Below are positions 1 through 64,000 of a stretch of 64,000 bases of DNA, piece after piece. The position numbers were made by a program, and so were the translations under genes. The notes beneath the pieces were generated by a model, which saw nothing but the letters and a program-made list of their open reading frames with translations, was not told where the DNA came from and searched no databases. The DNA comes from an uncultured Opitutia bacterium (lineage in GTDB: Bacteria; Verrucomicrobiota; Verrucomicrobiia; Opitutales; Opitutaceae). How positions within the stretch are numbered: the first letter of the stretch is position 1; each line of letters begins with the position of its first letter. Where the stretch lies: the NCBI GenBank assembly GCA_903902745.1, contig CAIUWA010000016.1, positions 1 through 64,000 of the forward strand, given 5' to 3'.

Positions 1-84
1 CAGCTGGAAGTTGACGCCAGCTTGGCTGGCGAGAAGGACGAACTCGTGGCGTTGGGACATCGGGGTATGGGTGATCCAGGGCAT
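1..84 (-). CDS. IS481-type transposase, N-terminal fragment cut by the window edge
   Basis: The ATG at 82-84 on the minus strand opens a frame that runs unbroken to the window edge, giving 28 residues beginning MPWITHTPMSQRHEFVLLAS. An MPW start followed by a helical segment is typical of IS481-family transposases (HTH plus DDE integrase), where it precedes the winged-helix domain. Just upstream, at 92-136, are two tandem copies of a GTGTTACC-YATGTCTCC unit, as expected for an IS end carrying the promoter. The catalytic core lies outside the window, so it cannot be said whether the gene is intact. Confidence 0.7.
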   Translation of the reverse strand, partial: MPWITHTPMSQRHEFVLLASQAGVNFQL

Positions 85-141
85 CCCCCAAGTGTTACCT
101 ATGTCTCCGAACAGTGTTACCCATGTCTCCAGTCCATACAG
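1..141 (-). mobile_element. Left-edge insertion sequence end (IS481-like)
   Basis: Contains the transposase start and a near-perfect tandem duplication (GTGTTACCTATGTCTCC at 92-108 and GTGTTACCCATGTCTCC at 114-130, 16 of 17 identical). The IS appears to abut the end of purK: 143-159 holds half of a palindromic repeat whose other half is absent, consistent with insertion into or beside that repeat. The exact boundary and target duplication cannot be set because the other end is outside the window. Confidence 0.6.
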
Positions 142-142
142 G

Positions 143-159
143 GGTCAACGCGTTCCACC
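143..159 (-). repeat. Class F palindromic repeat, half copy, supplying the purK stop codon
   Basis: On the minus strand this reads GGTGGAACGCGTTGACC. The same 17-mer with one change is at 33699-33715, also at the end of a gene. In both cases it encodes the C-terminal residues GGTR followed by TGA. The matching right arm seen at about 33749-33773 is missing here, where the IS element begins. Confidence 0.75.
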
Positions 160-1302
160 TACGCGCGCCAAGCGCGCCTGCAGGGCCTGCGCCCGCTGGA
201 AGGCGGCCTCGATGGAGGCATCCCGCACGGTGAAGTGGCCCATTTTGCGACCCGGGCGGGGCTCGGTCTTGCCGTAAAGATGGAGCTTGGCGCGGGGCGC
301 GGCGAGGATGACCTCCCAGGCCGGGGCGGCCGTCACGCGGCCGTCCTGCCAATGCCAGGCGTCGCCGAGGATGTTCACCATCACGGTGGGCTCGCGGACT
401 GCGACGCCGCCGAGCGGCAGGCCGCAGACCGCGCGCACGTGCTGCTCGAACTGGCTCGTCTCGCACCCGTCGATCGACCAGTGCCCGGAGTTGTGCGGCC
501 GGGGCGCGAGCTCGTTCACGAGGAGCTCGCCGTCCGTCGTCAGGAAAAACTCCACCGCGAGCAGGCCAACGACGCCGAGGCGCTCGGCGATGTCTGCCGC
601 CAGGCGCTGGGCCGCGGCCGCCGCGGATTCCGGGATGCGCGCCGGCACGAGGGAAAAATCGAGGATGTGGTGCGTGTGGAGGTTCTCGGCGACCGGGAAG
701 GCGCGCGTTTCCCCGGCGGAGCTGCGCGCGACGATCGCCGAGAGCTCGCAGCGGAAGCGGCACCACCGCTCGACGACGCAGCGCCGGCCGCGAAAGGTCG
801 CCGCGGCCTTGGCCAGGTCGGCCTCGGTCTCCAGCTTCAACTGGCCCTTGCCATCGTAGCCGAAGTCGGCGGTCTTGACCACGCACGGCAGCCCCACCGC
901 CGCGACGGCCGGGGCGATGTCGCCATCCAGTGCCTCGGCATACGCGACGTGCGGGAAGCCGTTGGCCTTGAGCCAGGCCTTCTCGCGCTGCCGGTTCTGG
1001 CAGATGTGCAGCACCTCGGCGCCCGGATGCAGCGGCGCGCGGCGGGCGACTGCCGCGAGCGGCCCGGACGGGATGTTTTCGAACTCGTACGTGACGACAT
1101 CGCAGCCGCCCGCAAATTGCTCGAGGGCCGCGGTGTCCTCGTAAGGCGCGCTGGTCGCGAGATCCACCACCGCGGCGGCCGGGCCCCCGGCCTGCGGCTC
1201 GAAGACGTGCACGCGATAGCCGAGCGTGTGCGCCGCCTGGGCGAACATGCGGCCGAGCTGGCCCCCGCCGAGCACGCCAATGGTCTTGCCAGGCGGGATC
1301 AC
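145..1302 (-). CDS. purK: 5-(carboxyamino)imidazole ribonucleotide synthase PurK
   Basis: Predicted 385-residue ATP-grasp enzyme that carboxylates aminoimidazole ribonucleotide with bicarbonate and ATP in de novo purine synthesis. The N-terminus has GGGQLGRM, followed by [15 protein letters not shown] and the ATP-grasp stretch around [12 protein letters not shown]; all are standard PurK features and the length is normal. The start is GTG and overlaps the purE stop in the sequence GTGA, so the two genes are translationally coupled. The last residues (VGGTR) and stop lie in a dispersed repeat shared with the binding-protein gene at 32646-33713, so the native C-terminus may have been slightly altered. 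The IS481 element begins immediately downstream. Confidence 0.95.
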
Positions 1303-1784
1303 GGCAGCTTCGCCTTCAGCACCTTGGCGGTCTGCGCGGCGCGGAAATTACGCCAGGCGCGGCGCGTGCCCGCGTCGCTTTGCGCCAGCAGCGAGACCGC
1401 GAAGAGCCCGGCGTTGATCGCCCCGGCCTTGCCCACCGCGAACGTCGCGACCGGCACGCCGGCCGGCATCTGGGCGATCGACAGCAGCGAATCCAGCCCC
1501 TTGAGCGCCTTCGACTCCACCGGCACACCCAGGACCGGCAGCGTCGTGAGCGAGGCCGTCATGCCCGGCAGGTGCGCCGCACCCCCGGCGCCGGCGATGA
1601 TGACCTTCAGCCCGCGGCGCTCCGCGGACTCCGCGTAGGCGACCATGAGCTTCGGCGTGCGGTGGGCCGAGACCACGCGCTTCTCGAACGGCACGCCGAG
1701 CGAGGCGAGCGTCTCCGCCGCGTGCCGCATCGTCTCCCAGTCGGAGGTGCTGCCCATGATGATGCCGACCAGAGGTTTTGCCAT
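1299..1784 (-). CDS. purE: N5-carboxyaminoimidazole ribonucleotide mutase PurE
   Basis: 161-residue class I PurE, which moves the carboxyl group of N5-CAIR to give CAIR, directly after PurK. It has the N-terminal [10 protein letters not shown] phosphate-binding loop, the SAHRTP catalytic histidine motif and the glycine-rich [11 protein letters not shown] segment. A longer reading from 1826 adds 14 residues with no family similarity; the ATG at 1784 starting [12 protein letters not shown] fits PurE proteins and is preferred. It overlaps purK by 4 nt. The adenylosuccinate lyase purB is at the other end of the window, so the purine genes are not clustered. Confidence 0.95.
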
Positions 1785-1844
1785 TAAGGCTGAGGCCAAA
1801 CGCGGGAAGCGCCCGGGGCAAGCCAAACCTCGGCCCGGTTCGAC

Positions 1845-3176
1845 TCAGAGGAATAACCACCCGCTCAAGGCGAGGATCGGCAGCAGGATGGGCAGGCTGT
1901 ATTTTCCGATGTAGCCAAAAAACCCCGGGCAGGGCGCGCCGGCTTCCTGTGCAATGGACTTCACCATGAAATTGGGACCGTTGCCGATGTAGGTCATGGC
2001 CCCGAAGAAAACCGCCCCCAAGCTCACGCCCACGACGTAAAGCGGTTGCTGCCCGAGCAACACGCCCACCATGCCCACCGGATTCCCCTGCACTGCCGCA
2101 AACGCCGCCGGCTGGGCCGCCGCGGCGGTCGTCTGGGCGAGCTGGAGGAAATTCACATAGGCCGGGGCGTTGTCGAGGACCGCCGACAGCGCCCCGCAGG
2201 CGAAATAGTAGTGCTGCGCCCGGGTGAAACCCAGCTCCTGCCCGTGCCGCTCCAGGTAGCCGAGCGCCGGCATCATGGTCGCGAAAATCCCGATGAAGAG
2301 AAACGCCACTTCCTTGATGGGTCCGAAGCTGAACGCATTTTCCCGGTGGATCCGCCGGGGGGTGAGGAACCAGCTCGCCACGGCCGAAGCCAACATCACG
2401 GCCTCGCGCACGAAGAGTTTTCCCGGCAGGAACACCGCGCCAATGATGGCCAGCAGGAACAGAATGTTGACCAGGCCGTCGCAGCGCCATGTCTCCGGCT
2501 GCGGCGCGCGGTCCGCCCCCGGCCCGCGCGGTTGGCGCCGGAAACCGCGCAAGTCGAACACGTAGAACACCGCGAGGATCGCACCGACCGTCACCAGCCA
2601 CTGGCCGGCAACGTGCCCGGCGAGCCAGAAAAACGGCACGCCGCGCAGATAGCCGAGAAAGAGCGGCGGATCCGCGATCGGGGTGAGAGCACCGCCGATG
2701 TTCGAGACGATGAAAATAAAAAAGACCACATGGTAGGCGCCGATGCGGTCCCGGTTCATGCGCAGCCAGGGCCGGATCAGCACCATCGACGCCCCCGTGG
2801 TGCCCACGAAGTTGGCCAAGACGGCTCCCACGGCCAGAAACACGACATTGGCCAGCGGCGATCCCCCGCCCCTGACTGTGAGATGGATGCCACCGGCCAC
2901 GACAAACAGCGAACCGATGAGGCAGATGAACGAAAAATATTCCACCGCCATGTGGACCACGACTGCAGCACCGCCGGGGATTCTGGCCAGATAGTAAGCG
3001 GCGACGGCCGCCCCCAGTCCGATGGAAACAAGGGGATAAAATTTCTCCCATCCGTGTTTCACGGCCGCCGGGGCCAGCGGCATCACGGCAATGAGCAGCA
3101 GCAACAGTCCGAAGGGAGCGATGAGCCAAAGCGGGATATCCACGCTGACACTGGCAAAAATCAGGGAGTAAGGCAT
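1845..3176 (-). CDS. Sodium:proton antiporter-like membrane protein (ion transporter superfamily)
   Basis: 443 residues, strongly hydrophobic throughout, with roughly 11-12 predicted membrane segments. The sequences ANFVGTTGASMVLIRP and SNIGGALTPIADPPLFLGYL are typical of the NhaD/citrate-transporter-like group, where paired re-entrant loops carry the ion and substrate site. The protein ends at a hydrophobic C-terminus (LSGWLFL). It probably exchanges Na+ for H+ at the inner membrane, but the superfamily also contains dicarboxylate and arsenite carriers, so the ion is uncertain. It lies 60 nt upstream of purE on the same strand and may be cotranscribed without functional connection. Confidence 0.75.
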   Translation of the reverse strand: MPYSLIFASVSVDIPLWLIAPFGLLLLLIAVMPLAPAAVKHGWEKFYPLVSIGLGAAVAAYYLARIPGGAAVVVHMAVEYFSFICLIGSLFVVAGGIHLTVRGGGSPLANVVFLAVGAVLANFVGTTGASMVLIRPWLRMNRDRIGAYHVVFFIFIVSNIGGALTPIADPPLFLGYLRGVPFFWLAGHVAGQWLVTVGAILAVFYVFDLRGFRRQPRGPGADRAPQPETWRCDGLVNILFLLAIIGAVFLPGKLFVREAVMLASAVASWFLTPRRIHRENAFSFGPIKEVAFLFIGIFATMMPALGYLERHGQELGFTRAQHYYFACGALSAVLDNAPAYVNFLQLAQTTAAAAQPAAFAAVQGNPVGMVGVLLGQQPLYVVGVSLGAVFFGAMTYIGNGPNFMVKSIAQEAGAPCPGFFGYIGKYSLPILLPILALSGWLFL

Positions 3177-3278
3177 GTATCAGGTTTCAAAGAGTGAAAC
3201 GCCCCGCGAAGAGGCCGCCAAACAAATTGCCGGCCCCGGTCGCGACCGGCCGCAACGTGCTCCAAGTTGGTCCGACCG

Positions 3279-4022
3279 CTAGAAATCCAGCGCCTTCAGA
3301 TCGCCGATCTTCACGTCGAAGCGCTCCTTGTACGGCTTGACCCGCTTGAAGTCGCTCCAAGTCATCTCGGCTTCTCGGCTCAGATTGAAAAACAACATCA
3401 CGCGCGCCGAGCCGCTGCCCTTGATCAAGTCGGGCTGCGAGGCGTATTTCTCGTCGATGATCCGGAAGTGGATGTCGAAGCCGCCGGCCGTGACCTTGGC
3501 CGCTCCCATCGCCATGCGGAAAGTTTCCTTCAATCCTGCGGAGAGTCCCTCCAGTTCCCGCCGAGACTTGTTTACGGTCACGGATACCTGGATCTTCTCG
3601 AGGGGCACACGGCGGTAGGCATCCTTGCGTAGCGGCACGTCGTATCGGATGCTGGCGGCGGTTTCCTCGGCCACGGTGGCGTGCTCGAAATCGAAATAAT
3701 CCGCCAGCGGCTTTTCGCGGACTCGTTTCATCTCCCGCTCTTTCCGGCGCTGCCAGGCCTTGGTTTCGTCTGCGGTCGGCGGCTTGCCCGCTATTGCCAG
3801 CAGCTGCCACTGCTGCCCGTCTGGTTGCGAAGGATCGTAGCGCTCCAGCTGATCCGTCACTGGCTTGCTTGGACCATTCAAGCTCTGGTGTCTCGTGTAG
3901 GCCCAGTGGTCCTCGTCGGCGATCCACTTCCGGATCGCCTCGTCGAGCAGCGCCGGCGTCTCCGCGCGGGCCAGCCCGGCAAAAACCAGCAGGAAGGCGA
4001 TGAGGAGGAACGGCCGTGACAT
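3279..4022 (-). CDS. Secreted protein of unknown function
   Basis: 247 residues beginning with a clear Sec signal peptide (MSRPFLLIAFLLVFAGLARA, cleavage likely after ARA). The mature part is charged, with a basic helical stretch near residues 85-105 (AWQRRKEREMKRVREKPL) and alternating beta-like segments at the C-terminus. No cysteines, membrane segments or recognised motifs are seen. The family was not recognised. It lies between the antiporter gene and pckG on the same strand, but a repeat element separates it from pckG. Confidence 0.7.
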   Translation of the reverse strand: MSRPFLLIAFLLVFAGLARAETPALLDEAIRKWIADEDHWAYTRHQSLNGPSKPVTDQLERYDPSQPDGQQWQLLAIAGKPPTADETKAWQRRKEREMKRVREKPLADYFDFEHATVAEETAASIRYDVPLRKDAYRRVPLEKIQVSVTVNKSRRELEGLSAGLKETFRMAMGAAKVTAGGFDIHFRIIDEKYASQPDLIKGSGSARVMLFFNLSREAEMTWSDFKRVKPYKERFDVKIGDLKALDF

Positions 4023-4097
4023 GGATCGTGAGAGAGGATGTACCGGCCTAATGTTCCCACAAGTCCGGCAAATGGCGGGTGGGGCTCTGATCTGAAA

Positions 4098-4171
4098 CTG
4101 TAGGAGCGGCTTTATGCCGCGATGCTTGGATCCGCCGGGTGAATGATCGCGGCATAAAGCCGCTCCTACAG
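4098..4171. repeat. Class E REP-like palindrome, copy 1
   Basis: Two perfectly complementary 26-nt arms (4098-4123 and 4146-4171) separated by 22 nt; the left arm contains TGTAGGAGCGGCTTTATGCC. The same arms recur at 13505-13577 with an unrelated loop. It sits 16 nt past the stop codon of pckG and would form a strong hairpin in its transcript. The TAGGAGCGGCTTTATGCCGCG type is seen widely as dispersed intergenic repeats in proteobacteria and others. Confidence 0.9.
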
Positions 4172-4187
4172 TCGATCACGCGCCGTC

Positions 4188-6014
<1,827 letters not shown>

Positions 6015-6067
6015 TGAACCAGTAGACCCATCCGGGAGCCTAGGTGCCACGCCGAAATGGCATTTTT

Positions 6068-6298
6068 ATGCCCCGCACCGCCTCGGGCGCGTTCTCGCCC
6101 TCGGCCAAATTTCCCTCTTTGCTGACCGCGGTGAACAAGCTCTGCATCTTCGGCGGCACCATCGTCGGCAGCTACGCCTGCTGGGCGCTCGGCGATGCGC
6201 TGGGCTTCAGCTTCTTCGGGTCGTTCCTGCTCAGCGGCGTCGGCAGCATCGCCGGGGTTTATCTGGGCTGGAAGCTCGCGCAAAAAATCGAGCGGTGA
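6068..6298 (+). CDS. Small membrane protein of unknown function
   Basis: About 76 residues. After a short polar N-terminus come two hydrophobic segments, around IFGGTIVGSYACWALGDAL and FGSFLLSGVGSIAGVYLGW, rich in glycine and small residues, and a charged end (KLAQKIER). This fits a two-helix inner-membrane protein with glycine-zipper character. A GTG at 6044 would add eight residues, but the ATG at 6068 is the simpler start. It is divergent from pckG, with under 60 nt between starts. The family is not recognised. Confidence 0.55.
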   Translation: MPRTASGAFSPSAKFPSLLTAVNKLCIFGGTIVGSYACWALGDALGFSFFGSFLLSGVGSIAGVYLGWKLAQKIER

Positions 6299-6377
6299 CC
6301 GCGCACGGTTGTGGTTGGGATTTGAAAATTGAGGTTGCCCGTCTGCAGCGGGGTGGAGCCGGAAGCGGAGGGGATTT

Positions 6378-7331
6378 TCACTGGAGCTTGGGGGTTGGTG
6401 CTTGGAGCTTCCCGTCGCCCGGCGCCGGGTTCGGTTCGACATGCACGGAGACGTCGGTGATCGCGTGCGGGATCGAGGCCAGCAGCGCGTCCTTCACGGC
6501 GTGGGCAATGTCATGGCCCTCGCGGACCGTGAGGTTGCCATCCACCCGCACCTGGATGTCGACGAGGTGGCTGAGTCCGCTCTTGCGCACGCGCACCTTG
6601 TCGAGCGCAAACACTCCCGGCACCGCGAGCGCGAGGGCGCGCACCTCGTATTCGAAACGGGCCGGTGCGGCCGTGTCCATCACGTCCCCCAGCGCCTTGC
6701 CGGCCATGCTCACGCCGTTGAAGGCGATGATCACGCAGGCAAACAGCGCCGCCCAGTCGTCGGCCGTCTCGAAGCCCTTGCCGCCGGCGATGGCGATGGC
6801 GATGCCGACGAACGCCGCCGCCGAGGTCATGGCATCCGACTGGTGGTGCTGTGCCTCGATGTCGAGCGCCGTGCTGCCCGCCTCCTCCCCCGCCGCGCCC
6901 ATGCGGCGCGAAAACCACATCTTCACGCCCACCACGAACGCCAGCAGCGGCAGGGTCCACCACTGCGGTCCCTCGTGCGGCGTCCTGATCTCATGCACCG
7001 CGTGCAGTCCCACCCACCACGCCATCGCAAAGACAAACAAGGCCACCGCCAGCCCGGCCAGCGATTCGGCCTTGCCGTGGCCATAGGGATGGTCCGCATC
7101 CGGCGGCACCGCAGCGACGCGGAAGCCGGCCCACACCAGCAGCGAGGAAAGGATGTCCAGCGTGGACTCCGCGCCGTCCGCCACCAGCGCGTAGGTGTGT
7201 CCGAAAATCCCGCCCGCGAACTTCACCACCGCAAGCACGGCATTGAGCGCGATGCCGCGCAGCACCAGCCGCGCGCTGGCCTGGGCGCGGCGCTGGGTCT
7301 CGGCGTGATGACTGGGCAGCCTGGAGGACAC
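6378..7331 (-). CDS. Cation diffusion facilitator (CDF) family metal exporter
   Basis: 317 residues with five to six membrane segments followed by a soluble C-terminal domain, the standard CDF plan. Metal-site motifs are visible: ADGAESTLD in the second membrane segment and HHQSDAMTS in the fifth. PYGHGKAESL between segments is typical of the FieF/MamM-like branch. The cytoplasmic domain (about residues 215-300) has the expected small alpha/beta fold, including LSHLVDIQVRVDG and a histidine near VSVHVEPN. It likely exports Zn2+ or Fe2+ in exchange for protons. The start is GTG. Neighbours give no hint on the metal. Confidence 0.9.
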   Translation of the reverse strand: MSSRLPSHHAETQRRAQASARLVLRGIALNAVLAVVKFAGGIFGHTYALVADGAESTLDILSSLLVWAGFRVAAVPPDADHPYGHGKAESLAGLAVALFVFAMAWWVGLHAVHEIRTPHEGPQWWTLPLLAFVVGVKMWFSRRMGAAGEEAGSTALDIEAQHHQSDAMTSAAAFVGIAIAIAGGKGFETADDWAALFACVIIAFNGVSMAGKALGDVMDTAAPARFEYEVRALALAVPGVFALDKVRVRKSGLSHLVDIQVRVDGNLTVREGHDIAHAVKDALLASIPHAITDVSVHVEPNPAPGDGKLQAPTPKLQ

Positions 7332-7416
7332 GCCGCGACGCTGGGGCGCCGGCCCGCCAAGCTCAACGCGCTAGTTGACCCCGCCCGCAGCCCGCTTACT
7401 CTGCGCCTTGCTTCCC

Positions 7417-7875
7417 ATGGCCGCTTCCAGCAGCACATCGATCGCCAGCGATCCGGTGAAACAATTTTCCGTTTTCGCCGAAAATCGCGTCGGCCGGCTC
7501 TACGACCTCATCGGGCTGCTCAAGGGCAGCAACGTCCATGTCATGGCCATCACGGTGCTCGACACCACGGACAGCGCCATCCTCCGCCTTGTCGTCGACG
7601 ATCCGGACAAGGCCCGCGAGCTGATGGTGAACAATGATTTTCCGTACACCGAGGTGGACGTGCTGGCCGTCGAGATCAGCGACGAGGGCGACCTCAAGGG
7701 GGTGCTCGCCGCGCTGTTCGAGGCGGAGATCAACATCCATTATGTTTACAGCTTCATCAAGCGCCCCGAGGGGAAGTATGCCCTCGCCATCAATGTGGAG
7801 GACGCCGACGTCGCCGCGCAGGCCCTGGGCAAACGCGGCTACAAGGTGCTCACGCAGCGCGATATTTCGCGGTGA
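7417..7875 (+). CDS. Tandem ACT-domain protein (putative amino-acid-sensing regulator)
   Basis: 152 residues made of two ACT domains: about 15-78 (KQFSVFAENRVGRLYDLIGL) and 85-150 (VLAVEISDEGDLKGVLAALFEAEINIHYVYSF). ACT domains bind amino acids at their interfaces. Stand-alone tandem ACT proteins are usually regulatory, and some relate to the acetolactate synthase small subunit. No enzymatic domain is present. The ATG at 7417 is chosen; an upstream reading from 7375 adds 14 non-family residues. A class D repeat starts just after the stop. Confidence 0.75.
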   Translation: MAASSSTSIASDPVKQFSVFAENRVGRLYDLIGLLKGSNVHVMAITVLDTTDSAILRLVVDDPDKARELMVNNDFPYTEVDVLAVEISDEGDLKGVLAALFEAEINIHYVYSFIKRPEGKYALAINVEDADVAAQALGKRGYKVLTQRDISR

Positions 7876-7886
7876 GAGGTAGGGAT

Positions 7887-7963
7887 GGTAGGGCGAACCC
7901 TCCGGGTGAGCCGTTCGACAATCTGAGATCAAACCGCGGCTCGGCGGGACGCCTCGCCCTACC
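7887..7963. repeat. Class D repeat (GTAGGGCG family), copy 1
   Basis: Begins GGTAGGGCGAACC and ends CGCCTCGCCCTACC, with GAGCCGTTCGACAATCTGAG in the centre, resembling the class B 'TTCGACAAGCTCAG' core. It lies between the stop of the ACT gene and the stop of the convergent DUF3299 gene. Other members are at 19589-19668 and 23511-23625, with part copies at 12424-12459 and 50002-50009. Confidence 0.75.
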
Positions 7964-7976
7964 CTCCCGAACTCGC

Positions 7977-8564
7977 TCAGTTCTGGACGTCGCCCATTTT
8001 CTCGCCCTCGAGAAAATAGATGCCGGACATGTAGCCGTTCTCGAACATCGCGCCGATTTTCAACTGGCCGAAAAAGGCGATGGGCAGGTCCATCATGGGC
8101 AGCACCCCGCCCTGCTTCATCTTGACCACGATCCACTCGTTCATGTTCGGGACCGCGCCAAAGCAGCAGACCGCCGGATCCTTGAGGATGAGAAATTCCG
8201 TGACCAAGCCCTTCTCCATTTTTACCGGCATCATGTAGCCCGTGACCATGACCTTCCGGCCGCTCCAGCTCTTCACCTCGGCGGGAATCTGTTGTTCGCC
8301 CGTTGGCGGGGTGACCTTCGGGTCGGCCGCCGGATCAAACGGCGGGGGGATAAACGCATAACCTCCGAGACGGTCGAAGCCGAGCTTGAGATAACCGTCA
8401 ACGACCTCCGGAGGGCTCTTGGCCATTTCCTTGATCACCGTTTGCACCGGCGTTGCCGCGGGCGCGGGCGCAGCTCCGGCACTGTTGTCAGCTGACGACG
8501 CCGTCCGCGCCAGGGAAAGGACGGCCAGGATCGCGACGATAAAAGACAGGCGGCGGGTGTTCAT
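7977..8564 (-). CDS. DUF3299 family exported protein
   Basis: 195 residues with an N-terminal signal peptide (MNTRRLSFIVAILAVLSLARTASSA). The body has the DUF3299 pattern: SGRKVMVTGYMMPVKMEKG, TEFLILKDPAVCCFGAVPNM and NEWIVVKM. The paired cysteines CC in CCFG are conserved in this family and could bind metal or form a disulfide. Function is unknown. In many bacteria DUF3299 genes are found beside a MacB/LolC-like permease and its ATPase, as here, so an accessory periplasmic role for that transporter is likely. The ATG at 8564 is chosen because it begins the signal peptide. Confidence 0.8.
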   Translation of the reverse strand: MNTRRLSFIVAILAVLSLARTASSADNSAGAAPAPAATPVQTVIKEMAKSPPEVVDGYLKLGFDRLGGYAFIPPPFDPAADPKVTPPTGEQQIPAEVKSWSGRKVMVTGYMMPVKMEKGLVTEFLILKDPAVCCFGAVPNMNEWIVVKMKQGGVLPMMDLPIAFFGQLKIGAMFENGYMSGIYFLEGEKMGDVQN

Positions 8565-8692
8565 CAGTGTGGGAGACTGTAGGTATGACGCGGGGAACGT
8601 CAAAAAGTTTGATGTCCTTCCGGCTTTTTTCGTTCCCACCGTAATATGCCCGGTCGGAGGCAGTTGTCGCCCGTGCTCCGCAGGCCGGCCGC

Positions 8693-9898
8693 TTACGAGA
8701 CCGGCGCGAGGGTCTCAGCCACGGGCGTGCGGTAGGCCTTGAAGGCCGGGACCATTCCGCCGAGGGCGCAGAGCGCGATCATGGCCAGCGGGCAGATCCA
8801 CAGCACGGGATGCGGGGCAAACACGTCCAGCACCACGCCCGTCTGGGTGCGGATGATCCGTGCCACCCCCGCGAACAGGGCGAAATACACCGCAAAGCCC
8901 GCGGCCGCCCCCAGTGCGCCGATGCAGGCGGCCTCGGCCACCACCGCCCCAAAGATCGTGCGCCGCTTCGCGCCGAGCGCGCGCAGGATCGCCAGGTCGC
9001 GCCGCCGCGCGCTCATCGAGTTGTAGATGCTGGCCAGCACCGAGCCCGCCGCCACCAGTGCGACCAGGTACGCCACCAGCGCCAGCACGCGGTCGAACCA
9101 CGAGATCTTCTGGAACAGCTCGGCGATGATCGCGCCCACGGGATAGGCGAAGGTCAGCCGGTTGCCCTGCTTGTTGTACATCATGTCCAGCATGAAGCCC
9201 GCCGTGGGCGCCCGCAGTTGCAACAGCACCGCGCTCACGTCGGTGGCGGCCTTCGGGTCGTGGCCGCTCATCGTCTGCAGGCCCTTCAGCGGAATCCAGA
9301 TTACCCGGTCCACCGGCGTGTTGGTCGGCTTCAGCACCCCGGTCACCGTATAGGTTTCCGCGTGCTGGTTTTTTTCGTCAAAGGCCAGTCCGTGGAAGGG
9401 ATGGAACGTGTCGCCGGTTTTCAGGCCGAGCCGCTCCGCGGCAAAGCTGCCCGCCACCGCCTCCTTCGCGTCGGGCGCAAAAACCCGCCCGCCCGGCTCC
9501 AGCGCGTATTTTTTGCCCGGCGCGTATTCCACGCTTTCAAACAGTTCCGGCACCGTGCCCACCAGGCGGTAGCCGCGCAGATTGTCACCCACCGCGATGG
9601 GAATCGCCGTCTTCATCGCCGGATGGCGCTTGATCATCTCGTAGTCGGCGTACGGCAGGTTGCCCGGCGAGGCCTCGAGGTGGAAAATGGCGTTGAGCAC
9701 GAGCTGGAGCTTCGACCCGCGCGCCCCGAGCACGGCGTCGAACCCGGCCGTCGTCTGCGTGAAGGCGGCCTGCGACTGCGTCTTCACCATCCACACGCAC
9801 ATGAGCAGTCCGCACGCGAGCGCAATGCTCCCGGCCGTCACGATGGTCGAGAGCGCGTGCTGGCGCAGCGAGCGGTAGATGAGGAGCGGAAGGGTCAT
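8693..9898 (-). CDS. ABC transporter permease, MacB/LolC/FtsX type
   Basis: 401 residues. One N-terminal membrane segment (about residues 15-40) is followed by a large periplasmic domain of about 220 residues and three C-terminal membrane segments, the FtsX-superfamily plan. The C-terminal SARRRDLAILRALGAKRRTI is the coupling-helix motif typical of this family. Such permeases work with a LolD-like ATPase in moving lipoproteins or other compounds out of or along the envelope rather than in classic import. The ATPase is upstream (10015-10677) and the DUF3299 gene downstream, all on the minus strand, so the three probably form one transport unit. Confidence 0.88.
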   Translation of the reverse strand: MTLPLLIYRSLRQHALSTIVTAGSIALACGLLMCVWMVKTQSQAAFTQTTAGFDAVLGARGSKLQLVLNAIFHLEASPGNLPYADYEMIKRHPAMKTAIPIAVGDNLRGYRLVGTVPELFESVEYAPGKKYALEPGGRVFAPDAKEAVAGSFAAERLGLKTGDTFHPFHGLAFDEKNQHAETYTVTGVLKPTNTPVDRVIWIPLKGLQTMSGHDPKAATDVSAVLLQLRAPTAGFMLDMMYNKQGNRLTFAYPVGAIIAELFQKISWFDRVLALVAYLVALVAAGSVLASIYNSMSARRRDLAILRALGAKRRTIFGAVVAEAACIGALGAAAGFAVYFALFAGVARIIRTQTGVVLDVFAPHPVLWICPLAMIALCALGGMVPAFKAYRTPVAETLAPVS

Positions 9899-10014
9899 AC
9901 TGTGGCGAAATTCCAAATCACAAATATCCCAACTCCAAAATTGTCCTGCGCACCCATGGCGCGCTGCCATCTTTTGGAATTTGGCACTTTGGCGTTTGGG
10001 ATTTCATGCATGTC

Positions 10015-10677
10015 TCATCCAGCGGCCGAGTTTATCTCTTTGAAGTCACGCACGCCTTCAAACTCCGCCAGCGTCGCCTCATCATGACTTACCAGCAGTA
10101 ATGCGGCGCCGTTTTCGCGGCAGACCTCGCGGATGAGGGCGAGCGACTCGCGCGCATGCTTGCGGTCGAGGTTGCCGGTCGGCTCGTCGGCCAGCACAAG
10201 CTTGGGCCGGTTCGCCAGCGCCCGCGCCACGGCCACGCGCTGCTGCTGGCCGGTCGAAAGCTGGTGGGGAAAATGGTCGAGCCTGTGTCCGAGCCCCACC
10301 CGCCCGAGCAGCTCGCGCGCCCGCGGACGGTCGGCGCCAGGGCCGAACGACATGCCGAGCACCACGTTCTCCAGCACAGTGTAGCCCTGGAGCAGGTTGA
10401 AGGTCTGGAAGATGTAGCCGAGTTTTTCCGCCCGCAGCCGGTCGCGTTTGGGCTCGCTCAGCGCGGTCATCTCGGCGCCGTCAATCTCCACCCGGCCCGC
10501 ATCGGCCGCGAGGATGCCGGCGATGAGGTGCAGGAAGGTCGTCTTCCCCGAGCCACTCTCGCCGCGCAGCGCCTGCTGCCCGCCCGCCGCCAGCGTAAAC
10601 GCCGGCACCCGCACGATCTCGACGCGCCCGCCCTCCGGGGAGAGAAATGATTTCTTCAGATCGGCAACGGCAAGCAT
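10015..10677 (-). CDS. ABC transporter ATP-binding protein, LolD/MacB type
   Basis: 220 residues. Walker A is GESGSGKTT, the Q-loop is in [13 protein letters not shown], the signature appears as [15 protein letters not shown] (LSTGQ in place of the usual LSGGQ), and Walker B is [12 protein letters not shown] with the H-loop in [13 protein letters not shown] is typical of the LolD/FtsE/MacB branch that partners FtsX-like permeases. A longer reading from 11073 adds 132 residues with no family similarity; the ATG at 10677 gives the standard size. First gene of the ATPase-permease-DUF3299 set, divergent from the DUF2062 gene, with a 184-nt intergenic region that should hold both promoters. Confidence 0.9.
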
Positions 10678-10861
10678 GGGGCAATGGTGGTATGACGTCC
10701 GGCATTGACCATTCGTTTCGCTTAAAAAATTTCGCGACTCCATGGGCGGCTTGCCCGCCCTGGCCGCTGCGCCTAACCTGGGTTTCGCGCATGCTGCTTC
10801 CTCCCTCCCATCCCGCCGTTTTAGCGCGTCCAACCCCAGCAGCCCCGCGTAAGACACGCAC

Positions 10862-11344
10862 ATGACTTCTCCGACCCACGCGGCGAAACCGTCCTTCTGG
10901 CAGCGCCGTATTATCGGCCCCGTTCGCGCGCTATTTCTGCAGGGAGTCACGCCGGACAAGGTCGCCTTCACCCTCGCCGTGAGCACCGCGTGCTCGGTGC
11001 TCCCCTTCCTCGGCTTCACCTCGCTGCTGAATCTCGGCGTCGGCCTCTGGCTGCGACTCAACCAGCCGATCATGCAGACGTTGAACCAGCTCCTCGGGCC
11101 GGTGCAGCTGGTCCTGATCCTCGCCTACGTGCGAGTGGGCGAAAAAATCTGGCGGGCCGCGCCCATGCCGATCTCCATCTCGCTCATCGTGCAGTCGTTC
11201 AAGGCCGACCCGTGGGCCTTCCTCCAGCGCTTCGGCTGGACCGGCGTGCACGCCGCCTCCGCGTGGGCGCTCAGCGTGCCGTTGATCATCGCGGGGATTT
11301 ATTATCCGCTGCGGCCATTGCTCCGAAAGTTTGCTGCGCGCTGA
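10862..11344 (+). CDS. DUF2062 family membrane protein
   Basis: 160 residues with the DUF2062 pattern: a basic N-terminus (FWQRRIIGPVRALF), GVTPDKVAFTLAVSTACSVLPFLG, then a hydrophobic region (LLNLGVGLWLRLNQPIMQTLNQLLGPVQLVLI). Three or four membrane segments are predicted, ending in a basic tail (PLRPLLRKFAAR). Function is unknown; related domains are sometimes fused to glycosyltransferases. The downstream methyltransferase starts 112 nt later on the same strand. Confidence 0.8.
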   Translation: MTSPTHAAKPSFWQRRIIGPVRALFLQGVTPDKVAFTLAVSTACSVLPFLGFTSLLNLGVGLWLRLNQPIMQTLNQLLGPVQLVLILAYVRVGEKIWRAAPMPISISLIVQSFKADPWAFLQRFGWTGVHAASAWALSVPLIIAGIYYPLRPLLRKFAAR

Positions 11345-11456
11345 TTTTCTCCTCCGGCCAGCGACGCTGCCTGCGCGCTTCTTCCGTGACAGGGTCAACG
11401 GGCCCCATCGCTCATTGCCCTTGTCAATCGCGGAGGCTCGCGGGACGGTTCCGCTC

Positions 11457-12230
11457 ATGGATCTATCGCCCCGGTTTCCCCGCTGGATCCACCGGCCGGT
11501 CTTCTGGACCATTGCTTTTCTCTTGTCCGGATTGGCGGGCATTGCGGCCCAGGGCGGGCCTTCATCCTCCGCGCCGCTTTATGCGAACGGCGTGAAGACG
11601 CGCGACGGGCTCGGGAAATATTATTTCGGCCGCGAGATCGCCTCCTACATGACCCACGAGGGGGCGCCGTGGCTGGACCGGCCCGAGCGCGAGCAGGAGG
11701 AACGGCCCGATCTCGTGATGCAGGCGCTCCGGCTCAAGCCCGGTGAGATCGTGGCGGACATCGGCTGCGGCACGGGCTATTTCAGCTGGCGCATGGCGGA
11801 GGCCGTCGGCGCGCAGGGCCTGGTCTATGGCGTCGAGATCCAGCAGGAGATGCTCGACCTGCTGGCCGTCAAAATGAAGGAGCGCCACGTGGCCAACGTC
11901 ACCGGCGTCCTCGGCACCATCCGGGATCCCCGGCTCCCGCAGCTGGTGGATCTCGCGCTGATGGTGGACGTGTACCACGAGTGCAGCGAACCGGCGGAGA
12001 TGATGGCAGCGATCTGCCGGAGCCTGAAGCCCGGCGGCCGCATGGTGTTTGTCGAGTATCGCGGCGAGGATCCCTCCGTGCCGATCAAGCCGCTGCACAA
12101 GATGAGCGAGGCCCAGGTGAGGCAGGAGATGACCGCCCAGCCGCTCGACTACGTCGAAACCATCGAAACCCTGCCGCGGCAACACATCATCATCTTCCGG
12201 AAGCGGGCGGTGGCATCAGCCGGAAAATAG
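11457..12230 (+). CDS. Exported class I SAM-dependent methyltransferase domain protein
   Basis: 257 residues. The N-terminus has a hydrophobic segment (residues 15-32, VFWTIAFLLSGLAGIAAQG) that looks like a signal peptide or anchor. The rest is a Rossmann methyltransferase: motif I VADIGCGTGYFSWRMAEAVG, acidic residue at the end of strand 2 (YGVEIQQEMLDLL), motif IV-like DLALMVDVYHEC and a late LKPGGRMVFVEYRGED. A longer frame from 11331 overlaps the upstream gene; the ATG at 11457 begins the signal-like segment. SAM is not expected in the periplasm, so either the segment is an anchor with the domain inside, or the domain has another ligand. Confidence 0.75.
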   Translation: MDLSPRFPRWIHRPVFWTIAFLLSGLAGIAAQGGPSSSAPLYANGVKTRDGLGKYYFGREIASYMTHEGAPWLDRPEREQEERPDLVMQALRLKPGEIVADIGCGTGYFSWRMAEAVGAQGLVYGVEIQQEMLDLLAVKMKERHVANVTGVLGTIRDPRLPQLVDLALMVDVYHECSEPAEMMAAICRSLKPGGRMVFVEYRGEDPSVPIKPLHKMSEAQVRQEMTAQPLDYVETIETLPRQHIIIFRKRAVASAGK

Positions 12231-12526
12231 TTTCGCGCAGTGGCGCAATGGCGCAGAGCCGGGAGAGAGGGCTCGACCTTGTTCGATGCCTCTCCGTCAT
12301 GACCACCCGTTCGGCCCTACAGGTAAAGCCATCGGGCGACCTCATTCGGTTATCGTCCCTGCTGCGCAATCTTTCGATAAAGTCCCAGTTCGAAAAAACC
12401 ATGGGATCCGGCGAACTGTTCTGCCGAGCCACGGCTCGGCAGGGACGCCTCGCCCTACCACGTCGGACATGATCTATTCTTCCATCTTTTCGGTTTTCTC
12501 CGCGCCTCTGCGCCTCTGCGCGAAAT
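12231..12526. repeat. Class H repeat (CGCAGAGG family) with a class D fragment nested in its loop
   Basis: Starts directly after the TAG of the methyltransferase gene with TTTCGCGCAG and ends GCGCCTCTGCGCGAAAT, its inverted partner. The loop is unusually long (about 230 nt) and contains the right half of a class D element (12424-12459, GCTCGGCAGGGACGCCTCGC). This suggests one repeat family inserted into another. The interval 12231-12533 carries no convincing gene. Confidence 0.8.
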
Positions 12527-12533
12527 ATCCCGC

Positions 12534-13406
12534 CTACTTTGCCTCCACTGCCTTGGGGGTCAACTCGGTCACGATGCGGAAAACATAATAGGTCGCGGAC
12601 GTGGTCCCGACATTCCGCATCCCGTGCTCGTCGTTGGAAGCATAGAAGAAAATCGAGCCCGGCCCGCCGCGCTGGGAGACCCCGTTGATCGTGGCTTCCA
12701 TGAGGCCCTCCTTCACGACGACCAGTTCCTCGTCCGGATGACGGTGTGCCGCATGCGGGGCCTCGCCGGGATTGAGCGTGGTGATGTGGCCTTCGAAGTT
12801 AGCGACGGTGACCGTGGGCGAGTTGACGATCTCGCGGCGGCCGCCGGTCTTGTTGGGCACAAACGTGAACTTTTCCCAGTCGAAGACGCTCGAGGCGAGC
12901 TTGCCCGGCAGCGCGGCAACGGCGGCTCCCTCCGCCGGCGCGGATTTCGTGGCGGCCGTCGTCAGGTTGAACACGAGGTAGGTCGCGGGCGTATCCCCGA
13001 CATTCTGCATGTTGTGCGTGTCGTTCGCGGCGAAGAAAAACATCGAGCCCTCGCCGGCGCGCTGGTGCTTGCCGTTGATGTTCACGTCGATGGTGCCCTC
13101 CTTGAGGAGGATGAACTCCTCCTGGGGATGGTGGTGCGGCGGGTGCGAGAAGACCCCGGGGTTCAGGGTGGTGATGTGGCTCTCGAATTTTTCGAGCGTG
13201 GGTGTGGGCAGGTCCACCACCTCCCGACGGAAACCGACGTTGTTGGGCTTAGCCACCAGCTTGTCCCAAATGAAAACCGTGGAGCCAAATTTGGCCGGGG
13301 CCGCGGCGGGCGCAGCGGGGACGGGCGTTTGGGCTCTGATGGGCACGGTCACGACGACCGGCACGACAGCCAGGGCAAGCAAGAGGCTATTTCGAAGGGT
13401 ATTCAT
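12534..13406 (-). CDS. Secreted bicupin protein
   Basis: 290 residues: signal peptide (MNTLRNSLLLALAVVPVVVTVPIRAQ), then two tandem cupin domains of about 110 residues. Domain 1 has HPPHHHPQEEFILLKEG and ends FFFAANDTHNMQNVG; domain 2 has HAAHRHPDEELVVVKEG and FFYASNDEHGMRNVG. Each domain therefore has the His/Glu set expected to hold a metal. The halves are clearly similar, so this is an internal duplication. Secreted bicupins include oxalate decarboxylases and dioxygenases, but no substrate can be assigned. It converges with the methyltransferase gene across a repeat region. Confidence 0.8.
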   Translation of the reverse strand: MNTLRNSLLLALAVVPVVVTVPIRAQTPVPAAPAAAPAKFGSTVFIWDKLVAKPNNVGFRREVVDLPTPTLEKFESHITTLNPGVFSHPPHHHPQEEFILLKEGTIDVNINGKHQRAGEGSMFFFAANDTHNMQNVGDTPATYLVFNLTTAATKSAPAEGAAVAALPGKLASSVFDWEKFTFVPNKTGGRREIVNSPTVTVANFEGHITTLNPGEAPHAAHRHPDEELVVVKEGLMEATINGVSQRGGPGSIFFYASNDEHGMRNVGTTSATYYVFRIVTELTPKAVEAK

Positions 13407-13504
13407 CGGGAATCGAGAAGGGCGTTAGAGCCAGCTGGACAACTTCCCCCCAAGCTACCGATACCCGTCCGGCCGAAGCAAGCCGCGGAACGGGTGGAGC
13501 CGAA

Positions 13505-13577
13505 TTGTAGGAGCGGCTTTATGCCGCGATGGATCTCAGCCAACCTTAAACAGCGCGGCATAAAGCCGCTCCTACAA
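13505..13577. repeat. Class E REP-like palindrome, copy 2
   Basis: Arms 13505-13528 and 13554-13577 are perfectly complementary over 24 nt and match the arms at 4098-4171; the 25-nt loop differs. Lies 14 nt past the stop of the WxxGxW-repeat gene and upstream of the bicupin start. Confidence 0.9.
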
Positions 13578-13591
13578 CTTCAGGCGGAATC

Positions 13592-14557
13592 TCAGCGCCA
13601 GTAGCCCTCGATGAAGACGTAGCCTTCCCGGCGGTGGTCCCAGCGCGGCGCGACCCACACGGCACGCTCGCGCGGCGGCAGTTCCCAATGGCCGGAGATC
13701 CACACCTGCCGTCCGGCCTGCCAGGTCCAGAAACCCTCAAGCCAGACATGCCGCGGCGAGGGCCGCGGCATCATCATTTCGTGGCGCGGCGGCGGCGGAG
13801 GATCCCGGATCACAATCACTTCATGATGCGGCGGCACAGGCCGCTCGACCACCACCGGGCGGGGTGGCGGGGAACCGATGCTCACCGCGATGCCCACGTC
13901 GCGCCAGAAGCCCTCGACCAGGACGTAGCCGTTACTCCTCTGCTCCCAGCGCGGCGCGACCCACACGGCGTGCTCGCGCGGCGGCTGGTCCCAATGGCCG
14001 GCGACCCACACATGGCGCCCTTGGCGCCAGCCCCAGTAGCCGGAAACCCACACCGCCACGGGTGAAGGCCGTTCATAAATGATTTCACGCTGGGGCGGAG
14101 GCGGCGGCACATTGACCACCACGATTTCCTGCGCCGCGGGAGCGGCGGCCATCGCCGGCGCCGGCGGCGCGGCTTCCTGCCAGTAGCCTTCCACCAGCAC
14201 ATAACCGTTGCCCTTGGCTTCCCAGCGCGGATCCACCCAGACAGCGTTCGCCACCGGCGGCAGTTCCCAATGGGCGGACACCCAGGCATACGCGCCCTCC
14301 TGCCAACGCCAATGGCCCGGCACCCACGCGTGCTGCGGCGAGGGCTGTTCTTCCGGAAGCTCCTGCGCAACCGCAGGCTGCAGAGGCTTGTCGAGGGCGG
14401 GCGCCGGCGCCACCGTGCGCGCGTCCGGCACGGCCGGCGCCTGGGCCCGACCGGGAGCGGGAGTAAAAAGCACCAGCGCCAGACCAAATCCCGCCAGCTG
14501 GGCCACGCTCAGCGCAGCAGATTGCAAGGGTCGAAGTAAAACAGGGGAGGTGGACAT
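13592..14557 (-). CDS. Exported WxxGxW/YXWGXW-repeat protein
   Basis: 321 residues. After a signal peptide and a Pro/Ala-rich spacer come three long tandem cassettes, each with about four aromatic units: HAWVPGHWRW...YAWVSAHWELPP...AVWVDPRWE...YVLVEGYWQ; AVWVSGYWGW...HVWVAGHWDQPP...YVLVEGFWR; HVWLEGFWTW...QVWISGHWELPP...YVFIEGYWR. Cassettes are joined by proline-rich, valine-rich linkers. The pattern matches the YXWGXW repeat proteins, which are extracytoplasmic and of unknown function; the regular aromatic ladder suggests a rigid beta scaffold or carbohydrate contact. The triplication at about 75-90 residue spacing is unusually clear. Confidence 0.85.
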   Translation of the reverse strand: MSTSPVLLRPLQSAALSVAQLAGFGLALVLFTPAPGRAQAPAVPDARTVAPAPALDKPLQPAVAQELPEEQPSPQHAWVPGHWRWQEGAYAWVSAHWELPPVANAVWVDPRWEAKGNGYVLVEGYWQEAAPPAPAMAAAPAAQEIVVVNVPPPPPQREIIYERPSPVAVWVSGYWGWRQGRHVWVAGHWDQPPREHAVWVAPRWEQRSNGYVLVEGFWRDVGIAVSIGSPPPRPVVVERPVPPHHEVIVIRDPPPPPRHEMMMPRPSPRHVWLEGFWTWQAGRQVWISGHWELPPRERAVWVAPRWDHRREGYVFIEGYWR

Positions 14558-14673
14558 GACCGGTTAGACGCGGTTTCCGCCCAAAGGTTTCCTTTGGCTC
14601 AAATGCCCGCGAATGGCCTGGCAATCCCAGGCCACCTTGAGGCGAGAATCTTGCACCAACGAGAAGACGCTGC

Positions 14674-16305
14674 TCAGCCGGCGTCGGATTTCTTGGCTGA
14701 CCGTCCGCGGCGCGCGGGCTTCTTTTCCCCGTCGGCGAACCTGGAGGCCTTGGCGTTGAGCCACAGCTCGTCCTTGGCGTTCCGGTTGAACCAGAAAATT
14801 TCCCCGGCATGTTCCGCGAACACGGGTTTTTCGCGGGCCTTCTCCGGCACCGCCAGTCCCGCGGTCACCAGCGCGGCGGTAAAATCCGCCGGCGATTTGC
14901 CCAGTTCCTCCGCGAGCCGGTCCACCTTGCCGGCAACCGCCCCCGTCTTTGTCTCCTTCAACAGCAGCCTCACCGCCGCAAAAATATTACCCGGCGCCGG
15001 GACCCCCGTGACTCCCGTCACCTGTCCACCGTCCCCTGTCCCCTGCCCGTCCGCCCTAGGCTGGGCGACGGCGGATTGTCCGGCCTCCGGCGTCCGTCCT
15101 CCGTCCTCCGTCTTCTCCTGCCCGTTGATCCAGATCCCGCCGCGTTGATCCTGGTTGAGCCACCAGACTTCGCGGCCGATCTCCACCTCCACCGGTTTGT
15201 CTCCCGCCGCCGCCGGCAGGGTCAGTCCGAGAGTGGCGAACGCCGCCATGAGGTCGGCCTCGGTGCACTTCAACCCGCGCGAAAGAAAACTCGTGCTGCC
15301 CGAGCCGCCCGGCCCGCGCCGGTTGCGCCGCATCAGCGGCCGGATCTTTTCCAGCAGCCCCGGCCCCGCCGGCAGCGGCTCGCCCGGCGTTCCAATCGGG
15401 ACCTCATTCCTGCGCCCCCGGTCGTCTTGCTTCCTTCCGCTGTCTCTCGCCTCATGGGGTTTGTCGCTCGCATCGGGCGCGCCTGATGCGGATGCACCGG
15501 AGGATGATGCCCCCGACGACTCTCCGCCCCCCGCCCCTCGCCCCTCGCCCTCGTCCCCCGGAGCGGCGGCCGTCGGCGCGACGCGCTGGCCCTGCACCGT
15601 CCGGAAAACCGGACGCGGCTTTTCCTTGGTGTTGAGCCAGAGTTCGCCCCGGCGGTTGAGATTCAGCCAGTAAAGGTCGCCCTCGTATTCGATGTAGACC
15701 GGGGGCGCATCCTCGTCGTCGGGCACGACAAAGCCGCACTCCACGAGCGCGCCCTTGATGTCCTCGTCCGAAAAATCCCACTTCTTCGCCAGATGCTCGA
15801 CGCCGACGGACATGCCCGGGCCCCGCTGATTGCGGCGCATGTGCGGGCGGATGGCCTCGAAAAATGTCGGCAGCTCGTTCTCGGAGGTGAGCATGTCCCA
15901 CTCGTCCTTCTCCTCCGGTGCATCGGGATCGAGATCGCCCTCGGTGTTGCGCACCCGGCGGAAACCGTCGTCCGTCGCGGTCTTTTCATCCGCCAGGGTG
16001 AGCGGCTTCTCTGGCTCCGCCACCGGCGCGCCGGCGCCCACGCCCTTGAACTTCGCCTCGAACTCCGCGCGGAGCTTGTCGGCCTCGCCCCGGGCCGCGG
16101 CGGCCGCGGCGTCCTCGAGCGTCCAGTCCCGCTGCGTCGAGCGCCGGGCGATGCCGGTGAACGCGAGCGCGTTGTCGGGCTGCGCCTGAAAATGGAGGAT
16201 GTCCCACTCCTCCTTGCCGAGATCGTTGAGAAATTTTTCCAGCAGTGCGGGAGTGGCGAAGCCGCCCTTGCCGCTGGTGATGACCTTGTATTCCCAGATT
16301 GCCAT
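14674..16305 (-). CDS. Three-module cytosolic protein of unknown family
   Basis: 543 residues, not recognised. Residues 1-60 (MAIWEYKVITSGKGG, EEWDILHFQ) resemble small DUF4177-like domains. Then come three related modules at about 148-230, 317-398 and 440-520. Each has a helical part (FFEAIRPHMRRNQRGPG / LLEKIRPLMRRNRRGPG / IFAAVRLLLKETKTG), a second helical pair ending in LVECGFVVP-type sequence, and a beta hairpin (YWLNLNRRGELWLN / WWLNQDQRGGIWIN / FWFNRNAKDELWLN). Linkers are disordered, Gly/Ser/Asp-rich. The linker at 398-436 is encoded by dispersed repeat DNA. The C-terminus is basic (KKPARRGRSAKK), suggesting nucleic-acid contact. ATG at 16305 chosen where the conserved N-terminus begins. 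Confidence 0.75.
   Translation of the reverse strand: MAIWEYKVITSGKGGFATPALLEKFLNDLGKEEWDILHFQAQPDNALAFTGIARRSTQRDWTLEDAAAAAARGEADKLRAEFEAKFKGVGAGAPVAEPEKPLTLADEKTATDDGFRRVRNTEGDLDPDAPEEKDEWDMLTSENELPTFFEAIRPHMRRNQRGPGMSVGVEHLAKKWDFSDEDIKGALVECGFVVPDDEDAPPVYIEYEGDLYWLNLNRRGELWLNTKEKPRPVFRTVQGQRVAPTAAAPGDEGEGRGAGGGESSGASSSGASASGAPDASDKPHEARDSGRKQDDRGRRNEVPIGTPGEPLPAGPGLLEKIRPLMRRNRRGPGGSGSTSFLSRGLKCTEADLMAAFATLGLTLPAAAGDKPVEVEIGREVWWLNQDQRGGIWINGQEKTEDGGRTPEAGQSAVAQPRADGQGTGDGGQVTGVTGVPAPGNIFAAVRLLLKETKTGAVAGKVDRLAEELGKSPADFTAALVTAGLAVPEKAREKPVFAEHAGEIFWFNRNAKDELWLNAKASRFADGEKKPARRGRSAKKSDAG
14998..15114. repeat. Class C polypurine repeat lying inside a coding region
   Basis: Read on the minus strand this holds GGAGGACGGAGGACGGACGC and then GGGGACAGGGGACGGTGGAC, both of the same style as the intergenic repeats at 60672-60718, 61195-61273 and 62638-62942. 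It is translated in frame as the linker between modules 2 and 3 of the protein at 14674-16305. Confidence 0.75.
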
Positions 16306-16393
16306 GGATGATTGCGTGATGCGCGAACCGACAGGCATCCCAAATGCCCGCCGGATTGCCGAGCTTAATCCGCCGTGGGTCGTGGGTCGGTTT

Positions 16394-16455
16394 GATATAG
16401 CGGCGCTCCATGAGCGCCGATTTCCCGGGCCGGCGGTCATAGACCACCGCTACAA
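16394..16455. repeat. Class G double-hairpin repeat
   Basis: Two adjacent imperfect palindromes, CGGCGCTCCATGAGCGCCG and CGGCGGTCATAGACCACCGC, bounded by ATAGCGGC and CCGCTACAAC. The outer TAGCGG/CCGCTAC pair gives an overall dyad. Only this copy was noticed in the window, but its form matches dispersed REP elements. Confidence 0.55.
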
Positions 16456-16611
16456 CTTCCAAACCGAGTTACTGGCGTAGATCCAGTAACGTTGACTCTC
16501 CTTATTTTTGAGAGAAAATATTTCCCATGGGCGAAGAAGTCATCACCGCAAAAGTTGAAGTCCTTGATCCGGCACCGCCGCGGGGCAGTGCGGCGGCGTT
16601 CTTCGAGCTGC

Positions 16612-16767
16612 TTATTTACGCTTCCTCGGCTGCCCGGGGTTCCGGTGCGCGACCTGGGATTTCACGCCGTCCACGGCTTCAAAATCGGAGCGAGCCCCGT
16701 CTTTCTTTCCCTGAACATACACGGTTTCCAAAATCTGCGAAAGCCTGACGCCTTGATAAACAGCCAT
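16612..16767 (-). CDS. Possible small basic protein
   Basis: 51 residues, MAVYQGVRLSQILETVYVQG then a charged stretch ending HRNPGQPRKRK. The composition (Lys/Arg-rich C-terminus, regular helix-like N-terminus) looks more protein-like than the overlapping plus-strand frame, and a GC stem (CCGCCGC...GCGGCGG) follows the stop. No family is recognised and no clear ribosome binding site is seen, so it remains uncertain. Confidence 0.3.
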   Translation of the reverse strand: MAVYQGVRLSQILETVYVQGKKDGARSDFEAVDGVKSQVAHRNPGQPRKRK

Positions 16768-16850
16768 TTTGGGCTGACCTCGGAAAGTGCATCCGCCACT
16801 CGCCCCGCGCGGTCGGGGTTCACGATATAAACAATCACGCAAAGACTCCC

Positions 16851-17390
16851 ATGAAACCCCTTCTCGGATCCTTCATCCTGTTCGCACTCATCACGACTCT
16901 GTTGCCTGCCGCTCCCGGTATCACGATTGGAGAGCTAAAATTTCTTCGGGCCTATTCACCGGAGGATTCCAAGGTTGATTTACGCGAGTACCTCCCGGAA
17001 GGCGAAACCTTCGATCACTGGAATCGACTGGCTTCGATTCGGGTCTTCAAAGACCTTAAAGATCCGAAACAGTATTTGTTGAATGTGGCGGCAGCCATCA
17101 CCAAGAGCCATCCGGCCGCCCGCTATCAGTTCCTGCAAAGCGATAAGACGAAAGAGCTTATTCTGGATTTCATGACTTTTGCACCCGATTCGGCACCTGT
17201 GCATTTTGCCGAATGGAATCTCATGCGCGCCAGATACGTGCAAGGCACCGGATTGATTGTGTATCAGTACGCCATGCGACTCTACAAATTCGGTGAGAGT
17301 AGCGGCGCCGTCATAAACGCCGAGAGAAACAAAATGACCGGCCCCTTCGAGAGTGCTTCATTCGAAGAGCAAAAAGAGTCCAGCAAGTAG
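16851..17390 (+). CDS. Secreted protein of unknown function
   Basis: 179 residues with a signal peptide (MKPLLGSFILFALITTLLPAAPG). The mature part is mixed alpha/beta with a hydrophobic central strand (KELILDFMTF) and a lysine/serine-rich tail. The DNA is visibly less GC-rich than neighbouring genes, with AT-ending codons common, so it may have been acquired by transfer. The segment HFAEWNLMRARYVQGTGLIV suggests a small globular domain. The family was not recognised. Confidence 0.65.
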   Translation: MKPLLGSFILFALITTLLPAAPGITIGELKFLRAYSPEDSKVDLREYLPEGETFDHWNRLASIRVFKDLKDPKQYLLNVAAAITKSHPAARYQFLQSDKTKELILDFMTFAPDSAPVHFAEWNLMRARYVQGTGLIVYQYAMRLYKFGESSGAVINAERNKMTGPFESASFEEQKESSK

Positions 17391-17494
17391 AAAAGAGAAA
17401 GGGTTGCGGCTAGGCGGTTGCGGGAAAAGGTCTGCGTTTGCCCACGACACGGGGAACTTGTCCCCACTCGAAAAGCTCTCACGCTATCTCCCGC

Positions 17495-19573
17495 ATGAAA
17501 ACCCCTTCAGTCGTTCTGTGCCTGTGCATGGCCTTAACCTTCGCTCGCGCCGCACTCCATGCCCAAACCGTCGTGCTGACTCCGCAGGTCGTCACCGCCT
17601 CGCGCACGCCCCAGCCGGCGGAGCAGGTGGCCTTTTCCCTGCGGAGCCTTGAGGGCGACGCTCTCCGCGCCGCGCCGACGGTCATGCTCGACGAGGCTTT
17701 GCGCTCGGTGCCGGGGTTCAGCCTTTTTCGCCGCAGCGACAGCCTGACCGCCAACCCCACGGCGCAGGGCGTCTCGCTGCGCGGCCTCGGGCCGAGCGGG
17801 GCCAGCCGGTCGCTCCTGCTCCTCGACGGCGTGCCGTTGAACGATCCTTTCGGCGGCTGGGTTGCCTGGACGAAACTGCCGCGCGAGTCGCTCGACCGCG
17901 TGGAACTGGTGCGGGGCGGCGGCGCCACCGCCTGGGGCAACGCCGCCCTCGGCGGGGTCGTCCAGCTGTTCACGTCGCCCGCGACGGGCGAACGCACACG
18001 CTTCGCCACCACCGTTGGCGATTTTTCGACGCGCAGCGTGGAGTTGGAAGTCACGCGCTCCGCGGGCCGCGGCACGATCCAACTCCTGGGCCGCGATTTC
18101 ACCACCAACGGATTTTCCCTCGTCGCCCCCGAACGCCGCGGCCCGATCGACAGCTCCGCCGGTAGCCGCCACCGCTGGCTCGCCGCCCGGTGGCGCGAGC
18201 CGCTCGGGGAGAATCTCGAGGTCACGGTGACAGCGCGCGGCTATGAGGAATTCCGCAACAACGGCACGCCCTTCCAGCGCAATGGCTCGCGCGAGCACTT
18301 CGTCTCCGCGACGCTCACCGGCCAGCCCGGCGCCGCGTTCGCGTGGAACGCCGTCGCCTATGCCCAGGACCAGACGTTCTCGAGCACGTTCAGCTCGGTC
18401 AACGCTTCCCGCACCGCCGAGACCCCCGCCAGCGACCAGTTTGCCGTGCCCTCCACGGCTGCTGGCTTCGCGTGGACCGGCACCTGGAACCATGGCGGCG
18501 ATGCCCGCACCAGCGCAGGCGTGGACACGCGCTTCGTCCGCGGGGAAACGCGCGAGAACTTCACTTTCAGCGGTGGTGCCTTCACCAAGCTGCGCGTCGC
18601 GGGCGGCAGCCAGGCGGTGACCGGGCTCTTTGCCCTGCATGAGCGGCGGCTCGCCCCCGAACTCCGCGGCACGCTCGGCGTGCGGCTCGATTCATGGAGC
18701 GAAGGCGACGGCCATCGCCGCGAGGGCGACCGTGTCACGGGCGTGCTGTCGCGCGACGATCATTACTCGGATCGCAACGGCCTCGAATTCAGCCCCAGCG
18801 CCGGGCTCGTCTGGCAGCCCGTGAAGGAATGGCGCCTGCGTGCCGCCACCCAGCAGGCGTTCCGCCGACCCACGCTCAACGAGCTCTACCGGCCGTTCCG
18901 CCAGGGCACGACCGTCGTCGAGGCCAATCCCGACCTGCGCACCGAGCGCGTGACCACCGGCGAACTCGGCGCGGATTTCACGAGCGGCGCATTCACGTTC
19001 GGCGCCACCGGTTTTTGGAACGAGCTGCGCGACCCCGTGGCCAACGTCACCCTCGCGCGCGGACCCGGCACTTTTCCGCTCTTCGGCACGCTGGCCGCCG
19101 GCGGTATCGGCCGCCAGCGGCTCAATCTCGACCGCACTCGCGTCCGCGGTGTCGAGCTGTCCGCCTCGTGGCGCGTGGCAGACGCGTTGACGTTCCAGGC
19201 TGACGCCCTGTTCGACGACGCCACGGTCCGCCGGGCCTCGGTCGCCCCCGCGCTCGTGGGCAACCGCGTCGCCCAGGTGCCGCGGCAAAGCGCCACCCTC
19301 GGCGCCATCTGGCGCGCGCCGGGCCGCGTGACCCTGACGCCCCGGCTGCGCTGGATCGGCCGGCAGTTCGAGGATGATGAAAACACCCTCACGCTCGGAG
19401 AGGCCGTGGTCGTTGACGTCGGCATCAGCCACGCGCTCACCAAGCACCTCGAGCTCTTCCTCAGCGCCGAAAACATCGGCAACGCCCGCATCGAGACCGG
19501 CCGCAGCGCCGACGGCGTGGTCAACACCGGCACGCCCCGCCTCACGTTCGGTGGCCTGCGCGGCACGTGGTGA
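17495..19573 (+). CDS. TonB-dependent outer membrane receptor
   Basis: 692 residues. Signal peptide MKTPSVVLCLCMALTFARAALHAQ, then a plug domain (about residues 40-160: VVTASRTPQPAEQ, VSLRGLGPSGASRSLLLLDG, VPLNDPFGGWVAW, VELVRGGGATAWGNAALGG) and a beta-barrel of alternating strands ending in aromatic TW, as expected for outer-membrane insertion. RRPTLNELYRPFRQGTTVVEANPDL is a typical barrel signature. Probably takes up a siderophore, cobalamin or another scarce nutrient; neighbours do not identify the ligand. No riboswitch-like structure was seen in the 104 nt upstream. Start set at the ATG that begins the signal peptide. Confidence 0.9.
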   Translation: MKTPSVVLCLCMALTFARAALHAQTVVLTPQVVTASRTPQPAEQVAFSLRSLEGDALRAAPTVMLDEALRSVPGFSLFRRSDSLTANPTAQGVSLRGLGPSGASRSLLLLDGVPLNDPFGGWVAWTKLPRESLDRVELVRGGGATAWGNAALGGVVQLFTSPATGERTRFATTVGDFSTRSVELEVTRSAGRGTIQLLGRDFTTNGFSLVAPERRGPIDSSAGSRHRWLAARWREPLGENLEVTVTARGYEEFRNNGTPFQRNGSREHFVSATLTGQPGAAFAWNAVAYAQDQTFSSTFSSVNASRTAETPASDQFAVPSTAAGFAWTGTWNHGGDARTSAGVDTRFVRGETRENFTFSGGAFTKLRVAGGSQAVTGLFALHERRLAPELRGTLGVRLDSWSEGDGHRREGDRVTGVLSRDDHYSDRNGLEFSPSAGLVWQPVKEWRLRAATQQAFRRPTLNELYRPFRQGTTVVEANPDLRTERVTTGELGADFTSGAFTFGATGFWNELRDPVANVTLARGPGTFPLFGTLAAGGIGRQRLNLDRTRVRGVELSASWRVADALTFQADALFDDATVRRASVAPALVGNRVAQVPRQSATLGAIWRAPGRVTLTPRLRWIGRQFEDDENTLTLGEAVVVDVGISHALTKHLELFLSAENIGNARIETGRSADGVVNTGTPRLTFGGLRGTW

Positions 19574-19588
19574 GGAATGTCTTGAACA

Positions 19589-19668
19589 GGTAGGGCGAAC
19601 CGTCCCCGCCGTACCGCGGTCTCGATCGTGAGCTCGTCGAACGGCTCACCGGGACGGTTCGCACTACC
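19589..19668. repeat. Class D repeat, copy with clear inverted arms
   Basis: GGTAGGGCGAACCGTCCC at the left pairs with GGGACGGTTCGCACTACC at the right, apart from one mismatch. The loop contains GAGCTCGTCGAACGGCTCACC, similar to the class B core. Lies 16 nt beyond the TonB receptor stop and would act as a 3' hairpin. Confidence 0.8.
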
Positions 19669-19849
19669 TCAAACCTTCATCCATATTAGGATCCCGGACG
19701 AAATCGGCTCGGATCGGTCACCGGAGGAAACAGCGGCCGGCAGGCGTTCTTGTTCGGCTGGAATAAATCTCGCCGCCGGCGCTCTCACTTCTAACCTTCC
19801 GGGAACCAGAGCCGCCTCGTGTGGCTCCAACCGCCAGGAGACACCCACC

Positions 19850-20821
19850 ATGCTCATCCGCTCACCAAAAGACTGGGAACTTCCGGAGTCGGCCGTGACT
19901 GCCGAACAGATTTACCGCCTCCGCAACCGCCGCGATTTCCTGAAGTCCGTCGGCGTCGGCCTTGCCGGCGCCGCGTTCGCGCCACAGGCCCTGCTCGCTG
20001 CGACCGCCGGTTTCCCCTCGAAGGAAAACCCGGCCTACCCCGCCTCCGCGCTCAAGCCCACGGCCTACGAATACATCACAAGCTATAATAATTTCTACGA
20101 GTTCGGCACCGACAAGAGCGAGCCGAAGGAATACGCGAACAAGGGCTGGAAAACCGACCCATGGACGATCGAGGTCTTCGGGCTCGTGAACAAGCCGGCG
20201 AAGTTCGACGTCAACGATCTCGTCGGCAAGCTGGGTGGCATCGAGCAGCGCGTGTACCGCCACCGCTGCGTCGAGGCGTGGTCGATGGTCATTCCTTGGG
20301 ATGGTTTCCCGCTGGCCAAGCTGGTGGCGCTCGCCGATCCGAAGCCCGAGGCGAAATTCCTCCTGTTCACCTCTTTCGTCGACCCGAAGAACGCCATCGG
20401 CCAGCGCCAGGGCAATCTCGACTATCCCTATATTGAGGGCCTGCGGCTCGACGAGGCGACCAACGAGCTGGCCTTCATCGCCACGGGCATTTACGGCAAG
20501 CCGATCCCCAACCAGAATGGCGCGCCGCTGCGGCTCGTCACCCCGTGGAAGTACGGCTTCAAGGGCATCAAATCGATCGTGAAGATCGAGTTCACCGCGA
20601 AGATGCCGCAGAATACCTGGAAGGTGATGAACGGCCGGGAATACGGCTTCTACGCCAACGTGAATCCGCTGGTCGACCACCCGCGCTGGTCGCAGGCCAG
20701 CGAGCGCATCATCGGCGGCGGCGTGTTCGGCGGCGGCCGGCAGGCCACGCTCATGTTCAACGGCTACGAGAAGCAGGTGGCCTCCCTCTACAAGGGCCTC
20801 GACCTCGAGCGTAATTACTGA
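19850..20821 (+). CDS. msrP: Protein-methionine-sulfoxide reductase catalytic subunit MsrP
   Basis: 323-residue molybdopterin enzyme that repairs oxidised methionines in periplasmic proteins. A twin-arginine signal is present (RRDFLKSVGVGLAGAAFAP). The molybdenum-ligand cysteine lies in YRHRCVEAWSM (about residue 140). FVDPKNAIGQRQG, YGKPIPNQNGAPLRLVTPWKYGFKGIKS and the closing NVNPLVDHPRWSQASER are characteristic of MsrP/YedY. AGGAG at 19836-19840 is about 9 nt from the ATG, supporting this start; the longer frame from 19628 is repeat-derived. MsrQ follows 6 nt downstream, so the two are cotranscribed. Confidence 0.95.
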   Translation: MLIRSPKDWELPESAVTAEQIYRLRNRRDFLKSVGVGLAGAAFAPQALLAATAGFPSKENPAYPASALKPTAYEYITSYNNFYEFGTDKSEPKEYANKGWKTDPWTIEVFGLVNKPAKFDVNDLVGKLGGIEQRVYRHRCVEAWSMVIPWDGFPLAKLVALADPKPEAKFLLFTSFVDPKNAIGQRQGNLDYPYIEGLRLDEATNELAFIATGIYGKPIPNQNGAPLRLVTPWKYGFKGIKSIVKIEFTAKMPQNTWKVMNGREYGFYANVNPLVDHPRWSQASERIIGGGVFGGGRQATLMFNGYEKQVASLYKGLDLERNY

Positions 20822-20827
20822 GGCGGG

Positions 20828-21472
20828 ATGGCCTTCCTCGAAAAACTTCTCCGCTCGAAGGCCTTCGTCGTCACGCTGATCGTCCTGCCCGGCCTCTGGC
20901 CCGCGTGGCCGCTGCTGCGCCACGACCCGAGCGTGCTCGCCGACCCGTTGAAGTATGTACTGCACCACCTCGGCTTCACCGCCTGCGTGCTGCTGGCCGT
21001 GGTCCTGAGCTTCACGCCGCTGCGCGTGCTGTTCCCGAAATGGGGCGTGGCCCTCGCGCTCAACCGCCACCGGCGGCTCGTCGGCGTCAGCGCCTTCGTC
21101 TATGCCGCGCTACACCTCGCCACGCACCTGCTCTACGAGACGGGTGGCGATACCTCGGCGCTCGGTCGCGTCTTCAAGGCCGCGGCTACGAAACCCTTTC
21201 AACTCGTGGGCCTGGCCGCCTTCGTGATTCTGCTCGTGCTCGCCGTCACGAGCCTGAACGCCGCCGTGCGCTGGCTCGGCGGCAAGCGCTGGAAAAACCT
21301 CCACCGCCTCGTGTACATCGCCGCCGGGCTGGCCGCCTACCACCAGATCGAGGCGCGGAAGATTTTCCCCGTCCAGGTGCTGTGGATCTTCGGCCCGCTC
21401 GCGGTGCTCGAGATCGCGCGGATTATCCGCCAGCGGATGCCTCGCTCGCCGGTGGCGGCAAAAGCCGCCTGA
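20828..21472 (+). CDS. msrQ: MsrQ, haem-binding membrane subunit of the methionine sulfoxide reductase system
   Basis: 214 residues with about six membrane segments, of the ferric-reductase-like haem protein family. It passes electrons from the quinone pool or flavin to MsrP. Likely haem-ligand histidines lie in LHHLGFTACVL, YAALHLATHLL and LHRLVYIAAGLAAYHQIEA. RHRRLVGVSAFVYAALH and GGKRWKNLHRLVYI are characteristic. Six nt separate it from msrP. A class H repeat starts four bases past its stop. Confidence 0.93.
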   Translation: MAFLEKLLRSKAFVVTLIVLPGLWPAWPLLRHDPSVLADPLKYVLHHLGFTACVLLAVVLSFTPLRVLFPKWGVALALNRHRRLVGVSAFVYAALHLATHLLYETGGDTSALGRVFKAAATKPFQLVGLAAFVILLVLAVTSLNAAVRWLGGKRWKNLHRLVYIAAGLAAYHQIEARKIFPVQVLWIFGPLAVLEIARIIRQRMPRSPVAAKAA

Positions 21473-21475
21473 AAT

Positions 21476-21556
21476 TTTTCGCGCAGAGGCGCAAAGGCGC
21501 AGAGCAAGGCCTTGGATTGATCCCCATCCCTTTCTCCTCTGCGCCTCCGCGCGAAA
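21476..21556. repeat. Class H inverted repeat (CGCAGAGGCGC family)
   Basis: TTCGCGCAGAGGCGCAAAGG on the left mirrors CTCTGCGCCTCCGCGCGAAA on the right, around a variable 25-nt centre. Same family as 12231-12526, 48707-48779, 50016-50194, 52341-52456 and 62762-62856. Between the stops of msrQ and the convergent esterase gene. Confidence 0.85.
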
Positions 21557-21572
21557 TTAATCCGATCTGAAA

Positions 21573-22706
21573 CTACCTCGTCACCGCCGCCAGGAACCAC
21601 TCGACCGAGTAGGTCGCGAGCTGGCCGCCGGGGCCGCTGAGGTTGTATTCGAAGGCGTGCGTCGCCCAGGGGAGCGAGACGAAGGCGTGCGGCACACCGG
21701 CCGCGGCCAGTTTTTGCTCCAGCCGCTCGCTCTGCCGGTTCCACACCAGCGTGTCGAGTTCACCGTGCATCAGCAAGGTGGGCGGCGTGGTGCGGCCGAC
21801 GTGCAGGTAAGCGCTAGCACTGTCATAGGCCGCGCGCACCGTCTCGGGCGGGCCGCCGAGAAACTGCCGTAGCAGCTGCGGTGACTTCAGCACATCGTCC
21901 TCGCGTCCGAAGGCATACGCGAAATTCAGGTCGGCCGGCGCATAGAACGCGATGACCCCGCGTATCGCCGGATCCGGCACGGTGTAAGCCGTCGCCTCCG
22001 CCATGTTGCCGCCCGCCGAGCGGCCGAACAGGACCAGCCGGGTCGCATCGATGCCCAGCGCCGGCGCGCGCGCCTTGAGGAAGGCAATCGCTGCAAGGAT
22101 GTCCTCGCGTTGTGCCGGCCAGCGGAATTGGGGCGCGAGACGATAGGAGATTGCCGCGACCGCATAGCCGCGGCGGGCGAGCCAGTGGTTGAACTGCGCG
22201 ATCTCCCCGCGCTCGCCGCCATCCCACCCGCCGCCATGTACCACCAGGACGCAGGGCGCCGGGCGGGCATCCGTCCGGACCGCATGATATAAATCGAGCT
22301 CGAGCCCAGCTGCGAAGGTCATCGTCTTCACCGCCACCGGCGCAGGAGCCGACTGGAACAGTCCACCAAGGGAAAATGCCGGACGCCCAGACGTGGTGTG
22401 GCCGAACGACTGTTCCAACCTGGCCGGCAACGTCCGCGCGACCCGCCAGGCCTGCACCGTGGGTTTCAGCAACAGCCCGGCTGCCATCACGCAGACCGCG
22501 ACGGTCGCCAGGGTCCATGCGACCTGGGTGCCGCGCGTGGACCATGCGACCATCCCGATCAGCAGCGGCAGCAGCGCGACCCAGTGGCCATATTCCCCCG
22601 CCAGCACGGCGAGTTTCCAGTACGACCAGTCGGGCGACTTGACGAGGTTGAGGGCCCCGAGCACGGCGGCGAGGAGCGCGAAGATGAGCAGAAACCAGCG
22701 GAGCAT
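21573..22706 (-). CDS. Membrane-anchored alpha/beta hydrolase (esterase/lipase family)
   Basis: 377 residues. The first 95 or so hold three membrane segments (MLRWFLLIFALLAAVLG, YGHWVALLPLLIGMVAW, TLATVAVCVMAAGLLL). The rest is an alpha/beta hydrolase of the HSL/BD-FAE type: oxyanion motif VVHGGGWDGG, nucleophile GRSAGGN, acid in HGELDTLV, and the catalytic His in WATHAFEYN. AAISYRLAPQFRWPAQ is a family hallmark. The active site should face the periplasm if an odd number of segments is used. Substrate unknown; acyl or carbohydrate esters are likely. ATG at 22706 chosen over a reading that runs into a repeat. Confidence 0.85.
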   Translation of the reverse strand: MLRWFLLIFALLAAVLGALNLVKSPDWSYWKLAVLAGEYGHWVALLPLLIGMVAWSTRGTQVAWTLATVAVCVMAAGLLLKPTVQAWRVARTLPARLEQSFGHTTSGRPAFSLGGLFQSAPAPVAVKTMTFAAGLELDLYHAVRTDARPAPCVLVVHGGGWDGGERGEIAQFNHWLARRGYAVAAISYRLAPQFRWPAQREDILAAIAFLKARAPALGIDATRLVLFGRSAGGNMAEATAYTVPDPAIRGVIAFYAPADLNFAYAFGREDDVLKSPQLLRQFLGGPPETVRAAYDSASAYLHVGRTTPPTLLMHGELDTLVWNRQSERLEQKLAAAGVPHAFVSLPWATHAFEYNLSGPGGQLATYSVEWFLAAVTR

Positions 22707-22795
22707 GGGAAGTGTTACGTGCAACGTGCCTCGAAAGAGGCGCAAAGGGCACAAAATCTTTTGCACTTTGGGCGGCTCTTTGCGGCCATCATCCC

Positions 22796-23515
22796 ATGCC
22801 CCGCCTCGACCAGCTTCTTTCCAGCCTCGGCTATTGCAGCCGGCGCGAGGCGCGCGCCTGGGTCGGTGCCGGGCGCATCCTGGTCCGCGGCCAGCCCGCC
22901 GACGATGCCGGCGCGAAGGCGCTGGCGGCCGACGTGAACGTGGATGGCGCTCCCCTCGACCATCCGAACGGGCTGCTGTTACTCCTGCACAAGCCCGTGG
23001 GACTGGTCTGCTCGCATGAAACCCGCGAGGGACCGAGCGTCTACGACCTGCTGCCGGAACGCTGGCGGCGCCGCAACCCGGCGGTCACGAGCATCGGCCG
23101 GCTCGACAAGGAAACGAGCGGGCTCCTCCTCCTCACCGACCAAAGCGCACTGGTCCACCGTCTCACCTCGCCCAAGCACAAGGTGCCCAAGGTCTATCGT
23201 GCGACCGTGGACCGCAATTTTCCCGCGGACCTCGGCGCACTCTTTGCCGGCGGGACGCTGCAACTCGAGGGCGAGGACAAGCCCTGCGCGCCGGCGGAGT
23301 TGAAAATCATCTCCCCGCGCGAGGCCGAGCTCACGATCACCGAGGGGCGCTACCATCAGGTGCGGCGGATGTTCGCGGCCGGCGGAACCACCGTGCTGGC
23401 GCTGCACCGCGCCCGTTTCGGTGAGCTCGAACTCGGCGACCTGCCGGCCGGGCAATGGCGCGAGCTGCCGCCGGATTTTTTCGATCCGCGCCTGGCTGCC
23501 ACTCCTAGCCGGTAG
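22796..23515 (+). CDS. RNA pseudouridine synthase, RsuA/RluB/E/F family
   Basis: 239 residues: an N-terminal S4 RNA-binding domain (RLDQLLSSLGYCSRREARAWVGAGRILV) and a catalytic domain with the active-site aspartate in SIGRLDKETSGLLLLT. LLHKPVGLVCSHE and the closing ITEGRYHQVRRMFAAGG are diagnostic of the RsuA subfamily. It isomerises uridine in 16S or 23S rRNA; whether RsuA- or RluE-like cannot be settled. The stop codon TAG is part of a class D repeat (GGTAGGGCGC, from 23511), so the original C-terminus may have been replaced. Confidence 0.9.
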   Translation: MPRLDQLLSSLGYCSRREARAWVGAGRILVRGQPADDAGAKALAADVNVDGAPLDHPNGLLLLLHKPVGLVCSHETREGPSVYDLLPERWRRRNPAVTSIGRLDKETSGLLLLTDQSALVHRLTSPKHKVPKVYRATVDRNFPADLGALFAGGTLQLEGEDKPCAPAELKIISPREAELTITEGRYHQVRRMFAAGGTTVLALHRARFGELELGDLPAGQWRELPPDFFDPRLAATPSR

Positions 23516-23625
23516 GGCGCGGACTCCGCTCCGCGCCGGGCAGGTCTCCTGACTCCATACGAAGCCACTGGCTGCGAAACGACTCTGTCCTTTTTCCCGG
23601 CGCGGAGCGGAGTCCGCGCCCTACC
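23511..23625. repeat. Class D repeat with perfect 30-nt arms, supplying a stop codon
   Basis: Arms 23511-23540 and 23596-23625 are perfect complements (left arm starts GGTAGGGCGCGGACTCCGCT). The first arm contains the TAG stop of the pseudouridine synthase at 23513-23515. The 55-nt centre is unrelated to other class D loops. Confidence 0.9.
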
Positions 23626-23697
23626 GGGGCAACCCGCACCACCATTCCAATTCCGGCCTTGGCGCCTCGGCGCCTTTGCGCGAACCTGTCCCCAACA

Positions 23698-24018
23698 ATG
23701 TATGACTTTCCCCTCACCGGCGCGCAGAAATCATTTCTCCGCAGCCTCGGCCAGCAACTCGATCCGGCGCTGAAAGTGGGCAAGGACGGGCTCTCGCCGG
23801 CCTTCTTCGCCGAGCTGCAACGGTTGCTGCGCTCCCACGAGCTCGTGAAGCTGCGTTTCACCGGTGCCGGCGACCGGGCGGAGCGTGCGGCCTGGTGCAC
23901 GCAGATCGCCGACGAGGGCCGCTGCGTCTGCGCCGGCGCGGTCGGGCACACCGCGCTGTTCTACCGGCAGCATCCCGAGCCGGAGCAGCGGCGCGTGGCG
24001 CTGCCGCCGGGAAGTTGA
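23698..24018 (+). CDS. yhbY: YhbY/CRS1-YhbY domain RNA-binding protein
   Basis: 106 residues with the YhbY (CRM) fold: LTGAQKSFLRSLGQQLDPALKVGKDGLSPAF, then ELVKLRFTG where other members have ELIKVKV, a domain that associates with pre-50S ribosomes. The usual GxxG loop appears as VGKDG, and the last strand is VGHTALFYRQHPEP. It probably helps large-subunit assembly, in keeping with the pseudouridine synthase just upstream on the same strand. ATG at 23698 chosen; the longer frame from 23659 is repeat DNA. Confidence 0.88.
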   Translation: MYDFPLTGAQKSFLRSLGQQLDPALKVGKDGLSPAFFAELQRLLRSHELVKLRFTGAGDRAERAAWCTQIADEGRCVCAGAVGHTALFYRQHPEPEQRRVALPPGS

Positions 24019-24118
24019 AAGATGAAGGTTGAAAGTTGAAAGCCAACCCGGCGGCCACCGGATTACCAGTCGACCCGGGGCCGTGACTTACAACTCTCAA
24101 CTCTCAACCTTCAACCGT
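24017..24118. repeat. Class I repeat (TTGAAAGTTGAAAG family)
   Basis: GAAGGTTGAAAGTTGAAAG on the left mirrors CAACTCTCAACTCTCAACC and TTCAACC on the right. Begins at the stop of yhbY and fills most of the gap before the RDD gene. Confidence 0.7.
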
Positions 24119-24165
24119 GTGGCTCCGCCGTTGACGCTGCCGGCATCCGCTGCCTGAGTGCCCGC

Positions 24166-24846
24166 ATGTTCACGATCATTGGCGGCGACGGGAAGGAGTA
24201 CGGTCCGGTGACCGTCGAGCAGATGCGGCAATGGCTGGCGGGCGGGCGGGCCAATCTCGAAACCCGGGCCAGAAAAGACGGGGAAGTAACCTGGCGCCGG
24301 CTCGGCGACTTCGAGGAATTTGGCGCCGCAGGCACCGCGCCGCCGGTGATCAGCGCCGGTTCCACTCCTACCGGCGCCACCCCCGGCGGACGCGGCGCAC
24401 GGACGGGCGCGGCGTTCATCAACGCGGCCGTCTACGCCGGGTGCGTGCTGCCGGGGTTTCTGATGATGAGTGCGAAGATTGTGGCCCAAGGCGCCCGCAC
24501 CATGGAGCAGATGGACCCGGCCGCCGTGGCCCCAGGCCTGCACGTGATGCAACTGGGCCTGTTCGCGGCCCTCGCGGTCCAAGCCTGCCTGCTGGCCATC
24601 CGGAGCCAGAATATCGGCATGCTCATGGTCGGCCTCCGCGTGGTGCGGATCACCGACGATCAACCCGCGGGGTTTCTTCACAGCGCCTTGCTGCGCTTTC
24701 TCGTGCCGATTTCCCCCCTCTTCATGCCCGGCTTGATTACCTTCCTCGGGCTCCTGCTGCTGTGCGTGGACTATTGCTTCATGTTCCGCGACGACCGGCG
24801 CTGCCTGCATGACCTCATTGCGGGCACCAAGGTCGTCAAAGTCTGA
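24166..24846 (+). CDS. RDD family membrane protein with N-terminal GYF_2 domain
   Basis: 226 residues. Residues 1-50 form a GYF_2/DUF4339 domain (MFTIIGGDGKEYGPVTVEQM, QWLAGGRANLETRARKDGEVTW). A disordered Gly/Thr linker follows, then an RDD domain of three or four membrane segments with the usual Arg-Asp-type motifs (GARTGAAFINAAVYAGCVLPG, NIGMLMVGLRVVRITDDQPAG, FRDDRRCLHDLIAGTKVV). GYF_2-RDD combinations are common in Verrucomicrobiota and Planctomycetota. RDD proteins are poorly understood; some affect ion transport. Confidence 0.85.
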   Translation: MFTIIGGDGKEYGPVTVEQMRQWLAGGRANLETRARKDGEVTWRRLGDFEEFGAAGTAPPVISAGSTPTGATPGGRGARTGAAFINAAVYAGCVLPGFLMMSAKIVAQGARTMEQMDPAAVAPGLHVMQLGLFAALAVQACLLAIRSQNIGMLMVGLRVVRITDDQPAGFLHSALLRFLVPISPLFMPGLITFLGLLLLCVDYCFMFRDDRRCLHDLIAGTKVVKV

Positions 24847-24894
24847 ACCCATTTCAGGCCGCCGAGCGTGGTGGCGGCTTTGGGCGCGATCGCC

Positions 24895-25866
24895 TCAAAC
24901 AATCCGGTCAACCAGCTCCGCCCCGCGCTGGAACGCGTCGAGGTTTGTCAGGAAATGTTTCACCACTGCCTCGTTCTGGTCGTGACGGCCGCCGGCGGTG
25001 TGCGGAGTGATGTAACAGTTGGGCGCCGTCCACAGCGGATCATCGGGCGGCAGCGGCTCGGGCTCAAAGACATCGAGATAGGCCGCACCCAGCCGCCCGG
25101 ACTGCAGCGCCTCCAGCACTGCACGCTGGTCCATGGTGGCCCCGCGGCCGACGTTGTAGAAGCGGGCACCGGGCTTGAACCAGCCGAGGCGGCGGGCGTT
25201 GACGTAGTTCCGCGTCGAGTCGTTCTCGGAAAGAATGTTCACGACATGGTCGGCCAGCGGGAGCACGCGCGTGAGATCCTCCTCCGGCACGATGTGGACC
25301 CCCGGCTCGCTGCGCGTCTGGCGGCGCACCGCATAAACTTTCACGCCGAACGGCGCGAGCAACTCGGCGAGCCGCCGCCCGATGGCGCCAAAGCCCAGCA
25401 GCAGCACGGTCTGACCCGTGAGCAGCCGGGAAGCGCCGCGGCGCTCGACGATGCGCCAGGCATGGTCCGTCAACTGGTCGCGATACGAAGGCAGGAGCTG
25501 CCGGCCCAGGGCGAGCATCATGCCGAGCACGTGCTGCGCGCAGGGATCGGCATACACCGCCGAGACATTGGTGAACGCCGCGCCGCGGGCCCGGAAATTT
25601 TCCCGAAATTCCGGCGTGTCGTAGCGCGTGTAGCCCGCGGTCGTGACCTCGACCCACCGGAGCTTCGTGCTCGCCATGCAATCGGCCGGATGCGGCTGGC
25701 CAAAGGCGATGTCGGCCCCGCGCAGCGCCGGATCCGGCTGGCCGGCATCAAGCCCGTTGGCGGAGGTCTGCTCCGCGAAGTGGAGCCGGTGCGCCCGGGT
25801 TCCCTCCCTTAGCAGCCGTGTCGGTTCATCGCCCAGCTTGCTGTTGCACCAGATGGTCAGGCTCAT
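24895..25866 (-). CDS. D-2-hydroxyacid dehydrogenase
   Basis: 323 residues of the NAD-dependent D-isomer hydroxyacid dehydrogenase family. The Rossmann signature is LLGFGAIGRRLAELL (about residue 150); the substrate-binding arginine is expected near GRGATMDQRAVLEALQSG; the catalytic His is in PHTAGGRHDQNE, preceded by the Glu in DVFEPEPLPPDDPLW. Upstream of the Rossmann motif is a catalytic domain with WVEVTTAGYTRY. Possible roles include glyoxylate, phosphoglycerate or hydroxypyruvate reduction. ATG at 25866 chosen because the added residues from 26043 do not resemble the family. Confidence 0.88.
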   Translation of the reverse strand: MSLTIWCNSKLGDEPTRLLREGTRAHRLHFAEQTSANGLDAGQPDPALRGADIAFGQPHPADCMASTKLRWVEVTTAGYTRYDTPEFRENFRARGAAFTNVSAVYADPCAQHVLGMMLALGRQLLPSYRDQLTDHAWRIVERRGASRLLTGQTVLLLGFGAIGRRLAELLAPFGVKVYAVRRQTRSEPGVHIVPEEDLTRVLPLADHVVNILSENDSTRNYVNARRLGWFKPGARFYNVGRGATMDQRAVLEALQSGRLGAAYLDVFEPEPLPPDDPLWTAPNCYITPHTAGGRHDQNEAVVKHFLTNLDAFQRGAELVDRIV

Positions 25867-25951
25867 GGAAGGATTCAAAGCAGGAAGCCAGGAAGCCGGG
25901 AAACAAACTTCGGAACCATTCCGGGTTTCATGGCTGCCTGCTTTAAAAGGT

Positions 25952-26503
25952 TTATTCCGTCTCGTTGAACTCGCACAGCGCATGCACCTGCAGGCCCGCG
26001 GCGCGGAGCTTCCGCGAGCCGCCGAGTTCGGGCAGGTCAACAATCGCGGCCACGCCGACCACCTCGCCCTTCAGCCGGCGAAAGAGGCTGGCCGCGGCCA
26101 GCAGCGTGCCGCCGGTCGCGATGAGGTCGTCAACGATCAGCACGCGGTCGCCAGGCCGGCAGGCGTCGGTGTGGACCTCGACGGCCGCCGTGCCGTATTC
26201 CAGCGCGTAATCCTCGGAGACCGTCCGGTGGGGCAGCTTGCCCTTCTTGCGGACCAGGACGCAGGGCTTGTGCAGCTGGTACGCCAGGGCGCCGCCCATG
26301 ATGAACCCGCGCGCATCAACGGCGGCGATGAGATCGATCTGCTGCCGCTGACCTTCGAGCACCAGCGCGTCGATCATCATCCGGAAGGCGGCGGGATCCT
26401 GGAAAAGCGTCGTGACGTCGCGGAAATTGATGCCGGGCTTCGGCCAGTCCCGCACGGTGCGGATCCGGCTCTTCAAAAACTCAACGAGTGGGGGTGGCGG
26501 CAT
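25952..26503 (-). CDS. apt: Adenine phosphoribosyltransferase
   Basis: 183 residues, the standard size. Salvages adenine with PRPP to AMP. RTVRDWPKPGINFRDVTTLF and DARGFIMGGALA are characteristic; the PRPP-binding loop is RVLIVDDLIATGGTLLAAA, and PCVLVRKKGKLP lies in the flexible loop. Of the two in-frame starts, ATG 26503 gives the best family length; ATG 26521 would add six residues. The other purine genes here (purE, purK, purB) are remote. Confidence 0.93.
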   Translation of the reverse strand: MPPPPLVEFLKSRIRTVRDWPKPGINFRDVTTLFQDPAAFRMMIDALVLEGQRQQIDLIAAVDARGFIMGGALAYQLHKPCVLVRKKGKLPHRTVSEDYALEYGTAAVEVHTDACRPGDRVLIVDDLIATGGTLLAAASLFRRLKGEVVGVAAIVDLPELGGSRKLRAAGLQVHALCEFNETE

Positions 26504-26606
26504 GGGGCGAAAACGGGGCATGAGGAACCGCCGCGCCCAGTGCGGCAAGGCAAGAGTGGAAAGCCCCGCGCTCACCGGGCCGAGACGGGGTCAAGGCGCG
26601 GACGCG

Positions 26607-27035
26607 TTACTCTTTTCCTGTCAGGGTCACCCAAATCTCCTGCGGATCGGCCGCCTTGGCCAGGGTGACGCCATAGCCGCTGACATTATAGTAACGCAGC
26701 TTGCCGCCGATGGAAACGCGGGCCTCGAGCTTCAGGCCGCGCCGCAACAGGTCATCCTCGGCGCGGTATTCGATCTTGAACGCAACCGGGGGGCTGCCGG
26801 GGTTCTCAATGGTCTTTTCACCCAGCATCGCCGGCAGTCCCCCCGGGCCCGCCGGATCGATCAGCCGCACGGTCACCACGGTGTCCGGCGGCAGCGGCTC
26901 CGCCGCGTGGAAATTCACCGTGCCCGTGAGCACCCGCTCCGGATCGCCTTCGGCCTGAAGGGCAAGGTGGCCACAGCCGGCATTCACGAGCAGCGCGGCG
27001 ACCAGGGCGCCGGCGGAAAGAAGGGATGGCTTCAT
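26607..27035 (-). CDS. YbaY-like lipoprotein
   Basis: 142 residues. Signal peptide with a lipobox ending in cysteine (LLVNAGC, Cys at about residue 21). The mature part is a beta-rich domain: RVLTGTVNFHAAEPLPPDTVVTVRLID, then PVAFKIEYRAEDDLLRRG and LKLEARVSIGGKLRYYNVSG, matching the YbaY/YscW-like family. Function in most bacteria is unknown; relatives are secretion pilotins. It overlaps the preceding agarase-like gene by 4 nt (ATGA), so the two are coupled. Confidence 0.8.
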   Translation of the reverse strand: MKPSLLSAGALVAALLVNAGCGHLALQAEGDPERVLTGTVNFHAAEPLPPDTVVTVRLIDPAGPGGLPAMLGEKTIENPGSPPVAFKIEYRAEDDLLRRGLKLEARVSIGGKLRYYNVSGYGVTLAKAADPQEIWVTLTGKE

Positions 27036-28378
27036 GGGTGGGGAGGAAGCGCCGCGGCCAGGCGAATGCGCCCGGCGCGGGCGTTGAGATCGGAAAGTAA
27101 TTCAGTGTGCTCGCGAGCCTCGCGGTCGTCAATGTGGACGAGGCCGCGGCCAAACGGCGGCTGGTCTTCCGGCGCATCCGCCCAGGCCGGCCAAGCATAA
27201 CCGACCACCGCCGGGTGCGCCACGATGCGCTCGAGGGCCGCGCGGCCCCGGCGAAGCATGCGCTCCACACTGGTCAGGCCGCGCTGGTCGCCGGCCGCGG
27301 TGCGCCGGGTGAAGCTGTCCCCCGTCCAGGAAAATTCGCTGAGGATTACTGGCATGGTCCGGCCCCGCCCATATTCGTCCATCCGACCGGCCGGCGGCTC
27401 GCGCACTTCATTCACCGACAGCACGTCGACCTGCGGGTAAGCACACTCCGCGAGCACCGCCGCGCCGGGCGAGCCGGCGAAGCGGCAGCCGAGGATGAGG
27501 TGCTGCGCGTCATACTTCCGGATGGCGGCGGCGCAGACAGCGAAATAACGGCGGGCAAACTCGCGGGTGAACCTTTCGTGGTCGCGGCGGTAGCCCTCGC
27601 CCTGCAACGGCGTGTCTTCGCGCGTGAGCTGGCGCAGCGCCTCCTTGTTGGGCAGGGCTATTTCCCAATCCCGGGCGAGGCCCTCGAGCACGCCGCCATG
27701 CGCCGCCAGCGCGAATTCCCAGGCGGCATGATAGGCCGGAAAGCTGGGCTCCAGGCTCAGGCAGATCTGCAGGAGCGACGGGCGCACCAGCCGCGGCGCC
27801 GGCCGGCCGGCTCGGGAGGGCGCGGCGCCCAGCTGGGCCCAGCCCAGCTCGTGGTCAGTGTAATAACCGATGAGCTCGCGGCTTTCCCGGCGCGGCAGGC
27901 AGATGGCCGCCGCCCATTGGTCGCAGGCCTCGGCCCATTTCGGGTCAAACACGTCGGGCACGCCGGCCCCACCGAGCTTGATCGTCGTCTCGGGCGCGAT
28001 CTTCCGGAACTCGAGGGTCTCGGCGTAAAGCATCCCGCGGTCGAAAAATTCCGCCGTGGTCCAGGCGCCGAGGGTGTTGACGTGCCAGGCGCGGAGGCGC
28101 CGGAGAACGGTGGCGGCAAATTTTTGCGGATCATCCGTGCCATGGAGCTGGTCCACGGCCGCGGTGTACGGGCCGGGTTGCGGCGAACGGCCCCCACCCC
28201 GGCCGGCGCGGTTAACGGCCGCCACTCCGCAGCTGAAGAACGGCCGGTCGCGCGCATCGACGAACCACCACTGGCCGGCGCGCGTCTGTCCGACCCGCAC
28301 AAAGCCGGCGGTACCGCGGAGGGTTTCGGGTTTGAAATCGGATAACGTGAGTTGCGGGGCGTCGCCGGCGTGCGCCAT
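27032..28378 (-). CDS. Agarase-like glycoside hydrolase superfamily protein
   Basis: 448 residues resembling the catalytic part of beta-agarase-type GH proteins: GQWWFVDARDRPFFSCGVAAVNR near the N-terminus, HVNTLGAWTTAEFFDRGMLYAETLEF, GYYTDHELGW (a likely catalytic acid position) and ILSEFSWTGDS with VERMLRRGRAALERIVAHPAVVGYAWPAWAD near the end. A TIM-barrel layout is expected. There is no obvious signal peptide, so the protein may act in the cytosol, which is unusual for a polysaccharide-degrading enzyme. Substrate cannot be named. It shares an ATGA overlap with the following YbaY-like lipoprotein gene. Confidence 0.7.
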   Translation of the reverse strand: MAHAGDAPQLTLSDFKPETLRGTAGFVRVGQTRAGQWWFVDARDRPFFSCGVAAVNRAGRGGGRSPQPGPYTAAVDQLHGTDDPQKFAATVLRRLRAWHVNTLGAWTTAEFFDRGMLYAETLEFRKIAPETTIKLGGAGVPDVFDPKWAEACDQWAAAICLPRRESRELIGYYTDHELGWAQLGAAPSRAGRPAPRLVRPSLLQICLSLEPSFPAYHAAWEFALAAHGGVLEGLARDWEIALPNKEALRQLTREDTPLQGEGYRRDHERFTREFARRYFAVCAAAIRKYDAQHLILGCRFAGSPGAAVLAECAYPQVDVLSVNEVREPPAGRMDEYGRGRTMPVILSEFSWTGDSFTRRTAAGDQRGLTSVERMLRRGRAALERIVAHPAVVGYAWPAWADAPEDQPPFGRGLVHIDDREAREHTELLSDLNARAGRIRLAAALPPHP

Positions 28379-28456
28379 GGCCGCGCAGCTTGCCTCGCCC
28401 CGCGCAAAAGAAAAGCGCGCATTCCGCGCTCCGGGGATGGGGAAACTCGGCGTTCC

Positions 28457-29068
28457 TCAGCGATCGGGCCGCTTCAGGTCGAAGCGATCCGTCGTGCGCG
28501 TGTAAGACTCACCGCCCATGCGCCCGACCAGGTCGAGCTTCACCGGATCGGGCCGGCCGTCGGTTCCGAGGACTTCGTCGCTCACATGCACGAGACTGAT
28601 GCGACCAAAGACGACATTGGCCGCCAGCGGCCCCTCGCCCAGGCGCACGATCGAGTGCAGCGTGCACTCAAAGCTAACGGGAGCCGCCGCCACCCGGGGC
28701 GGGCGCACCCGTTCGCTGGCTGCGGCGGCGATCCCAAATTTTTCGAATTCACTTTCACCGTAGGGCAGCAGCGCCGCCGTGGCGTTCATTTTTTCAGCGA
28801 GTCCGTAAGGCACGAGGTTCACGACGAATTCCGGCACCTGCTCGATGTTGCGCAGCGTGTCCTTCTTCGCACCCTCGCGGGTGTTGACCGGCACGAACAT
28901 GAGCGTCGGCGGATTGGCGGTGATGCCTTGGAAAAATGAAAAGGGCGCGAGGTTGACGCGTCCGTCGTCCGAAATCGTCGAGACCCAGGCGATGGGCCGC
29001 GGCAGGATGGTGCCGATCATCCAGCCGTAAATCTCGCGGGCGGGCATCTGGGAAAAATCGAGTTTCAT
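28457..29068 (-). CDS. Flavin reductase family protein (FMN-binding split barrel)
   Basis: 203 residues. The N-terminus MKLDFSQMPAREIYGWMIGT and ILPRPIAWVSTISDDGRVNLAPFSFFQG are the classic FMN-binding opening; NTREGAKKDTLRNIEQVPEFVVNL and FECTLHSIVRLGEG follow as in related DIM6/NTAB proteins. Most relatives are FMN reductases or FMN-binding proteins of unknown substrate. Transcribed with or near the aldo/keto reductase upstream (176 nt apart, same strand). Confidence 0.85.
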   Translation of the reverse strand: MKLDFSQMPAREIYGWMIGTILPRPIAWVSTISDDGRVNLAPFSFFQGITANPPTLMFVPVNTREGAKKDTLRNIEQVPEFVVNLVPYGLAEKMNATAALLPYGESEFEKFGIAAAASERVRPPRVAAAPVSFECTLHSIVRLGEGPLAANVVFGRISLVHVSDEVLGTDGRPDPVKLDLVGRMGGESYTRTTDRFDLKRPDR

Positions 29069-29243
29069 GGATGGGGATGAAAATCAGTTGGGAACGGCCG
29101 AAGATACAATCCTGCGTGAAAGCGGGTGATGTCCTGATTTAAACGGGGCGGGGCGCAGGCTTTAGCCTTCGCCCAGACTTCGCCGTGAGGGTGGAGACAT
29201 CCGATTCCCACCCCTCTCATGTTCACTCTCACTTTCTCCGACT

Positions 29244-30227
29244 TCAATACGCCCCGCGGATGTGCGCCGCGACGTCGCGCGTGTAGAAATCAGCCAGCTT
29301 GGCGTGCAGGGGGGGACCGAGGGGCGCCAGGTCCGAGGCGCGCGCGTTGCCGCGGGCTTGCTCCGGGTTTTTGGCCCCGGGGATGATCACGCTCACGGCG
29401 TCGAAATCGAGACACCACCGCAGCGCCATCTCCGCCAAGGTTTCGCCGGCGGGGAGCAGCGGCCGGAGGGCGTCAGCCAGCTCCACGCCCTTCGCGAAGG
29501 GCAGCCCGGCGAAGGTCTCGCCCACGTTGAACCGCTGGCCATCGCGGTTGAAATTGCGGTGGTCGTTCTCGGGAAAGGCCGTCGCCTTCGTCATCTTCCC
29601 GCCGAGCAGGCCGCTGGCCAGCGGCAGGCGGACGATCAGGGCGACGTTTTTCTTCTTCGCCTCCGCGAAGAGCGTGTGGATCGGTTTCTGGCGGAAAATA
29701 TTGAAGATGATCTGGAGGGAGCAGAGCCCTTCCTGCTGCAGGCAAACCAGCGCCTCGTCCATGGACTCCACGCTCGCGCCGAAATCGCGGATCTTGCCCT
29801 CGCGTTTCAGCTCCCGCAGCCATTCGAAGATCTCGCCGCGCTGCATCACCTCCATCGGCAGGCAGTGGAGCTGCGTGAGGTCCACCGTCCCGAGGCCGAG
29901 CCGGCTGAGCGAGGCCTCGGTGTGCTGCCGCACGGCCGCGCGGGTGAAATTCTCCGGCCAGCCCGGCGGGCTGAAACGGCCGACCTTGGTGGCGATGTAG
30001 AGCGGCGTGCGGGTTTCCTTCAGGAGTTGGCCGATGAGCCGCTCGCTGCGGCCCATACCGTAGACGTCGGACGTGTCGAGGAACGTGGTGCCGGCCTCAA
30101 CGGCGGCGCGGAGCGTGGCCATCGCCGTCTCGTCGCTGACCTCGCCCCAGCCGGCGCCCAACTGCCAGGTGCCGAGCCCCACTTCACCGACCGCGCGGCC
30201 GGTGTGTCCAAAAATGCGCGTCTTCAT
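29244..30227 (-). CDS. Aldo/keto reductase
   Basis: 327 residues with the AKR TIM-barrel pattern. The opening RIFGHTGRAVGEVGLGTWQLG and the catalytic Asp and Tyr in FLDTSDVYGMGRSERLIG are present; the conserved Lys is in YIATKVGRF; the motif TQLHCLP replaces the typical QLHxP. Cofactor-binding is shown by VSVIIPGAKNPEQARGNA near the end. NADPH-dependent reduction of an aldehyde or ketone, substrate unknown. Normal length. A repeat lies upstream at 30310-30388. Confidence 0.88.
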   Translation of the reverse strand: MKTRIFGHTGRAVGEVGLGTWQLGAGWGEVSDETAMATLRAAVEAGTTFLDTSDVYGMGRSERLIGQLLKETRTPLYIATKVGRFSPPGWPENFTRAAVRQHTEASLSRLGLGTVDLTQLHCLPMEVMQRGEIFEWLRELKREGKIRDFGASVESMDEALVCLQQEGLCSLQIIFNIFRQKPIHTLFAEAKKKNVALIVRLPLASGLLGGKMTKATAFPENDHRNFNRDGQRFNVGETFAGLPFAKGVELADALRPLLPAGETLAEMALRWCLDFDAVSVIIPGAKNPEQARGNARASDLAPLGPPLHAKLADFYTRDVAAHIRGAY

Positions 30228-30309
30228 GCAGCGCTGACGCTGCGGTTCCCGCCCCGCGTTGCAAGCCAGCGGCGAAGGCTGTGATCTTAAACCAGAAGAT
30301 TTGAGCCAG

Positions 30310-30388
30310 GCTCACGCGAAGCCGCGAAGATCGCGAACCGGACTGGGACCACGATTGTCTTCGTCCGCCTTTGCGGCTTCGTGTGAGT
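30310..30388. repeat. Class H-like inverted repeat (CACGCGAAGCCGCGAAG family)
   Basis: GCTCACGCGAAGCCGCGAAG at the left mirrors CTTTGCGGCTTCGTGTGAG at the right. Lies in the divergent gap between the aldo/keto reductase and dsbD, where it could also affect promoter spacing. Confidence 0.75.
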
Positions 30389-30487
30389 CCTCTTCCTCTT
30401 CCCAACCTATCCGTTCTGTTACGCAAAGGGCTCCGGGAAGAAACCTCCGCGTTTGCACCTCTGATTAAAACCATCTTGTCTGTCCCC

Positions 30488-32575
30488 ATGATATTGCCCC
30501 GACGCGCGCTGCCAGGCATGCCTTTGCTGGGATTGGCGCTGTTGTGCACCCTGCCTTTCCCGGGCCGGGCGGCCCTCGCTTCCCTCGCCCCACCGCAGCA
30601 TGTGCAGGCATCGCTCGTCGCCGCCGATGCTTCCATCCAGCCGGGCCGGCCTTTCACCGTCGCCCTGCATCTCGTCCATGACCCGCACTGGCACACGTAC
30701 TGGCACAATCCCGGCACCGGCCTCGCCACCAAGCTGGTGTGGAACCTGCCCGCGGGTTTCACGGCAGGCGAAATCCAGTGGCCCGCCCCCAGCCTGATCA
30801 AGGACCACTCGGGCAATGTCTCGGGCAATGGCTACGAGGGCGACCTGCTCCTGCCCGTCACGATCACGCCTCCGGCCGACCTCCAGCCGGGCGCAGCCAT
30901 CGAGCTCAAGGCGCGTGCGGAGTGGCTGATGTGCGAGGAGGTCTGCATTCCCGGCAGCGGCGAGGTGGGCCTGAGCCTATCCGTCGCAAACGATGCGCCC
31001 AAGCCTGATGCCACCTGGGGTGAGAAAATCCGCAAGGTACTCGCCGGCCTGCCGCGGACCGATGCCGCCTGGACTGTTACTGCTACGCATAATGCCACGA
31101 CCATCACGCTCGCCATCACTCCGGCCGGCACCATCCCCGCCGCGCTTGTACCCCGGGATCTCCATTTTTTTCCCGACGACAGCCTCGTCGCCTTCGAACT
31201 GCCCCAGCCCGTCCGGGATGAGCGGGGCGGCTTTGTGCTCGCCCTGCCGATGTCCGATGATGCGCCCAAGAACCCCGGCCGCCTGCTCGGCGTGGTGACT
31301 TCCGAATCCGGCTGGCTCCCCGATGGTTCCTTGCGCGGCCTGCGCGTGGATGTGCCCCTGACCTTGGCGACCGCCGTGCAGGGGCCTCTCGCCGGTACCC
31401 TGCTGCTCGCATTCGTCGGTGGTCTCATTCTGAACCTCATGCCGTGCGTGTTTCCCGTGCTCGGCCTCAAGATTCTCGGTTTCACCCACCAGTCCGGCAG
31501 CGATCACCGCAAGGTCATTGCCCACGGCCTGGTTTTCACCAGCGGCGTGCTGCTTTCCTTCTGGGGGCTGGCGGGCGCCCTCGCCGTGCTCCGGGCAGGC
31601 GGCGACCAACTCGGCTGGGGCTTCCAGCTGCAGTCGCCGGCGTTCGTCTTCAGCCTGGCCGCGGTCATGCTCCTCGTCGCGCTGAACCTGAGCGGCGTGT
31701 TCGAGTTCGGCCTGCGCGCCACGAGCCTTGGCGGCGGGCTGCAAACCCAGACCGGGCTGGCCGGTTCGTTTTTCACCGGGGTGCTGGCCACCGTGGTCGC
31801 CACGCCCTGCTCGGCGCCCATTCTCGCTCCGGCCCTGGGTGCCGCCCTCGCGCTTCCGACGGCCGCCTCGTTCGCGGTCTTCACCGTCATCGCCCTCGGC
31901 CTCTCGGCCCCGTACCTGCTGCTCTCGATTTTTCCGCAGGCCGTGAAGGTCCTGCCCCGCCCGGGAGCCTGGATGGAAACGTTCAAGCAGTTCCTGGCGT
32001 TTCCGCTTTATGCCACGGTCGCCTACCTCGCGTGGGTGCTCGCCGGACAAACCAGCGAGAGCGGCCTGCTCACGGCCCTCTTCGGCCTCGTGTTCATCGC
32101 CATGGGCGCATGGTTCTACGGCCGCTGGACCGCCCCCGGCGCCTCGGCCGCTCGCGCGCGCTTCGGCCTGCTGGCCGGCTTCGCCCTGCTGGCGCTCGGC
32201 GCCGTGACCGGCTGGCCGCGGCCCGACCGGGTCACGTGGGAAAAATGGAGCCCCGAGGCGGTCGCCTCGCTGCGGGCCGAGGGCCGCATCGTGTATGTCG
32301 ATTTCACCGCGCGCTGGTGCGCCACCTGCCAGGCGAACAAGAAACTCGTCTTCAGTTCCAAGGAAGTCCTGCAGGCCTTCGCCGACAAAAAAATCGCCAC
32401 CCTCAAGGGCGACTGGACCAACCAGGATCCACAGATCACCGCCGAGCTGGCGAAATATCAGCGCTCCGCCGTCCCTTTTAATCTCATCTGGCTCCCCGGC
32501 CACGACGACCCGGTCATCCTGCCCGAATTACTCACGCCCAACACTGTGCTGACAGCGCTGGCGACGAAGGGCTGA
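30488..32575 (+). CDS. dsbD: DsbD-family protein-disulfide reductase (ScsB-like)
   Basis: 695 residues. Signal peptide, then an N-terminal periplasmic domain (about 30-310; HDPHWHTYWHNPGTGLATKL, WLMCEEVCIPG with two cysteines), eight membrane segments with paired cysteines in LILNLMPCVFPVLGLKILGF and VVATPCSAPILAPALGAAL, and a C-terminal thioredoxin domain with active site DFTARWCATCQANKK. It passes electrons from cytosolic thioredoxin to periplasmic thiols. The N-terminal domain is of the longer ScsB/DUF255-like kind rather than the short E. coli form. ATG at 30488 opens the signal peptide. Confidence 0.92.
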   Translation: MILPRRALPGMPLLGLALLCTLPFPGRAALASLAPPQHVQASLVAADASIQPGRPFTVALHLVHDPHWHTYWHNPGTGLATKLVWNLPAGFTAGEIQWPAPSLIKDHSGNVSGNGYEGDLLLPVTITPPADLQPGAAIELKARAEWLMCEEVCIPGSGEVGLSLSVANDAPKPDATWGEKIRKVLAGLPRTDAAWTVTATHNATTITLAITPAGTIPAALVPRDLHFFPDDSLVAFELPQPVRDERGGFVLALPMSDDAPKNPGRLLGVVTSESGWLPDGSLRGLRVDVPLTLATAVQGPLAGTLLLAFVGGLILNLMPCVFPVLGLKILGFTHQSGSDHRKVIAHGLVFTSGVLLSFWGLAGALAVLRAGGDQLGWGFQLQSPAFVFSLAAVMLLVALNLSGVFEFGLRATSLGGGLQTQTGLAGSFFTGVLATVVATPCSAPILAPALGAALALPTAASFAVFTVIALGLSAPYLLLSIFPQAVKVLPRPGAWMETFKQFLAFPLYATVAYLAWVLAGQTSESGLLTALFGLVFIAMGAWFYGRWTAPGASAARARFGLLAGFALLALGAVTGWPRPDRVTWEKWSPEAVASLRAEGRIVYVDFTARWCATCQANKKLVFSSKEVLQAFADKKIATLKGDWTNQDPQITAELAKYQRSAVPFNLIWLPGHDDPVILPELLTPNTVLTALATKG

Positions 32576-32645
32576 GACGGGCAAAGGCGGCGGGGACGCC
32601 GCCGGTGTTCCGCGTCACATGGCAGGTGTTTTGCTTAGCCTTGTC

Positions 32646-33713
32646 ATGGATCTCCTCCGCCGTCGTCCGCGTCCGGTTCAAGCCTGGCGGCGCGCTGGGG
32701 CCGTCTTCGCCTGGGTCGCGGTCGGCTGGTGCGGCCTTATCACCAGCTGCGCGAAAAATCCCGGCGGCACGAGCGCAACGGAAAATGCCGGCAAGGCCGG
32801 GGCACCCATCAAGGTGGTCTTTCAAACCAACTGGACCGCCCAACCGGAGCAAGGCGGTTACTATCAGGCCCATGCCAGGGGCTTTTTCCGCGAGGCCGGC
32901 CTCGATGTGACCATCGTGCCCGGCGGGCCGGGCGCGTTTCCCCTGCAAAAGGTGGCGGTCGGCCAGGCGCAGTTCGGGATCGGGCGCAGCGACGACCTGA
33001 TCCTCGCGGTGCAGCAGGGGCTGCCCCTCGTGATCGTGTGCGCGCAGCTGGAGCACGACCCGCAGGGCATCACGGTGCATGCGGAAAGCCCGGTGCAGCG
33101 CTTCGAGGATCTCGACGGCAAAACGATCAAGGCTGTGCCCGGCCAGGCCTGGCTCGATTTCCTCAAGCTGCGGTACAAAATCAATTTCAGCGTCGTTCCG
33201 GAAAACTACGGCTATGCGCAGTTCATCGCCGACCCGAATTTCATCCAGCAGGGTTACCTGACCACCGATGCCTACTACTGCGGCCTCCAGGGCGTGAAGG
33301 TGCGCGTGCTGCTCATCGCCGACTCCGGCTACGATGCCTACCGCGTGGTCTTCACCAGCCGCGACTACCTCAGGCAGCATCCCGAGGCCGTGAAGGCCTT
33401 CGTCCAGGCGTCGATCCGCGGCTGGAATGATTTCATCGACGGGGATGCCAAATCAGCCGAGGCCCTGCTGACCCGGGACAATGCCGAGAACACGCCCGAG
33501 CTGACGGCCTACGTGCGGTCCGCCCTCCGCGAGCATCGGATGGTGAGCGGCGATCCCGCGAAAGGTGAACGCACCGGCCTGATCACCCGCGATCGGCTGA
33601 CCGACCAGCTCAGCATCCTGCGGCAGCTAGGACTGCTGACCGCCCCGCTGTCGGTCGACCAGGTCGCCACCTTCGATTTTTTGCCGGAGGACTTGAAGGG
33701 TGGAACACGTTGA
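32646..33713 (+). CDS. NMT1/THI5-like ABC transporter substrate-binding lipoprotein (orphan)
   Basis: 355 residues. After a lipobox (LITSCAKN, Cys about residue 35) comes an NMT1-type periplasmic binding fold: IKVVFQTNWTAQPEQGGYYQ, ARGFFREAGLDVTIVPGG, VGQAQFGIGRSDDLILAVQQG, FEDLDGKTIKAVPG, YLTTDAYYCG. Likely ligands are pyrimidines, sulfonates or other small nitrogen compounds. No permease or ATPase is adjacent; it may use the transporter at 44.8-46.7 kb or one elsewhere. The stop and last residues (GGTR) are inside a class F repeat also found at the end of purK. Confidence 0.85.
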   Translation: MDLLRRRPRPVQAWRRAGAVFAWVAVGWCGLITSCAKNPGGTSATENAGKAGAPIKVVFQTNWTAQPEQGGYYQAHARGFFREAGLDVTIVPGGPGAFPLQKVAVGQAQFGIGRSDDLILAVQQGLPLVIVCAQLEHDPQGITVHAESPVQRFEDLDGKTIKAVPGQAWLDFLKLRYKINFSVVPENYGYAQFIADPNFIQQGYLTTDAYYCGLQGVKVRVLLIADSGYDAYRVVFTSRDYLRQHPEAVKAFVQASIRGWNDFIDGDAKSAEALLTRDNAENTPELTAYVRSALREHRMVSGDPAKGERTGLITRDRLTDQLSILRQLGLLTAPLSVDQVATFDFLPEDLKGGTR

Positions 33714-33773
33714 CCTCAACGCGTTGCGGCAAAGCCGCTACAATCCAGCGGGTTGAGTCAACCCGCTCCACCT
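33699..33773. repeat. Class F palindromic repeat, complete copy, supplying a stop codon
   Basis: Left arm GGTGGAACACGTTGACC, right arm GGGTTGAGTCAACCCGCTCC with ACC following; the centre contains the small hairpin GCGGCAAAGCCGC. The TGA at 33711-33713 ends the binding-protein gene. The left arm matches 16 of 17 nt at 143-159. Confidence 0.85.
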
Positions 33774-33776
33774 TGA

Positions 33777-34895
33777 TCACGCCCCCGCATAGGTCATCTC
33801 CAGGCACATCGCCTCGGTGGCGAAGGGATGGTTGGCTCCCGTCTGCTCGGTCGTGGGGAAACGACCTTGGTCGCCCCAGTTGTGCGCCTCCTCCTCGCCG
33901 TGTTCCGCGAATTTGGCCAGCAGCTGCCGGCGCATCAGCAGGCCTGGCGCGTCTGACGCCATGTGCAGTTCCTCCCGCCGGCGCAAATCCACCGGCGTGT
34001 CGAAGGTCGTCGATTCCAGCACGTCGCGGTCTTCCGTGACCACCGCACGGTCAAAGGCGATGATGTCCGCCGCCTTGGCTTCGGCCTCCGTGTCGTTGCG
34101 GTACGCGATCTGCACGATCTGCGAGGAGCGGTCGTTGATCGGAGTCGCCGCGGTGAAAATGGTATGGACCAGTCCCGTCGGGTAGCGCATCCGCAACTTC
34201 CGGCAAAAGGGCATCCACCAGATGCCGGTGTTGTGGCGGACGGTCTCGGCGACTCCGGGCATGTTGAGCGAGCGCTGCGACAGTGGGACGTTTTTCACCG
34301 GCACGACCGTGTCCATCGTGAAGCCGAACCCGTCCGCAAACGGCGCGAGGTTCATCTTGCTCGGCTCGGGGGCCTGGATTTTTCCAAAGGTGTGGCGGTG
34401 GACGAAACTGAAGTGCGCGTTGTCGAACGAGTTTTCCATCAGGCGAAGCCCACTGCATTTCCACGGCTCGTAGAACTCATAGATGCGGCGGAACCCCGGG
34501 GCGCCGTCCTCCTCGATTTCCGGCAGGGTCGTGAGCGGCTCCTCCAGCGCGACCCATACGTAGCCGAAGCGCTCAGCCGTCCGGTGGCGCGGCACGCTGA
34601 TGTTGGCCGGGTCGTCATCGCCTTTCTGGGGAATGCGGGTGCAGCGACCTTCGGCGTTGTACGTCCAGCCGTGGTAGCCGCAAAGCAGCTGGCCGTTTTC
34701 AATCCAGCCCTTCGAGAGTTTCGCGTGGCGGTGCGGGCAGCGGTCGTCCATCGCCACCGGCGTGCCCTGTCCGTCCACCCAAAGCACGAGATCGCGCCCC
34801 AGCAGGGTGAACGCCTTCGGGCCCTCCTTCAGCAGCGCCAACGGGATGACCGGGTACCAGAATTTTCGCAGCAGCGGTTGGCGGGTGACGAGCAT
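33777..34895 (-). CDS. Rieske-type aromatic-ring/N-demethylating oxygenase
   Basis: 372 residues. The N-terminal Rieske domain has CPHRHAKLSKG and LLCGYHGWTYN, giving the Cys-His/Cys-His pair for a 2Fe-2S cluster. The C-terminal catalytic domain carries LMENSFDNAHFSFVHRHTFG, where the Asp/His positions provide the mononuclear iron site, and later FDRAVVTEDRDVLESTTFD as in VanA/Pao-like oxygenases. The frame continues upstream to 35537, but those residues are antisense to the amidohydrolase gene; ATG 34895 starts where Rieske proteins do. Eleven nt separate it from the amidohydrolase gene, so they form an operon. No reductase gene is adjacent. Confidence 0.9.
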   Translation of the reverse strand: MLVTRQPLLRKFWYPVIPLALLKEGPKAFTLLGRDLVLWVDGQGTPVAMDDRCPHRHAKLSKGWIENGQLLCGYHGWTYNAEGRCTRIPQKGDDDPANISVPRHRTAERFGYVWVALEEPLTTLPEIEEDGAPGFRRIYEFYEPWKCSGLRLMENSFDNAHFSFVHRHTFGKIQAPEPSKMNLAPFADGFGFTMDTVVPVKNVPLSQRSLNMPGVAETVRHNTGIWWMPFCRKLRMRYPTGLVHTIFTAATPINDRSSQIVQIAYRNDTEAEAKAADIIAFDRAVVTEDRDVLESTTFDTPVDLRRREELHMASDAPGLLMRRQLLAKFAEHGEEEAHNWGDQGRFPTTEQTGANHPFATEAMCLEMTYAGA

Positions 34896-34906
34896 GGGGG
34901 ATAGGT

Positions 34907-36337
34907 TCAATGATTGCGGGCCGCGCTTTCCTCCGCCTCCAGAAGCTGGAGCCGGGCCATCCGCGCGTCGATCTGGTGGCGGATGACGGCCTCCTCCTGG
35001 CGGACCAGCGTGCAGCCGTCGGCCACGAGTTCGCCCGCGAGGTAAACCTGCTGCAGATTGCGCAGGCCGCAGGCGAGGACATAGGTCGCGACCGGGTCGT
35101 GGACGGGTCCCGTGTCCGGCATTCGTGGATCCACGACGAGGAAATCCGCGAACTTGCCCGGCTCGAGGCTGCCAACCTGCTGTTCTAGGCCGAGAATCTC
35201 CGCGCTGCCCATGGTGTGCAGGTAAAGCATGTCTCGCACGGAGAGAACTCCGGCGTCCTGGCAGCAGCCGCGAATGGCGTACAGGCCGGTGCGGAGATTC
35301 TCGAACGGATCGGACACGTCGGCGCAGGACTGGTCGTCGAGGCCCATGCCGACCTTGATGCCCGCCCGCAGGCAGGCGGGGATGTCGGGGACGCCCGAGC
35401 CGAGCCGGCCGTTGGCCAGCGGCTGCCAGCACACGCGGGCGCCGGCGGCCGCGGTGGCCGCGATGATTTCCGGCGTCGTGTGAATATAGTGCCCAAAGAT
35501 GAAATCCGGCCCCAGCGCGCCCGCCTGCCGGTACCACGCGAACTTCGCCTGCTGCTCCGGCACGCGCTCGGGGCTTTCGAGGAAATGGGCCTGATTGATC
35601 AGGCCGAACTCGCGCATGAAACGCACCTCCCGGTGCGCCACCGCGATGTCCGGCGCCAGCTGCACCCAGCCGCTGATCGCCATCTTCAGGAAAAGCGGAT
35701 CGCCCGAAAAATTCCGCGCGTATTCGAGGATGCGCCCGAACCGCCGGTGAATCTCATCCTCCGACCCGCGCGGGACGATGCTGACGCTGTTCACAAAACG
35801 GATGCCGGCATCGAGCTTGGCGCGAATCTGCGCCTGCTCGTAGGGCTCCTGATCGGGCGGCGACCCGACCGGTGCCTCGCCGACGCCGACGGATTTCTGC
35901 CCGCCGCCCAAGTCGCCGGAGTAAGTGAAATCATAGGCCGTGGTGATGCCGTTGCGCAGGAAGTCCACGGCCCCGTGCCGGCAAAACCAATAGAGATCCT
36001 CCGGCGTCGCATGTTGGATTAATCCGCGGATCGTCTCCAGCCAGCCGTAGAGCGTCCGGTCCGAGCCGAGGCCGCGCAGCGGGCTCTGGAAAAGATGGCT
36101 GTGGGCCGAGACGAAACCGGGCGCGACAAACCGCCCCTGCGCATCAAGAACGGACGCTGCGGCCGTTCCCGGGGACGGATCGCCCGGGCCGATGGCAGTG
36201 ATCCGGCCGTCGGCCCCAACGCTCAGATGGCCCCGATAGGGCTCCTCGCGCAATCTTCCGGTGATGATCAGCGCGTTGGTGACGAGCAGTTTGTCCGGTC
36301 GCGGCTCGCCGGCTTCGGGTGATAGTTTTCCTTTCAA
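34907..36337 (-). CDS. Amidohydrolase (cytosine/guanine deaminase-like, AtzB/TrzA superfamily)
   Basis: 476 residues. Metal-binding opening VAPGFVSAHSHLFQSPLRG (H-x-H), further His in FGHYIHTTPEIIAA, and the late acidic segment VGMGLDDQSCADVSDPFENL, matching subtype III amidohydrolases that remove amino or chloro groups from N-heterocycles. The composite-barrel ends (LLVTNALIITG, FADFLVVDPRMP) are present. Transcribed just before the Rieske oxygenase gene, suggesting stepwise breakdown of an N-containing ring. Which compound is used cannot be told. It is not an allophanate hydrolase, which belongs to a different (amidase) family. Confidence 0.88.
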   Translation of the reverse strand: MKGKLSPEAGEPRPDKLLVTNALIITGRLREEPYRGHLSVGADGRITAIGPGDPSPGTAAASVLDAQGRFVAPGFVSAHSHLFQSPLRGLGSDRTLYGWLETIRGLIQHATPEDLYWFCRHGAVDFLRNGITTAYDFTYSGDLGGGQKSVGVGEAPVGSPPDQEPYEQAQIRAKLDAGIRFVNSVSIVPRGSEDEIHRRFGRILEYARNFSGDPLFLKMAISGWVQLAPDIAVAHREVRFMREFGLINQAHFLESPERVPEQQAKFAWYRQAGALGPDFIFGHYIHTTPEIIAATAAAGARVCWQPLANGRLGSGVPDIPACLRAGIKVGMGLDDQSCADVSDPFENLRTGLYAIRGCCQDAGVLSVRDMLYLHTMGSAEILGLEQQVGSLEPGKFADFLVVDPRMPDTGPVHDPVATYVLACGLRNLQQVYLAGELVADGCTLVRQEEAVIRHQIDARMARLQLLEAEESAARNH

Positions 36338-36543
36338 GTGGGGGCGGGTTGGAATGAGTCCCGGGATGGTTTCAAGCTTTCAACCGGGGCCTTCCTGCAC
36401 GTCCCGCACCAATTCCGGCCGGACTAATGACCTCGAACCAACAGACCAGAGGGAGCCTGGCTGGGATGATTTGTCCGGCTGAAGCATAGCCACTTAAGCA
36501 GGCGGAGGGCCACGCCGGCCGAGCGGAGGGGCTCGGATTCCTT

Positions 36544-36558
36544 GGCATGGTCTTTGCA
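36544..36558 (+). promoter_or_regulatory. Possible sigma-54 promoter (weak)
   Basis: GG at 36544-36545 and GC at 36556-36557 are separated by exactly 10 nt within TGGCATGGTCTTTGCA, fitting the -24/-12 pattern. It ends only 15 nt before the ATG of the histidine kinase gene, leaving almost no leader, so it could be chance. Confidence 0.25.
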
Positions 36559-36572
36559 ATGCCCGTGCCGGC

Positions 36573-38627
36573 ATGAATTCTCCTGGCAAAGATTCGGGCC
36601 CGCCTGCGGCATCCGGGGAAGTCGCATGGCCCACTTCCCTCGAGCGCTTTGCCAGCATCGTGCAGAATGCCGTCGAGGGTATCTTCCAGTCGACCCCCGA
36701 TGGGCAATACCTGTTGGTGAACCCGGCCCTCGCGAAACTTTACGGCTACAACTCACCCGACGAGCTGATGGCCAATGTGCAGGACATCTCACGGACCATC
36801 TACGTCGACGCCACCGTGCGCGAGGAGTTCAAGCGGCTCATGGCGGAAAACGGCGAGGTGCGCGGCTTGGAATACCAGGTGCGCCGCAAGGACGGCGGCA
36901 TCCTCTGGATTTCCGAACATGCGCGGACGGTGCGCGACGAGGGGGGCCGCGTGCTTTATTACGAGGGATTCATCCAGGACATCTCGCGCCGCAAGCACGC
37001 CGAGGATGAGCTGCGCACGGCCAAGGAGGCCGCCGAGGCCGCGAGCCGGGCCAAAAGCCAGTTCCTCGCCGTCATGAGCCACGAGATCCGCACGCCGATG
37101 AACGGCGTTATCGGCATGGCGTCGCTGCTGCTCGATTCACCCCTCAGCCCGGAACAACACGACTATGTCGAAACCATCCGCCACAGCGGCGACTCCCTGC
37201 TGACCCTGATCAACGACATCCTCGACTTTTCCAAGATCGAGTCCGGCCGGCTGGAGCTGGAGCACGAGGAATTTGTCCTGCGCGAGTGCATCGAGGGCGC
37301 GCTGGACCTGCTGGCGCCCCGCGCGGCCGAAAAGCAGATCGACCTGCTCTACGAGATCAGCGAGGGGGCGCCGGCCATGGTGCGCGGCGACACCACGCGG
37401 CTGCGGCAGATCATCGTCAACCTGCTGAGCAACGCCGTAAAATTTACCGAGCGCGGTGAAGTGGTGCTCACGCTGCGGGCCGAGCCCCTGCCCGCCCTGA
37501 GCCCCGTCGAAGGGCCCGCCACGCCCGGCAGCGCCGACCGCGCCCGGCTCTTCATCGCCGTCCGCGACACCGGCATCGGCATTCCGTCGGCGGCGATGAG
37601 CCGGCTGTTTCAGTCGTTCTCACAGGTGGATGCCTCGACCACGCGCCGCTATGGCGGCACCGGACTGGGCCTGGTCATCAGCCAGCGTCTCGCCGAGCAA
37701 ATGGGCGGCGAAATGAGCGCCGAAAGCGAGCCCGGACGCGGCTCGACGTTCCGCTTCAGCGTGGTCGTCGAGGTGACCCCGAACAAGCCGCTGCCCTACC
37801 ACATCTCGCCGCGCGCGGTGCTGGGCGGCAAACACTTGCTGCTCGTCGACGACAACCCCACCAACCTGCACATCCTGACCAAATTCGCCCAGAACTGGGA
37901 GATCATCCCCCACACCGCCACCTCGGGGGTGGAGGCGCTGGCGCTCATCGAGGCCGGAATCCATTTTGATTTCGCGATCCTCGACATGCAGATGCCGGCG
38001 ATGGATGGCGCCATGCTCGCGCGGGAAATCCGCCGCCTGCGCATCCCGGAGGAGCTGCCCCTTGTGCTGCTCACCTCGCTCGGGCAGCGCGAACTGGCCG
38101 GGGACAAAAACCTTTTCGCGGTCTCCCTGACCAAGCCCGCCAAGCCCGGGCAGATCCTCGATGCGCTGGTGCGCGTCCTGACCCACGGCCACGCCGTGAC
38201 CAACCGGGCCCGCCATTCCGCCCCGCCGATGAAGGACCAGACCATCCACCGCGAGCGCGTGCTGCTGGCGGAGGACAACTCGGTCAACCAGAAGGTCGCC
38301 CTCCGAATGCTCGAGCGGCTAAACTACCGTGCTGATCTCGCCGCCAACGGGATCGAGGTGTTGGAAGCCGTGCGCCGCCAAACCTACGACATCATCATCA
38401 TGGACATCCATATGCCGGAGATGGACGGCCTGGAGGCGACGCGCCGGCTGCGAGCCGAGCCGCCGGGGGGATACCGGCCGTGGATCGTGGCCCTCACGGC
38501 CAACGCCATGCAGGGCGACCGGGAAATGTGCCTGGCCGCGGGCATGGACGATTACGTCAGCAAGCCGATCAAGACACCCGAGCTCGCCGCCGCTCTCGCC
38601 CGCGCCCGGGCGGCGCTGGCGCGATAG
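36573..38627 (+). CDS. Hybrid sensor histidine kinase (PAS-HisKA-HATPase-REC-REC)
   Basis: 684 residues, no membrane segment. PAS domain about 24-145 ([39 protein letters not shown]); HisKA with phospho-acceptor His at about residue 170 ([13 protein letters not shown]); HATPase about 275-415 with N-box [17 protein letters not shown] and [13 protein letters not shown]. Two receiver domains follow: the first with [19 protein letters not shown] and LTKPAKP, the second with [21 protein letters not shown] and YVSKPIK; both keep acceptor Asp and Lys. No HPt is seen, so a separate phosphotransfer protein is likely. A class B repeat is translated in the HATPase domain. The input signal is unknown. 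Confidence 0.9.
37488..37525. repeat. Class B repeat translated inside the histidine kinase gene
   Basis: GCCCTGAGCCCCGTCGAAGG is a typical member of the widespread 'CCTGAGC..GTCGAAGGGC' family. It is in frame and gives residues about 306-318 ([12 protein letters not shown]), between the strand ending VVLTLRAE and the strand [12 protein letters not shown]. Confidence 0.8.
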
Positions 38628-38663
38628 GTCCGCGCAAGTGACGCAGTAATCCAGCGGGGCGTT

Positions 38664-41600
38664 TCATCCTTCGAGCACGACCAGCGTTTCTCCGGCGCCG
38701 ACCGGACGGCCCTCGACGCAGCGCACCTCCCGCACCCGGCCGGCGCGGCTGGCCAAGATGGTGACCTCCATTTTCATCGACTCCAGGATCACGAGCGGGT
38801 CGCCGTCCTTGACCCGGTCGCCGGCGGCCACCGCTATTTTCCAAACATTGCCGGGAATATGCGCGGGCACCGCCGTGCAGCCCGCCGGAATGGCCTCGGG
38901 GCTGAGCTCGGCCGCGGCTTCCGCCCCGGCGGAAAAATTGAGCTGGCCGCTGTCCTCCCAGCGCTTCCGCTCGGCCTCGAACGCGGCCTGCTGGCGGGTC
39001 TTGGCCGCCGTAATGCCCGCGGCGTTTTTCCGCCGGAATTTTTCGTAGTCGCCCAGCCGGAAGGTCGTTTCCTCGATTTTCAGCTTCACGCGGCCCTGCG
39101 GCAGGTCGTCGCGAAATTTCATCAGCTCGGCGTTCGTGACCGGATAAAACCGGATCTGGTCGAAGAACCGCAGCAGCCACGGCTTCCCTTCCGTGAAGTC
39201 CGCCGTCTGCCGGTAGCGGTTCCACATCTGGCAGGTGCGGCCGATGAACTGGTAGCCGCCCGGGCCCTCCATCCCGTAGATGCAGAGATAGGCGCCGCCG
39301 ATGCCGACGGCGTTTTCGGGCGTCCATGTCCGCGCGGGATTGTACTTCGTGGTGACCAGGCGGTGGCGTGGATCCACCGGCGTCGCCACCGGGGCGCCCA
39401 GATAAACATCGCCCAGCGCCAGCACGAGGTAGCTCGCCTCAAAGACGATCCGGTGGACGTCCTCCACGCGGTCCAGGCCGTTGATGCGGCGGATGAATTC
39501 AATGTTGCTCGGACACCAGGGCGCATCCTTGCGGACGATCTGCATGTATTTGCGGATGGCGAGGAGCGTGGACTCGTCCTCCCACGATAGCGGCAGGTGG
39601 ACGATGCGCGAGGGCACCTCCATTTTCGCCACCGCCGGCAGCGCGCCCTCCGCCCGCAGCAGGGTTTTCATCAACCGGGCCAGCGGCAGCACGCGTGGAT
39701 CGAAATGCACCTGCAGCGAGCGGATGCCCGGCGTCAGGTCCACCAAGCCGCGCAACCGCCGGCCCTCCAGCCACGTCTGGAGCGCATACACGCGCAGGCG
39801 CAACGCGAGGTCGAGGACGAGCGGGCCGTATTCGATCAGGAGGTTGCAGTCACCGGCCCGGCGGTAACAGACCGCGGGAGCATCCGGGCGCTCGGAAATC
39901 TGGTGGAGGATGGCGGGTTCGGGGAGCGCGTAGTTGGCAGTTGGTAGTTGGTAGTTAGGTTTTGCCTGCGTGGGTTTGATACCAATTCCCAACTGCCAAC
40001 TGCCAACTACTCCGGCCCGTTGTCGCGCCGTCCCCAATGCCTCAATTTCCCCATCCTGCGTATCCGCGGCGATCCTCGCCTGCTCCGCCGTCAAGGGCCG
40101 GAACCTGACCTTGTCCCCGGGTTTGAGCTGGCCCGTTTTCCACAGCTCGGCCCGGACAATCGTGGCCGGACAGACAAAGCCGCCGCAGCTCGGGCCGTCG
40201 GGCCCGAGGATGATCGGCATGTCGCCGGTGAAATCGATGGCGCCGATGGCGTAGGCGTTGTCATGGATGTTCGAGGGATGCAGGCCGGCCTCGCCGCCGT
40301 CGCGCCGCGCCCAGGCGGGCTTGGGCCCGATGAGCCGCACGCCCGTGCGCGCGGAATTATAGTGCACCTCGTAGGCCGTGCTGAAGAGCGTCGCGATGTC
40401 GTCCTCGGTGAAAAAGTCCGGCGCGCCGTGCGGCCCGTAGAGCACGCCGATTTGCCACTCATGGGTGAGCGGTGGCAGGAGGGGTTTGGGCAGACGGGGA
40501 GAAGAAGTAGTTGGTAGTTGGTAGTTGGCAGTTGGTGCTTCGGATTTCGGACCTGCTGGCGAGGGGTTGCCACCAACTGCCAAATCCAAACTGCCAACTA
40601 CGGATCGATTCACCCTCATCACATCCCCCGCCCGCAAGGCCCGGCCCGCGTGTCCGCCAAACAAGCCGAGCGTGAACGTCGCCTTGCTGCCAAGGTAGTC
40701 CGGCACATCGAGGCCGTGGCGGATCGCAAGGTACGCGCGAAGGCCGGGCCCCTCGACCGCGCCGAGGCGGAGCGTCTGGCCGGCTTTCACCCGCAGGGCG
40801 CGGTGGTAGGCGGCCGGCCGGCCATCGAGCGTGGCGGGTAGATGCGCTCCTGTCAGCGCGATGACCGCGGGGGTGTTGAACCGCAGCGTTGGGCCGCTGA
40901 CAGTGATCTCGAGTCCGGCAGCGGTGGCTGCATTGCCGACCAGCCGATTGGCCAGGCGGAACGAGCGGTCGTCCATCGGCCCCGAGGGCGGCACCCCCAC
41001 CGCCCAGTAACCGAGACGGCCGGGAAAATCCTGCACGGTCGTCTGGGTGCCGCCCTCGAGGACATCGATGGTCGAGGGGACATAAGGCAGGCCGTTGAGA
41101 TACTTCGTCGTCACCCCGCCGGCGCGAAATCCGGCCGAGGCGGCAATCTGGCGGAGGTAGGCGAGGTTCGTCTCCAGCCCGTGGAGCCGGGTGCCGGCCA
41201 GCGCCGCGTCCAGCCGCCGCAGGGCCTCGGACCGGTTGCGCCCCTTCACAATGATTTTCGCAAGGAGGGGATCGTAAAACGCGGAAACCTCCGTGCCTCG
41301 CTCCACCCAGGTCTCGACGCGCGCCGCGGCGGAAAAATGCACGTCGGTCAGGATGCCGGCCGCCGGCTGGAAATTCTTGCCGGGATCCTCGGCATAAACC
41401 CGCACCTGGATCGACGCGCCGGAGGTGGCCGGACGCCAGCGTGAGAGATCGATCTCCCCGGCCGCAGCGCGCAGCATCCACTCGACGAGGTCGATGCCCG
41501 TCACTTCCTCCGTGACGCCATGCTCGACCTGCAGGCGGGTGTTGACCTCCAGGAAATAAAATTCGCCCGTGGCCTGATCGTAGACGAATTCGACGGTGCC

Positions 41601-42410
41601 TGCATTCCGGTAGCCGGCCGCCGCACCCAGCCGCACCGCCGCTTCAAGGAGGCGCGCGCGCTGCCCCGGAGTCAGGCCGGGCGCGGGGGTTTCCTCGATA
41701 ACCTTCTGGTTTCGGCGCTGGACGGAGCAATCACGCTCGCCGAGGGCGACGACCCGGCCGTGACTGTCACCGAAGATCTGCACTTCGATGTGCCGGGCCT
41801 GCTCGACAAATTTTTCCAGGAAGATGCCGCCCTCCTTGAAATTGTTTTTGGCCAGCCGTCCCACCGCGGCGAAGGCCGCCGCCAGTTCATCCGGGCGGCG
41901 AATGAGCGCCATGCCGATCCCGCCGCCACCCGCCGTGCTTTTTAACATCAGCGGATAGCCGATCTGGGTCGCCTCGGTCCGCGCCTGGGCCTCGTCGCGA
42001 AGCAGCCCGGAGCCGGGCAGCAGCGGAACTCCGTGTTCCTGCGCCAGTGCCCGCGCAGCATGCTTGAGCCCGAACATCCGCATCTGGTCGCCGGTCGGGC
42101 CGATGAAAACGAGGCCGGCTGCGACACACGCGTCGGCAAACGCGGGGTTTTCCGAGAGAAAGCCGTAGCCCGGATGAATTGCCTGGGCGCCGCAGGCTTG
42201 GGCCGCGGCGATGATTTTCCCGGCATCCAGGTAACTCTGTGCCGCTGGCGCCGGCCCGATGGGCACGGCCTCGTCACAAGCCGTGACGTGCATCGAGTGG
42301 CTGTCCGCCTCCGAATAAACGGCGACCGACTTCACCCCCATGCGCCGCAGCGTGCGGGCAATCCGGCACGCGATGGCGCCGCGGTTGGCAATAAGAACCT
42401 TGGAAAACAT
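38664..42410 (-). CDS. uca: Urea carboxylase-family biotin enzyme (urea or guanidine carboxylase)
   Basis: 1248 residues. Biotin carboxylase about 1-455 (KVLIANRGAIACRIARTL, AGGGGIGM, EVNTRLQVEHGVTE); an AHS2/KipA-type half about 462-790 (TVQDFPGRLGYWAVGVPPSG; EWQIGVLYGPHGAPDFFTED); an AHS1/KipI-type half about 840-1080; and a biotinyl domain with biotin-Lys about 1213 (ILESMKMEV). It carboxylates urea or, in clusters with DUF1989 genes, guanidine. Two class A repeats are translated in frame at about 603-634 and 800-827, giving similar peptides (VVGSLDLAVGG, VVGSWQLGIG, PTANYQLP); the first is inside the AHS2 domain, the second in the linker. ATG 42410 overlaps the DUF1989 stop (TGATG). No allophanate hydrolase gene follows. 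Confidence 0.92.
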   Translation of the reverse strand: MFSKVLIANRGAIACRIARTLRRMGVKSVAVYSEADSHSMHVTACDEAVPIGPAPAAQSYLDAGKIIAAAQACGAQAIHPGYGFLSENPAFADACVAAGLVFIGPTGDQMRMFGLKHAARALAQEHGVPLLPGSGLLRDEAQARTEATQIGYPLMLKSTAGGGGIGMALIRRPDELAAAFAAVGRLAKNNFKEGGIFLEKFVEQARHIEVQIFGDSHGRVVALGERDCSVQRRNQKVIEETPAPGLTPGQRARLLEAAVRLGAAAGYRNAGTVEFVYDQATGEFYFLEVNTRLQVEHGVTEEVTGIDLVEWMLRAAAGEIDLSRWRPATSGASIQVRVYAEDPGKNFQPAAGILTDVHFSAAARVETWVERGTEVSAFYDPLLAKIIVKGRNRSEALRRLDAALAGTRLHGLETNLAYLRQIAASAGFRAGGVTTKYLNGLPYVPSTIDVLEGGTQTTVQDFPGRLGYWAVGVPPSGPMDDRSFRLANRLVGNAATAAGLEITVSGPTLRFNTPAVIALTGAHLPATLDGRPAAYHRALRVKAGQTLRLGAVEGPGLRAYLAIRHGLDVPDYLGSKATFTLGLFGGHAGRALRAGDVMRVNRSVVGSLDLAVGGNPSPAGPKSEAPTANYQLPTTSSPRLPKPLLPPLTHEWQIGVLYGPHGAPDFFTEDDIATLFSTAYEVHYNSARTGVRLIGPKPAWARRDGGEAGLHPSNIHDNAYAIGAIDFTGDMPIILGPDGPSCGGFVCPATIVRAELWKTGQLKPGDKVRFRPLTAEQARIAADTQDGEIEALGTARQRAGVVGSWQLGIGIKPTQAKPNYQLPTANYALPEPAILHQISERPDAPAVCYRRAGDCNLLIEYGPLVLDLALRLRVYALQTWLEGRRLRGLVDLTPGIRSLQVHFDPRVLPLARLMKTLLRAEGALPAVAKMEVPSRIVHLPLSWEDESTLLAIRKYMQIVRKDAPWCPSNIEFIRRINGLDRVEDVHRIVFEASYLVLALGDVYLGAPVATPVDPRHRLVTTKYNPARTWTPENAVGIGGAYLCIYGMEGPGGYQFIGRTCQMWNRYRQTADFTEGKPWLLRFFDQIRFYPVTNAELMKFRDDLPQGRVKLKIEETTFRLGDYEKFRRKNAAGITAAKTRQQAAFEAERKRWEDSGQLNFSAGAEAAAELSPEAIPAGCTAVPAHIPGNVWKIAVAAGDRVKDGDPLVILESMKMEVTILASRAGRVREVRCVEGRPVGAGETLVVLEG
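39930..40010. repeat. Class A repeat translated in uca (second insert)
   Basis: Left arm GTAGTTGGCAGTTGGTAGTT, right arm CCAATTCCCAACTGCCAACT; 81 nt overall. Read on the minus strand it gives GVVGSWQLGIG...PNYQLPTANYA in frame, between the AHS2 and AHS1 domains. Confidence 0.88.
40507..40601. repeat. Class A repeat translated in uca (first insert)
   Basis: Left arm GTAGTTGGTAGTTGGTAGTT, right arm near 40573-40601 (CCAACTGCC, CTGCCAACTAC). Read on the minus strand it gives SVVGSLDLAVGG...PTANYQLPTTSS within the AHS2 domain after GDVMRVNR. Same family and similar peptide to the second insert. Confidence 0.88.
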
Positions 42411-43042
42411 CACGAATTCCAAATCAGAATCTCGATCGGCGTCGGGTTGTAGGCGTTACAGGGATTATTTAACTGCGGGCAGTTGGATATGACGCAGACC
42501 ACATCCCGCTCGGCGCGGAGCTCGACGTAAAAGCCGGGGGCAGAAACCCCGTCCGCAAAGGTCAGGCGGCCGTCGGGCGTCACCGGCACGTTCATGAAGA
42601 AGTTGATGTTGCAGGTGATGTCGCGCTTGCCGAGGTCGGCCCGCCACGCGTGCACCCCGCAGATGAAGCTGTCGCGGCACGCGTGCATGTATTCCTTGTC
42701 CGCGGAATACCGCATCGTGTTGCTCTCGCGCGAACAGGCGCCGCCGAGCGTGTCGTGACGGCCGCAGGTGTCGGCGATGATCGTGAGCAGCACGTCGCCG
42801 CGGGTGGAGATGAGCTGAGTGCCGATCGAAAGATAGAGCGCCGCCTGGCGGCGGATGGTGTCGCTGGCGCTGTACCGGTTGAGCGGGTCGTGCGCGTCGT
42901 AGAACAGCGTGTCCGCGGCCTGGTTGCCCTCGACGTCAACGATGCGCAGCACCGACCCGCGCTTGATCTCATGCGTCCACGGGTCGCCGGCCGGGATGAT
43001 GTGGCGGTAGGAGGCGTGGGCGGGGTTGAGGGGGCTGGTCAT
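42410..43042 (-). CDS. DUF1989 urea-carboxylase-associated protein (candidate carboxyguanidine deiminase subunit)
   Basis: 210 residues. Family motif [20 protein letters not shown] and the C-terminal [21 protein letters not shown] are present, together with [25 protein letters not shown]1989 pairs next to urea-carboxylase genes have been linked to carboxyguanidine deiminase (CgdAB), which makes allophanate from carboxyguanidine. Conserved cysteines and histidines suggest a metal or catalytic site. Its stop overlaps the uca start. Separated from the other DUF1989 gene by a class A repeat. Confidence 0.88.
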
Positions 43043-43054
43043 GGTGAAGGGGCA

Positions 43055-43154
43055 GTAGTTGGTCGTTCGCAGTTGGTATTTGGTGGCCTAGGGCGAAGGT
43101 GGAAGTTTTGTCCCGTGGTTCGGGACCAACTGCCAATTCCCAACTACCAATTAC
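43055..43154. repeat. Class A repeat between the two DUF1989 genes, supplying a stop codon
   Basis: GTAGTTGGTCG on the left, CCAATTCCCAACTACCAATT on the right. On the minus strand the element edge reads GTAATTGGTAGTTGGGAATT; its TAA (43151-43153) is the stop of the upstream DUF1989 gene. Confidence 0.85.
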
Positions 43155-43894
43155 CCACGCAGCGCGTGATACTCCTCCGTGTTTTTGAAGGCCCGTTCGT
43201 TTTCCGGCCGCGAGCGACGACACGCGTCTTCGGGCCCGGGAGGCGCGGTGCGAAAAACTTCCAGCCGGATCTCGCGCGGATGGTACTGCGGATCCGGATC
43301 GAGCGGGTGCTGGCAGGCGTTGAGGACGACCAGCGTGTCCATCTCCAGCCGCAGATCGACATGGTCGCCCGGCTTGGAGTGGCCGGGCACGAAGGTCAGG
43401 CGGCCCGCGTCATCGGCGGTTACCTTGGAAAACAGGTTCACATTCGGCACGAGGTCACGCTCGCCGAGACCCCATTTGGCCAGCTCGATCAGAAAGCAGT
43501 CGCGGGCATTGCGGAACCAGTCGTTGCGCGCGGTCTGGTAGTTTTTCACGCCATATTTCTCCGCCACCAGCCCGGCGTCGGAACCGCCGCAGACCGTGTC
43601 GTGCCAGCCCACGGTGTCGGCTGTGAGGGAGGCCAGGACCCGGCCCATGTCGGAATGCAGGCAATAAGGCTGCCGCAGATAAAAGATGTGCTGCCCCTTC
43701 AGCGTATCGGGCATGTTGTAACGCTCGCCCGGCACGGCGGCGTTGTAGAGCAGCAGGCCCACGTTGGCCCCGCCCTCCCGGTCCGTCAGGCGGAGCGTCT
43801 TCCCCCGCGACACGACGCCCGACCACATGCCGGCATGGGTCAGCGTCCGCGTATAAAGCGGCGCTTCCGGCGCAAGGTTGATGATCGGATCCAT
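43151..43894 (-). CDS. DUF1989 urea-carboxylase-associated protein, second subunit
   Basis: 247 residues, a paralogue of the 210-residue neighbour: [20 protein letters not shown] matches its [10 protein letters not shown] motif, and [12 protein letters not shown] its NCPQ motif. [29 protein letters not shown] and [19 protein letters not shown] are typical of the UAAP1 branch. Probably forms the heteromeric enzyme with the other subunit. The C-terminus (EYHALRG) and TAA stop abut a class A repeat. The 234 nt upstream hold a weak operator-like sequence, a hairpin and another class A repeat. Confidence 0.88.
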
Positions 43895-43901
43895 GGCTGG
43901 C

Positions 43902-43929
43902 GTGTTACGTTTGTACTATTTCGTATGAA
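43902..43929. promoter_or_regulatory. Operator-like sequence upstream of the DUF1989 gene (weak)
   Basis: GTGTTACGTTTGTACTATTT followed by CGTATGAA. It aligns with the stronger motif at 47760-47787: first half-site identical (GTGTTACG), AT-rich centre of equal length, second half degenerate. Seven nt from the DUF1989 ATG. Confidence 0.4.
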
Positions 43930-43953
43930 TCATGGAAAGCAAGGAGTGTGCCG

Positions 43954-43972
43954 CCTCTCGCGAAGCGAGAGG
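43954..43972 (-). promoter_or_regulatory. Hairpin in the leader of the DUF1989 gene
   Basis: CCTCTCGC and GCGAGAGG are perfectly complementary around a 3-nt loop. Lies 60 nt upstream of the DUF1989 start and directly next to a class A repeat. Could be part of that repeat's boundary, an attenuator or a processing site. Confidence 0.45.
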
Positions 43973-44111
43973 GGAAATTGGTGGTTGGGAGTTGGGAATT
44001 GGTGAAAACCCGTCGGCCCTCGTCTCGCAGGGAATGGTTCGCGCGCCTTGGGCCTACCACCCCGATCCCGTCCCTTCGAAACCAATTCCCAATTCCTAAC
44101 TCCCAACTATC
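43972..44111. repeat. Class A repeat between nikR-like and DUF1989 genes
   Basis: AATTGGTGGTTGGGAGTTGG (left) mirrors CCAATTCCCAATTCCTAACT with CCCAACTAT (right), around about 75 nt. Next to the 18-nt perfect palindrome at 44111-44128. Confidence 0.85.
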
Positions 44112-44128
44112 CGCGGCGGCCGCCGCGG
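44111..44128. repeat. 18-nt perfect GC palindrome at the nikR-like stop codon
   Basis: CCGCGGCGGCCGCCGCGG is fully self-complementary and begins one base after the regulator's TGA. Similar GGCGGCC...GGCCGCC stems edge the class A element at 44565-44815, so this may be a boundary module of that family or a terminator. Confidence 0.6.
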
Positions 44129-44563
44129 TCACAGCAGCGGCGGCATCGCCGTTGCGGTGAGCTGCAGCCGCGCGTGCTTCACGCCCTTGCAGCCGGCCAG
44201 GGTGTCCGCCAGGGCCCGGAGGGCGCGGGCCGGGCCCTGGACCAGCAGCACCTCGAGGTAATAGTGATGGTCGAGGTGGACATTCATCGAGGCAACCACC
44301 AGCAGGTAGTGCAGGTGCTGGATGTCGGCGAGCCGCCGCTGCAGGTTCCGCTTCCGGTAGTCGTAAACCAGGCTGATGGTCCCGGCCATGCTCTTGGTGC
44401 CGAGCTCCTGCGCGTGGTCGAGCAGCTGCTCGCGGGCCATCTCGGCGATCGCATGCGAGCGGCTGGGAAATTTGCGCCGCGCCACCATGTCGTCGAGTTC
44501 GTCGAGCAAATCGGCGGGTAAAGAGACGCTGAAACGGGCGAGCTTGGGACGGGAACGGGGCAT
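44129..44563 (-). CDS. NikR-like ribbon-helix-helix regulator with altered metal site
   Basis: 144 residues. N-terminal RHH domain (KLARFSVSLPADLLDELDDM, SRSHAIAEMAREQL) and C-terminal ACT-like domain (GTISLVYDYRKRNLQRRLAD, GVKHARLQL), the NikR layout. Against E. coli NikR, the ligand His76 aligns with the His in IQHLHYLL and His89 with the His in NVHLDHHYY, but His87 is replaced by Asn and Cys95 by Tyr. The high-affinity square-planar nickel site is therefore unlikely to be conserved. Located within the carboxylase/ABC cluster, so it probably controls nitrogen-compound uptake, perhaps responding to another metal or ligand. Confidence 0.82.
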   Translation of the reverse strand: MPRSRPKLARFSVSLPADLLDELDDMVARRKFPSRSHAIAEMAREQLLDHAQELGTKSMAGTISLVYDYRKRNLQRRLADIQHLHYLLVVASMNVHLDHHYYLEVLLVQGPARALRALADTLAGCKGVKHARLQLTATAMPPLL

Positions 44564-44564
44564 T

Positions 44565-44806
44565 GGGGCGGCCTGCGGCCGGGGAATTGGTAGTTGGGAA
44601 TTTGTAATTGGGAATTGGAAATTTGGAATTGGTTAAATTTAGCGACTTTGCAGCCCAGTTTGGTTCTTCCACCAACTACCAATTCCCAACTGCCAACTAC
44701 GGATCGGTGTAATGCGTCGTTCTTAACTGGCGGTTAATGCTGTTCATTGCGACTCCGGACCAATTCCCAACTGCCAACTCCCAATTCCCCGGCGGCCAGG
44801 CCGCCG

Positions 44807-44815
<9 letters not shown>
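44565..44815. repeat. Composite class A repeat with GC-hairpin edges
   Basis: Left edge GGCGGCCTGCGGCCGGGGAA then TTGGTAGTTGGG; right edge CCAACTCCCAATTCCCCGGC then GGCCAGGCCGCC. An internal arm (CCAATTCCCAACTGCCAACT) lies at about 44671-44698. The whole gap between the ATPase and regulator genes is this element. Confidence 0.82.
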
Positions 44816-45705
<890 letters not shown>

Positions 45706-45709
<4 letters not shown>

Positions 45710-46722
45710 ACGCCCTGCCCTCCCTTGCGCCCAAGCAGTGCGAGAAAGGCGCGCAACCGGCTCGACCGGCGCACCTGCCAGGGAAAGATCCGGCGGCCGA
45801 TGAACGCGAGGCCCTGGTCCGTCACCAGGCCGATCACCCCGATGATGATGATGGCGGCGTAGACATTGTCGAAATTCCGGTACTTGGCCTGCTGGTTGAT
45901 GAAAAACGTGATGCCGCTGCTGATGCCCACGACTTCCGCCACGATGAGATAGGTCCAGGCCCAGCCGAGCAGGATGCGCTGGTCGTTATACAGATCGATC
46001 AGGCAACTCGGCACGATCACGCGCAGCAGGAGCTGGCGCGGCCCGGCGCCGAGCGTCTGCGCCGCCTCGATCAGCGCCGGGTCGTGGCGCCGCACGGTGT
46101 TGGCGATGACCAGCACCTGCTGGAAGAAGGTCCCGAGAAAAATGACCGCGATCTTCGGCGCGCCATAGATGCCGAGCACGGCGACCGCCAGCGCGCCAAA
46201 GGCCGGCGCCGGCATGTACCGGACAAAATCCACCACGGGCTCCGTCAGCCGCGCCACCGGCGGATAGGCACCGCAGAGGATGCCGAGCGGCACGCCGATG
46301 AGCGATGACAGCGCAAAGCCCCAGAAGATGGTGCGGATGCTCAGCCACAGGCTCTGGTGCAGCCACAGCTCGTCGCGCAGGATGGGCGGCGTGGCGAACG
46401 CGGTCCAGAGCGCGCGGCCCACCGCATGCGGCGCCGGCAGGAAAATCGGATTGGCCGGCGTGCCGGTCGCCGCCGTGCCCCCGGCCGCGACCGCCTTGGC
46501 GTTTTCCTCGTTGAAGACCGCGTGTTCGACCAGCAGGTCCGGCTTGAACCATTCTACCGTGCCCGGGACCGACACCCGCACCAGCGGATGCCAGATCCAC
46601 GGCACATAGCTCACCAGCGCCCAGATCCCCAGCGGTAGCAGGAACGACAGCAGGCCCAGCGTGATACGCGCCCGCGAAGACGGTTCCTTGCCGACGGCAA
46701 ACCAGCGGGGACGGCGGGTCAT
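45706..46722 (-). CDS. ABC transporter permease (NitT/TauT type)
   Basis: 338 residues. Six or so membrane segments; the coupling motif [21 protein letters not shown] is the EAA loop for contact with the ATPase. A periplasmic stretch follows the first segment (about residues 65-115), unusually long for this family. It contains [20 protein letters not shown] and the low-complexity [20 protein letters not shown]. The gene overlaps the ATPase gene by 4 nt and starts 32 nt after the binding-protein stop, so all three are cotranscribed. Confidence 0.92.
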
Positions 46723-46754
46723 GAGCCGGGGCGGGCGCGGCGCAGCGGGTGCGC

Positions 46755-47750
46755 CTATTTCTTGGCCGCCTTGATCGCCTCGCCCGTCAGCTTGAAATCA
46801 ATGTAGGCGGACACGTCCTGCGACTGCTTGTACACGGCGTTCTTCACGTTGAACTCATTGGCCACCGCGGAGGAACCCGTCAGCGAGTTGAAGCCCGGGC
46901 CCTTGGCCGCGATGACCTTGGCGCCGTCGGCCAGCGACAGGAAATGCGTGCCGCCGATGAACGCGGCATAGTCCGCCGGGGTCGAGCCCGTGCGCGCCGC
47001 CATGATCTTCAGGGCGTCCGGCTTGGTCGCGGGATCGTTGATGTAGGCGAGCACCTTGTCCCAGAGCGCCACGAATTTCACCCAGTCCGCCCGGTGCTGC
47101 GCGAGGCTTTGCGGCGTGACCGCAATGACATCGTAGATCAAGCCAGGTTCATCGGCGCTGGAGTAGACGGTCGTCGATCCCGCCACGGCCTTCATCGCCT
47201 GGCCGGAGTTGGGCTGCCACGCCGCGATCGCGTCCACCTGGCCGGAGGCGAAGACCTGCGGCGTCTGGTTGGTCGGCGTGTTGACCAGGGTGACATCGGC
47301 CTCGGTGAGACCGTTTTTCTTGAGCGCGTTCAACAGCATCAGGTGCTCGACGAGCCCGACCTCGATGCCGATTTTTTTGCCCTTGAGATCCTTCAGCGAC
47401 TTGATGCCGGGCTTGGCCACGATCATGTCGTTGCCGTTGCTGTAGTCCGTCAGCATGATGACGGTGTTCTTCGCGCCGTTGGCGCCGGTGACGAGCGAGT
47501 CGCCGTTCGTGACCATCACGGCATCGGCCTTGCCGGCGGTGAAGGCATCCATCGAGGGGGCGTACTCGAACCAGAGAAATTCGACATCGAGGCCGGCGTC
47601 CTTGAACCAGCCCTTCTGCACGGCGACCTCCCAGGCGACCCAGCCGGGCCAGTCACTGTAGGCGATTTTGAGCGGGGCGGCCGCAAGGGTCGAAGCGAGG
47701 GCGGCGAGGGAGAGAAAACCGAGGCTGAGCAGCCGGCGGGAGGATTTCAT
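46755..47750 (-). CDS. ABC transporter substrate-binding protein of the carboxylase cluster
   Basis: 331 residues. Signal peptide MKSSRRLLSLGFLSLAALASTLAAA; mature protein has the NitT/TauT/NMT1 fold: IAYSDWPGWVAWEVAVQKGW, DAVMVTNGDSLVTGANGAKN, DLKGKKIGIEVGLVEHLMLL, ATKPDALKIMAARTG. Relatives sit in urea-carboxylase clusters, so urea, guanidine or a related compound is the likely ligand. First gene of the leftward cluster. A GTGTTAC direct repeat lies 10-37 nt upstream of the ATG. Confidence 0.9.
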   Translation of the reverse strand: MKSSRRLLSLGFLSLAALASTLAAAPLKIAYSDWPGWVAWEVAVQKGWFKDAGLDVEFLWFEYAPSMDAFTAGKADAVMVTNGDSLVTGANGAKNTVIMLTDYSNGNDMIVAKPGIKSLKDLKGKKIGIEVGLVEHLMLLNALKKNGLTEADVTLVNTPTNQTPQVFASGQVDAIAAWQPNSGQAMKAVAGSTTVYSSADEPGLIYDVIAVTPQSLAQHRADWVKFVALWDKVLAYINDPATKPDALKIMAARTGSTPADYAAFIGGTHFLSLADGAKVIAAKGPGFNSLTGSSAVANEFNVKNAVYKQSQDVSAYIDFKLTGEAIKAAKK

Positions 47751-47759
47751 GGCATCAAG

Positions 47760-47787
47760 GTGTTACGATTTTATGATAGCGTGTTAC
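47760..47787. promoter_or_regulatory. Candidate operator GTGTTAC-N14-GTGTTAC
   Basis: Two identical 7-nt half-sites (47760-47766 and 47781-47787) at 21-nt centre spacing, two helical turns apart, directly upstream of the binding-protein gene. This spacing suits a tetrameric ribbon-helix-helix regulator such as the NikR-like protein in the same cluster. A partly matching copy lies before the DUF1989 gene. The same heptamer also occurs in the IS end at 92-120 and singly at 22712, so it is not unique to this cluster. Confidence 0.55.
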
Positions 47788-47928
47788 TCCTTCGATTCAG
47801 CAGGTCGCATGCCGCCGGCGCCGGGTTTTGCGCCCCGCCGGCCCAACCCCGGGATTGCCGGCCGGAATTCTTCCTTCTTAATTCCCTGCCACGCCTTAGC
47901 TCTTGGAGCGACAGCGGGTCCTTTTCCC

Positions 47929-48675
47929 ATGTGCTGCCGTTATCTGCTGCTTGAGCAACATTTCCGCGAGATCCTCGAGCGGCTGGGGGTCGACGCGTCG
48001 GCGGAATACATCTCCCGCTACAACATCGCGCCGGGTACGGTGGTTCCGGCCGTGCGGACCAAGCCGCGGGCCCTGCCCCCGCGCCGCCCTTCGGGTGCCG
48101 GTGAACCCGTCCGTGAAGCCACCGGCCTGCGCTGGGGCCTGGTGCCGTCGTGGGCCAGGAGTGACGGCGGCGCCAAGCTCATGAACGCCCGCGCCGAGTC
48201 GGTGGCGGACAAGCCGTCATTCCGTGACGCCCTGCGCACGCGGCGCTGCGTGATTCCGGCCAGCGGGTTCTATGAATGGCAGGCGGTGGGCCGCGCCCGT
48301 CAGCCGTGGCTCTTCCGCTGGCGCAACGAATCGCCGATTGGGCTGGCCGGCCTGTGGGAGAGCTGGCGCGCCCCCGACGGCACCGTGCTCGAAAGCTGTG
48401 CCATCATCACCACCGAGCCCAACGAGCTCATGCGCCCCATCCACGACCGCATGCCGGTGATGCTCACGCCGGAACAGTTTGATCCGTGGCTCGACCCGCA
48501 CCTGACCTCCCCGGATAAGCTGGCCCCGCTCCTGCGTCCTGCCCCTGCCGCAGCCATGAGCGCCGTCGCCTTGGACTCCCGGGTGAACAGTGTCCGCCAC
48601 GACGATCCCGCGTGCCTCGCGCCGGCCGGCCCGGGGAGCGGGAATTCCGGTCCCCAACTCTCATTGGGATTTTAA
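47929..48675 (+). CDS. yedK: SRAP (HMCES/YedK) family abasic-site protein
   Basis: 248 residues. The N-terminal MCCRY places Cys at position 2, which after Met removal forms the thiazolidine link with an abasic site in single-stranded DNA. YNIAPGTVVPAVR, LRWGLVPSWARSDGGAKLMNARAES, RRCVIPASGFYEWQ and the PIHDRMPVML active-site histidine follow as in YedK. The additional Cys3 replaces the usual Gly. The ATG at 47929 is fixed by the need for Cys2; the longer frame from 47668 is antisense DNA. Shields abasic sites during replication or repair. Confidence 0.93.
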   Translation: MCCRYLLLEQHFREILERLGVDASAEYISRYNIAPGTVVPAVRTKPRALPPRRPSGAGEPVREATGLRWGLVPSWARSDGGAKLMNARAESVADKPSFRDALRTRRCVIPASGFYEWQAVGRARQPWLFRWRNESPIGLAGLWESWRAPDGTVLESCAIITTEPNELMRPIHDRMPVMLTPEQFDPWLDPHLTSPDKLAPLLRPAPAAAMSAVALDSRVNSVRHDDPACLAPAGPGSGNSGPQLSLGF

Positions 48676-48706
48676 TCCCCCTCCCTTTCATCCGACGCCG
48701 GATTTG

Positions 48707-48779
48707 TTTCGCGCAGAGCCGCAGAGGCGCAAAGCAAAATCCTCTGTTTTCTCCGCGGCTCAGCGTCTCTGCGCGAAAT
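48707..48779. repeat. Class H inverted repeat
   Basis: TTTCGCGCAGAGCCGCAGAG on the left mirrors CAGCGTCTCTGCGCGAAA on the right. Between the SRAP and LptF/G-type genes. Confidence 0.85.
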
Positions 48780-48859
48780 CTTCCGGACTCCGGCTGCCGC
48801 GGTCTCACCGAACCGCCTTGTCCCTGCAGGACCAGTCTGCGATGTAGTCCGCGCCGCCT

Positions 48860-50005
48860 GTGAACCTCCTCGACCGCTACATCTTCAAAAGCGTGCTTTT
48901 CTCCTGCGCCGCGGCGGTGGGGTTGTTCGCGTTCGTGCTCACGCTCGGCAATGTCATCCGCGACCTGCTCGCCTATATCCTCTCCGGTCGGCTTTCCCTG
49001 CCGGTGGCCGCCGAACTCATCCTGCTCACGGTGGCGTCCGTCGCGACCTATGCCCTCCCCATCGGCATCCTGACGGGCGTGCTGCTCACCCTGGGCCGGC
49101 TGTCGGCGGACAGCGAAATCACCGCCATGCGCACCAGCGGGATCAGCCTGTGGCGGATCACGCGGCCGGTTTTCCTCCTCGCCGCCGCCGGGGTCCTGAC
49201 CGGTCTCTATGTCAACTTCCAGTCGATGCCGTCGGCCAAGATCAAGTACGAGCGGGAGCTCGCCCAGGCCGTGCGCACCGATCCACTCAGTTTCATCCAG
49301 CCGAAGACCTTCATCCGTGATTTCAAGGGCCAGGTAATCTACGTGAGCGACCTCCAAGGCCCGGAACTGCATGACATCTGGCTCTGGAAACTGGACAACG
49401 AGGGGATGGCCGTGGAAATGCTGCGCGCCGCGACTGGGCACCTGGATATCGACACCGCATCCAACGAGTTGGTCGTCACCCTCGAACATGTGCAACTGGA
49501 GCAGCGCAACGACAAGCACCCCGAGGATTTTTCACTGCCACCGCGCATGTTCTCCTTCGGCCAGGTCGAACCCGTGCGTTTTTCGCTCGATCGCATGTTT
49601 GGTCGGACGAGCGTGCGGCAAAAACTGCCGTGGATGACCTATGCCGAGCTGCGGGCGGAACAGGCGCGGCTCGCCACCCTGCCGGTGCCCGCGGCCGAGG
49701 CGCCCCAGCACGCGCGTGACCAGATGAAAGTCACCCTCACCATCCAGGAAAAATTTAACACCGCCCTGGCCGTGCTGTCGTTCGCTCTGCTCGGAGTGCC
49801 GCTCGGCATCAAGGTGTCGCGGCGCGAGACCTCGGCGAACCTCGGCGTCGCCATCCTGCTCGCCCTCGGCTACTACCTGCTCACGACCGCCGTCAGCTGG
49901 ATCGACCGGCACCCCGAGTACCGCCCCGACCTCCTGATCTGGCTGCCCAACGTGCTCTGCCTCGCCCTCGGCGTGTGGCTCTTTTCCCGGATCGAAAAAA
50001 GGTAG
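48860..50005 (+). CDS. LptF/LptG family permease
   Basis: 381 residues with a GTG start. Four to six membrane segments at the ends (SVLFSCAAAVGLFAFVLTL; ALAVLSFALLGVPLGIKVSRRE; ILLALGYYLLTTAVSWI) and a periplasmic beta-jellyroll-like domain in the middle (about 130-260), as in the permeases that extract LPS from the inner membrane. Whether it is F or G cannot be told from one protein. It adjoins the arn lipid A modification operon, fitting an LPS role. The stop TAG belongs to a class D sequence (GGTAGGGCG). Confidence 0.88.
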   Translation: MNLLDRYIFKSVLFSCAAAVGLFAFVLTLGNVIRDLLAYILSGRLSLPVAAELILLTVASVATYALPIGILTGVLLTLGRLSADSEITAMRTSGISLWRITRPVFLLAAAGVLTGLYVNFQSMPSAKIKYERELAQAVRTDPLSFIQPKTFIRDFKGQVIYVSDLQGPELHDIWLWKLDNEGMAVEMLRAATGHLDIDTASNELVVTLEHVQLEQRNDKHPEDFSLPPRMFSFGQVEPVRFSLDRMFGRTSVRQKLPWMTYAELRAEQARLATLPVPAAEAPQHARDQMKVTLTIQEKFNTALAVLSFALLGVPLGIKVSRRETSANLGVAILLALGYYLLTTAVSWIDRHPEYRPDLLIWLPNVLCLALGVWLFSRIEKR

Positions 50006-50015
50006 GGCGATCGTG

Positions 50016-50194
50016 TTTCGCGCAGAGGCACTGAGACGCGAAGCAGGGCAGGAATGCTTTTGTACCGGATGCAGCCCATGTCGCCGACGTGAGGAAGCAG
50101 GTAGAGGCGACATGGACCACCCTGCTTCATCGCTTCGTCCGCTACAAAACCCCGGCTTTGACTTTCTCCGCGCCCCTGCGCCTCTGCGCGAAAC
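50016..50194. repeat. Class H repeat with long loop, following a class D fragment
   Basis: TTTCGCGCAGAGGCACTGAG on the left mirrors CCCTGCGCCTCTGCGCGAAA on the right. The 130-nt loop includes AGGTAGAGGCGACATGGACC. A class D fragment (GGTAGGGCG, 50002-50010) immediately precedes it and contains the lptF/G stop. Confidence 0.75.
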
Positions 50195-50205
50195 CACTTC
50201 GAGTC

Positions 50206-51108
50206 TTACGCCGCCTGCGTGGCGACCGTGCCGGAGCGGCCGTCGATCTCCGCCGGCACCTGGTCGCGGATAGGAATCGCTGCGCGGTCGGCCAGGAGTT
50301 CGCGCGCCAGATCATCAAGCCGGATGAACTGCACGCCGGCCTTCTCGCACGCGGCGAGCAGCTCCCGGAACAACGCACGCCGGCCCATGCCCTCGATCTC
50401 CGCATGCAGCGTGAAGACGTTGGCTTGGTCGGTGCGCAGCAGGGACAAATAGTGCGGCACGATGCTGGCGTCGGGATATTCCGGGCGGCCCATCAGCTCG
50501 TCAAAGGTCGGCAGCGTGCTGGGGATTTCCAGCGTCTGGAAAACCTTCCCGTCGATGCGCGGAAAAAACGGCGCCCCGCCGCGGGCGTCGCTGGCGTAAA
50601 GGAGCCCGGCCTCGTCGTAAACCTCGCGGCTGCGCGCGTTGCTCTGCCAGCCGGCCGCGCCCGCCGTGTGGGCCTCCCGGCCGAAAATGCGCAGGAACTC
50701 CGCGCGCGCCGCGATGAACTCCGCGCGGACTTCCCCGAGCGGCAGCCGGTGCACGTAATCCTGCCAGCGATAGTGATTGTAGCAGTGGATCCCCACCTCG
50801 AAGCCGGCGTCGCGCACCGCGCGCATCACGCCGGTGTTGCGCCGCCCGATGTGCGGCGCGGGCAGCAGCGTGCCGTTGAGCAGCGTGCGCAGGCCGTAGA
50901 TCTGCACCACGCTGGTGCGGCTCACCTTCTGGAAAAACCCCGGACGGAAAATCCGCGTGATCGCCCGGCCCGTCTGGTCCGGCCCGAGCGAAAACAGGAA
51001 GCAGGCCGCCGCCTTGAACTCCTGGCAGTCCGCCACGAGGTTCGGCACCCCGATCCGCGTGCCGCGGTCGGTATCGACGTCAACCTTGAGAGCGAGGCGG
51101 ATGGGCAT
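50206..51108 (-). CDS. arnD: ArnD, 4-deoxy-4-formamido-L-arabinose-phosphoundecaprenol deformylase
   Basis: 300 residues of the polysaccharide deacetylase (NodB) family. LKVDVDTDRGTRIGVPNLV opens the protein with the metal-binding Asp pair, FLFSLGPDQTGRAITRIFRP and GLRTLLNGTLLPAPHIG follow as in ArnD, and the metal His cluster is in EVGIHCYNHYRWQDYVH. It removes the formyl group after transfer to the lipid carrier. Last gene of the arn cluster; a class C repeat separates it from the ArnA-dehydrogenase gene. Confidence 0.92.
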   Translation of the reverse strand: MPIRLALKVDVDTDRGTRIGVPNLVADCQEFKAAACFLFSLGPDQTGRAITRIFRPGFFQKVSRTSVVQIYGLRTLLNGTLLPAPHIGRRNTGVMRAVRDAGFEVGIHCYNHYRWQDYVHRLPLGEVRAEFIAARAEFLRIFGREAHTAGAAGWQSNARSREVYDEAGLLYASDARGGAPFFPRIDGKVFQTLEIPSTLPTFDELMGRPEYPDASIVPHYLSLLRTDQANVFTLHAEIEGMGRRALFRELLAACEKAGVQFIRLDDLARELLADRAAIPIRDQVPAEIDGRSGTVATQAA

Positions 51109-51111
51109 GGT

Positions 51112-51276
51112 TCAGACAGGGAAGCCGGAGGCCGGAGGCCGGACGCCAGGAAATATCCGCCATCGCACCGATGCCGGGCGATGAAATCGCATTCCGTCCG
51201 CCTTATCCTCGGTTCTGCTTTTCATATTCTGGGCTGGCGTCCGGCCTCGGGCATCTGGCGTCCGGCCTCCGGCCGC
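51112..51276. repeat. Class C polypurine inverted repeat
   Basis: GGAGGCCGGAGGCCGGACGC on the left mirrors GCGTCCGGCCTCCGGCC on the right. The right edge lies within 3 nt of the TGA ending the upstream ArnA-dehydrogenase gene. Fills the arnD/arnA gap. Confidence 0.82.
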
Positions 51277-52314
51277 TCACTCCAGCTGATAGCCCTTGTG
51301 CGCGAGGTGGTAGTCGAGCGTCAGCTTGATCGCCCGCTTCAGGTTCACCTTGGGCGTCCAGCCGAGCTGCTTCTTCGCATGCGCGATCGAGGGCACGCGC
51401 TTCTGGATGTCCTGGTAATATTTCCCGAAATACTTGCCCGACGTCACCACCACCGTCCGCGCCTTCGCGGCGTGCGAACGGTACTCGGGATAATCCTTGA
51501 AGGCCGCAATGATCATCTTCGCCAGCTCGGCCACGCTCACGTCATTCCGCGGGTTGCCGAGGTTGAAGATCTGGCGCGAGGCGCAGCCGTTCTTGTTCTC
51601 GATGATGCGCAGCAGCGCGTCGACGCCGTCATCGATGAACGTGAACGACCGGCTCTGCCGGCCGCCGTCCACGAGCTGCAGCGGCTTCTTGAAGATGACG
51701 TTCGAGATGAACTGCGTGAAGAGGCGCGAGCTGCCCTCCTTCGGCTCCATCACGTCGTCGAGCTTCGGCCCGATCCAGTTGAACGGCCGAAACAGCGTGT
51801 AGTCGAGGTTGTCGCGCACGCCATAGGCGTAGATGACGCGGTCGAGGAGCTGCTTTGAGCAGGCGTAGATCCAGCGCTGCCGCTCGATCGGGCCGTACAC
51901 CAGCGCGCTGGTCGCCTCGTCGAGCTTGCCGTCTGGGCACATGCCGTAGACCTCGGACGTGGAGGGGAAAAGGACGCGCTTCTTGTATTTCGCGCACTGG
52001 CGGACGACGGCGAGGTTCGCCTCGAAATCCAGCTCGAACACCCGCAGCGGGTCCTTGACGTACTGGATCGGGTTGGCGATGGCGACGAGCGGGATGACCA
52101 CGTCGCACTTCTTCACGTGGTACTCGATGTACTCGCGGTTGATCATGATGTCGCCCTCGACAAACTTGAAGCGCGGATCGCCGAGGCTGTCCTCGAGCTT
52201 GTTGCTGCCGATGTCCAGGCCGTAGACCTCCCAGTCCTTCTGCTTGAGGATGGCCCGCGTGAGCGAGCTGCCGATGAAACCGTTGGCGCCGAGGATGAGG
52301 ACTTTGAGAGGCAT
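51277..52314 (-). CDS. arnA: ArnA dehydrogenase half: UDP-glucuronate oxidative decarboxylase
   Basis: 345 residues, equivalent to the C-terminal domain of bifunctional E. coli ArnA. NAD-binding GANGFIGSSLTRAILKQ; FPSTSEVYGMCPD; the Tyr/Lys pair in WIYACSKQLLDRVIYAYG; LFRPFNWIGPKLDD. It makes UDP-4-keto-L-arabinose from UDP-glucuronate. In enterobacteria it is fused to the formyltransferase; here the formyltransferase is a separate gene just upstream, in the same order as the fused domains. Confidence 0.93.
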   Translation of the reverse strand: MPLKVLILGANGFIGSSLTRAILKQKDWEVYGLDIGSNKLEDSLGDPRFKFVEGDIMINREYIEYHVKKCDVVIPLVAIANPIQYVKDPLRVFELDFEANLAVVRQCAKYKKRVLFPSTSEVYGMCPDGKLDEATSALVYGPIERQRWIYACSKQLLDRVIYAYGVRDNLDYTLFRPFNWIGPKLDDVMEPKEGSSRLFTQFISNVIFKKPLQLVDGGRQSRSFTFIDDGVDALLRIIENKNGCASRQIFNLGNPRNDVSVAELAKMIIAAFKDYPEYRSHAAKARTVVVTSGKYFGKYYQDIQKRVPSIAHAKKQLGWTPKVNLKRAIKLTLDYHLAHKGYQLE

Positions 52315-52340
52315 GGGAGGGAGGTTTATGCTGGAGGGTT

Positions 52341-52456
52341 AACCACGAAAGACACGAAAAGACACGAAAGAATAAATTTTCACGCAGAGGCACGGAGGGC
52401 ACAGAGGAAATCGGGCGGCCTTGGTCTTCGTGCCCTTCGTGCCTCCGTGTGAAACC
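52341..52456. repeat. Class H-like repeat between the two ArnA halves
   Basis: CCACGAAAGACACGAAAAGA and CACGCAGAGGCACGGAGGGC on the left mirror TTCGTGCCCTTCGTGCCTCC and GTGTGAAACC on the right. Lies exactly at the place where ArnA is fused in other organisms. Confidence 0.8.
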
Positions 52457-52457
52457 T

Positions 52458-53363
52458 TCATAAGATCTGACCTATTCTTAGCTCTGGCGCGGGCGCGTTG
52501 CGCCACTCGGTGCGAGTCAGCTCGAGTGCCCCGTCGCCAGTTGCAACCACCAGTGGAGTGACGGAGAGAATCTCTCCGGGTTGGCCGCGCCGGCCGCGGG
52601 TTGCCGGCGAATCCGCCTCGGCCCACCAGACCATCAGGCGCGCCGGGCCAGCCTCTGTGAATGCACCCGGATACGGGTCGGTCACCGCGCGGATCAGGTT
52701 GAAAATCTGCGTGGACGTCTGGCTCCAGTTGATGCGGCCGTCCTCCGGCTTGCGGCCGCCAAAATAGGTGACCTGGGCCTCATCCTGCGGCGTTTCTTTC
52801 GCCGTGCCCGCCAGCAGGGCGTCGATCTGGCGGGCGAGCACCCGGCGGGCGCACGGCAGGACCTGGCGGAACGCCTGCTCGGCGGTGTCGCGCGGCCCGA
52901 TCTCCACGCCTTCCTGGTCTACGACCGCCCCGGCGTCAGCGGACTTCACCATGCGGTGGAGCGTCATGCCGATCCGCGGCTCGCCGTGCAGCACCGCCCA
53001 GTTGATCGGCGCGCGGCCGCGGTATTTGGGGAGCAGCGAGCCATGCATGTTCCAGGCCCCGAGCCGGGGCAGCGCCAGGATCTTCGTGCCGATCATGTGC
53101 CGGTAGTAGACGGAGAGAATCAGGTCGGGTCGCAGGGCCGCGATCCGCTCGCGCCACTCGGGGGTGTTGACGCTTTCCGGCGTGAAGACCGGCACGCCCT
53201 TCTCGCGCGCGGCGACCGCGGGCGTCTTGAACCAGATTTTTTCGCCCGGGTTGTCCTCATGCGTGATGAGCGCAACGACCTTGTCGCCCCGCTCCAGCAG
53301 GAGCGAAAGGCATTCATAGCCGACCTCACTGTAGCCGAAGAAAAGGATGCTGGGCTGGGACAT
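52458..53363 (-). CDS. arnA: ArnA formyltransferase half: UDP-L-Ara4N formyltransferase
   Basis: 301 residues, equivalent to the N-terminal domain of ArnA and related to methionyl-tRNA formyltransferase. FFGYSEVGYECLSLLLERGD; catalytic AWNMHGSLLPKYRGRAP with the Asn/His; and VKSADAGAVVDQEGVEIG for the catalytic Asp. A C-terminal OB-like part follows (about 205-301). It formylates UDP-4-amino-4-deoxy-L-arabinose using N10-formyltetrahydrofolate. ATG 53363 is used. Follows arnC with a class A repeat in the gap. Confidence 0.92.
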   Translation of the reverse strand: MSQPSILFFGYSEVGYECLSLLLERGDKVVALITHEDNPGEKIWFKTPAVAAREKGVPVFTPESVNTPEWRERIAALRPDLILSVYYRHMIGTKILALPRLGAWNMHGSLLPKYRGRAPINWAVLHGEPRIGMTLHRMVKSADAGAVVDQEGVEIGPRDTAEQAFRQVLPCARRVLARQIDALLAGTAKETPQDEAQVTYFGGRKPEDGRINWSQTSTQIFNLIRAVTDPYPGAFTEAGPARLMVWWAEADSPATRGRRGQPGEILSVTPLVVATGDGALELTRTEWRNAPAPELRIGQIL

Positions 53364-53379
53364 AGATGAATCGGTCCGC

Positions 53380-53496
53380 AAAAGAATTGGTTAACCGCCC
53401 GCCCCGAAGCGAGCGCCGAAAACCAGTCGGTTTTCGTCCAGAACTCAAAAGCCTCGCGAACGAAGCCGAAACACCAATTCCCAACTCCCAATTACC
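53380..53496. repeat. Class A repeat at the arnC stop codon
   Basis: GAATTGGTTAACC on the left, CACCAATTCCCAACTCCCAA and TTACCC on the right. On the minus strand the edge reads GGGTAATTGGGAGTTGGGAA; its TAA at 53492-53494 ends arnC. Confidence 0.82.
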
Positions 53497-54457
53497 CGCC
53501 GCCCTTGGCGGCGTTACTCTCCAGCATCTCCTTCACATGATACCGCTGGCGGGCGCGGACCACGTTGTAGGTCCGGCCGACGTATTCGCCGATCAGGCCG
53601 ATGCCGACCATCGCCACGCTCAGCAGGAAGAACAGGACGCCGAACAGGGTGAAGACGCCGTTGGTGTTGTCATTCAGGAAAAGGCGCATGTAGGCCAGCA
53701 CGAGCACGAGCAGGAGGCTGCCCGCGGCGCAGGCCATCGAGAACATCGTGAACATCTGCAGCGGCGCGAGGGAGAAGCCGGTGATCAGGTCGAAGTTCAG
53801 CCGGATGAGCTGGTAGAACGAGTAATTCGACACGCCGGCGTGCCGCTCCTCGTGCTTCACGCCCACCTCGCCCGGCTTGCCCGCGAAACTGTAGGCCAAC
53901 GCGGGGATGAAGGTGTTGATCGCCCCGCTGCGCACGATGGCTTCGATGACCGGCCGGCGGTAGGCGCGCAGCATGCAGCCCTGGTCCGTCATCTCGATGC
54001 TCGTCGTCTTCTCGCGGACAAAATTGATGAGCTTCGACGCATAGGTGCGGAAAAAAGAGTCCTGCCGGTTCAGCCGGTAGCCGCCGACATAGTCAAAACC
54101 CGCGTCGATCTGCGCGAGGAGCTTCGGGATTTCCTCCGGCGGGTTCTGCAGGTCGGCGTCGAGCGTGACGATCACGTCGCCGCGGACGCGCTCGAACGCC
54201 GCCATGATCGCCATGTGCTGGCCGTAGTTCGCGTTGAAATCGATCACGCGCGTGACATCGGGCCGCGCCGCATGCTGCGCCTTCAGCAGCTCAATCGAGC
54301 GGTCGTGCGAGCCGTCGTTGGTGAAGAGGATCTCGTAACGGCGCCCGAGGGCGTCGAGCACCGGGTAGAGCCTCGCGAAGAGCACCGGCAGGTTCAGCTC
54401 CTCGTTGTAAACGGGAATCACAATCGACAGGGCGATGTTGGAAGCGGCTTCAGGCAT
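53492..54457 (-). CDS. arnC: ArnC, undecaprenyl-phosphate Ara4-formyl transferase
   Basis: 321 residues. GT2 glycosyltransferase domain (SIVIPVYNEELNLPVLFARL, VIVTLDADLQNPPEEIPKLL with the DxD motif, GGYRLNRQDSFFRTYASK) and two C-terminal membrane segments (SMACAAGSLLLVLVLAYM; FTLFGVLFFLLSVAMVGIGL), then a conserved IGEYVGRTYNVVRARQRYHV. It transfers the formylated sugar to undecaprenyl phosphate. The C-terminal residues GGG precede a TAA stop within a class A repeat. Confidence 0.93.
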   Translation of the reverse strand: MPEAASNIALSIVIPVYNEELNLPVLFARLYPVLDALGRRYEILFTNDGSHDRSIELLKAQHAARPDVTRVIDFNANYGQHMAIMAAFERVRGDVIVTLDADLQNPPEEIPKLLAQIDAGFDYVGGYRLNRQDSFFRTYASKLINFVREKTTSIEMTDQGCMLRAYRRPVIEAIVRSGAINTFIPALAYSFAGKPGEVGVKHEERHAGVSNYSFYQLIRLNFDLITGFSLAPLQMFTMFSMACAAGSLLLVLVLAYMRLFLNDNTNGVFTLFGVLFFLLSVAMVGIGLIGEYVGRTYNVVRARQRYHVKEMLESNAAKGGG

Positions 54458-54539
54458 TGGGGCGTGGTAATCGGTTTAAGCGGGCCAATGTTTGGTTGAA
54501 ATCACAAACGCCGCGGGGGCGGCAGGAATTTAGGGCCGC

Positions 54540-54641
54540 AGGAATTGAGAATTTGGAATTGGAAATTGGTTTCGAACCCCCGGACAGCCCTGCGTCATAC
54601 CGACTCCGAACCAATTCCCAACTCCCAATTCCAAATTCCCC
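54540..54641. repeat. Class A repeat between arnB and arnC
   Basis: GGAATTGAGAATTTGGAATT on the left mirrors CCAATTCCCAACTCCCAATT and CCAAATTCCCC on the right. The surrounding gap (54458-54664) contains nothing else recognisable. Confidence 0.85.
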
Positions 54642-54664
54642 GGGGCCATCACGCTAGATCCTCT

Positions 54665-55861
54665 TCACAATTTTTGCCCGGCGACCAGCACCGCGGTCAG
54701 TTCCTCCACCACCCGCGCCACGTCGGCGGCCGTCATCGCCGGGAAGAGCGGGAGGGTCAGGATGTTGCGGCCGGCGTATTCGGCGTGAGGGAAATCGCCC
54801 TCGCCCCAGCCGAGTCGCCGGTAGAGCGCGAAGCGGTGGATCGCCGGGTAGTGCACGCCGGTGCCGATGCCCGCCTCCTGCAGCTTCGCCATCACGTCGG
54901 CCCGCTTGAGCGCCAGCCGTTCCTCGGGCAGCATGACCTGGAACATGTGCCAGTTGCTGTGCGTGAAGTCGGCGACCGGCAGGCCCAGACCCAGCGCGCG
55001 GATGGCCGGCGCATCCAGCTGCTGGAAATAGGCGCGGGCCAGTTCGCGGCGCTTCGCGGTGAAGGCCTCGAGGTGCGGCAGCTGCCCGAGCCCGACCCGC
55101 GCGGCGACATCGGTGAGATTGTATTTTCCGCCCGCCAGCTCGACCTCCATGCCATCGTGGCCGGAGCGCACCACGCCCTGCAGGCGGTATTGCTCGGCGA
55201 GCTTCGCCTCGCGCTCGTCGTTGAGCACGAGCGCGCCGCCCTCGATCGTCGTGATGTTCTTGTTCGCGTGGAAACTGAAGGAGACAAAGTCGCCGAACGC
55301 GCCGATGCGCCGGCCCTTCCACGTGCTGCCGAAGGACTGCGCCGCGTCTTCCACGACGCGCAGCTTGAACTTCGCCGCGAGGGCGTGCAGGAAATCGCGG
55401 TCCACCGGCAGGCCGGACAGGTCCACCGGGATGATGGCGCGGGTCGCCGGCGTGATGGCCGCCTCGGCCTGGTTCAGGTCGATGTTCCGCGTGACCGGGT
55501 CGATGTCGACAAAGACCGGCTTCGCGCCGACGGCGAGGACCACGTTGCTGGTGGCGACCCACGAGAGCGGCGTGGTGATGACCTCGTGGCCCGGACCGAT
55601 CCCGGCAATGCGCAACGCGATCTCCATCGTGCAGGTGCCGGAATTGAAGGCGCGCACCGGCCGGCCGTCGCAGTACTCGGAAAGCTTCGCCTCGAAAGCC
55701 TTCACATTGGGCCCCGAGGTGATCCAGCCGGAGCGCAGCACCTCCGCCACGCCGGCAATGGTCTCGTCGTCAATCGTCGGCCGAGTTAACGGCAGGTAAG
55801 GCAGGGCTGATTTCGTAGGAATGGCGGGCGACCCGTTCGACGGGCTCAGGGCGGGGGACAT
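54665..55861 (-). CDS. arnB: ArnB, UDP-4-amino-4-deoxy-L-arabinose aminotransferase
   Basis: 398 residues of the DegT/DnrJ/EryC1 family. VLRSGWITSGPNVKAFEAKL; VITTPLSWVATSNVVLAVGA; VEDAAQSFGSTWKGRRIG; and SFSFHANKNITTIEGGALVL with the PLP-binding Lys. It converts UDP-4-keto-L-arabinose to the amino sugar using glutamate. The ATG is one base past the arnT stop (TGACATG), so the genes are coupled. Family similarity begins at LPYLPLTRP; the first about 20 residues (MSPALSPSNGSPAIPTKSA) contain a translated class B repeat and have no counterpart in the E. coli protein. Confidence 0.92.
   Translation of the reverse strand: MSPALSPSNGSPAIPTKSALPYLPLTRPTIDDETIAGVAEVLRSGWITSGPNVKAFEAKLSEYCDGRPVRAFNSGTCTMEIALRIAGIGPGHEVITTPLSWVATSNVVLAVGAKPVFVDIDPVTRNIDLNQAEAAITPATRAIIPVDLSGLPVDRDFLHALAAKFKLRVVEDAAQSFGSTWKGRRIGAFGDFVSFSFHANKNITTIEGGALVLNDEREAKLAEQYRLQGVVRSGHDGMEVELAGGKYNLTDVAARVGLGQLPHLEAFTAKRRELARAYFQQLDAPAIRALGLGLPVADFTHSNWHMFQVMLPEERLALKRADVMAKLQEAGIGTGVHYPAIHRFALYRRLGWGEGDFPHAEYAGRNILTLPLFPAMTAADVARVVEELTAVLVAGQKL
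55832..55857. repeat. Class B repeat at the arnB start
   Basis: CCCGTTCGACGGGCTCAGGG on the plus strand; read on the minus strand CCCTGAGCCCGTCGAACGGG. Gives residues about 2-10 of ArnB (SPALSPSNG). Same family as the inserts in arnT and the histidine kinase. Confidence 0.8.
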
Positions 55862-55862
55862 G

Positions 55863-57644
55863 TCAGGGTTGGTTGCTAAAGAGCGTGTGGTCCGGGGACT
55901 TGCCGAGCAAATGATAATGAAACGCCGGGTCGGCGAAGAGTTCCCCTAAATCTTTTGTCCGCGCGACGGCAAAAATCCGGCCGGGCCCCGTCCACAACCG
56001 CCGGAAGGCTGGCTCATCGATGAACCGCCCGCTCGCCCGGGCCGCGGCGTCCTCCTCCAGTTCCAATTCCCCCTTGAAGGCCACGACGTCCACGATGCGC
56101 TCCGCATAAAAGCTGAAGTCATGGAAGTACTCGTGGTAGTGCATCACCCGGTCGCCGGGTTGCACGTGGGCCTTTACGTAGAGGGCGAGCTCCTTGGTCG
56201 GGGGCTTGTTGAGGTTCGGGGCGGCGTATTGCAGCACGACAAAAAACAACGCCATGGTCGCTCCGATGCCGCCGAGCGCGGCTCGGACGCCGCGGATTTT
56301 CGCCAGCCAGGGCACGAGGATGCCGCCGGCGAGCAGCAGCAGCGCCATCACGTAGGCCGGAACCTGCAGGGCGAGCGCCGTCGCGAGATCCATTTTCACG
56401 AGCGTCGGGCGCGAGACGGCCACACAGAGGGCGACGGCGAGCAGACCGCAGACGAACGAAAAGCCGCGCAACCCGCCCTTGATCCGGGCGGGCCCGTCAG
56501 GGGCGCGCAGCATTTTCGCCAGCCATGCCCCGATGAGCACGGCCAGCGCCGGGAATACCGGCAGGATGTAGGGGATCAGCTTCGAATGATTTTTGGTGAA
56601 AAACAAAAAGATGAAGCCAGCCCACGTGACGAAAAACCAGGCCGTGGCATTTTCCTTTCGCGTCGCCCAGCCGCCGCGCACCCCGTCGCGCACTGCCGGC
56701 CACAAAAATCCGATCCAGGGGATCAGCCCGGCGATTACCACCCCGATGTAGAAATACCACGGCTGCACCCGCGAGGCGGCGTCGGTGAAAAAGCGCTCGA
56801 AATGCTCAAAGACCAGATACCGGTGCACCCATGTCTCGTTGCGCATCGCCGCGAGCACGTGCCACGGCAGCGCAATCGCGAGGAACAGCAGCGCCCCCGT
56901 CGGCAGGTAAAACGGACGCAGCCGCTTCCACTGGTTGAAGATCAGCAGCCACAGGAACATCACCGCCCCGGGAATCAGAAAGCCGATGAGCCCCTTCGTG
57001 AGGGTCGCGAGGGCGGCGCTGACATAGAGCTTGTAGAACAGCCACCGCCGCGCCTGCGGTGAGCCTGCCTGCCCTGAGCCTGCCAGCGGTGAGCCTGTCG
57101 AACCCGTCGAAGGGGCCTGCCCTGAGCTTGTCGAAGGGGGCGGCTCCCCCACCCCAACGATAAAGCTGAAGAGGGCCCGGCTCATCAGCACCGACACCGC
57201 CATGTCGAGGATCAGGATGTGCCCGAGGGCGAAATAGAGCAGCGAGGTCCCGAGCACCAGGGCCGAGATCAGCCCGGCCTCACGCCCATACAGCTTGCGG
57301 GCCGCGCCGTACGTGATCAGCACGCCCCACAGCGCAAACAGCGCCGGCACCGCGCGCAGCGACCACTCGCTGGGGCCAAAAAACTTCTGGGCGGACGCCA
57401 CCGCCCAATACACCAGCGGCGGCTTCTCGAAATAATTCACCCCGTTGAGCCGGGGCGTCACCCAGTCGCCGCTCGCCAGCATCTCGCGGGGGATCTCCGC
57501 GTTGCGGCCGTCGTCGCCGCCGCTGAGCGGATAGCTCCCGAGGCGGAAGCCGAACAGCAGGCCGAACCCAAGCGCCAGCAGCAACAGGTCCCGGCGCCAC
57601 GTGGCGCCGCCGGTCTCGGCGGTCGGGGAGGTCGCGTTGTCCAT
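55863..57644 (-). CDS. arnT: ArnT-like lipid A 4-amino-4-deoxy-L-arabinose transferase
   Basis: 593 residues, GT-C glycosyltransferase (ArnT/PMT superfamily). About 12 membrane segments; first periplasmic loop SYPLSGGDDGRNAEIPREML with the acidic motif, GDWVTPRLNGVNYFEKPPLVYW, then FFTKNHSKLIPYILPVFPAL and a periplasmic C-terminal domain. It would move Ara4N from undecaprenyl phosphate to lipid A. Residues about 168-195 (PPPSTSSGQAPSTGSTGSPL and on) are encoded by class B repeats in frame, between the segment ending FSFIVGVG and ARRWLFYKLY. First gene of the cluster, unlike enterobacteria. ATG at 57644 chosen. Confidence 0.9.
   Translation of the reverse strand: MDNATSPTAETGGATWRRDLLLLALGFGLLFGFRLGSYPLSGGDDGRNAEIPREMLASGDWVTPRLNGVNYFEKPPLVYWAVASAQKFFGPSEWSLRAVPALFALWGVLITYGAARKLYGREAGLISALVLGTSLLYFALGHILILDMAVSVLMSRALFSFIVGVGEPPPSTSSGQAPSTGSTGSPLAGSGQAGSPQARRWLFYKLYVSAALATLTKGLIGFLIPGAVMFLWLLIFNQWKRLRPFYLPTGALLFLAIALPWHVLAAMRNETWVHRYLVFEHFERFFTDAASRVQPWYFYIGVVIAGLIPWIGFLWPAVRDGVRGGWATRKENATAWFFVTWAGFIFLFFTKNHSKLIPYILPVFPALAVLIGAWLAKMLRAPDGPARIKGGLRGFSFVCGLLAVALCVAVSRPTLVKMDLATALALQVPAYVMALLLLAGGILVPWLAKIRGVRAALGGIGATMALFFVVLQYAAPNLNKPPTKELALYVKAHVQPGDRVMHYHEYFHDFSFYAERIVDVVAFKGELELEEDAAARASGRFIDEPAFRRLWTGPGRIFAVARTKDLGELFADPAFHYHLLGKSPDHTLFSNQP
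57061..57143. repeat. Class B repeats (three linked units) translated within arnT
   Basis: On the minus strand: CCTTCGACAAGCTCAGGGCA, CCCTTCGACGGGTTCGACAG, GCTCACCGCTGGCAGGCTCA. All are variants of one unit and lie in frame, coding a Pro/Ser/Gly-rich loop. Confidence 0.85.
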
Positions 57645-57687
57645 GCAGGGCGTCGCCCAAGCCTCGTCACTCGCGCGGGCGAGGCGA

Positions 57688-57826
57688 GGCAAAAGCTGAA
57701 GACTGAAAAGCTGACACGCTGAAATCGGATTCTAAATTTCAGATTTTCAGCGTTTCAGCATTTGGAAAGGTCCCTTTCAGTTTTTCAGCGTTTCAGTTTG
57801 TCAGATTTTCAGCTTTTCCGCTTTAG
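57688..57826. repeat. Class I repeat (CTGAAAA family), inverted
   Basis: AGCTGAAGACTGAAAAGCTG on the left; TTTCAGATTTTCAGCGTTTC and TTTTTCAGCGTTTCAGTTTG on the right. Occupies nearly the whole gap between the divergent arnT and holA genes, so promoters of both must lie in or beside it. Confidence 0.8.
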
Positions 57827-57833
57827 TCCCCCC

Positions 57834-58937
57834 ATGCCGGCGGCGAAAAAATTCATCTTCATCTGCGGTGCGGACGACTATCTCGTCGGCCGCCTCGGCG
57901 CGGAGCGCTTCGCCGCGCTCGCCGCGGAGGTCACGGAGGAGTTCTCCCGCGAGATCATCAGCGGCTTCGCCGGCAACGTGAGCGAGGTCGAGTCGGCCGT
58001 GAACCGTTTCCGCGAGAGCGTGCAGACCGTGTCGATGTTCGGCGGCCGGCGCGTGGTGTGGCTCAAGGACGTGAGTTTCCTCGCCGATACCGTGACCGGC
58101 CGGGCCGAGAGCACGCTCAAGCTCGTGGAGGACCTGCAGCAGATTCTCGAGCATGTGAACCCGGACGAGACCGCCGTGCTCATCACCGCCGCGCCGGTGG
58201 ACCGGCGGCGGTCGTTTCCGAAGTGGTGCGAAAAAAACGCCGACTTCGCCCTCACCGGCGGCGACGGCGATGACGCGGGCGAGGCGCTCGCCGGCGTGCT
58301 GCTGGCCGAGGCCAAGACGCTCGGGGCCAGCTTTGCCCCCGGCGCGGTGGAATTGCTGCTGGCCCGGATCGGCCCCAACACCCGCCTGCTCGTCGAGGAA
58401 ACGCGGAAACTCGCGAACTACGCGGGTGAATCCGGAAAGATCGAGGAGGCCCACGTGGCTGAACTCACGCCCAATGTGGCCGAGGGCGATTTCTTCGAGT
58501 CGGCCGAGGCGTTTTTCAGCGGCGACCTGCGGTGGACGCTCGCCGCGCTGCACCGGCATTTTTTCTCCGGCGGCGACGCCCGGCCGGTGATCAGCGCGCT
58601 GCAGAACCGCAACCGCCTCCTGCTCCAGGTGCGCACACTGCTCGACGCCGGCGATGTCCGCGTCGGCCCGCGCGGGCTCGACGGCCTGCCCAAGGCCGGG
58701 GCCGCCCACGCCGCGAAATTCACCGGGGCCACCGAGAAGAGCTCGTATAATATCTTCAGCCAGAACCCCTGGTATCTCGGCAAGCTCGCCGGCAGCGCGA
58801 AGCTGCCGTCCCTGCGCCGCCTCATCGACAACCAGCAGGACTTCATCGCCGCCTTCGAGGAAATCGTCCGCCGCCCCGGTGCGCAGGAGGAAGTGCTGCG
58901 GGAGTTGGCCGTCCGCTGTCTCGCCGTCACTGCGTGA
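57834..58937 (+). CDS. holA: DNA polymerase III delta subunit
   Basis: 367 residues matching the clamp-loader delta subunit. Opening KKFIFICGADDYLVGRLGAE, then RRVVWLKDVSFLADT, VLITAAPVDRRRSFPKWCEK, ARIGPNTRLLVEETRKLANY, the delta hallmark EGDFFESAEAFFSGDLRWTLAAL and the C-terminal collar domain. The N-terminal Walker-like motif is degenerate, as expected because delta does not bind ATP. ATG 57834 is the start that fits the family; the reading from 57762 is repeat DNA. Confidence 0.9.
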   Translation: MPAAKKFIFICGADDYLVGRLGAERFAALAAEVTEEFSREIISGFAGNVSEVESAVNRFRESVQTVSMFGGRRVVWLKDVSFLADTVTGRAESTLKLVEDLQQILEHVNPDETAVLITAAPVDRRRSFPKWCEKNADFALTGGDGDDAGEALAGVLLAEAKTLGASFAPGAVELLLARIGPNTRLLVEETRKLANYAGESGKIEEAHVAELTPNVAEGDFFESAEAFFSGDLRWTLAALHRHFFSGGDARPVISALQNRNRLLLQVRTLLDAGDVRVGPRGLDGLPKAGAAHAAKFTGATEKSSYNIFSQNPWYLGKLAGSAKLPSLRRLIDNQQDFIAAFEEIVRRPGAQEEVLRELAVRCLAVTA

Positions 58938-58941
58938 CGGG

Positions 58942-59154
58942 GTAGTTGGGAGTTGGGAATTGGGAATTTGGTGCAACGCCGCTGGCGGTGAGTAATTGGT
59001 AATTTGGAATTGGGAATTGGTTTGGACACTGCCTCTGGCCGTGAGTCATTGGCCGTCCAGCTGGAAATGATCCGCATCGAGCACGCGTGGTCCGGGCCCT
59101 CTCGTTTCTGCTTCCGACCCAATTACAAATTCCTAACTCCCAATTACTCCGGCC
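58942..59154. repeat. Class A repeat cluster between holA and purB
   Basis: Two left arms (GTAGTTGGGAGTTGGGAATT at 58942 and GTAATTGGTAATTTGGAATT near 58991) and one right arm (CCCAATTACAAATTCCTAAC with TCCCAATTAC, about 59118-59152). Starts four bases after the holA stop. Confidence 0.82.
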
Positions 59155-59220
59155 CCCCTTCAAGCCGGCTTTTTCCGGTCGCCATTGTGGGGCCGGCCTG
59201 CTTACTCCCACAGCTCGCCC

Positions 59221-60669
59221 GTGAACGATCCGACTCCCGCCGCCGCCCCCATTCCGAACGTCCTCGCCGAGCGCTATGCCTCGGCCGCGATCAAGGACAT
59301 CTGGTCGCAGCAGGGGCGCGTGGCCCAGGAGCGCGATTTCTGGATCGCCGTCATGAAGGCCCAGCGCGACCTCGGCGTGCCGATCCCCGCCGAGGCGATC
59401 AAGGACTACGAGCGCGTGAAGGGCCTCATCAACCTCGAGTCCATCGCCAAGCGCGAGCGCGTGACACTCCATGATGTGAAGGCGCGCATCGAGGAGTTTT
59501 CCGACCTCGCCCACCGGCAGTTCATCCACCTCGGGCTCACCAGCCGCGACCTCACCGAAAATGTCGAGCAGCTCCAGATTTACCGCTCGCTGAAGGTCGT
59601 GCAGTTCAAGGCTGCCGCCGCCCTGCTCGCCCTCGCGCGCCAGGCCGAGGCGCACCGCGACCTGATGATCACCGGCCGCACGCACAACGTGCCCGCCCAG
59701 CCCACCACGCTGGGCAAGCGCCTCGCCATGTTCGGCCAGGAGCTGCTCGTCGCCTTCGCCCGCCTGGAAAACCTGGTCGAGCGCTATCCCGTCCGCGGCC
59801 TCAAGGGCGCCGTCGGCACCCAGCTCGACCAGCTCACGCTCCTCGGCGGGCGCGCCGACAAGGTCACCGAGCTCGAGGGCCGCGTGCTCAAGCACCTCGG
59901 CTTCCACGGCACCCTCTTCGCCGTCGGGCAGGTTTACCCGCGCAGCCTCGACTTCGACGTTGTGACCGCGCTGCACCAGGTTGGCGCGGCCGGCGCGAGC
60001 TGCGCGACCACCCTCCGGCTGATGGCCGGTGCCGGCCTGCTCACCGAGGGTTTTGAGGAGGGCCAGGTCGGCTCGTCCGCCATGCCGCACAAGGTCAACG
60101 CGCGCAACTGCGAGCGCATCTGCGGCTTCTCCACCATCCTGAGCGGCTACGTGACAATGACCGGCGCGCTCGCCGGCCACCAGTGGAACGAGGGCGATGT
60201 GTCGTGCTCGGTCGTGCGCCGCGTGGCGCTGCCCGACGCGTTCTTCGCGATCGACGGCCTGTGCGAGACCTGGCTCACCGTGCTGAAGCGCATGGACGTG
60301 TTTCCCGCCGCCATCGCCGCCGAGAACGAGCGCAACCTCCCCTTTCTCGCCACGACCACGATCCTCATGGAGGCTGTCAAGCACGGCGCCGGCCGCGAGA
60401 CGGCGCACGAGGCGATCAAGGAGCATGCGCTCGCCGCCGCGAAGGCGATCCGCTCGGGCGGACGCGTCGAGGACACCGATCTGTTGGGCCGCCTCGCCGG
60501 CGACCGCCGCATCGGCCTCGGCAAAAAAATCCTCTCGGGCATCCTCGCCGAAAGCCACCGCTTCGTCGGCGCCGCGCCGCACCAGGTCGACGCCTTCGTC
60601 GACGAGGTGAAGCCCCTCGCCCGGAAGTACAAGGGTGCGGCGGAGTATCGCCCCGGACGCCTGCTCTGA
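59221..60669 (+). CDS. purB: Adenylosuccinate lyase
   Basis: 482 residues, fumarase/aspartase superfamily. Signature GSSAMPHKVNARNCERICGF with the catalytic Ser loop, plus HLGLTSRDLTENVEQLQIY and MITGRTHNVPAQPTTLGKRL. It acts twice in purine synthesis, releasing fumarate from SAICAR and from adenylosuccinate. GTG at 59221 (MNDPTPAAAP) is taken as the start; a TTG at 59185 would add 12 unlikely residues. The length is near that of the long PurB class. A class C repeat begins right after the stop. Confidence 0.92.
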   Translation: MNDPTPAAAPIPNVLAERYASAAIKDIWSQQGRVAQERDFWIAVMKAQRDLGVPIPAEAIKDYERVKGLINLESIAKRERVTLHDVKARIEEFSDLAHRQFIHLGLTSRDLTENVEQLQIYRSLKVVQFKAAAALLALARQAEAHRDLMITGRTHNVPAQPTTLGKRLAMFGQELLVAFARLENLVERYPVRGLKGAVGTQLDQLTLLGGRADKVTELEGRVLKHLGFHGTLFAVGQVYPRSLDFDVVTALHQVGAAGASCATTLRLMAGAGLLTEGFEEGQVGSSAMPHKVNARNCERICGFSTILSGYVTMTGALAGHQWNEGDVSCSVVRRVALPDAFFAIDGLCETWLTVLKRMDVFPAAIAAENERNLPFLATTTILMEAVKHGAGRETAHEAIKEHALAAAKAIRSGGRVEDTDLLGRLAGDRRIGLGKKILSGILAESHRFVGAAPHQVDAFVDEVKPLARKYKGAAEYRPGRLL

Positions 60670-60671
60670 GC

Positions 60672-60718
60672 AGGCGGGCGGAGGACGGAGGACGGAGGAC
60701 AGAAGACGGAGGAGGGGA
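60672..60718. repeat. Class C polypurine repeat, left flank of the four-helix-bundle gene
   Basis: GGCGGAGGACGGAGGACGGA followed by GGACAGAAGACGGAGGAGGG. Inverted partner at 61195-61273. Confidence 0.85.
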
Positions 60719-60759
60719 GGGAAATGGGCTGAAATATCGGGGGTGGGATCATCGTTTCA

Positions 60760-61164
60760 ATGGTGATGAACCCAGATGGAAAAATATCCGCAGACCAAAG
60801 AATCTCCACCTTCCAGGATTTACGCGTCTATCAATGCGCCTGTGCACTCGATGACATCATTTTCCAGGAAACGAAGAAGTGGCCCAAGGAAGAAAAATTC
60901 GCACTGATTGATCAGATTCGGCGATCATCACGATCCATCGGCGCCAATCTCGCCGAATCGTGGGCCAAGCGCCGGTATCCCTCTCACTTCGTAAGCAAAC
61001 TGAGCGACGCCGACGGGGAATTGCAGGAAACCGAGCACTGGCTCGGACGGGCGCATTCTTATGGATATTTGGCCGGCGACGATCTCACCGAGCTGATGAT
61101 TCGCTGCCAGTCCATCGGTCGGCAGATCGGCAGGATGATGCAAAGCCCCAATTCATTTTGCTAA
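60760..61164 (+). CDS. Four-helix-bundle (S23/23S rRNA intervening-sequence) protein
   Basis: 134 residues. ISTFQDLRVYQCACALDDII, KWPKEEKFALIDQIRRSSRS, IGANLAESWAKRRYPSHFVS and LGRAHSYGYLAGDDLTELMI match the S23 family, first found in intervening sequences of 23S rRNA genes and related to the Avd protein of diversity-generating retroelements. A positively charged bundle that may bind nucleic acid. The gene is less GC-rich than its neighbours and lies between inverted class C repeats, as though it were the loop of a long palindrome. No reverse transcriptase or variable-repeat pair is nearby. Confidence 0.88.
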   Translation: MVMNPDGKISADQRISTFQDLRVYQCACALDDIIFQETKKWPKEEKFALIDQIRRSSRSIGANLAESWAKRRYPSHFVSKLSDADGELQETEHWLGRAHSYGYLAGDDLTELMIRCQSIGRQIGRMMQSPNSFC

Positions 61165-61194
61165 GACTCGTCTGCTGCAGACCCCGCCTCCTAT

Positions 61195-61273
61195 CCGTCA
61201 TCTGGCTTCCAGCGTCCGGCCTCCGTCATCCGTCTTCCGTCTTCCGTCTTCCGGCCTCCGGCCTCCGGCCTCC
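61195..61273. repeat. Class C polypyrimidine repeat, right flank of the four-helix-bundle gene
   Basis: CCTCCGTCATCCGTCTTCCG, then further CTTCCGTCTTCCG and GGCCTCCGGCCTCCGGCCTC units. Reverse complement of the type at 60672-60718, giving long inverted arms around the gene. Confidence 0.85.
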
Positions 61274-61309
61274 GCAAACTCAAATTTCCGCGAGGAAATT
61301 TGAGTTTGC
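61274..61309. promoter_or_regulatory. Perfect 16-bp hairpin with GNRA-type loop upstream of pfp
   Basis: GCAAACTCAAATTTCC pairs fully with GGAAATTTGAGTTTGC around the tetraloop GCGA. It lies 70 nt before the pfp ATG and directly after the class C repeat. No U-run follows on either strand, so it is not a standard terminator; an RNA leader structure or protein site is possible. Confidence 0.7.
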
Positions 61310-61378
61310 ATCCCCCCCTGACGGTGCGCTTTCTTGGCCCTTCACGTTGTTTCCAACCCTTTATTAAAACTCTCTGTC

Positions 61379-62635
61379 ATGGCTGAACTTGTAGGTAATA
61401 TCTTGGTGGGCCAGTCGGGCGGCCCCACCGCCGTCATCAATGCCAGCGTCGCCGGTGTCATCGCCGAGGCCCTCAACCACGAGTGCATCGAGGAGATCTA
61501 CGGTTCGCTCAACGGCGTGCTCGGCATCCTCCACGAGGACCTCATCGACCTCGCCGCCGAGTCCCAGCAGGCCATCCGCGGCCTCCGCCACACCCCCGGC
61601 GCCGCCCTCGGCACCTGCCGGTACAAGCTGAAGAAGCAGGCCGACTTTGACCGCGTGATCGAGGTCTTCAAGGCCCACAACATCCGCTACTTCCTCTACA
61701 TCGGGGGCAACGACTCCCAGGACACCGCCGACAAGATTTCCAAGCTCGCGGCGGCCCAGGGCCACGAATTGCGCGTCATCGGCATCCCGAAGACCATCGA
61801 CAACGACCTGCCGAACACCGACCACTGCCCCGGCTACGGCAGCGTGATCAAGTACGTCGCCACCACCGTCCGCGAACTCTCCGCCGACAACGCCAGCATG
61901 GGCCAGGGCGACCTCGTGCAGATCGTCGAGGTCATGGGCCGCAGCGCCGGCTGGATCGCCGCCGGCGCCTCGCTCGCCAAGCGCCGCGACCACCCGCACG
62001 ACCCGCCGCACATCGTCCTCCTCCCCGAGATCGCGTTCAACCCGGAGAAGTTCGCCGCCGACGTGAAGCGCGTGCTCACCCGCGAGAAATTCTGCTCCGT
62101 CGTCGTCGGCGAGGGCCTCGTCGATGCCGATGGCAACTACGTCACTGCTGACGCCACGACCGACGCCTTCGGCCACGCCCGCCTCGGCGGCGTCGGCGAA
62201 TACCTGCGCGAAATCCTCGAGACCCACGCCCCCGGCGTGAAGACCCGCGTCGCCAGCCTCGGCATCGCGCAGCGCGCCGCCGTCCATTGCTCCTCGAAGA
62301 CGGACAACGACGAGGCCTACCTCGCCGGCCAGGCCGCCGTGAAGGCCGCCGTCAACGGCGAGACCGACAAGATGGTCACGCTCCTCCGCGGCGAAGCCGA
62401 GCACTACACCTGCGAGACCGGCCTTTCGCCCCTGGGCGAGATCGCCAACACCGTGAAAAAGCTTCCCCGCGAATGGATCAACGAGGACGGCATCAGCATG
62501 AACTTCCAGTTCCTGCGCTACGCCCAGCCACTGATCCAGGGCGAGGTCGCAGTCCCCTACGACACCGGCCTGCCCGCCTTCGTCACCCTCCAGAAGGATC
62601 GCGTCGACAAGCAGCTCGGCGCTTACGAGGCGTAA
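61379..62635 (+). CDS. pfp: Pyrophosphate-dependent 6-phosphofructokinase
   Basis: 418 residues. VGQSGGPTAVINASVAGVIA opens the protein; IGGNDSQDTADKI (about 108-120) and GIPKTIDNDLPNTDHCPGYG (Lys at about 138) form the active site. The Lys in PKTIDND in place of Gly marks the PPi-using type. The loop reads GGND where classical PPi enzymes have GGDD and ATP enzymes GGDG or GGEG. MGRSAGWIAAGASLA follows. It converts fructose 6-phosphate and PPi reversibly to fructose 1,6-bisphosphate. A rho-independent terminator lies at 62704-62733. Confidence 0.92.
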   Translation: MAELVGNILVGQSGGPTAVINASVAGVIAEALNHECIEEIYGSLNGVLGILHEDLIDLAAESQQAIRGLRHTPGAALGTCRYKLKKQADFDRVIEVFKAHNIRYFLYIGGNDSQDTADKISKLAAAQGHELRVIGIPKTIDNDLPNTDHCPGYGSVIKYVATTVRELSADNASMGQGDLVQIVEVMGRSAGWIAAGASLAKRRDHPHDPPHIVLLPEIAFNPEKFAADVKRVLTREKFCSVVVGEGLVDADGNYVTADATTDAFGHARLGGVGEYLREILETHAPGVKTRVASLGIAQRAAVHCSSKTDNDEAYLAGQAAVKAAVNGETDKMVTLLRGEAEHYTCETGLSPLGEIANTVKKLPREWINEDGISMNFQFLRYAQPLIQGEVAVPYDTGLPAFVTLQKDRVDKQLGAYEA

Positions 62636-62637
62636 GC

Positions 62638-62677
62638 TTCGGAAGCCAGAGGCCAGAAGCCAGAGGCCGGACGCCCG
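62638..62677. repeat. Class C polypurine repeat after pfp
   Basis: TTCGGAAGCCAGAGGCCAGA and GCCAGAGGCCGGACGCCCG. Its inverted partner is at 62876-62942; the terminator and a class H repeat lie between them. Confidence 0.8.
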
Positions 62678-62703
62678 TCTGAATCCGGTCTGAAAGCTCC
62701 CTT

Positions 62704-62733
62704 AAAAAAGCCGGTCTCGCGACCGGCTTTTTT
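62704..62733. terminator. Rho-independent terminator between pfp and cstA
   Basis: AAAAAAGCCGGTC and GACCGGCTTTTTT form a perfect 13-bp stem with a TCGC loop, flanked by A and T runs. As the flanking genes converge, it could serve both. Confidence 0.92.
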
Positions 62734-62761
62734 GTGCCTGCACTTCCAAGCCCGGAATTGA

Positions 62762-62856
62762 TTTCGCGCAGAGACGCAGGGACACGAGGAAAAGCCAGAG
62801 GGCCGGATGCTCCGAGGATCCGACCCTTCGCGCCCCCGCGCCTCTGCGCGAAACCA
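62762..62856. repeat. Class H inverted repeat
   Basis: TTTCGCGCAGAGACGCAGGG on the left mirrors CCCCGCGCCTCTGCGCGAAA on the right. Nested between the inverted class C arms. Confidence 0.85.
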
Positions 62857-62875
62857 GGTTCGGAATTTGACCGCC

Positions 62876-62934
62876 TCTTCCGTCCTCCGCCTTCCGCCTT
62901 CCGTCCTCCGTCCTCCGGCTTCCGGCGTCCGGCC

Positions 62935-62942
<8 letters not shown>
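62876..62942. repeat. Class C repeat supplying the cstA stop codon
   Basis: CTTCCGTCCTCCGCCTTCCG then CCGTCCTCCGTCCTCCGGCT and GGCGTCCGGCCTCAGGCTTC. On the minus strand the edge reads GGAAGCCTGAGGCCGGACGC; TGA at 62935-62937 ends cstA, where sister copies have GGAAGCCAGAGGCC without a stop. Confidence 0.82.

Positions 62943-64000
<1,058 letters not shown>

Follow-up and report, generated by a model that had tools for sequence, protein, structure and literature searches.

Degenerate heptanucleotide repeats in the reading frame of a urea carboxylase and other conserved genes of Opitutaceae

The urea carboxylase gene of an uncultured Opitutia bacterium (Opitutaceae, Verrucomicrobiota) was found to contain two inverted arrays of a dispersed, degenerate 7-nt repeat, CCAAYTN, both of which lie in frame within an ORF that is uninterrupted along its whole length. 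The gene is located in the window, by which we mean the whole stretch of 64,000 nucleotides that was analysed. The explanation that we consider likely is that the dispersed (CCAAYTN)n repeat was copied into two permissive segments of the gene and is translated there, and that such loops are reused as landing sites. This explanation draws on the identity of the repeat, its dispersal, the open frame, an empty site within the same genus (in an RlmI-like gene), the recurrence of repeats at fixed sites and, in part, the correspondence between the flavour of the repeat at a site and that of the host genome. The peptide encoded by the inserts is presumably made and harmless.

The ORF aligns in a single stretch to positions 1-1201 of the TIGR02712 urea carboxylase model and scores 1827 bits, against a cut-off of 1304. 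The preliminary description had named the product a urea/guanidine carboxylase; the urea part of that name holds, as the protein passes the TIGR02712 equivalog, and the guanidine part is not supported by this match. Profile searches identified UAAP1 and UAAP2 proteins, a NikR-type regulator and a nitrate/taurine-type ABC transporter in the neighbourhood. The first insert splits the CT_A_B domain, of which the 261 model positions are spread over 302 residues, and the second lies between CT_A_B and CT_C_D (Table 1). Both copies consist of NARTTGG units, a spacer and CCAAYTN units, i.e. of inverted heptamer arrays (NARTTGG)n...(CCAAYTN)n. On the coding strand GTAGTTGG opens and CCAACTAC closes both copies, if the units beyond the inner CCAACTAC of copy 1 are counted. 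The predicted peptides of the two inserts are VVGSLDLAVGG...PTANYQLPTT and VVGSWQLGIG...PNYQLPTANY. Hairpin 1 folds at -42.3 kcal/mol and hairpin 2 at -39.9 kcal/mol, with none of 200 shuffles being equally stable in either case, and the codon-position GC on each side of both copies (GC3 0.83-0.87, GC2 0.44-0.57) follows a coding pattern in the same frame. Open ORF, full-length model match, folds and coding GC together bear out the earlier claim of two palindromic repeats that are read in frame within the carboxylase. An alignment with relatives that lack the repeats had also been proposed, and in the urea carboxylase alignments the residues of hairpins 1 and 2 are indeed absent from the aligned relatives. 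Within the spacer of hairpin 1, SPAGPKSEAP aligns with TPAGVTDAAP and may be native sequence that was kept, a likeness that could be coincidental.

Table 1. Coordinates of the urea carboxylase gene, its inserts and domains, and the other class A (CCAAYTN) arrays in the window
Feature	Position	Strand	Remarks
Urea carboxylase gene, host of both inserts	38664..42422	-	1252 aa; TIGR02712 and Pfam domains
Heptamer hairpin 1, in frame, aa 608-639, loop of CT_A_B (AHS2)	40507..40601	-	arms 40509-40535 and 40573-40599; fold z -5.7
Heptamer hairpin 2, in frame, aa 805-831, AHS2-AHS1 linker	39930..40010	-	arms 39932-39958 and 39982-40008; fold z -5.8
CT_A_B domain, aa 475-776, split by hairpin 1	40095..41000	-	PF02626, 313.9 bits
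CT_C_D domain, aa 853-1073, C-terminal to hairpin 2	39204..39866	-	PF02682, 136.8 bits
Class A array, 3' end of UAAP1 gene (TIGR03425)	43126..43152	+	UAAP1 TAA stop 43151-43153 within last unit
Class A inverted pair	43976..44108	.	fold z -3.1 for 43970-44115
Class A cluster, three arms	44585..44786	.	
Class A arm	53474..53493	+	
Class A inverted pair	54543..54637	.	fold z -3.4 for 54535-54645
Class A group, three arms	58944..59145	.	

AlphaFold modelling of aa 451-1085 (mean pLDDT 68.9) leaves most of each insert with a pLDDT below 50 and with neither helix nor strand. These low values cover residues 158-183 and 354-378 of the modelled fragment; insert 1 is flanked by two strands and insert 2 by a helix and a strand. 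As other parts, including 547-635, also score below 50, low pLDDT is not specific to the inserts and the model only agrees with a loop position for both.

The preliminary description had recognized a dispersed element, here called class A, without its composition of degenerate 7-nt CCAAYTN units. A 3-unit pattern, CCAAYTNCCAAYTNCCAAYT, has 37 + 31 = 68 exact and partly overlapping matches in the 3.29 Mb genome. Since the reversed pattern has no match genome-wide, base composition (window GC 65.6%) does not explain the repeat. The presence of class A at other places in the window, as described earlier, was confirmed for the six arrays listed in Table 1. At two of the positions given earlier less was seen, 43055 itself having a degenerate partner arm and 53380 a short arm only (both by eye). 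The window, together with 24 stretches (169 kb) surrounding strict matches, yielded 48 array groups, a number that is not a genome total, and in 26 of the 48 the arms occur in both orientations, inverted and complementary. A MITE would combine terminal inverted repeats with a target-site duplication and a parent transposase.

At least 7 of the 48 groups lie within genes, with a coding signal on both sides: two in the urea carboxylase, two in GcvP (TIGR00461, 1463 bits; at aa 453-461 and 740-749), a single one in an RlmI-like rRNA methyltransferase, and two in linkers that precede LysM domains. The latter linkers are of low complexity, making the two LysM proteins weaker cases. All five one-armed genic arrays are read in the CCAAYTN direction. 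A sensor kinase gene (L118) and a MacB/FtsX-type gene (L111) were considered as well and left uncounted; their arrays precede the conserved domains, and translation may in truth start downstream of them.

Because seven is not a multiple of three, a heptamer array visits all three phases and specifies the same cyclic heptapeptide whichever frame is entered; CCAATTC, for instance, gives PIPNSQF in all three frames. The strand matters: no stop interrupts any of the three frames in 56 of 76 arms when the CCAAYTN strand is read, compared with 24 of 76 when the opposite strand is read. The occurrence of stops is set by the strand and the N base and not by the insertion phase, and the phase rule proposed in the preliminary description (GTA GTT GGC reads through, the TAA/TAG phase stops) therefore had to be dropped. 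The heptamers CTCAGCT and CATTCGT, found in relatives, are stop-free on one strand only, and GcvP loops or carboxylase linkers with either of these heptamers are read on that very strand. In one gene (L190) the array is of GACCTCT, whose cycle contains TGA, and has TGG at the in-phase position; this single case is as would be expected if there were selection for an open frame.

For the RlmI-like methyltransferase, 21 relatives were compared by alignment. A genome of the same genus (G418), whose gene is 89% identical, has an empty site, ARRSGDFGRLVW, where our genome has ARRQEPIPNSQLQITPGDCRRLVW and is 36 nt longer; another genome of the genus (G360) carries the same heptamer as ours at this site. 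A long inverted repeat of GTAGGGCG type was seen in G303 and a short one in G085 (by eye), both differing in sequence from the heptamer of our genome. The loop is short in around half of the 21 relatives, and several others have extra residues. The insert in the G360 gene (L239) exceeds that of the window genome in length and is preceded by another repetitive stretch.

To the urea carboxylase linker of the window we added those of 24 relatives, which were read by eye. The relatives found belong to the Opitutaceae and other Verrucomicrobia, and their linkers hold a variety of repeats: CATTCGT heptamers in L031, L035 and L079, AAATCCA/AAATCGA heptamers in L033 and L061, AAATCTC heptamers in L036, a GGTAGGGCG palindrome in L032 and a short palindrome, GTMACY..RGTKAC, in L037, L038, L039, L040, L044 and L060, with a weaker form in L045. 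Outside the phylum, CCCTCTCCC palindromes occur in the linker of L050 from Azospirillum and in those of L108 and L109 from Pseudomonas, a genus in which L100 has a GTAGCCCGGAT palindrome there. By eye no clear repeat was present in the linkers of L034, L041, L042, L043 and L046 and of the more distant L048, L066, L071, L076 and L091. At a third site, residue 327 (window numbering) in the biotin carboxylase part, a paired GTTCGTATTACGAAC palindrome lies in frame in L040 (5976-6044), L041 (1898-1978) and L145. The short palindrome was also observed in frame in the ORF 3' of the urea carboxylase in L037 (9229), L038 (9241) and L044 (9235), where its core equals that of the carboxylase linker in L037 and L044 and differs from it in L038. 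We take this downstream ORF to be amidase-like, resembling allophanate hydrolase.

Palindromes with perfect arms of at least 12 nt were counted in 107 distinct genes (109 before the identical proteins L136/L036 and L138/L044 were merged; they were not merged for the period-7 and looser-criterion counts). Seventeen fell within the three sites, which make up 8.2% of the length, and 14 outside, whereas codon shuffles predicted 9.2 over the full length and around 0.8 within the sites. The residue-327 site was chosen after the data had been seen and the limits of the urea carboxylase sites were likewise drawn post hoc; omission of the three hits at residue 327 and of the window's own two leaves 12 palindromes in 12 genes. 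Under a strict criterion, 6 period-7 arrays were detected in 4 of the 109 genes, all at the two insert places of the window gene. For period 6, a looser criterion gave 24 arrays, against 4.3 in shuffles, and the strict criterion gave 5, of which 4 are one Gly-rich run.

GcvP provides an independent test, because the two arrays of our own genome fixed both places before any relative was seen. In 50 genomes, all 20 strict period-7 arrays were located at residues 445-464 or 737-758 of 969. They derive from 14 of the 50 genomes, including our own, which contributes 2 of the 20, and they represent about nine heptamers up to rotation and strand, some of which have motifs in common: AGCTCTC, GACCTCT, CTCCSAT, AAATCCC, AAATCGA/AAATCCA, CCAATTC, GCGGAAT, TCCGCCC and AGGCATC. 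No strict arrays were found in these genomes at periods 4, 5, 8, 10, 11 and 13, nor any period-7 array in the codon shuffles. Period 14, a multiple of 7, gave 9 arrays, and periods 3, 6, 9 and 12 gave 3, 2, 2 and 1, five of these eight lying either in one Ala-rich stretch of L197 or next to the heptamer array of that gene. Palindromes with 12-nt arms are few in GcvP (3 at the sites versus 0.3 expected; 5 outside versus 4.8 expected in all), and the case made by this gene therefore rests on the period-7 arrays. The content of the places varies even within the genus, with CCAATTC in our genome, a weaker AGCTCTC-like sequence in G360 and an AAATCCA-like one in G418 (not among the 20). In the 740 loop of the GcvP of G409 (L196), a short palindrome core is nested inside a longer inverted heptamer pair, an arrangement that reads as a nested insertion.

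For most of the families tested, the repeat at the site is also dispersed in its host genome, with exceptions. A strict genomic array of AAATCSA is present in 6 of 7 genomes that carry this heptamer at the GcvP loop and in 8 of 43 that do not (p 0.001), and one of AGCTCTC in 5 of 9 carriers versus 8 of 41 others (p 0.04), although these statistics ignore relatedness and depend on the mismatch threshold (AGCTCTC 0.065 at 2; AAATCSA 0.009 at 4). The carriers without a strict genomic array are G360, G398, G419 and G425 for AGCTCTC and G279 for AAATCSA. The genomic matches include two of the very arrays at GcvP (G390, G399), omission of which leaves presence or absence unchanged, and G399 and G003, which have identical coordinates and are probably one genome, were entered once. 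CCAAYTN was found in 6 of the 49 other GcvP genomes (66 matches in G191, 26 in G391) and never at their GcvP; taken alone, this flavour demonstrates nothing about host matching.

At the carboxylase linker, CATTCGT was recovered from the genomes of 2 of 3 carriers and 1 of 17 others. The CCCTCTCCC palindromes are dispersed in the genomes of L050, L108 and L109 (147, 49 and 182 forward matches; 1, 0 and 18 for the reversed controls), and are also plentiful in 2 of 4 genomes that lack one in the linker (28 forward matches for L048, 12 for L101). Where the linker holds the short palindrome, its core also predominates over the other cores of the genome in G007 (22 of 33 sites), G008 (10 of 17), G009 (14 of 20) and G013 (13 of 14), as counted by eye with the linker copy included. 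Among the matches listed, the linker core is the commonest in G016 and a minor variant in G010; the short palindrome of L045 is outside the strict pattern.

These data suggest a genome-wide (CCAAYTN)n heptanucleotide family, often present as inverted pairs, that would be copied into tolerant gene segments and translated with the gene. For a genic copy to survive, the segment would have to tolerate the additional residues, the net length would have to be a multiple of three and no stop could lie in phase. The last of these would be easy with a 7-nt unit, as the CCAAYTN strand gives, whatever the frame, the same heptapeptide cycle, mostly free of stops (PIPNSQL and variants). Different repeats would reuse this small set of loops in other genomes, the repeat in a loop tending toward the families of its host. 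Because the loops recur and tend to hold repeats of host families, the segments can be seen as landing sites, the contents of which would be replaced over time by whatever repeat spreads in the genome. It is possible, and we put it forward tentatively, that an active and as yet undescribed copying process operates in Opitutaceae, in which the unit length stays seven, the sequence shifts per genome and the same coding loops are overwritten. If so, the loops of core enzymes would record the repeat population of the genome.

A rather unlikely alternative is that the arrays grow locally at any place where additional residues are tolerated, a chance seed being extended by polymerase slippage, with nothing moving and seven as the length favoured by slippage. 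The arrays are short and degenerate, period 7 dominates GcvP, where no period that is not a multiple of seven reaches more than three, and the introduction of one report (PMC4679880) mentions the proposal that 7 nt may be the contact length of the polymerase. Slippage in place does not, however, account for one heptamer in the urea carboxylase, GcvP, RlmI-like and LysM genes of a single genome, nor for the tendency of loop and host flavours to match; inverted complementary arms are unlike a one-strand slippage product, and the same linker holds non-tandem palindromes in other genomes. These features rather suggest that the repeat was brought in by copying, be it transposition or gene conversion.

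A selected function, with an mRNA hairpin at the domain boundary slowing the ribosome for co-translational folding or with the peptide serving as a linker, seems improbable. The coding-strand hairpins are strong, and in seven relatives the pairing of the linker palindrome is kept by two-sided changes (18 cells; reached by none of 500 shuffles) that alter amino acids on both sides of the palindrome. Such paired changes are, however, also expected if palindrome cores of the genome's own were copied in; just 16 of 107 genes have a perfect hairpin of 12 nt at one or more of the three sites, and the one-strand arrays of L031, L035 and L079 fold weakly. The window derives from a draft of 52 contigs, but misassembly or a mis-called ORF is hardly credible: neither a frameshift nor an assembly error is indicated at the sites, given the coding GC in one frame on both sides and the unbroken full-length model match, and the complete genome IMCC26134 (L044) has the short palindrome in frame in the same urea carboxylase linker. 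Equally slight is the chance of an ordinary variable linker that happens to resemble the repeat, since, even though both segments are variable within the family and the enzyme of yeast (3va7), which aligns through both insert places, has extra residues of its own there, this is already refuted by the match of both arms to the dispersed heptamer at the DNA level (reversed-pattern control 0).

Tandem 7-nt units that are dispersed in the genome are also known from the STRR of cyanobacteria, which are heptanucleotide repeats, and class A resembles these in both respects. When four cyanobacterial genomes were searched for CCAAYTN itself, it proved abundant in one, G429, with 206 + 142 matches versus 3 + 9 for the reversed control (5 matches in G428), although common 7-nt units do not show common descent.

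Among other heptanucleotide repeats, the TAACTGA type of Beggiatoaceae is described as particularly intergenic (PMC4679880), and G-rich heptamers of the GGGAATC type in Xanthomonas and Nostoc as under-represented in coding regions (PMC4692102). In the P6b stem of the Nostoc tRNA-Leu(UAA) intron, classes of 7-nt repeats have been repeatedly swapped while the fold was kept (PMC4476775); as described there, this parallels the hairpins at fixed sites with replaced repeat classes, but in the RNA of a group I intron and not in a protein-coding gene. The likeness to Rickettsia palindromic elements drawn in the preliminary description holds as far as class A is palindromic and in frame within unrelated genes; the Rickettsia elements as described in PMC10969869 are about 150 bp and encode a conserved peptide, whereas the copies in this Opitutaceae gene are 81-95 bp and made of 7-nt units.

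Closer in phylogeny are the GTAG and CGTC REPs, for which in-frame copies inside ORFs were reported in 2013, with the GTAG class most numerous in Opitutus terrae, itself a verrucomicrobium (PMC3733652). The occurrence in another phylum, previously put forward as new, is thus not a novelty. According to the same account, REP dimers or groups encode 20-30 aa, GTAG ends often provide a TAG stop, and the recB genes of two Xanthomonas species have different REPs at about the same site. The class A copies are likewise dispersed palindromes in frame, but differ from the REPs described there in being degenerate heptamers with variable spacers, in that not all copies are GTAG-tagged and in that no link to a RAYT was found. 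A GTAG REP is a palindromic unit of 20-40 bp with GTAG at one end. Both copies in the urea carboxylase start with GTAG, yet this tetranucleotide arises with every TAGTTGG unit, and at 54540 the copy begins with AGGAATTG. A search of our genome (G000) with Y1_Tnp gave one match of 29 bits, RAYT-like, at C11:107065-107259 (L227), and the surrounding 5 kb contained neither the class A pattern nor a palindrome with perfect 11-nt arms at short spacing; a RAYT as the motor of class A accordingly found no support. What goes beyond the REPs is the recurrence at two GcvP loops (14 of 50 genomes) and in the urea carboxylase linker of more than one phylum. In-frame REPs in ORFs are already known; what is new is the heptamer basis and the finding that different repeats, partly specific to the host, fill one and the same loop, and no publication on heptamer arrays in frame at recurrent loops was found among open-licence PMC papers.

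If this reading is correct, conserved enzymes receive residues, in a small number of fixed loops, from repeats that are usually called intergenic. As the repeat in a given loop differs between relatives, every gene of this kind would constitute a natural replacement series that can be read against the gene tree, making the spread of bacterial heptamer repeats, and the way in which short selfish DNA turns into protein, accessible to testing. It would also serve as a warning that an unusual linker in an annotated enzyme can be a repeat that is translated.

The window contains several other repeats. A second heptamer family, TCCGTCC/TCCGGCC, occurs in both orientations at 15072-15112, 51240-51280, 60670-60719, 61194-61283 and 62879-62947, and an array of 8-nt units, TCAGNNTT, at 57731-57824. 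Dispersed repeats of TTTCGCGCAGAGGCGCAAAG type, again in both orientations, are located at 12226, 12498, 21472, 23658, 48702, 48751, 50011, 50166, 62757 and 62826. At 4097-4172 and 13548-13583 there is a GTAGGAGCGGCTTTATGCCGC palindrome resembling a GTAG REP, and at 13595-14347 a unit of 171 nt is present three times, with 65-75% identity to the reference copy and a spacing of 306 and 276 nt.
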